Both the position numbers and the translations under genes were made by a program. Positions 1-64,000 of a stretch of DNA of 64,000 bases are shown here, in pieces. This DNA comes from Sabellastarte sp. h YS-2021 (taxonomy: Eukaryota > Annelida > Polychaeta > Sabellida > Sabellidae). Numbering within the stretch: position 1 is the stretch's first letter; the number at the start of each line of letters is the position of its first letter. The stretch is taken from positions 67,179,603 through 67,243,602 of the forward strand of contig OZ024929.1 in NCBI GenBank assembly GCA_964017235.1, read 5' to 3'. The notes under the pieces were generated by a model. The model had not been told where the DNA came from and did no database searches. It saw nothing but the letters and a program-made list of their open reading frames with translations.

Positions 1-250
1 ACTTGTAAAACACATAAAAAAATTAAAATAGTTTCTCTTAAACTTCAAGCGTTTGAAATCCTCACGCGCCAAACAAAAAGAGGAAGAGCGCATGCGCACG
101 CATGCGCAGTATACCAGCAGGTAGGCTGTACAGCCACCTGGCGAGTGAACAGGACACTACCGGTCCTGGCCAGAGCCCAGCTCAGGACGTTTTTTTCTAA
201 CGTTTGGCGTGACCGGCAGAGCGCCGGACAAATGCATCTGTCCACTAGGT
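1..250. promoter_or_regulatory. CpG-rich block with two NRF1-like sites
   Basis: A GC- and CpG-rich island in otherwise AT-rich intron. It carries GCGCATGCGC (88-97) and CGCATGCGCA (99-108), both close to the NRF1 palindrome, plus GGCGCG-type motifs. A plus-strand donor-like AGGTAAGT occurs at 246-253. It may be an internal promoter with a first exon, or a fragment of a GC-rich element. No protein is recognisable. Confidence 0.3.
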
Positions 251-261
251 AAGTTGTATTA

Positions 262-1278
262 ATGCAATAAAATAGCTATTACTCACTTATGGCATGCAAC
301 AGAACCCCAAACTATGTACCATCTTATAGCTAAGAACAAAGTAGCTGAACAACACATTTTAGGAAAACACTCTAAGTGCAATAGTTTTGGAGTTACAATG
401 GCTTTACTCAACAGTCAGAATTTCAAAGTAGCTATTACTCAGCTATCCAAGGTGCAACAGGTCTGAAATTTATTATGTCATAGCTTACCAAAAAGTAGAT
501 GGACAACATATTTGTAAAGATTTCCCAACTTTAATACTTTTGAAGATATTTGACATTTACTTCTTCTGTTATTTAGCTACAAATGAGAAAATAGCTATTA
601 CTCACTTATGGCATGCAATAGAACCCCAAACTATGTACCATCTTATAGCTAAGGACAAAGTAGCTGAACAACATATTTGAAGAAAAAGTTGTTACTGCAA
701 TAGTTTTGGAGTTACAATCGCTTTACTCACCAGTCAGAATTTCAAAGTAGCTATTACTCAGCTATCCAAGGTGCAACAGGTCTGAAACTTTAGAATGTGA
801 TAGCTTACCAAAAAAAAGATGGACAACATATTTGAAAAGATTTCCCTAACTTCAATGCTTTTGAAGATATTTGACATTTACTTCTTCTGTTATTTAGCTA
901 CAAATGAGAAAATAGCTATTACTCACTTATGGCATGCAATGGGACCCCAAACTATGTACCATCTTATAGCTAAGGACAAAGTAGCTGAACAACATATTTG
1001 AAGAAAAAGTTGTTACTGCAATAGTTTTTGAGTTATGAGCCATTTACTCAAAATAGCTAAGATTGCTATTACTCACTTATCTTTAGGCCTAAGTCAATAA
1101 AACCAAAAAAATTTTCAAGGGCATGAAAATTCATTGGGACAATTAATTTACAAAAAATCTGTAGCTGTAGTAGTTTTGGAGAAATCTGCGTGACTAACTA
1201 ACGCACGCACACACGCACGCACGCACACACAGACATCATTTCATAATCTCCCTCCCGGGCTAAAGCCCGGCGGGAGAT
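262..1278 (+). repeat. Family E element, copy 1 (321-bp tandem repeats, (ACGC)n, hairpin)
   Basis: Roughly three units with a 319-321 bp period (landmark GGCATGCAA at 291, 610, 931) contain repeated 'TAGCTATTACTCACTTATGG' text. They are followed by a unique tail, an (ACGC/ACAC)n run at 1201-1230, and a terminal hairpin at 1246-1278 whose arms are ATCTCCC..CCGGGCT and AGCCCGG..GGGAGAT. Open frames inside the units are repeat shadows. Copy 2 is at 27660-29258. Confidence 0.8.
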
Positions 1279-3087
1279 AATTAATTGGTATGGGCATGTA
1301 GCAAAAGACATGAAGTCAGGACTAAAAACACATAAAAACTTTACCTTGACAAAAGTATATATTACACAAAATCCAAAATACAATTAACTTTAAAACTCAT
1401 GTTGGCATACATTTTTAAAACAAGTGATTAAGTCATGGTTTAACCCATGGCATATCTAGTGTTGGCTAGATAAGCAACCAGTGTATGAATGTTGCTTGCA
1501 GCAATGGAATATGATAAAATTGAAAATAGTAAGGCTGTGGTAAAGTTCTAACACATTCAAATATCCCTGTTATTTAAGAATAAACTGCTGAGACAAATAT
1601 TTTGATGAAAAATACATTCATGCAGTTTAAGTGCAATTTCATTAAGATCTATGAAAGTGATATCTTGTTGTAGATAATGCTTTAAAGCTATTCAAAACTG
1701 GGTTTGACCACAGACAAATTGCAACAGAAACAATTTTACCACTATTGCCCCCCAAACAGTTCCACTTTCAAAGGAAAAGTTTATAAAACAATATTTTAGT
1801 TGGTGGAACTTGGTCTAATTAGCATACATCCAATATGGCCGCTATACAGTTGAATGACACTGAACAAAAGGCTGAACAGTGAAATAAAAAAAGAGAGATA
1901 GGGTAAAAGGGGCTCAGGTCCTTAGTTCAAATTGTGGGTGTAAAGAAAGTTGCAATCAGGAAGTTACCGTCAACTAAACTGATGGGGTTGGAAAATTTGG
2001 CAGCAATGAAGGAAGGAAGGAATACTTGCTTAAATTAGAAAATGAATGAAAACCTGTTGCACTTTCTTTTGCAAGTTAATAGTTTTAATTTCAATTTTAG
2101 TAACCCTTTGATAGAACGAAATAGCAGAGATAACAGAAATAGATGCAGTTGCAAATATTACTTACTACTCTCTAAACAGATCACTTGATTTGTAATCAGG
2201 AATAAAATAAAAGAGCGCCTTAAGAAATTGTAATATACCATGAAAACAACAGAATTATAACAAGTAATAAGTTACATGCAACAAAATGATTTTTAAAAAA
2301 TTGATCATATTCATACCCATTATTTAGGTGAAGGGAAGTTTTCCTGATGGGAAATTTCTAAACTTTACAGGGTAACCTGATGGGTCATACAATAAAAAGT
2401 GCTTGATTAGGAGCTGCAAATGTTGATGTTTTTTGCTGTAGAGTATTTAAAGGCAGAAAAGAAGTTCTTTCTGTCAAATATAGCAAGTCAGCAAAAATCA
2501 CTAACCAATTTGATTGAAATAACTACATTTGTTTTGAGGATGATACCAATTTTTCTTACTTTTTTTTTGGCATGCTCAGAAGATTTTGAAGGACACGACA
2601 GAAACCAGTGTTTTCACCAGTTCACCAGTTATTTTTACCAATGTTTCATATTAGATTTTATGGTGTGGCTGCAACTCTGGTAACCAAGAACTTTTCATCT
2701 GAAACTATTACCCGGTAGATACAAAAGGTCTAAATGGGTGATAATTTGGCATGTAAGCAATTGCTGGAATTTAGCTTTCGCATTTAATCTCAGCTTTAAA
2801 TGACCATTGCCTCATTTCTCACCCAACTTTTATCATTTTAACTTTTACGGTTACCTACCAAACTGTCAGTGGTTTAACTTTATTAAAGCTTTTCTGGTGT
2901 CTTAGTGAATCAAAATAACTTTGCATCACCACACAATTTTAATGTCATTATATTTTTGGGAAAATTTAGATTGATTGATAGCAATGAAAGTTACCATAAT
3001 TTATTACTACCAGTAAGGCAATAACCACGACGTATTGTTGTAAATGTGTCTATGATGGTAGCCCAGCCACTTTGTATATTTTATTAA
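1279..3087. other. CDC14 intron 7 sequence, no feature seen
   Basis: AT-rich intronic sequence. I looked for the next CDC14 exon on the minus strand and saw none, nor any conserved frame, RNA gene or clear repeat. Confidence 0.5.
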
Positions 3088-6000
3088 AACTAGATTGGGC
3101 CAACTCGGCGCCAACATATCCCCAGACAGGTCATCACTCACGCCACAGGTTTTGATCGGGAATTTTTTAAAACATAATTACCCATTATTATATGAACTTC
3201 AGCACATCAATCTGCTCTGTTTATATCTCCCCAAGGAAGATGGTGTATCCCCAGACGCCGAATACATAACTCAAATTATATTTTCAATCTTCCTGCAATG
3301 ATAACTCTAAACCTATTTTCAAAGTATTTAAATGATTGATGATTGAATGTCCATTCTAAAATAATAATCCCAAAAGAGCATATCTGTTTCTATATTTGTT
3401 GACAAATAAAATATTATTTTTAACTCAACTCATCATATTTTTCAATCTTCCTTCAAAGTATTTAAATGATTGATGATTCAATGTCCATTCTAAAATTCAT
3501 AATCCCAAAAGCGCATATCTGTTTCTATATTTGTTCACAAATAAAATATTATTTAAAAAAAATTATTTATATTATTATTTTATTATATTATTTTTAGAAT
3601 TTGCAAATTGTTTTCAGTTATTCATTTCCTCTATACCTATATATGTGGTCCATATATATGCAACCTAAATATGTGACACAATCTCAGTTCTGACTCCCCT
3701 TTGTGTTATATGTAATGAAGCCCACCACCTCCCACCCCCACCCCTTCTCCACACCTCTCTCACTATTACACAAGATCTGCAACCCCATTGAGTTCTTTGT
3801 TTCTCATCTGATATCATTAAATACCTTTGTTTATTTAGTGTCACTCAATATAGCTGGAGGTCCCAGAGGTGGGTGGGGGGAATCCGGGTGGGGGGATGTG
3901 GGTTGAGCATAAATGGTAAACAAACAATCTATATAAAAGGGGTACTCAAATACAAAAAGAATTGAGAATTTTAAGTATGTGATTATCAACTGAAATGAGT
4001 TCATAACTGTAGGAGCTGTGCCAAAATTAACTGAGGCAAGTTGAATAAAACTGGGCTAGTTGAGGGTTAAAAATCCCCTAGTTTTACTACATAAGGATAT
4101 AATTTCATTAATATTGGGACTTAAAGCTCACTTAAAGTGTCCATTTTGTCTACTTCAATATGTTTCACCAGTTTCATTTTAAAAAGTGAAAAACTCAGCA
4201 AGCAGAGGTATAACACACAAAAATAAGTTCTTAAAAGACTAAGATAGCCATAACATTATTAATATTCAAAATTTAAATAGACAGGCATTTCCTTTTAAAA
4301 ATTCAAAGATTTCAGCTCTATAACCCACATAGTTTGACAGTTACTGGGCTTTAAAGTGGCATAATATCCATAAATTGGGTTTCTGTGAGCATTTTACAAT
4401 TGTTAAAGAGACCTTAGCAATTAAACTACAGATCTGAAACTTTTTGGGGGGACATACATAACAAACAAAATTCATATATAATACAGTTTAAGACTTGTCA
4501 CACTAAGCATTTCCAAATAACAGGGCAAAATACGGAAAAAATGTCAAAAAAGGCACTTGGGCGAGTGTCTATGGCCCTCATACACAGGTTAAATGTCTAC
4601 TAAAAACCTTGATTTTCGGCATATGCAAAAAGGACATAATAATGCATTCCCAGATGGGATTTCAGCTCCATCAATCACATAGTTTAACAGTTACAGGGCT
4701 TAAAGGTGGTAAAAAGTCCAAATATTGGGTCATTGTGGGCCTTTTAGAGATCTCGATGTGGCTTTCAAATTAAAGCTTCAGACTTAAAATTTGTTACATA
4801 CTAAGATTACACATAGAATATGTATCTAATAAAGTTTGAAACTTCTCAGACTTACCATTTCCAAGTTACAGAGCAAAATATGTGAAAAATGTCTTAAAAG
4901 GGTCACTCTGGTGGGTGTTAAAGGTCCTCATACACAGGTTAAATGTCTACTTGAAGCCTTGATTTTTGGCACATGTAAAAAGAACATAATAATGTATTCC
5001 CAGATGAGATTTCAGCTCTATCAGTCACATAGTTTAACAGTCACAGGCCTTAAAATTGGCAAAAAGTCCAAATACTGGGTCTTTATGGGGCCTTCTAGAG
5101 ACCTAAATGTGGCCTTCAAATTAAAGCTTCAGACTTAAAATTTGTCACATACTAAGATTACACATAGAATATGCATCTAATACAGTTTGAAACTTCTTAG
5201 ACTTACCATTTCCAAGTTACAGGGAAAAATATGTGAAAAATGTCTAAAAATGGTCACTCGGGTGGGGATTTATGGTCCTCATACACAGGTTAAATGTCTT
5301 CTTAAAGCCTTAATTTTTGGCACATATAAAAATAACATACTAATATCTTCTCAGATAGGATTTGAGCTCTATCAGTCACATAGTTTGACAGTCACAGGGC
5401 TTAAAAGTAGCAAAAAGTCCAAATATTGGGTCTTTGGGAGCCTTTTAGAGACCTCAATTTGACCTTCAAAATTAAAGCTTCAGACTTAAAATCTGTTACA
5501 TACTAAGATTACACACAGAATATATATCTAATACAGTTTGAAACTTCTCAGACTTACCATTTCCAAGTTACAGGGAAAAAGATGTGAAAAATGTCTTATA
5601 AGGGTCACTCGGGTGGGTGTTTATGGTCCTGATACACAGGTTAACTGTCTATTAAAGGCCTAAATGTTGGGGCACATATAAGAAAACACATAGATATATT
5701 CCCAGATGATATTTAACTTAGATGAGAGACATAGTTTGAAAGCTACAGTGCTTGAAAGTGGCAAAAAGTGCATAAATTGGGTCTCTGTGGGCACTTTTGA
5801 GACCTTAAGTCGACCCCTTTGGGTAAACCTACAGCCCTAAAATTTTCTACAGACAAGGATTACATATCAAAGTTATACCTAGCGCAGTTTGAGACTCATC
5901 AGAATTATCACTTCCAAATTATAGGGCAAAATATGTGTAAAGTATAGCAAAAAATCCCTAAGTGGGGGTATTTATGGGCCTCAAACACAATTTTCTCCTC

Positions 6001-6359
6001 AACTTAAAGTCATGATTTTCGGCACATGTACTAAGAACATATTAATGTGTTGTCAGGTAAAATTTCAGCCAGCTGAGCATCATAGTTTGTGACCTACAGG
6101 GCTCTAAGTGGCCAAAAGTGCAATTTCTGACCTTAAGGTGGCCATAAGTTCTTTTTTACTGGGAGTTTAAGGTCACCTTAAAATAGGGATCTTCCTTTGG
6201 GCACCCTTAACATGTGTACCAAGTTTGAAAAAAAAATATTAATTTGTTTTTGAGTTATCGCGTCCACAAGGAAATTTCTACGGCGGCGGCGGTGGCGGCG
6301 GCGGCGGCGGCGCGACGGACCTGAATCCAATATATCCCCGACTTTCGTCTGGGGATATA
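3088..6359 (+). mobile_element. Family A element, copy 1 (pearl/Helitron-like, 351-bp core repeats)
   Basis: Begins AACTAGA followed by the foldback TTGGGCCAACTCGGCGCCAA and, shortly after, ATATCCCCAGAC. The core (about 4490-5940) has tandem units of about 351 bp (landmark ACTTACCATTTCC at about 4850, 5201, 5552) with more degenerate units at both ends. The 3' end has a (CGG)n tract (6281-6312) and a terminal hairpin 'TATCCCCGACTTTCGTCTGGGGATA' ending near 6359. The 5' ATATCCCCAGAC and 3' GTCTGGGGATAT are complementary. There is no coding capacity; frames at 4836-5138 and 5187-5462 are repeat artefacts. Copy 2 at 19097-22808 is nearly identical. Confidence 0.8.
6281..6358 (+). repeat. (CGG)n tract and 3' hairpin of family A copy 1
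   Basis: An impure (CGG)n run at 6281-6312 is followed within 25 bp by an 8-bp stem (TATCCCCG / complementary CGGGGATA-like arm) with a short loop. Copy 2 has a much shorter CGG tract (22751-22762), showing microsatellite length change between copies. Confidence 0.7.
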
Positions 6360-40114
<33,755 letters not shown>

Positions 40115-40407
40115 CGTTGCATGTAATCAAACTCACACACATATATATACTGTATATATTGTCAAAATGAGGCACCATATACCAATTATGAAATGATTCT
40201 GTCGTGATAACTTTAAATTTGACCCGCTTAGTGTGTAATAATACCAATTCCCCAGATTAACAAAGCCCTGTAAGATCCATAGGTTTTGTGTAATATAAAA
40301 ACTATATTACAGAAGTGTATAAGCCGTGTTATTTAACCATTTTAAATGTGTCACGTATGATAACATTAGAAAATTTTGTTTTTAATGTGACAACATTTCA
40401 CAACAAT

Positions 40408-40567
40408 CCGCCATGTTTGAACTACTTCAAGGGCAATGTTCGGAGTCATGTGACTCGATTTCAACCAATAAAAATAGCTCTTTGGGATGTTGGCAAGGGA
40501 ATTGTGTCAATGGCCAATCAGAGATTTGTTGACTTCAACAAATAGAAACAACAGCATATGCTTCCGG
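40408..40567 (-). promoter_or_regulatory. Probable CDC14 promoter block
   Basis: Upstream of the CDC14 ATG a short stretch holds several proximal-promoter motifs: a YY1-like CCGCCATGTT (40408-40417), a palindromic E-box GTCATGTGAC (40445-40454), CCAAT boxes (40465-40469 and 40514-40518) and an ETS-like CTTCCGG (40561-40567). No TATA box is evident. The motifs are seen directly; promoter function is inferred from position. Confidence 0.45.
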
Positions 40568-40766
40568 TTGTTTAAATAGTTTGTAAATATGCAACGTAGA
40601 CTGTGTGGATTAAAACCACCAAAGAAATAAGAGTTTTGTCCGACCACATACATAAATCCAACTGAAAATTGTTCAGGGCGTGTGCCATGTTTTTGTTTCA
40701 TATGGATACATTTGAGTTCATATTTTTATTTTTGGACAAGAAAAACCTTTAAGTATAAAACACAGG

Positions 40767-41318
40767 GGCCGATTTCACTAAAGGACTTAAACTAAGTCCC
40801 TTTACTGGCTAAGTCAGGGACTTAAATCTAAGACTTTGGTCTTAGCTAGGTGTGGGACTCAGAAATGGATTTCACAAAGGTGACTTAGCTAAGTCCAAGT
40901 TCATCATATAACCACAGTGGTTTTCTGTGTCATGTGACTTTTTATATCCTTCATTTGATGCATTTTATCTGAGGATAAGTGCTGTTTTGAAATGGGAAAC
41001 CTTGTTGCCACACATAAACTTCCTTAAGAATACTTTAGTAAGGTGTTCTGTGTAATTATACTTTATTTACAGCCCTTTCAAATTTTGAAGTGGAGAAAGT
41101 TTATGGCGGCCATATTTAAGTCCTCTTTACAAAATTTAAGCCCACTACCAACCAGACTTAAATTTAAGTCCACTGACTTAGCAAATCCATGGACTTAGCC
41201 CTTTTGTGAAATCCACTAAGTCTAAGCCTGCTGACTTAGCACATTTTTGACAGAATTTAAGACCAAAGTCTTAAACTTAAGCCCAAAACCAGGCTTAAGT
41301 CCCTTCGTGAAATCGGCC
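40767..41318. mobile_element. MITE with GGCCGATTTCAC ends
   Basis: Inverted ends GGCCGATTTCACTAAAGGAC / GGCCGATTTCACGAAGGGAC (complement at 41299-41318), each continuing TTAA, with interior GACTTAG / TTAAGTCC repeats. It is related in style to the MITE at 38956. The target duplication is not clear. It lies about 200 bp upstream of the CDC14 promoter block. Confidence 0.65.
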
Positions 41319-41459
41319 TTGAAATAGGTCGGTTTCTCCCGAATTTTACCTTTCTGTTTTGCACAAGGCGCAAGGAATCTACAGCAGTTCAAGGAAATTA
41401 ACTTTTTTGGCCCTCTTAATATCAGATAATAGCCTGGCTGTAACAACTTAACATCTTGG

Positions 41460-42549
41460 GCGGGGTTCAGGGAAGGCCTTAAGTGTAAGTTTTGTCTTAA
41501 GTCTAAGATAAAAATCTTAAACGTTTGAATTTTTGTCATAAAGTTCAGACAAATTTTATGCCTAGACCAAATGAGATTCTGAAAAGGGGGCAATGTTACT
41601 TTACCAGTATGTGATCCGCCATATTTGATAATTACAGGAAATTGTCAAGGAAATATGAAATGAAATTAACAGAGTTATAAATGGGGACAAGCCCCCAACC
41701 CCCATAAATAGTATTCTTGTGTATAACAATAAAAATAAAAGGATGTAATTGCTAAAAAAAATGGAATTATATTATTGCCCAAATCTCGTACCGGTGTAAC
41801 GCCATATTTTACACCCTTTCTTTGATCTTTTAGGGGGTGTATTATATGACAATCATATTTCACACACCTAACAGTGGGGGATTAAGGAGGTGTAAATTAT
41901 GGCAGTCATATTTTGCACCCCACCAAAAGTTACACCAAATCAACCCGTTACTGGTCGGATTGCAATTGAGTTTGGAAAATGTGCATTGTCTAACCACTGC
42001 TTATAACTTGTTTTTACTTCTGGGGGTGTGACAGCAATTGGATTAGATTATGATTTCTCTTTTACTTCAAGACTCTTTAAGTTGATTTGTTTGGCTAAGT
42101 GTGTGACTTGGAAATTGAATTAGTCTAAGATTTGCCTTTTGTTCTAGCAGTGTTTTGAACTTGATTTGTTTCACTTATGGTTAAATGATTAGCTAAGAAG
42201 CAGGATTAATTGGTATTGTGAAAAACTCTTTAAGGGGTTTGGGGGAGACATGTCTCCTCCATGATAATGTTGCATAAATTCCTTTCATTTACACCTGCAT
42301 AGAAATAGTTTATATTATATTCAGAGTAAAAAGTATTCTTGAAGAATTGTACATTGTAGTATTCTTGAATATTGTACATTGTAGTGCTAGCATCTCGCAT
42401 AGCTTATCATCACTTGAGTCAGAGTCTTTATCTTCATCTTCATTTGGATCACTGTCACTGAAATTGTCTTTAGTTTCTGCTGATCTTGAGAGACTTTTTT
42501 ACAGACTTTGTATTATGGTCATTTGTGGTGTTTTCATGTCAATGGAGTT
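41460..42549. other. Intergenic sequence with a one-ended MITE fragment
   Basis: GGGAAGGCCTTAAGTGTAAG with TCTTAAGTCTAAG repeats (41470-41530) looks like one end of a related MITE. The rest (41600-42549) shows no recognisable gene or repeat. Confidence 0.4.
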
Positions 42550-42891
42550 CCCAGCAGGCACGCAACTTTGAAATCAGGTTGAATCCAAGGTGAAATCTGG
42601 TTGAAATACGTGTAGATTTTGCAAACCGTTTTTGGTTGGATCCAACTAGTGAAATCATGTTGAGACCAACTGTTGAAATCTGGTTGTATTTATGTGTGAA
42701 GTCTGGTTGAAATACATGTAGATTTTGCAAACAGGTTTTGGTTGGATCCAATGTATCAAATAGGGTTGAATTCAATGGGTAAAATCAGGTTATTTACATT
42801 GTCTTCTTTTGAATCATTGTAGCTTGTGTGTCATAATTATAGCTTCTTAATAATATTATACAATAACTATCCATATGCATATTTTACACTT

Positions 42892-43121
42892 GGGGGCCAC
42901 AGTGGCAGAGTGGTAACACTCTCGCCTCCCACCTCTGAGGCCGGGGTTCGATCCCCTGACGGCCTTAAGTGGGAAAGCTGGTAGTTGCTTGCCGTTGGTC
43001 GGCAGTTTACAGTACACAACCCTAGCGAACTGTATGTACTGGTTTCCTCTGCCCTTCAAACTACCCGTCGTGATATGACCTGTACAGTGTTGAAAGCGAC
43101 GTAAAACCCCAAATAAACAAA
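42892..43121 (+). mobile_element. tRNA-derived SINE (family 1), full-length copy a
   Basis: 230 bp with a pol III A box (TGGCAGAGTGGT) and B box (GGTTCGATCCC), a conserved middle ('CAGTTTACAGTACACAACCC', 'GTACTGGTTTCCTCTGCCCT') and tail 'GACGTAAAACCCCAAATAAA'. It is flanked by a 14-bp target duplication CATATTTTACACTT (42878-42891, 43122-43135). Copy b at 58849 is also exactly 230 bp. Confidence 0.92.
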
Positions 43122-43588
43122 CATATTTTACACTTTGGATACAACTCAAAGTAATTAATTCTTTCCAAGATGACATGTATTCATGAATCATTGTATATTC
43201 AATATTCTATTTCTGATGACATTGTAATACATAATTTTGCATCAAATATAATTATAATTGCTCAAGGTATGTAAATCCATATTATCCAACTAGATATCCA
43301 TTTTTATGTTTTAATAGGACCAGTATTATTCAATGTCTTCAATTGAAATTCTTTTTGTGAAATTTTAAAATATTTTTTTTTCTTTGTAAAAAACAGTTGT
43401 GACATTCTTTATATCTTCAGCATTTTATCCAATTAGTTTTTGTTAAATGTTTCATTAAGTTGGCTATAATTATATTGTAATTATAAAGAAGCTATAATCA
43501 TGTAGCAAAGCCACAATGCTCAGTTCAGATGCTTGTGTCTCATACAACTTTGGCATATAAACTGAGAAAAAAACACAAGAATAGCCAC

Positions 43589-43600
43589 CACAGTGGTTTT
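43589..43600 (+). repeat. Left TIR of the RAG1-N-like transposon
   Basis: CACAGTGGTTTT; the terminal CACAGTG is the exact RSS heptamer. After base 12 the two ends diverge, though TTTAGTT recurs 16 bp after the heptamer here and 23 bp after it at the other end. Confidence 0.85.
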
Positions 43601-44436
43601 TCTGCTGTAAGTTTAGTTTAAAATGGTACACATAAACACACACACACTCAGAGAAGACTTGTGTGTGTTGTTGGTGATGTAAACAGAGCACAGCTTGTAC
43701 TCTCACTTGTATGATTTTATGCAGGAGAAATGTCTGTGAAAAAAAGGTTCTTTATTTTGTTTTTGTTTTTCATAAAACTTTTTCAGTGCACATGAAAAAA
43801 CAAATTATATGTATTAAAAGCACTATCTTTGTTTAATGCATTAGTATATATATTCTAGTAATTCTTTTTAAAAACCAAGCTGAAATATTACACATTCCAT
43901 TCCATGTGCATATGTAAACAGAACAAAATGTGTTGTGAAATAATCTGAGTTTCTAGAAAATATCATAAACTTTTAATCAATGATTAATTAATGTTGCTCA
44001 TTTTTGATAAGCATATATGTTATATGTACTTTTTCCAGAATGTCAGGGCAATTCAATGGTATCAAATTCATTGTTGTTTATTTTTATATAAAGACACAAT
44101 TCCCTGGAAAAAAAGCTGCATATTTGTTGTAAAATAGGAAATTAAATGCTAAAACAAAGAGAAAGATTGCATAAAACATAGATAGGACTATAAGTGTATT
44201 CTATAAGTATCATTGAAAAATGAAAAAGTTACCTATTTCACCTTGTTAAACTTCCTGTTATATCCAATTACAGCTAAACTATCCACATGGTAAATACATT
44301 GACAGTCCCTGCTCCGATATGTTAATAATTAGGCACATTATATACAAAATAAATAGTTTTGAATAATCAGTTTATGTACAGAAGAAATAATTACTGTCTC
44401 AATGAAATATCACAGTTTGAATGGTGCCACCAGGTT

Positions 44437-47400
44437 TTAATTTTTAACAGTGTTGCTTTTACTTCTTGGTTTAATAATTAGGCTTTGTATTGAGGGATTA
44501 GTGAGTGTGTGGTGCTCTCTCATTATGAATAGCAATCTCTGTGTAGTATTTGTGACATGACACATATTTCGCTGAATCCTGTTGAACTCTCTATGGATGG
44601 ACTCGCCTCCTTGTTCTCCATAGAGACCCATTCCAAAACCCCATTTACTAATCCAGTCTATGACATGATCTTCCAGAAAATGATGCTTAGGGATGAGTAA
44701 ATTTGGAAAGTACTGTCTGTAATATTTCAAGTAATTTTCAATGGAAATTTTGATATCTGGAAGCATATCTTGTGATATTTTATCCATGTGTCCAACTTTA
44801 GTGTGAATGTCAGAGAAATATTGGTTAAGTTTCAAAAATTTAGATGCAGTTTGTTTTGCCCTATCATTTATGTCAGGCTTTCCACTCAGCTCACAAACTT
44901 TTTCTAGAATGGTACACCATGTCATCCTGGATATTTGACTTTAAATACTTTGAGCAGTGATTCCCTACAAATGACTTGGAATGATAAGCCTGTTGGACAA
45001 TATTGTGATGCTTTAGTGTAATCTGCACTGCTGATACAACAGGACCAGACTGGACTTGTACTGATGGTTTACATTTTACAAGTTTCAATTCTATTGAATC
45101 TATGCGGGTTTGCAGTTTCTTAGCCTCCTTCTCAGTCACGTTGCTGTTTTCTTCGTCTCTTTCATCCCTGAGAAAGCCAAGTGAATTCAGCAATTTCCTC
45201 TTTTCCCTCAACCCTTTAATGTACTGGTGAAATAATGAGTTATCTAGTTTTGCCTTTGAAAGTGATATGTCTTCAGCAATTTGAAGATCAATTTGGTGAA
45301 GCTCATTTTCCAGAAGGTCATGGTGTTTTTTCACAATCCCCAGCAGCATATGAAGGTATGGAGGGCAAACATGTTTTACTTTGACATCCCACATAGGCCT
45401 ATGTATCACATTGTTGAAACTGGAGGCAAGTAACAGATTTTGTTTGCCATCCTTCTTGAAGTTCTCATAGTCTTTTATCATTCTTCCAAGTTTTCTAGCC
45501 CTGATCAAACCTCGACAATCAAGTGGAATTTGTAGATCACCATAGCGAATATTGCACCAGAAACAAAAATGTTTGCCTCTTGCACCTGAGAGACCATATA
45601 GACTAGCCAGAAAGGCATAATCTCCATAAACAAACAGCCTTATCCTTTTGTTTTCCCAATAATCCTCTTTAAGCTGGTTTATTTGGCTCTCATGAATGGA
45701 GCATAGCTCATATTTTCATAAATATCTTTGGCAGACATACAGGCATATACTATTGTGTTCTCCTTCGAATTTGGCTTGTCTAAATTGCACACTTGGAGGC
45801 ACAATTTAAAAGAATTGCCTCCATGATCTCCACCTATTTTTACCCATATCTCATCCTTTGGCATTCCATCTCTCCATAGAAGTTTGCCATTTTGCTTGTA
45901 GCCATCAAGTAAGTCCTTCACAAACTTTTGGAGGTTCCTCACATGGACTACTGGTGCAGATGTTTCTGTTAATCCTCCTTTACTATCGTGACTTTTGTCA
46001 TTTCGTTCAATAACTATTATTTGCTTTGTTTCTAAATAATTTGACAGAATCTTTGATCTTTCAAGTCTTTCCTTTTTCTCACTTTCACAATGTACTCCAA
46101 GTATTCTTGTCAGATAGCGTTTCTGTCGCCTGTGCTGATTCCATGACAAACCGAGAGAAGTTTTCATAGCTAAAGCAACTCTCTTGGACAGGAAAGATTT
46201 TTGTTTTACCCCAGCATTGGAACATATTTTAAGTTTAGAGTTTTTCGAAAGCACTTTAAGCTCAGATGACTGCTGGGCACTGTGTGAATCCTTACTTTTT
46301 CCTGCTACAGCAACACGATACGAGGCAATTTGACGTGCTCTTCTTCTTTTTAATGGAGACGAAACATTTGCACTTTCCTTTCTTGGTTTCACTATTCTTT
46401 TCAAAAGCAGTGGTTGACCACCAGTCTTGCAAGCTATTATTATTATTATTATTATTATGTATTTATACTCAGCGCAATATCTCCATATACTACAGGACTC
46501 AAAGCGCTATTTAACCAATCCGACTGTACAGGTACAGCCTCAACTCACAAGTAACTGACATTCCCCTAACTGGAAGATAGAGGCTCAAGGATGACCATTT
46601 ATCAACGTCCTTGAGGTTCTTTAACCTGCCACTGGGGATAGGACCCAATGACAGAGGACCGCCATTTTAAGTGGTCATCCGAGCCACTATGTATCTGCCT
46701 GTACCTGGGATTGAACCCACGTCCTCTGAGTTCCTAGACAAGTGTGTTACCCGCTAGGCCACAGTGGCAGATAAAAGCTATGATATTTTCTTTAGCAAAG
46801 TTCAGTTTTCGTTTTGTTAAATGTGTATGTAACCTTTCCTCATCCTTGTCAAGTGGTGAGGTGATTGATCTAGAAACTGTTTTATTGAATGTACTATCAG
46901 GTGATTCTTCTTGAGTGAAAGTTCCAAAAATCGGTGATGTTTGAATTTGCATTTCAACATGAGATTTATTGGGTTTTGGAGTACTATGTGCCTGCTCGTG
47001 ACCTGGAGTTTCAATTATAACATTAACTGACTCACTGGTGGATTGTATACTTAGAGGAGAGTTGATATCACAGTTATAATGGGACATAAGGTCATAAGAC
47101 ATTGTCTTTTCACATTTTCCACACTTCACAGGGAGCTTTGTTAGTTGCTTGTGAAATCTTTCATCAGCGCTTTTAACATCACTAGTTGAAACAAAATCAG
47201 AACATACTGGACACAAAACAGGGTCACTTTTTTCACTGTGGATATAGTTTGATAAGCATTCACAGCAAAAGTAATGATCACACTTGGTTTTTACTGTTGC
47301 TAATGAATATAGATCTTGACAAATAGGACACTTGTATGTTTCTGCATGTTCAACTGGCACTTTTGTATGATCAATGTGGACTTCCAAATGTGATATATTT

Positions 47401-47891
47401 GTGTCATGATCGAAAAGCTTCTTTAAAATGTCTTGTTGAGCTGATTGGCAAGAGGTTTTACTTCTTGGTCTTCCCTTTTGATGTTGTTTTTTTTTACGTC
47501 CTTTGCCAGATTGAGAATCGTATTGTTTGCACACTTTACAATCAAATCACTTGTGACACTGCCACATGTCTGAAACGATTTTTGCTCTTTCTTTAACACC
47601 TAGATATTTTTCATTATCCAGTTTTGTAGTTTCACAGAGAACTTTAGCATTTTTCATCTTGAAAAAACAATGGGTGCAGATTTTCTGAGGATGTATTTCA
47701 GTGTCTGATGTAACATTTATTCCATAGAAAATGAAAATTTCATCTTTGCTATTGACACAAAGTCTTGGCACCTGCCTTTTGTCTTTCTGTAGACGAGTCA
47801 GGACTCTGTTACTACAGATCCTGCACATATTATCGAGACACTTGAAATGATATTCCATTGTCATTGATTCATTTGGTCTATTTTTTGCCAT
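44437..47891 (-). pseudogene. Broken RAG1-like transposase gene
   Basis: ATG at 47891-47889. In order: an N-terminal zinc pair (CRIC ... DTEIHPQKICTHCFFKM, like RAG1 'CRICGN...IHPTEFCHNCW'); an in-frame TGA (47549-47547); CKVC and a basic GRPRSK stretch; a C3HC4 RING (CPICQDL...CDHYFCCEC...CPVC, 47330-47202); a zinc finger VKCGKCEKTMSYDLMSHYNC (last Cys at 47070), matching the RAG1 'LMVKC..C' finger in position; a SINE at 46438-46774; GGDHGG (Asp 45828-45826, candidate first acidic residue); a frameshift near 45685; YGDYAF (Asp 45622-45620) followed by GLSGARGKHFCFWC, similar to RAG1 'GLEASG..YICTLC' after its second catalytic Asp; a second frameshift near 44925; and GLYGEQGGESIHREFN (Glu 44616-44614 or 44604-44602) as candidate last acidic residue. 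About 1,050 codons in all. The catalytic assignments are inferred from motif position. Confidence 0.85.
46438..46774 (-). mobile_element. tRNA-derived SINE (family 2) inside the RAG1-like gene
   Basis: A 337-bp minus-strand insertion. It has an A box (TGGCCTAGCGGG) and B box (GGTTCAATCCC) near its right end, the tail AGCGCTTTGAG..GCGCTGAGTATAA (in pieces) and (ATT)n at 46438-46457. AAGCTAT flanks it (46431-46437, 46775-46781). Removing the SINE and one flank copy leaves the host reading frame open across the junction, so it inserted into a then continuous coding frame. Confidence 0.88.
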
Positions 47892-48748
47892 ATTTCTTAG
47901 GCAAAATTATAAATATTAAGAAGTATATAAAGTGATCAGAGTTATTCTCCAATATTCATTAATCTACATGTACATAGATTAAAATTTGAGCTAGACACAA
48001 ATTACATTTAACGATTTAAACAAATAATCTTTCAAGATTATGTTAAGAGTATATTTTATTCTATGAAAAGAATAACCATACAGACATATTTATAAGATGT
48101 CATTTTACAAACCATTCTTAAAAAAACATTGCAGTGTCTGCAATGCCTATTGCTTCAGCAGCTAAAAGAGCCTATGTTTTTATCATATGCATAACAAACA
48201 CACAACTTCAAGTATATGCACAATACTCTGTGTGTAGTGTGATAAATGGGGCTATTAAAATGATTAAACAAAAATAAACAGAAAAGTACCTTAGTGCATC
48301 AGAGAGCACAGGATCTGGGCTGTATTCTGATATAAATTTTACCTTGGACAAAAATGAGAAACACTAAAACTTACAGGTTTAAAAGAGGTGAAATAATTGT
48401 TCATTGGAAACTCAATTCTCTTATGTTTAGTTCTAGGGATGAATGGAATGTCATCTTTTTTGTTGGTTAATTTTAAAAGAAAGATTTTTTTTTATTTAGT
48501 CAAAATAAGTATGTTCTTAGCTTTTAATACATATAGGTTTTGCTTAAAAATTTTGGGAATAAGTATTTTTAAAAGTTGATTATAAAAAGAGATCCCAAGT
48601 TTGTCAGTTTTTCTTCCACGATAAAATTTGCATGTGTGGAGTGTGTGGGTGTGTGTGTTTGTAAACTGCTGTTGTGTAAGTGTTAGCCAGAACTTATCTT
48701 ATGTAGGCCAAATAACACAATCCAACTAAAACAGGAATTACTTGCTTT

Positions 48749-48760
48749 AAAACCACTGTG
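48749..48760 (-). repeat. Right TIR of the RAG1-N-like transposon
   Basis: AAAACCACTGTG, the exact inverse of the left 12 bp. The CCAC flank repeats the sequence before the left end. Confidence 0.85.
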
Positions 48761-49250
48761 CCACATTATTAGAACTCCACCCATTACTCCCCACCTTAAT
48801 TAGTTGTCAGTGCTGACCACAAAAAACAGACTTAAAGAAGTAAACACCATGCATGCAATTAAGCAAAGGTAAACCCCCACCTCCACCCCTGCTGTGTTAT
48901 CTAATTACTTTAGTCACAGGTCCAGTGTTCTGTGTAGCAGGGTACAGATATAAAAAACCAGGAACCCCACAACCTCACTGTTGTGTGATAAAATGCTATA
49001 GCTTAGGTTCTCTGTATAGAGAAGTTTTCAGTGTAAACTTGCAAACTGAAAACTAGTTCTTTGTGTATGGGAGAATTTTGAGAAACAAATTCTAATTACT
49101 AAGTTTTGATGAATAAGTTTGAATTTATCTTTTTTTATTTAAGATAAGTTTGACTTCAAAATGTTTTTTTTTTAATTATCGGGAATTGCATTAATCAAAA
49201 TATAATTATAAATTGTAAAAATTATATTTGGATGCATCAGTTAATTAATA

Positions 49251-49294
49251 TTTATTTATTTATTTGGGGTTTTACGTCGCTTTCAACACTGTAC
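49251..49294 (-). mobile_element. 5'-truncated family 1 SINE
   Basis: The last 44 bp of SINE family 1 in reverse orientation (TTTGGGGTTTTACGTCGCTT, TCAACACTGTAC), flanked by AGTTAATTAATA on both sides (49239-49250, 49295-49306). The clean duplication shows that a truncated copy was inserted rather than deleted afterwards. Confidence 0.8.
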
Positions 49295-50217
49295 AGTTAA
49301 TTAATAAGGAGAATGGATAAAAATGTATAAGTACATGCACACATAATCTTTATCATCTTTATAATCTTTAAAATTAGTCTTTGCTTTACAAATACCTACA
49401 AATTCAAAAACAATTGCAATAATAGTTCTTTCAAAAAGTTAGACTTAATCACTATATCACCCTCTAGAAAATGAATTTTCAATCAACCAGTCATTCATTT
49501 CCCAATATTCAACCTGTTTTCTTTTCAATAACATGACTAAGATTTCATGTCGAAAAACCTACCTTGATTTAGTGGTGATTTTTTATGAAGTATCACTACT
49601 TTTTCCAGTCAGAAATCCAGCTTTGAAATAGTATTGAAATTGTGTCAGTGTCAGTTTTTCAACCAAAAATTACCATGATTTCTGGTCAAAATATCACTAC
49701 TTTTTCATGTCAGAAAACTAACTTAGATTTAATAGTTGGTAATGTGCATTTCAACGTCATTACCTGTTTTCAACTCTAAATCAACGACATTTCAAGGCGT
49801 GTGCCTGCTGGGGTTTTCGTGCATATGGGACTTTCAGTTATTTCCCATGGTTTTACGGTTTATTTTTGTGCTGTTCCAGTTTGTAAACTTTGTTTCCCAT
49901 AGCAACCGTCATTCTTCTTTAGTGTGAAAGTTTTTTTCTGTGGAAAAAGGCCAAGAAATGTATCAGAAACAGGTAATATATTGTTTTTAACATGTTTCTT
50001 TCAATAATTTATGTAATCATGAAATCGCCCATCTGATGTATCGTAAACATGCAACAGCATATAACCATAAACTTCTATGAGCGCCTTCATACTGTAACTC
50101 TCCTAAATTTTGCTAATACTAAGGTGGTACACAAAATTTGATTAAATTTGAGATCAATTATGAAAGAATCTTTCACTGACATTGTAACCTCCTCCAATTT
50201 TTTCTGCATTCTGTTTT

Positions 50218-52117
50218 AGATACCAAAGAGTCTGAAACATGGTTATAGGAATTACACTCCTGAAAATGTCAGAAAAACCATTGAAATGGTAAAAATTGAA
50301 GGGCATGTCTGTCTACAGATCCTCCATTATTTGTGGAGTTCCAACTCAAACATTAAGGGACAGAATAAAAGGGAAAGTTGATTAAAAATTAAGAAGTCAG
50401 ACCCACCTCCTATATTTTGTCAAATGAGCAAGAAGGTGATCTAGTTGATCATATAATTCATATGGCATAAATTGGTTATGGTTACACAAAACAGGATATG
50501 TTGAAGTTGGCATATGATACAGCAGTATTTCTTGGATTACAGACCAATTTTTCTGAGTCCTGGCTTTACCAAGGTTTTTTGACATGGCATCCTGAACTGA
50601 AGCTTATAACACACAGGAAACTTTCAATCAACAGAGCCAAGTCTTGCACCAAAGAAAGTACTGATTTATACTTTGAAAAACTTGAAAATGTTGTTCGAAA
50701 ATATGACCTAGACAAACCCCACCTTATATACAACCTAGATGAAACTTTCTTTGTGAGTTCAAACCATGCAAGGTTTTGGCCAAAAAAGGAAAAACTCCTC
50801 AAGTGATTACACCACCCAGAGGTACCATAAAATGACTTGTATTGGTGCTGGAAATGCTTTAGGCCAGTACTACCATATCTTATTCCAAATTTGTCTGGCA
50901 TTACAGATGACATGAAGAAAGATGTCACACCTGGATGTCGTTTTCACGCCTCAAAGAATGGATGGTCAAACTCGTCGATATTCCAAGAATATATCAAAGA
51001 ACATCTCATGAAGTTTACCCCAAATCGTGGACCAGATGACTACCTACTTCTCTATGATGGTTCAAGAACTTGTATAAATGTTCCTTCATCAGCTGGGCTA
51101 AAGATCAGAATGTTATCCTCTTTGTTTTGCCACCTAACACCTCCCATTTCCTTAAAACCATGCATGGATGTTGGATGCTTTGGTCCTCTGAAAAAATCAT
51201 ATGCAAAACATTGCCAGACATAGATGAGATCAAACCCTGGTTTGATTATCAACAAATACTGTATTTCCCACTTGGTGTGTAAAGCCTACCAAGACAGTAT
51301 GACTCCCAGCAACATATCTAATGCTTTCAGGAAATGTGGCATCTTCCCTTTGAATCATAATGCGGTTGATGAGGATTGGTTTAAACCTGCTACATCTTTT
51401 TATGTCGATGAAAACAGCCTCAAAGAAATGCTATCTCAAAGAATCCCATCCCAAGGTTCAACTCAAAGAAAGGAAAAGAGCATGCAATGAAAGAAAGAAA
51501 ATAGGTGGAAATGTCATTACAGAGGGAGAGATACATGATTACATAATGGAAAGAGAGGAAGAAAGGCTGAGTAAAACAGAAAAGAGAAGAAGACAAAATG
51601 AAGAAAGTGATTCAGTAACCATAGAGCATGACGGCCTGTCAATAGTTATTTTTGAAGAAGCAGAAGGAAATGAAGAGCATCCAGCATCAAACACAATCAA
51701 AAGTGTTAGTAATAAGGAAGATGAATTTGAAAATGAGAAACTGCAAAAGGTGAAATAAAAAAAAAACAAGACAGATTTTCAGAAACAGCAAATTTAAGGT
51801 CAACAAGCAGCCTTTTTTGGGAGGAAATGAAAGGCACTTTTGCCATGGTCACCAACTCCAGGTCCATTCAGAATTCTTGTAGATAAGGGTGAAGATACCA
51901 AGGAAAGTTCAGATAATGATGATGATGATGCACAAGCATGTTGCATTTGCAAAAAATTAGTCCTCCAGGATTGCAAAACATAGTGAACCTGACAATTGTA
52001 AAATGGGCATCATGCAACCTTTGCAAACACTGGGTGCATTTAAAGATTCTGTTCAGAAAAGGAAACACTATCAAAAAAAATGAAATATTCTTGTGTCCCT
52101 GTTGTACTGAAACATAA
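50218..52117 (+). pseudogene. Decayed pogo-like (Tc1/mariner) transposase
   Basis: Plus-strand pieces in shifting frames form a pogo/CENP-B-type transposase. An acceptor-like TTTTAG precedes 50218; then an HTH_psq segment (PKSLKHGYRNYTPENVRK, then after a frameshift VYRSSIICGVPTQTLRDRIK); a CENPB-type domain (WLYQGFLTWHPELKL); IYNLDETF (first DDE Asp, about 50735); YLLLYDG (second Asp, about 51050); LPPNTSHFLKTMHG / DVGCFGPLKKSY in two overlapping frames (about 51130-51205), showing a frameshift; a C-terminal part to 51758; and a PHD-like Cys/His finger (CCICKK, then after another shift WASCNLCKHWVH and CPCC) ending at TAA 52115-52117. At least four frameshifts or stops make it dead. TIRs were not located. 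Confidence 0.75.
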
Positions 52118-52714
52118 ATGTTTAATGTACTGATGATTTTCAGAACAATTACAATCAACAGAGACAACACAATGCTATATTAATAACAGAACATATTTTC
52201 TTGTGTACTTATCTTTTGTTTCTTATTTAATCTAATATGCATGAATGTGTTGTTTTTATATTTTATTTCAATTTGTAACTTTACTTAATGTTTGGGACAT
52301 GTATTCTGTTTCCTCTTATTTACATCGTCCAAAATTAATAAATATACATTTCTGCTCTTTGACCTTTTTAAAACAATTTTCTTGTCCATGGCAGCAATAA
52401 TTTTAGGCTATAGAATAATAAAATGCCTTCTAATTAGGTCATGATCATGTAACATGAAAACTCTATAAAAATGGACGATTCATCTCAAAAACTGCCTTAC
52501 AGACTTTTGTCATGAAATCAGTAAAGGTAAGCACTATTTATCCCTATTCTATGTCAATAGAAGTATTAAATCGTGATATATATACATTTTGCTTAAAATT
52601 TCATCCATTCCATGTTGCGGTCATAAATACAATGATTATAGATTTTTACGCACAAAAATCCCATGGATCACCATACTTCTATGAAATCTGTATTTGTCAC
52701 TGACCAGAGGCCAA
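52118..52714. other. Intergenic AT-rich sequence after the pogo-like gene
   Basis: No gene, hairpin or inverted end recognised. The far end of the pogo element should be here if it is complete. Confidence 0.4.
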
Positions 52715-52810
52715 TAAATGTGAAGACAATGAATAAATCAACATAAAAGACATGGATTCCTATTGACAGTTGAGGGGCCCAAGCAACATAAGATCTGAGT
52801 ACATCCTATT

Positions 52811-55423
52811 AACTAGAGATTGCGTCTCGACGCAGTGTATCCCCGGACGGGACATAGTTAACGCGTGAATATGTCTGTCTTGAGCCTGTTTCCTGGAGCA
52901 CCAGGTCAGGATTCTCCATAGTACCAGATTACTCCCAAAAGCTAATCACTAGTTCTTTCACTTATATCTGTCTTTAAAAATTACATTTCATGGATCCAGA
53001 AGATCCATATAGTGATCCGGATCACTTCCAAAATTCAATCATTTCATCCTTTTACCTTTTCAGACATATTCTAAAAATTTCATCACAATCCGTCCATAAG
53101 TTTTTTAGTTATCTTGTACACAAACACATCTGGCAGCCTGGATCCACATGATCCAGACAGTGATCCAGATTACTCCCAAAAACTAATCACTTGTTCTTTG
53201 TCCCATTTAAAACATTTCCTGAAAATTTCATCAAAATCCATTCATGACTTTTTGAGCTATTTGTCTTTAAAAATTACATTTCTTGGAACCAGAAGATCCA
53301 GATAGTGGTCCAGATCACTCGCAAAATTGAATCACTTCTTCCTTTTACCACTTCTTCCTTTTACCATTTGTAACATATCCTAAAAATATCAAAGTCCATC
53401 CCAAGAGGCAGCCTGGATCCAGATGATCCAGACAGTGATCCAGATTACTCCAAAAATTTAATCACTTGTTCCTTGTACCATTTAGGCCATTTGCTGAAAC
53501 AATCCATCCATAACTTTTTGCGGTATCTGTCTTTAAAAATTACATTTCATGGATCCAGAAGATCCATATAGTGATCCGGATCACTTCCAAAATTCAGCCA
53601 TTTCATCCTTTTACCTTTTTAGACATATCCCGAAAATTTCATCAAAATCCGTCCATTAGTTTTTCAGCTACATTGTACACAAACACATCTGGCAGCCTGG
53701 ATCCACATGATCCAGACAGTGATCCAGATTACTCCCAAAAACTAATCACTTGTTCTTTGTCACATTTAAAACATTTCCTGAAAATTTCATCAAAATCCAT
53801 TCATGACTTTTTGAGCTATTTGTCTTTAAAAATTACATTTCTTGGAACCAGAAGATCCAGATAGTGGTCCAGATCACTCGCAAAATTGAATCACTTCTTC
53901 CTTTTACCACTTCTTCCTTTTACCATTTGTAACATATCCTAAAAATATCAAAGTCCATCCCAAGAGGCAGCCTGGATCCAGATGATCCAGACAGTGATCC
54001 AGATTACTCCAAAAATTTAATCACTTGTTCCTTGTACCATTTAGGCCATTTGCTGAAACAATCCATCCATAACTTTTTGCGGTATCTGTCTTTAAAAATT
54101 ACATTTCATGGATCCAGAAGATCCATATAGTGATCCGGATCACTTCCAAAATTCAGCCATTTCATCCTTTTACCTTTTTAGACATATCCCGAAAATTTCA
54201 TCAAAATCCGTCCATTAGTTTTTTAGCTACATTGTACACAAACACATCTGGCAGCCTGGATCCAGATGATCCAAACAGTGATCCAGATCACTCCCAAAAT
54301 CTAATCACTTGTTCCTCGCACCATTTAGGTCATTTGCTGAAAATGTCATCACAATCCATCCTTAACTTTTTGAGGTATCTGTCTTTAAAAATTACATTTC
54401 ATGGATCCAGAAGATCCATATAGTGATCCGGATCACTTCCAAAATTCAACCATTTCATCCTTTTACCTTTTCAGACATATCCTGAAAATTTCATCAAAAT
54501 CCATCCATAAGTTTTTGAGCTATATTGTACACAAACACCTCTGGCAGCCTGGATCCGGATGATCCAGACAGTGATCCAGATCACTCCCAAAATCTAATCA
54601 CTTGTTCCTCGTCTCATTAAGGACATTTCCTGAAAATTTCATCAAAATGCACCCATAAGTTTTCGAGTTGTCTGTCTTTAAAAATTAAATTTCATGGATC
54701 CAGAAGATCCAGACAGTGATTCGGATCACTCTCAAAATTTAATCATATCTTCCCTTTACCATTTTGGACATATCCTGAAAATTTTATCAAAATCCATCTG
54801 TCAGTTTTTGAGTTATCTTGTTCACAAACAAACAAACAAATAGAGGGCCAAAAATGACCCTCAGTCAGGTACTTTGGCAGTCAGTGGATGGCCTTAAATG
54901 AAGATCTGTAACCGGTAAGCCTGGATGCTGGTACTCCATCATGTACTCAACCTCCAAAGCCTTTTTCAATAGTTTCCATGCAATGTAGTCCGCATTAAGT
55001 GTGAAAATATCTCCAAAAAGGCCAAAAATGACCCTTGGTCAGGTACTTTGGTGGTCAGTGGATGACCTTCAATGAAGAGCTTCAAGGTCAAATTTCTGCA
55101 TGCTTACAGAGGACATATATATGTATTATATTTACCAGCCATAGGATGATCTGACTTTCTGTATAGGAGAACTGGGCCAAAAAGTGAAAAAAATGGCCAA
55201 AATCTGACCTTTAAGAGGCCACCAGTGACCTTGAGATTGAAGGTCAAGGTCACAAAACAATAGCGTTTGTGGCATTGCCCATATATACCCACATACCAAA
55301 TTTGAAAGTTCTAACTAAAATATTTTTTAAGTTATCACGTCCAAAAGGAAATCTCTGTGGCGGCGGCAGCAGCGGCGTGACCGTACTGAATCCTAAGTAT
55401 CCCCGACTTTCGTCCGGGGATAC
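52811..55423 (+). mobile_element. Family B element, copy 2
   Basis: Same AACTAGAGAT / TGCGTCTCGACGCA start and TATCCCCGACTTTCGTCCGG tail hairpin as copy 1. The GATC-rich core includes a near-perfect 559-bp tandem duplication (about 53171-54289). The CGG tract is at 55360-55376. The flanking sequence (52715-52810 and 55424-55480) matches an uninterrupted repeat at 59216-59345, giving an empty site: CATTT|AACTAATCACTAA against CTATT|element|AACTAATCACTAA. Confidence 0.82.
53171..54289 (+). repeat. Recent 559-bp tandem duplication inside family B copy 2
   Basis: Two consecutive blocks offset by 559 bp are almost identical, e.g. the frame at 53571-53864 recurs at 54130-54423. Each block holds about four basic GATC-rich monomers. 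Confidence 0.85.
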
Positions 55424-55480
55424 AACTAATCACTAACTAATCATCACAGACCATGTTAATAGGAAGCCACTGTTATCGTG

Positions 55481-57410
55481 TTGATTTGCGACTACCAGTA
55501 AAGCTTACATATTGCTACAGCTCGACCTTAAACTCATGATTTGACATCCTGGATTTCACATTTGTTCAGATTTGTAGTGTTCACATTTAGATTGAAAATT
55601 ATAATGTTGAAATATGTTTTGGTATAAATCATTTTCTATAGATCAATGAATCTGATTGTTTTAGAAATCGTTGGTACAGTCATGAAATTTAATATTTACA
55701 AACTGTTGTGAAACCCAAAAGTTCTCACCCCTTTTTCGCCCACCCTCCATTTGACCTCTTCCTGGATGATCATGTGACCAGAGTTCATCTATATAAGAGC
55801 TTGCACTGGAGATGAGAGGAGAGAATTCAGAATTGAATTCACCAGGCAACAACAAAAGAGAGAAGGTGATAGCAAAAGAATATCATTCCTTGTTTGCTTA
55901 CCTTCTGTATCAATACTTAAGATCTTAAAATCTACACAACTATAGATTTGGCATAAGCTTGTAGCACCAACTTCCATGGGAATCCACGGAGCAGTGATCC
56001 CTGAACCTAAATACTTAAGATCTGGTCTTCCATTCAGGACAGAAGCATGGCAATGACTGAACCCATTGGAGCATTGGCTAACCAATGTGCTGATACCTAA
56101 TTCAGATTGCAGGCAACACTCTTGGGGGAACCAACAAGATTAATTAGGAGTGATTCATTCCAGGGCAACCAGAGCCAGCAGCAGTGCAGAATAGTTAATA
56201 AGGTTTTGTTACAGTCCACCAGGTGACACCTGCCAATCCTTAGAGCTGCTGAATCAGGGTGCCAGTAGGAGTGACTTAGATCCATGATCCAGAATCCTGA
56301 GAAGTATGTTTATGGATTCATGATCCAGAATCCCGGGAAGAGTATTTGTTACAACTATATATAGATAAGTTTTTCTGACATCTGTGAGGTGATTCAGTTT
56401 GATAAACCTGGTAGAATTCAGACGTGAATTCCACCCCATTATTCATTATTCTTAGGCCTATTCATTTATCATAAAGAGTTATTATTGGGAAGATGGAAGT
56501 TCTTCCTGCTAAGCCAATAGAAGGCTTAACTGTATGGGGAACATAAATCATTGGATCTTGAGTGCCACTGTAACGTCTTCATGAAGTGGTGACACAGCCA
56601 GCTTGGGAAACTGGAGAGGAGTACAGACATGAGTTTTTTTTTCTGAATTATCAAAAAGTGGAAAATATGGCGTTTAATTGAAGGAATAATTATCTAATTT
56701 ATGGATTATAGGAAGACATAATGATCATAGACACATAAGAATTTTTTTATGACGAAAATATATAAAGGATAATGACATTATGAAGCATTTTAGTTATGTG
56801 TTATACTAGAGTCAAACTAGATTAATATAATAGGGAGAATGGACTTTCTTGTGTTATATTGAAACCAATTAGTATTGACACACAGACAAGCACACAGGCA
56901 GTGTCCCTTAATTAAAGTACATGGAGGATCAACAGGAGGGAATTCAATCCACATCACACCATCAAATTAACCTGGAGGGCTTCAAGTAGAAGTGTCACAG
57001 AAAAGACTATTGGAAATTTCAGCATGGCCAAAAATCAGCTGTAGGGGTCAACAAAGGGAACAATGTTGAAATTACCAGGTGACTTCAATATAATGATTAG
57101 AAAAGTGTTCACTAAATAACATTCTGACCACATGTCATTGTAAACAGAACAAGTACACATTGTAAACACTAGTTGGATATTTTATGGTCAATTGACTTGA
57201 AAGTGAATTAGTCTATATTTACATGCCAATACTCTATGTGTAAATAAAACTCAAAATTGATAATGCCTTCATATTTGGAAAAGTAAGAGAAAGTTTAGAA
57301 AGAATGGTGATAAAATATCTCCCAAAGACAAGAAGCATAGATCTATCAAAGACTTTATTTCTACAGAAAAAATGGCAACAGCAGATAGTAGTATAATGGA
57401 GGAAGACATT
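55481..57410. other. Intergenic stretch with a TATA-like LTR-like segment
   Basis: Contains CTATATAAGAGCTTGCACTG (from 55788) and repeated 'CTTAAGATCTGG' and 'GAATTCAGAMGTGAATTC' type text (55825-56430), suggesting an LTR or solo-LTR region. Ends, a primer site and coding sequence could not be established. 56450-57410 shows nothing recognisable. Confidence 0.25.
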
Positions 57411-57424
57411 AAATCAAAAAAAAT

Positions 57425-57500
57425 ATATCACGAATGAAGATTAACAATATAATACTCGTGCTGCGCACTCGTATAATATTGTTATCTTCATTCGTGATAT
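57425..57500. repeat. 76-bp near-perfect palindrome
   Basis: ATATCACGAATGAAGAT ... TCGTGC|TGC|GCACTCG ... ATCTTCATTCGTGATAT, with only two small mismatches, flanked by an A run on the left and a T run on the right (extending the symmetry). It could form a cruciform. Confidence 0.85.
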
Positions 57501-57537
57501 TTTTTTTTCTGCATTTGTCTGATGAGGGATGTTTTAG

Positions 57538-57909
57538 TTTTATTATCCACCATTCGTATGCATTATGGGTGAAATAAGATGAATATTTAATAAAAGTATT
57601 TGACAAAGGCTATCAAAAAGCACAGGCAACAGTGAATATAAAAACTTCAATCTTTAACTTGCAATATCTCCATTATTTCTGAATAGATTTTAATGTAATT
57701 CACATGAGCAGAAGCGCTGTAAGAACAGCTTTCCAATGATATATAATACATATTTGTAAGTTACATACTTTCCGAGATATTGTTGAAAAACCGGAAGTTA
57801 TTCACACTCATTATCCATAGTACCAGGGCGCCGGTGTATACAAAAAAAATACATCCCGGTCTGTATTTCCCCGTATTTAGGGCAAATACGTCGCGTGGTG
57901 GATAATAAA
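57538..57909. mobile_element. Putative 372-bp MITE with TTTATTATCCACCA ends
   Basis: Inverted ends TTTATTATCCACCA (57539-57552) and TGGTGGATAATAAA (57896-57909). The interior is non-coding with a CpG-bearing right end. No target duplication identified. Confidence 0.45.
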
Positions 57910-57923
57910 GTATGTGCATACCC

Positions 57924-58652
57924 AAGTTTCAGTGGAAAGAGCTGATGGCAAAGATTGATGGTATTAATAGCAGAACAGGAGAGATCTTGAACATCAAGTC
58001 ATCTATTGATGATATTAAGGAAGAACTATCTATTATCAAATCAAGGTATTCTGAGGTTGAGGACTAAGTCCGCATGTATCAGGAAACTACTAGGAAAGTT
58101 GAGGATAAACTGGATGAAGTAGTTAAAACCCAAGAGCTAATTGGACTATTAGACACAGAGTTGAAGGCTTCTGAGCAGGAAAATAGGCTTCTCAAAGAAC
58201 AGCTTCTCCAACAAGAGACCTACACAAGGCGTGATAACCTGCTGTTTGTGGGAATTCAGGAGCATCCCAAAGAGGACTGTGAGGAAGCTGTAAGAGCATT
58301 CCTAAGATCCTCACTTGGCCTGTCTGACAATGCAGTCAAAGGAATCCTGATTTCAAGATGTCATAGACTTGGCAAAAAGAAAAGCAGTTACTCAAGACCT
58401 ATTGTCGCCAAGTTTGTTATCCATTCTTAGAAGATGTTGGTCTGGCAAAAGAAGTCTGCATTGAGGGGATCACCATACCTGATAAAAGAAGATTTTCCAA
58501 GAGAAATACAAAATCGCCGAAAGCTGATGCTTCCACTTTATAATGAGGCAAAAAAAAGAGAAAGAGCGACCAAAATAGTTGGTGAAAAGGTGACGTATAC
58601 AACGGACGAACCTACAATTACGCACAGGCAAATCAGCTATCATGTGATTTGA
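57924..58652 (+). pseudogene. L1-type ORF1 (Transposase_22-like) fragment
   Basis: One frame interrupted by TAA (58065-58067) and TAG (58428-58430). A coiled coil rich in E/K/I/L (about 57930-58200) is followed by an RRM-like part (YTRRDNLLFVGIQEHP, about 58222-58270; RCHRLGKK, about 58357) and a C-terminal part (DFPREIQNRRKLMLPLYNEA). This is the order of L1-clade ORF1 RNA-binding proteins. No endonuclease/RT ORF2 follows, so it is an isolated relic. Confidence 0.72.
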
Positions 58653-58848
58653 AATTTTTTGGAAGTGGTCAGTCTCATAGAAAACCCTTGTGTTAAATCC
58701 TGCAGATGTTATTTGGTGGCATGGTGAAATCTGGAGTCAGTGATGTCACAATGCATGATGGCATTGTGGAATCTATATGAATGCAACCTGAGATGATCTT
58801 TTGGGAGTGAATCTGATCCCTGGAGCTAGGATTGATCCTAGGTTGAGG

Positions 58849-59078
58849 GGCCACGGTGGCAGAGTGGTAACACTCTTGCCTCCCACCTCTGAGGCCAGGG
58901 TTCGGTTCCCGGCACGGCCTCAAGTGGGAAAGCTAGTAGTTGCTTGCCATTGGTCGGCAGTTTACAGTACAGAACTCTAACGAACTGTATGTACTGGTTT
59001 CCTCTGCCCTTCCAACTACCCGTTGTGATATGACCTGTACAGTGTTGAAAGTGACATAAAACCCCAAATAAATAAATA
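58849..59078 (+). mobile_element. tRNA-derived SINE (family 1), full-length copy b
   Basis: 230 bp, same boxes and tail as copy a (A box TGGCAGAGTGGT, B box GGTTCGGTTCC, tail ACATAAAACCCCAAATAAAT). It is flanked by a perfect 15-bp duplication GATCCTAGGTTGAGG (58834-58848, 59079-59093). The CpG sites in the tail are mutated relative to copy a. Confidence 0.93.
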
Positions 59079-59215
59079 GATCCTAGGTTGAGGAAAGATC
59101 CATGGATTGGATTCACTCCTGATGTGAGCAGTGAGGCTTTTGAAATGTATACATATAGTGGCACCATTGCAAAGTTGTTGTGGATGATGGATTTAACCGC
59201 TCAGATCCATCACAA

Positions 59216-59345
59216 TATAAAGACAGTGAACAAATCAACATAAAATACATGGATTCCTATTGAAACTAGAGGGCCCAAGCCAAATAATACCCGAGTAAAT
59301 CCATTTAACTAATCACTAATTGATCATCACAGGCCATGTTACTAG
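59216..59345 (+). repeat. Uninterrupted copy of the family B copy 2 target
   Basis: CATGGATTCCTATTGA, GAGGGCCCAAGC and ACTAATCACTAA..ATCATCACAG match both flanks of family B copy 2 (52715-52810 and 55424-55480), so this is a second copy of an unnamed interspersed repeat without the insertion. Confidence 0.75.
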
Positions 59346-59721
59346 GATACTATTCTTTTCATGTCAGTTGCCTACAGTCTTTACAGTAATAAGTTGATTG
59401 CAATTAATCCTTATAAGTCTGATCAGTCAGAAATTGAAATTAATAAAAAAATAAAATGAAATTACACTAACACAGCAGAAAGGCCATATCCACATCCACA
59501 CCAGATGAATCACAGGACAGATTGCTTTATAGAGTGGGCCAGGTCAGACTGATTTCATTATTGTATCATTGTATGAACTGTTGAGTGTATCCCAGTTGAC
59601 TGTAATCATTATTTTTAATTGTTAAATAAGTTTAAGTAAAACTTTTTGTCTTTTCCTGTTGCTATTTAAAAAGAAACTGGTAATTGCTACTGCTCTTGCC
59701 CTGTGACTGTAACAGGAAAAT

Positions 59722-59739
59722 TGGGGGCTCATCTGGGAT
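59722..59739 (+). promoter_or_regulatory. Primer-binding-site-like sequence (tRNA-Pro type)
   Basis: TGGGGGCTCATCTGGGAT differs at two positions from the tRNA-Pro primer site used by many LTR retroelements. It follows ...TGTAACA (LTR end-like) by about eight bases and precedes gag-like frames. The 5' LTR boundary was not resolved. Confidence 0.55.
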
Positions 59740-61019
59740 ACAATCATTTGATCAACCATTTGATCCAACCATTCAATTAACATTTGAAAATTCATCTGAT
59801 TTGACAATTTGTTACAGTCAACAGTGTTCAAATTGGATAGTGCTACAGAGTTTGTACAGTCACCATCTATAGAGGTTCTAGAAACTTGTAAAAAAGATAT
59901 GTTGATGCAGATATCACAAGAATTACAGTTAGAGGTGAAAGGTCAGCATGTGAACATTAACTTTAAGACTTATTTTTGAACAATTAGTTGATGAAGATCT
60001 TTTACATGAAAGTTGTTTAGAGGTGTATAAACCTCTACTAATGAGAACCTTCGGGGCATTTTGAAATCAGGCGATTAGAAAATGAGAGTTAAAACTCAAA
60101 GAATTTGAGGCTAGAGAAAAATAGAGAAAATGTGCGACTGGTACCACCTTTCAATATGAAGTTGAATGAGCTTTCAATATGAAGTTGATGAATACTTTCA
60201 ACACTTGACGCGAAACGAGTGAATGAGTGGCTCAAAATTTGAAATGGCCCATAGACCACTGACCTTTATTGCTGCAAATTGTTTTGAAGGGGATAGGCCA
60301 AGAGGCATATACAGCTTTTTCGATTTCTGAATGTGTAAACTGGGTGAAAAATGCTATTTTGAAAGCATATGAGTTTGTACCACAAGTATATCATCAAAAA
60401 ATGAGAAATTATCACAAACAACACATGTTGAATTTGCCCATGAGAAAGAAATGTACTTTGTAATTCTAGGGAAGTAGGTACAGATTTTTGGAAAGCTTAA
60501 GAAAGTTATTTTGATTGAAGATTTCAAAAGGTGTGTTTGTGATTACATTAAATCCTATCTAGATGAACAGAAAGTTGAAAATTTGGCAAAAGCAGCAGCT
60601 AATGTTGATGATTATGCACTGACTCACCAGTCCACTTTCAACAGGAATAGATTGTTTGGTTCCACTAAGAAATCTTATCCTGAAATAAGAAAGAAATCTG
60701 AAAATGAAGTTCTAAAAAAGAATTTAAATAAGGGTAAAACCTCAAATCAGACTGAGTAAGGATAGGATATCCAGAACGTTTGCTCCTGTATGCCATTATT
60801 GTAAAAAAAACCTGGGCATGTTATGTCTGACTGTTGGCTCTTAAAGAAAAAGAGAGAAAAGGAGGCAAGAGCAAATGCCTCTAGCAAATATGACCGACGT
60901 TCAAGTCCCAATAGAACAGAATCTAATATTGGTTTAGCCCAATCTGAGATTATTAGGGAAAAGTTCAAACCGTTTGTATCTAAGGGTTTTGTATCCTTAG
61001 AAAGTAGTTCCAGTCAGGT

Positions 61020-61200
61020 TTCCATTAAGATGTTGAGAGACACTGGAGCTACTGAGTCTTTACTGTTAGAAGGTGTATTGCCATTGAGTGTAAGCACTTC
61101 TACTGGTGAGTGTTATTGCTCAAGGTATTGAAGGAGGATGTGTGATTTGTTATTGGGAAATGATCTGGCAGGTGAAAAGATGGTTGATGATCCTAAGGTT
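61020..61200 (+). pseudogene. Retroelement aspartic protease remnant
   Basis: The active-site triad context DTGA (with ATESLL after it) and, about 35 residues later across a TGA at 61129-61131, DLLLGNDLAG, the flap-distal motif of gypsy proteases. It lies between the gag knuckle and the integrase of the same element. Confidence 0.65.
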
Positions 61201-61475
61201 ATTTCTAAGTCGATCATTTGGTTAGCACTGATAAATTAAAAGAGGTTATTCCTGGTATTTTTCCTCCCTGTGCTGTAACTCGAGCTATGGCTAACAAAGC
61301 ACAAGAAGAACAAAAAGATAAGCAATCTACAGATGACTAAGTCGATTTATCAGATACATTCCTGAACAACTATGACCATGATGTGGAGAATGCTAGTGAT
61401 ACTAACCATAAAGCTAGGGTAGATACTGAAAAACAAGTCACAATTGATGGTCCAGATATGTCACTTTCAAAATAA

Positions 61476-62090
61476 AAATTGATTTCAGAGCAGGATAATG
61501 ACCCTAAATTAGCTACTCTATTCAAGTTGGTCTCACCACTAGTAGATCTAGATAAGGTCCCTGTAGGTTGTTATGTCAGAAATTGTGAGTTTAGGCCACC
61601 AAGTGTCCCTGTATCTGACAAATGGTCAGTAATACACCAGACTGTTGTGCCAAAAGTGTGCCAAAGTGAGATATTGAAATTATCTCATGAGTCTTCAATG
61701 TGTGGCCATTTAAGCATCAATAAAATCTACAGCGAGATAACCAAACATTTCTGTTGGCCTCAAATTTGGCGATGTGTTGCAGAATTTTACAAGACTTGTC
61801 GCATTTGTCAAATGGAAGGGAAATCAAACCAAAAGATTCTTGTAGCTCCTCTTAAACCCATTCCAGCATTTGAGGAACCATTTAGCAGTGATAATTGACT
61901 GTGTAGGCCCCTTGCCAAAAACTAAATCCCTAAACCAATCTATTTGACCATTATGTGCCCCTCAACCAGATTCCTCAAAGCCATACCTTTGACCAAAATA
62001 ATAGCACCCAAAATCTCAAAAGCTCTGGTAAATTTCTTTTCATTAGTTGTCTTACTGAAAGAGATTCAGTCAGATCAAGGGTCAAATTAT
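61476..62090 (+). pseudogene. Integrase zinc domain and start of catalytic core, interrupted
   Basis: The frame at 61479-61898 holds the integrase H-x(3-5)-H...C-x2-C zinc domain (HESSMCGH ... CRICQ) and APLKPIPAFEEPFS. A frameshift near 61890 precedes DCVGPLPKTKS. The core continues at 61944-62090 (STRFLKAIPLTKI, EIQSDQGSNY, second catalytic Asp context SDQG). The MITE at 62098 then splits the core; the rest resumes at 63172 (FQQVVFQLGAKLNK). Confidence 0.75.
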
Positions 62091-62097
62091 ATACCAG

Positions 62098-63168
62098 GGC
62101 CCAGTTTCATGAAGGCCTACGAAATATTGGAGATAGTATACTACTAAATGGACACATTTGTAGACCCTTAGTAGGCCCTTAGCAGGAGCTACCAAAGTGT
62201 TCCACTAAGCTCATACTAAGGACCTACTAAATTTTTGAGATAGTAGGGCTGCTAGTGGAGACAGCCTACTAACTACCATGGTTACAAGATCACATGATCT
62301 GCTGAGTTAAACAAAATTGCATATGACAACAGTGCTGGGCCAGTATTCACTAACATTCTTATACTTAGAATAAGAATTTTATTATATTATATTTTTGCAA
62401 TTCACTAAATTCTTATACCGTACTTACATTTTTTTCTTATTCTTAGAATTTTTTCTTAGAATGATGTCCAAATCTAAGAGTTATCAAGACCTTACTTAAG
62501 TCAAGAAAATGTGATATATTTCATGTTTTTTATATCAATTGCATGCAAATAGACACTTTTTTCTTTGACCACACATATCCAAATAATGTGGATATAAGCA
62601 ATTTGTTTATATATACAAAACATAATACAGCTAGGCTTCATACAGATGTCAAACAATGTGGATATTTCTTTCTAATTACAGCAATATAACTTATAATCTG
62701 GCTCCAAAATCCTTAGTGCTGATACCTTCTTTTTTATTGGATATTTATCTTTTTCTTGTAAAAAATATGATACATGAAATTGGGAAACCATATTTCACTG
62801 CTTATAATTACTGCAGCACTGTAATTTTGTTTTCCATTTGAAGTGTAAAGCTGAACTGTCTTATTCTGAGTCTCTGATGTATTATTACTTCAAGAAGTAT
62901 TAATGTAAGAGTCATGGAAATTGATAGGTTATTGCAAACTGCCTTTGTGAAACCCCACATTTAGTAGGGTACTAAATTTAGAAGACTGCTAAAAATGTAG
63001 CAGCCTACTATAAATTTAGAAGCCTACCAAATTTTTAGAAGCTTACTCAGAAGGTTTTACTAAATATTTAGTAGAATACTATTTTGGTGAAACAGATAGT
63101 ATAGACTTATACACTACTAGCATTTAGAAGCCTACTAAGTAAATAGTAGGCCTTTGTGAAACTGGGCC
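62098..63168. mobile_element. MITE inserted in the gypsy integrase, CAG target duplication
   Basis: 1,071 bp with inverted ends GGCCCAGTTTCATGAAGGCC / GGCCCAGTTTCACAAAGGCC, each continuing TAC, and many TAGTAGGC / CCTACTAA repeats inside. CAG flanks both sides (62095-62097, 63169-63171), and removal of the element and one CAG restores the integrase frame locally. A one-ended fragment of another MITE (GGGCCAGTATTCACTAA, 62338) lies inside. End style and duplication match the MITE at 38956. Confidence 0.78.
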
Positions 63169-63345
63169 CAGGACTATTTCAACAGGTTGTGTTTCAATTA
63201 GGTGCCAAACTAAATAAAATCTAGTGCTTATCACCCGGAATCACAAAATGCATTTGAAAAGTTTCATTCAACTCTAAAGAATATGATTAGGACATATTGT
63301 TTAGACAATGAAAAAGACTGAAATGAAGGCATCAGCTTATTTTTT

Positions 63346-63800
63346 TTATTTATTTTTTTAGGAGTTCAGGGAGCTTTATTTATTGCTGTAACTCGTAATG
63401 TAACATATTCAAGTTTATAAGTAGAGGATTTATGCTTCATATTAACATATCTGTGAAAATATAGTATTTCCATGACCAAAATTCTCACTTGTGTTTGGCC
63501 TGTGCTTCATAATAAAAAAGCAGATTTAAAGATAATAAAAGGAACTAAGTTTCACAATAACATTAACATTGGAACATTTTTTTATTTTTTTTATTTTTTT
63601 TTTATTTTTAACTAACACACAATAATGGTGTAACAGGAAGTAAAATAAAACAGTTGCATAAGCATTTCATAATAACAATACTACTGAAACATTATAACAC
63701 AATTTCTACATGAAAAACTTTACCAGACATAAAATATATTATTACATATTTATTTCATAACAGCAAAATTACTAAAACATTCTATCAAGAACTGCTAAAA
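63346..63800. other. T-rich intergenic sequence
   Basis: Homopolymeric T runs (63340-63358, 63578-63607) and AT-rich sequence. No gene recognised. Confidence 0.4.
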
Positions 63801-63805
63801 ATTAT

Positions 63806-64000
63806 CTATAGCTTTGCCAGTAGAAATCCATACCTCTCTTGGAAAAGTAAGTGATTACCTTTACCTGCTGCAATACATTCTTCAATTTTAAGTTTGTCTT
63901 TTAAGCAATACTGAAAATGAGTTAATGACAGTTCTTTTAAACCATCTCTTGACTGATTAATATAATATTTACCCACAACTGTAATGAAGTTTACCAAATA
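63806..64000 (-). pseudogene. LINE pol C-terminal end, running off the window
   Basis: The minus-strand frame continues from beyond base 64000 to a TAG at 63806-63808. It contains VVGKYYINQSR and LSLTHFQYCLKDKLKIEECI, resembling the conserved '(A/G)K(Y/F)xI...' C-terminal tail after the RT of CR1/RTE-like invertebrate LINEs. Too short to classify; other origins are possible. Confidence 0.4.

Follow-up and report, generated by a model that had tools for sequence, protein, structure and literature searches.

A complete DNA transposon with a broken gene occupies positions 43589 to 48760 of the window, the 64,000-nucleotide stretch of Sabellastarte sp. DNA that was analyzed. Its features are as follows.

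43585..43588, no strand: left copy of the target-site duplication, CCAC (other copies have different 4-bp duplications)
43589..43618, plus strand: short end, 3' side of the gene; tip CACAGTGGTTTT at 43589-43600, 11-bp spacer, TTTAGTT at 43612-43618
44437..44940, minus strand: gene piece 5, E region (GEQGGE, 44602-44619) and C-terminus
44891..45715, minus strand: gene piece 4, second D (GDYAFL, 45608-45625) and C-x2-C (45554-45568)
45679..46506, minus strand: gene piece 3, start of the DUF1280 core and first D (GGDHG, 45820-45834)
46431..46774, no strand: SINE-like insertion of 344 bp, including a 10-bp target duplication (from comparison with other copies)
46734..47546, minus strand: gene piece 2, RING and following zinc finger
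47547..47906, minus strand: gene piece 1, N-terminal zinc domain (RAG1-like, "Chapa"), ending at an in-frame TGA
48724..48760, minus strand: long end, 5' side of the gene; tip at 48749-48760, TTTAGTT at 48724-48730, 18-bp spacer
48761..48764, no strand: right copy of the target-site duplication, CCAC

Boundaries and genomic copies

The first-pass annotation had described inverted CACAGTG termini, a CCAC duplication, and a complete, boundary-resolved copy, and all three were borne out. The CACAGTG tips lie at 43589-43595 (plus strand) and 48754-48760 (minus strand), and the two ends are identical over 12 bp, CACAGTG included. CACAGTG by itself is not rare, since its 10 occurrences in the window (5.7 expected) were reached or exceeded in 12 of 100 shuffles. 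In contrast, 12-bp inverted pairs lying 0.3 to 8 kb apart with the same flanking 4 bp numbered 6 in the window versus 0 to 2 per shuffle (20 shuffles). Five of these pairs are not the ends of the element: one (43810/48531) lies inside it, two are at 37.8 kb, and two, at 43.1 and 49.3 kb, were rejected as copies of another repeat.

The boundaries are decisively proven by other genomic copies. The DUF1280 profile gave 97 matches in the genome, and both ends were present in 17 of 20 fetched loci; L015, L024, and L028, with one end missing in the fetched stretch, were left out of the 17. Exact 4-bp duplications flank 14 of the two-ended copies, one more has three of four bases, and two are mismatched; L012 and L016 have no matching duplication. 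L022 and L024 are not independent, because they have a common flank. Neither outcome named beforehand as counting against the first reading (profile searches without RAG1/Chapaev similarity, or copies with other boundaries) occurred for this family. The exact heptamer, present in the window and in families A and C, is not general: the sister families B, G, and D end in CACAGTA.

The transposase gene and its core

The gene had been described as three segments, but the frame falls into five pieces. Damage to the window copy consists of one stop, two frameshifts, and one SINE-like insertion, the last being the break at 46.43 to 46.77 kb; the 344 bp are absent in 18 of 18 fetched copies that cover the point. 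ARAGORN and Rfam found no tRNA in the insertion, and tRNA-like boxes were seen by eye only. In unbroken relatives, a single frame codes for one protein, about 1,030 to 1,055 residues long, in the order RAG1-like N-terminal zinc domain, RING, zinc finger, and DDE core of the Chapaev (DUF1280) type; the open frames of families A, B, C, and G (1043, 1029, 1051, and 1055 codons) are 45 to 55% identical. As had been noted, no RAG2-like frame accompanies the gene and the element is not a ProtoRAG pair: no other frame inside the window element exceeds 93 aa, and the sole other frame of at least 150 aa at unbroken copy L010 sits outside the element.

The DUF1280 core was matched with an E value of 9.4e-21 in the window piece and 2.4e-21 in the unbroken copy. 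The window pieces bear out the proposed DDE-type core, with GGDHG, GDYAFL, and GEQGGE, which on the Chapaev/RAG1 literature we take to be the D, D, and E motifs, and with C-x2-C between the second D and the E. An H-x4-H was recognized by eye, and H922 and H927 are invariant in five sequences. Chapaev transposons generate a 4-bp target duplication. The features of that superfamily found here are the DUF1280 core, the 4-bp duplication, the CA..TG termini (in the element and its copies), and D/D/E with C(2)C and H(3-4)H. PMC3985635 assigns DUF1280 to Chapaev transposases, and PMC12730594 gives CA..TG termini for the wider CMCT clade and target duplications of 2 to 5 bp for the wider clade. On these sequence features, the window element is one dead copy among several of a cut-and-paste transposon that belongs to the Chapaev group.

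The profile searches suggested earlier gave a divided answer: the RAG1-like N-terminus (through sister families) and the DUF1280 core were recovered, but not a RAG1 core. The core profile matched no RAG1 chain in the PDB, and PF12940 was not among the Pfam matches of the window piece or the unbroken copy. Genome searches with the RAG1 families PF12940 and PF12560 gave zero matches, but they gave none in control genomes either and carry no weight. A true RAG-like element (RAGL/ProtoRAG or Transib) that lost RAG2 would agree with the RAG1-like N-terminus, the RING, and the exact heptamer, but the Chapaev core, the lack of a RAG1-core match in the PDB, and duplications of 4 bp rather than 5 bp (the length given for protostome RAGL elements in PMC7204232) make such an origin extremely improbable. 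Searches of viral and prokaryote collections found no relatives.

N-terminal domain and RING

The RAG1-like zinc motifs described at the N-terminus stand on the sister families rather than on the window copy. The window copy alone scored 14.5 bits for the RAG1 N-terminal domain versus 19.4 for zf-AD, each under its own cut-off, and the former similarity, lost when pieces 1 and 2 were joined with the TGA read through, was set aside as evidence. RAG1_imp_bd exceeded its Pfam cut-off of 23.3 bits in three of five N-termini scanned, from families C and D, with up to 34.2 bits; the full-length family C protein scored 22.4 bits, below the cut-off, and families A, B, and G gave scores below it or no match. 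In families A, D, and G, zf-AD scored like or above RAG1_imp_bd, always under its own cut-off. A profile of five N-terminal sequences had as its top PDB match the RAG1 N-terminal chain 21wb_A (sequence E value, 8.8e-4; best single stretch, 0.024), with the next match at 1.3. The RAG1-like N-terminus is supported on this basis.

The RING (E value, 9.5e-7) and zinc finger were confirmed in piece 2, following the zinc domain. A RAG1-specific RING was rejected: the scores against BRCA1 and RNF4 were higher than against RAG1, and the best 60 matches of the family profile included no chain with the RAG1 RING. The TGGQP segment after the RING, which resembles RAG1 GGRPR, was considered as a nonamer-binding domain and dropped, as it gave no RAG1 match; no match to such a domain was found. 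A RAG1-type N-terminus and RING in Chapaev is already published (PMC4411706).

Two-box ends with two spacer lengths

Each end consists of a tip CACAGTRGTTTT, a spacer, and an inner box, TTTAGTT. The first-pass annotation was silent on this second box and on the two fixed spacer lengths. The RSS nonamer ACAAAAACC was not found in the window ends: at spacings of 12, 13, and 22 to 24, no more than 4 of 9 bases agree, and the best agreement is 5 of 9 at a spacing of 11. A post hoc interpretation of GGTTTTTCT as an inverted nonamer directly adjoining the heptamer was abandoned, since this is a T-run seen in one end type.

Five families have a short end 3' of the gene, with an 11-bp spacer, and a long end 5' of it, with a 20-bp spacer; measured from the heptamer, the distances are 16 and 25 bp. 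Only for families A, B, C, and G were ends initially recognized with the box ignored, from an inverted repeat and a 4-bp duplication; those of family B came from this search and a tip-box pattern search, its flanks having been abandoned as DNA queries because they matched satellite and other repeats. Two family D ends had no exact 4-bp duplication, and no inverted-repeat-plus-duplication pair was found in the stretches fetched around L031, L039, and the C18:5.45 Mb match. All families studied come from one genome and have common ancestry. Among the family A long ends counted, 17 of 20 have the 20-bp spacer; the window's own is 18 bp, and the three family A long ends with this length may reflect one event.

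With one row per family (family A being represented by its common end rather than by the long end of the window copy, and the D rows being two ends), the inner box was 1.00 identical and the tips 0.88 and 0.95, whereas the spacers were near saturation, at 0.34 and 0.30 versus 0.27 from composition. Patterns of tip and box with a free spacer of 4 to 30 were found at 79 and 93 places, versus 6 and 7 when read backwards; the patterns need tip and box exact, so ends without the box are invisible to this search. The spacer was 11 or 20 in 141 of the 172 ends thus found. In each of the 53 pairs, one spacer is shorter than the other, and 47 of them are exactly 11/20; the longer is 5' in all 39 pairs enclosing DUF1280. 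Pairs account for 106 ends; 26 are unpaired beside DUF1280, 1 is unclassed, and 39 have neither a pair nor DUF1280, with spacers of 20 (11 ends), 16 (8), 11 (5), and other lengths (15). An odd pair at C14:17.09 Mb has spacers of 6 and 14. The box reads TTTAGCT in the L017 short end and TTTAGGT in the long end of one family G copy (C2:189.4 Mb).

These patterns make it most likely that the transposase reads both boxes. If TTTAGTT were instead a host or transcription signal, its shortness and AT-richness would be no surprise; however, it recurs in each of the two ends at a set distance from the tip, and does so too in 13 of the 14 pairs that lack a DUF1280 match, which renders that reading very improbable. 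The same modal lengths despite spacer sequences near saturation argue for constraint on spacer length, though not for a pairing rule as such.

The element might also be an ordinary Chapaev in which the box and its two distances only assist binding at each end, with no restriction on which ends pair. The common ancestry of the families favors this, as do asymmetric subterminal sites in unrelated DNA transposons, piggyBac for example. Against it, the modal lengths are the same in five families with nearly saturated spacers, lengths can vary (4 of 39 family A ends counted), and AAAGCAA in the long spacer is shifted by 3 bp in families A and C with total spacer length unchanged. We regard binding without a pairing rule as a serious possibility that stops short of probable; its Chapaev part is common to it and to the explanation that we prefer.

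Proposed mechanism and relation to known systems

In the preferred explanation, the transposase would contact tip and inner box together, natural synapsis would join one short and one long end, and the element would then be excised and reinserted, with a stagger of 4 bp. In this view, the two fixed lengths would play a part somewhat similar to that of the 12- and 23-bp V(D)J spacers, with neither nonamer nor RAG2. Taken whole, as a dead Chapaev copy with a RAG1-headed transposase, two-box ends at two spacings, contact with both boxes, and short-plus-long synapsis, this account is probably correct. The strict form, a Chapaev two-spacer rule (16/25 bp) under which a short end can synapse only with a long one, the RAG1-headed transposase enforcing this by itself with no RAG2 and no nonamer, is put forward tentatively, at somewhat less than an even chance. 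If true, 12/23-type logic would also occur beyond the RAG/Transib line, in a transposon with a RAG1-like head, and would either predate both lines or have arisen twice.

Several known systems resemble the element in part. The Chapaev described by Kapitonov and Koonin in 2015 (PMC4411706) likewise unites the Chapa zinc domain, a RING, and a Chapaev core in a single protein; the portion of that paper available describes no spacer asymmetry, and the families here are from another genome. At the level of titles in the open-licence literature, no report of spacer asymmetry in Chapaev ends was found. N-RAG-TP of Aplysia californica (Panchin and Moroz, 2008), known here by description only, is also a transposon with a RAG1 N-terminal-like protein; one review describes it as composed wholly of such sequence, whereas the present element has a Chapaev core besides. 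ProtoRAG of lancelets (PMC8289069) shares a heptamer-like tip, an inner block, and two unequal spacers (27/31) but differs in its RAG1L and RAG2L genes, 5-bp duplications, CACTATG tip, inner block, and spacings. V(D)J signals, as set out in the same source, have CACAGTG, a second conserved block, and two fixed spacers of free sequence, as here; they differ in the nonamer and in spacing (12/23 versus 16/25), and the pairing rule is proven there and only a candidate here. Some Transib ends, listed as 12/23-like in PMC8355894, are likewise asymmetric tip-plus-block ends of a single-gene transposon, but with a Transib core, no RAG1 N-terminus, and 5-bp duplications. That source names amphioxus ProtoRAG (27/31) as the only asymmetric invertebrate ends, while a figure legend in it also lists an oyster RAGL and some Transibs, and its suggestion is that dependence on 12/23 arrived together with vertebrate RAG2.

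In the transposon group described here, which is RAG1-headed and lacks RAG2, five families maintain two exact spacer lengths while the spacer sequences are scrambled. Tip and box at two fixed distances offer a new way to ask how two-distance signals arose, and the naturally open transposase frames in the same genome make this a multi-copy system in which to ask whether unlike-spacer pairing needs RAG2.

Boundaries and genomic copies of the element

The element ends in exact 12-bp inverted repeats, CACAGTGGTTTT, at window positions 43589 and 48760, with CCAC outside both. Inward of these 12 bp, the two sides of the element are only loosely similar; their alignments across 300 to 600 bp scored above all 200 dinucleotide shuffles, and a perfect 16-bp match lies 218 and 226 bp from the ends. 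Used as queries against the 1.786-Gb genome, the left 812 bp and right 761 bp gave at least 35 and at least 33 matches, respectively, both counts being lower bounds. Both ends were present in 17 of the 20 loci fetched as copies. Exact 4-bp duplications flanked 14 of the 17 (ATAT twice, AGTT, GTTG, ACCG, TATG, ATTA, CTAT, CCGT, TGTG, GGCC, CATG, TTAA, and TAAA), which settles the boundaries proposed in the first-pass annotation. The duplication of copy L022 was off by one base, and the flanks of L012 and L016 did not match. L012 has a second right end after the copy, with CGCG flanking both right ends and TATA flanking the left, and is a rearranged or partial tandem insertion. The bases flanking L022 and L024 (68.05 and 68.11 Mb of genomic sequence C11) are identical and oppositely oriented, suggesting that this pair arose by segmental duplication and not by independent insertion.

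Two spacers at opposite ends of the transposons

The proteins of the window element's family (A) and of three sister families (B, C, and G) are 45 to 55% identical. The ends of B, C, and G were located via inverted ends and an identical 4-bp flank, a procedure blind to inner sequence. Counted from the tip, an inner TTTAGTT box begins at 23 bp in the ends lying 3' of the gene and at 32 bp in those lying 5' of it in all three families, leaving spacers of 11 bp (short end) and 20 bp (long end) between the 12-bp tip and the box. Family A copies mostly have the same placement. In the window copy and in L018, however, the long-end box begins at 30; in L019 the short-end box begins at 24, and the box of L017 is altered. 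The ends of a fifth family, D, agree with this placement and lack an exact duplication.

A genome-wide test used patterns in which N{4,30} joins CACAGTGGTTTT or CACAGTAGTTTT to TTTAGTT; these require an exact tip and box and are therefore blind to ends without the box. They occurred at 79 and 93 places, respectively, and the reversed control patterns occurred at 6 and 7. The spacer was 11 in 65 of the 172 ends and 20 in 76. All 53 pairs of facing ends no more than 13 kb apart combined one shorter and one longer spacer, exactly 11/20 in 47 of them, although copies within a family are not independent. A match to DUF1280, the Chapaev-type transposase core, was enclosed by 39 pairs, and the longer end was upstream of the gene in every one. 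The 14 pairs without DUF1280 (1.75 to 3.1 kb; exactly 11/20 in 13) are presumably internally deleted derivatives mobilised with help. Unpaired ends adjoining a DUF1280 match kept to the same sides in 25 of 26 cases, the remaining 5' end having a spacer of 16.

Other CACAGTGGTTTT..TTTAGTT places (e.g., C3:163937219-163937253 of the searched genome, G000) form a group in which the spacer is mostly 15 to 17 long and resembles CTGTGTCATGTGAC. DUF1280 was not matched around the places checked, and the group may be a different repeat or else a third type of end.

Comparison of one row per family across the five families gave identities of 1.00 for the box, 0.88 and 0.95 for the tip, 0.34 (short) and 0.30 (long) for the spacer (composition expectation, 0.27), and 0.38 and 0.26 beyond the box. 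In the long spacer, AAAGCAA occupies position 12 in family A and position 15 in family C, with the box at 32 in both. Within family A, spacer length had changed in 4 of 39 counted ends, one among the 19 short ends and three among the 20 long ones, although the copies differ little; between families, the usual lengths were equal in five of five, with spacer sequence near saturation. Because lengths vary within A yet agree across five families despite near-saturated spacers, we infer that selection acts on the spacing, as far as the ends of this one genome indicate. The simplest reason would be that one transposase assembly has to contact the tip and the box across a fixed interval, differently at each end.

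Signals of V(D)J recombination consist of a heptamer, a spacer of 12 or 23, and a nonamer, and ProtoRAG ends are described as CACTATG separated by 27 or 31 bp from an inner block (PMC8289069). Asymmetry is also listed for some Transib ends (PMC8355894), and 5-bp duplications are reported for protostome RAGL elements (PMC7204232). These systems and the Chapaev group studied here have a common logic of ends, whereas the inner box, duplication length, core, and RAG2 are not shared. No description of two-spacer ends in Chapaev was found in the searches made of openly licensed literature.

The transposase and its N-terminal domain

The element carries a single gene:

~47.9 to 44.4 kb, minus strand: transposase gene

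In the window copy, this gene is interrupted by an in-frame TGA (47547-47549) and a 344-bp SINE-like insertion (46431-46774), and, compared with copy L010, it also carries small deletions near 45705 and 44918. The insertion, in which tRNA-like boxes (by eye), a TTATTATT tract, and a 10-bp target duplication were seen, is absent from all 18 fetched copies that cover its site (all except L015 and L024). Unbroken frames exist, since L009 and L010 (2 of 20 fetched copies) each carry a single open frame of 1,028 or 1,043 codons, stop to stop. The domain order is an N-terminal zinc domain, RING, zinc finger, basic segment, and DUF1280 core with D, D, and E. AT-hook-type GR and GRP motifs between the zinc domain and the RING (residues about 136 to 147, L010 numbering) are invariant in five N-termini and are candidates for contact with AT-rich DNA.

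The first-pass annotation had called the N-terminus RAG1-like, a reading that is weak from the window copy alone (Pfam RAG1_imp_bd, 14.5 bits, cut-off 23.3; zf-AD, 19.4 bits, cut-off 28). Among the N-termini scanned, RAG1_imp_bd scored 34.2 and 33.6 bits in family C and 24.1 in D, all above the cut-off, and 20.5 in G; it had no match in B or in the unbroken A copy, and the full-length C protein scored just below the cut-off (22.4). zf-AD stayed below its cut-off throughout (18.7 in A, 24.5 in D, 26.2 in G). A profile of five N-termini matched the RAG1 N-terminal chain 21wb_A in the PDB (sequence E 8.8e-4, best stretch E 0.024), with the second-ranked match at E 1.3. We read these scores as family-level homology between the N-terminal domain and that of RAG1.

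The RING as specifically RAG1-like and the core as a RAG1 core were both rejected on sequence. DUF1280 denotes Chapaev transposases, described as grouped with RAG1 at the clade level only (PMC3985635). Kapitonov and Koonin divide the Transib superfamily into four clades, one of them Chapaev, and report the RAG1-like N-terminal domain Chapa together with RING in two Chapaev subgroups (PMC4411706); the domain architecture (Chapa, RING, and Chapaev core) is therefore already known.

Other repeats in the window

Another repeat, which the SINE-like insertion does not match, is present at 42893-43121 and 58847-59076 as 92% identical copies that start near a GCCACAGTGGCAGAG motif, and a short inverted copy of it lies right of the transposon at 49246-49296. 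Long tandem arrays, built of repeat units of about 150 to 350 bp, also occur in the window:

4475-5805: tandem array
16642-18952: tandem array
20778-22411: tandem array
27737-29018: tandem array
52965-54830: tandem array
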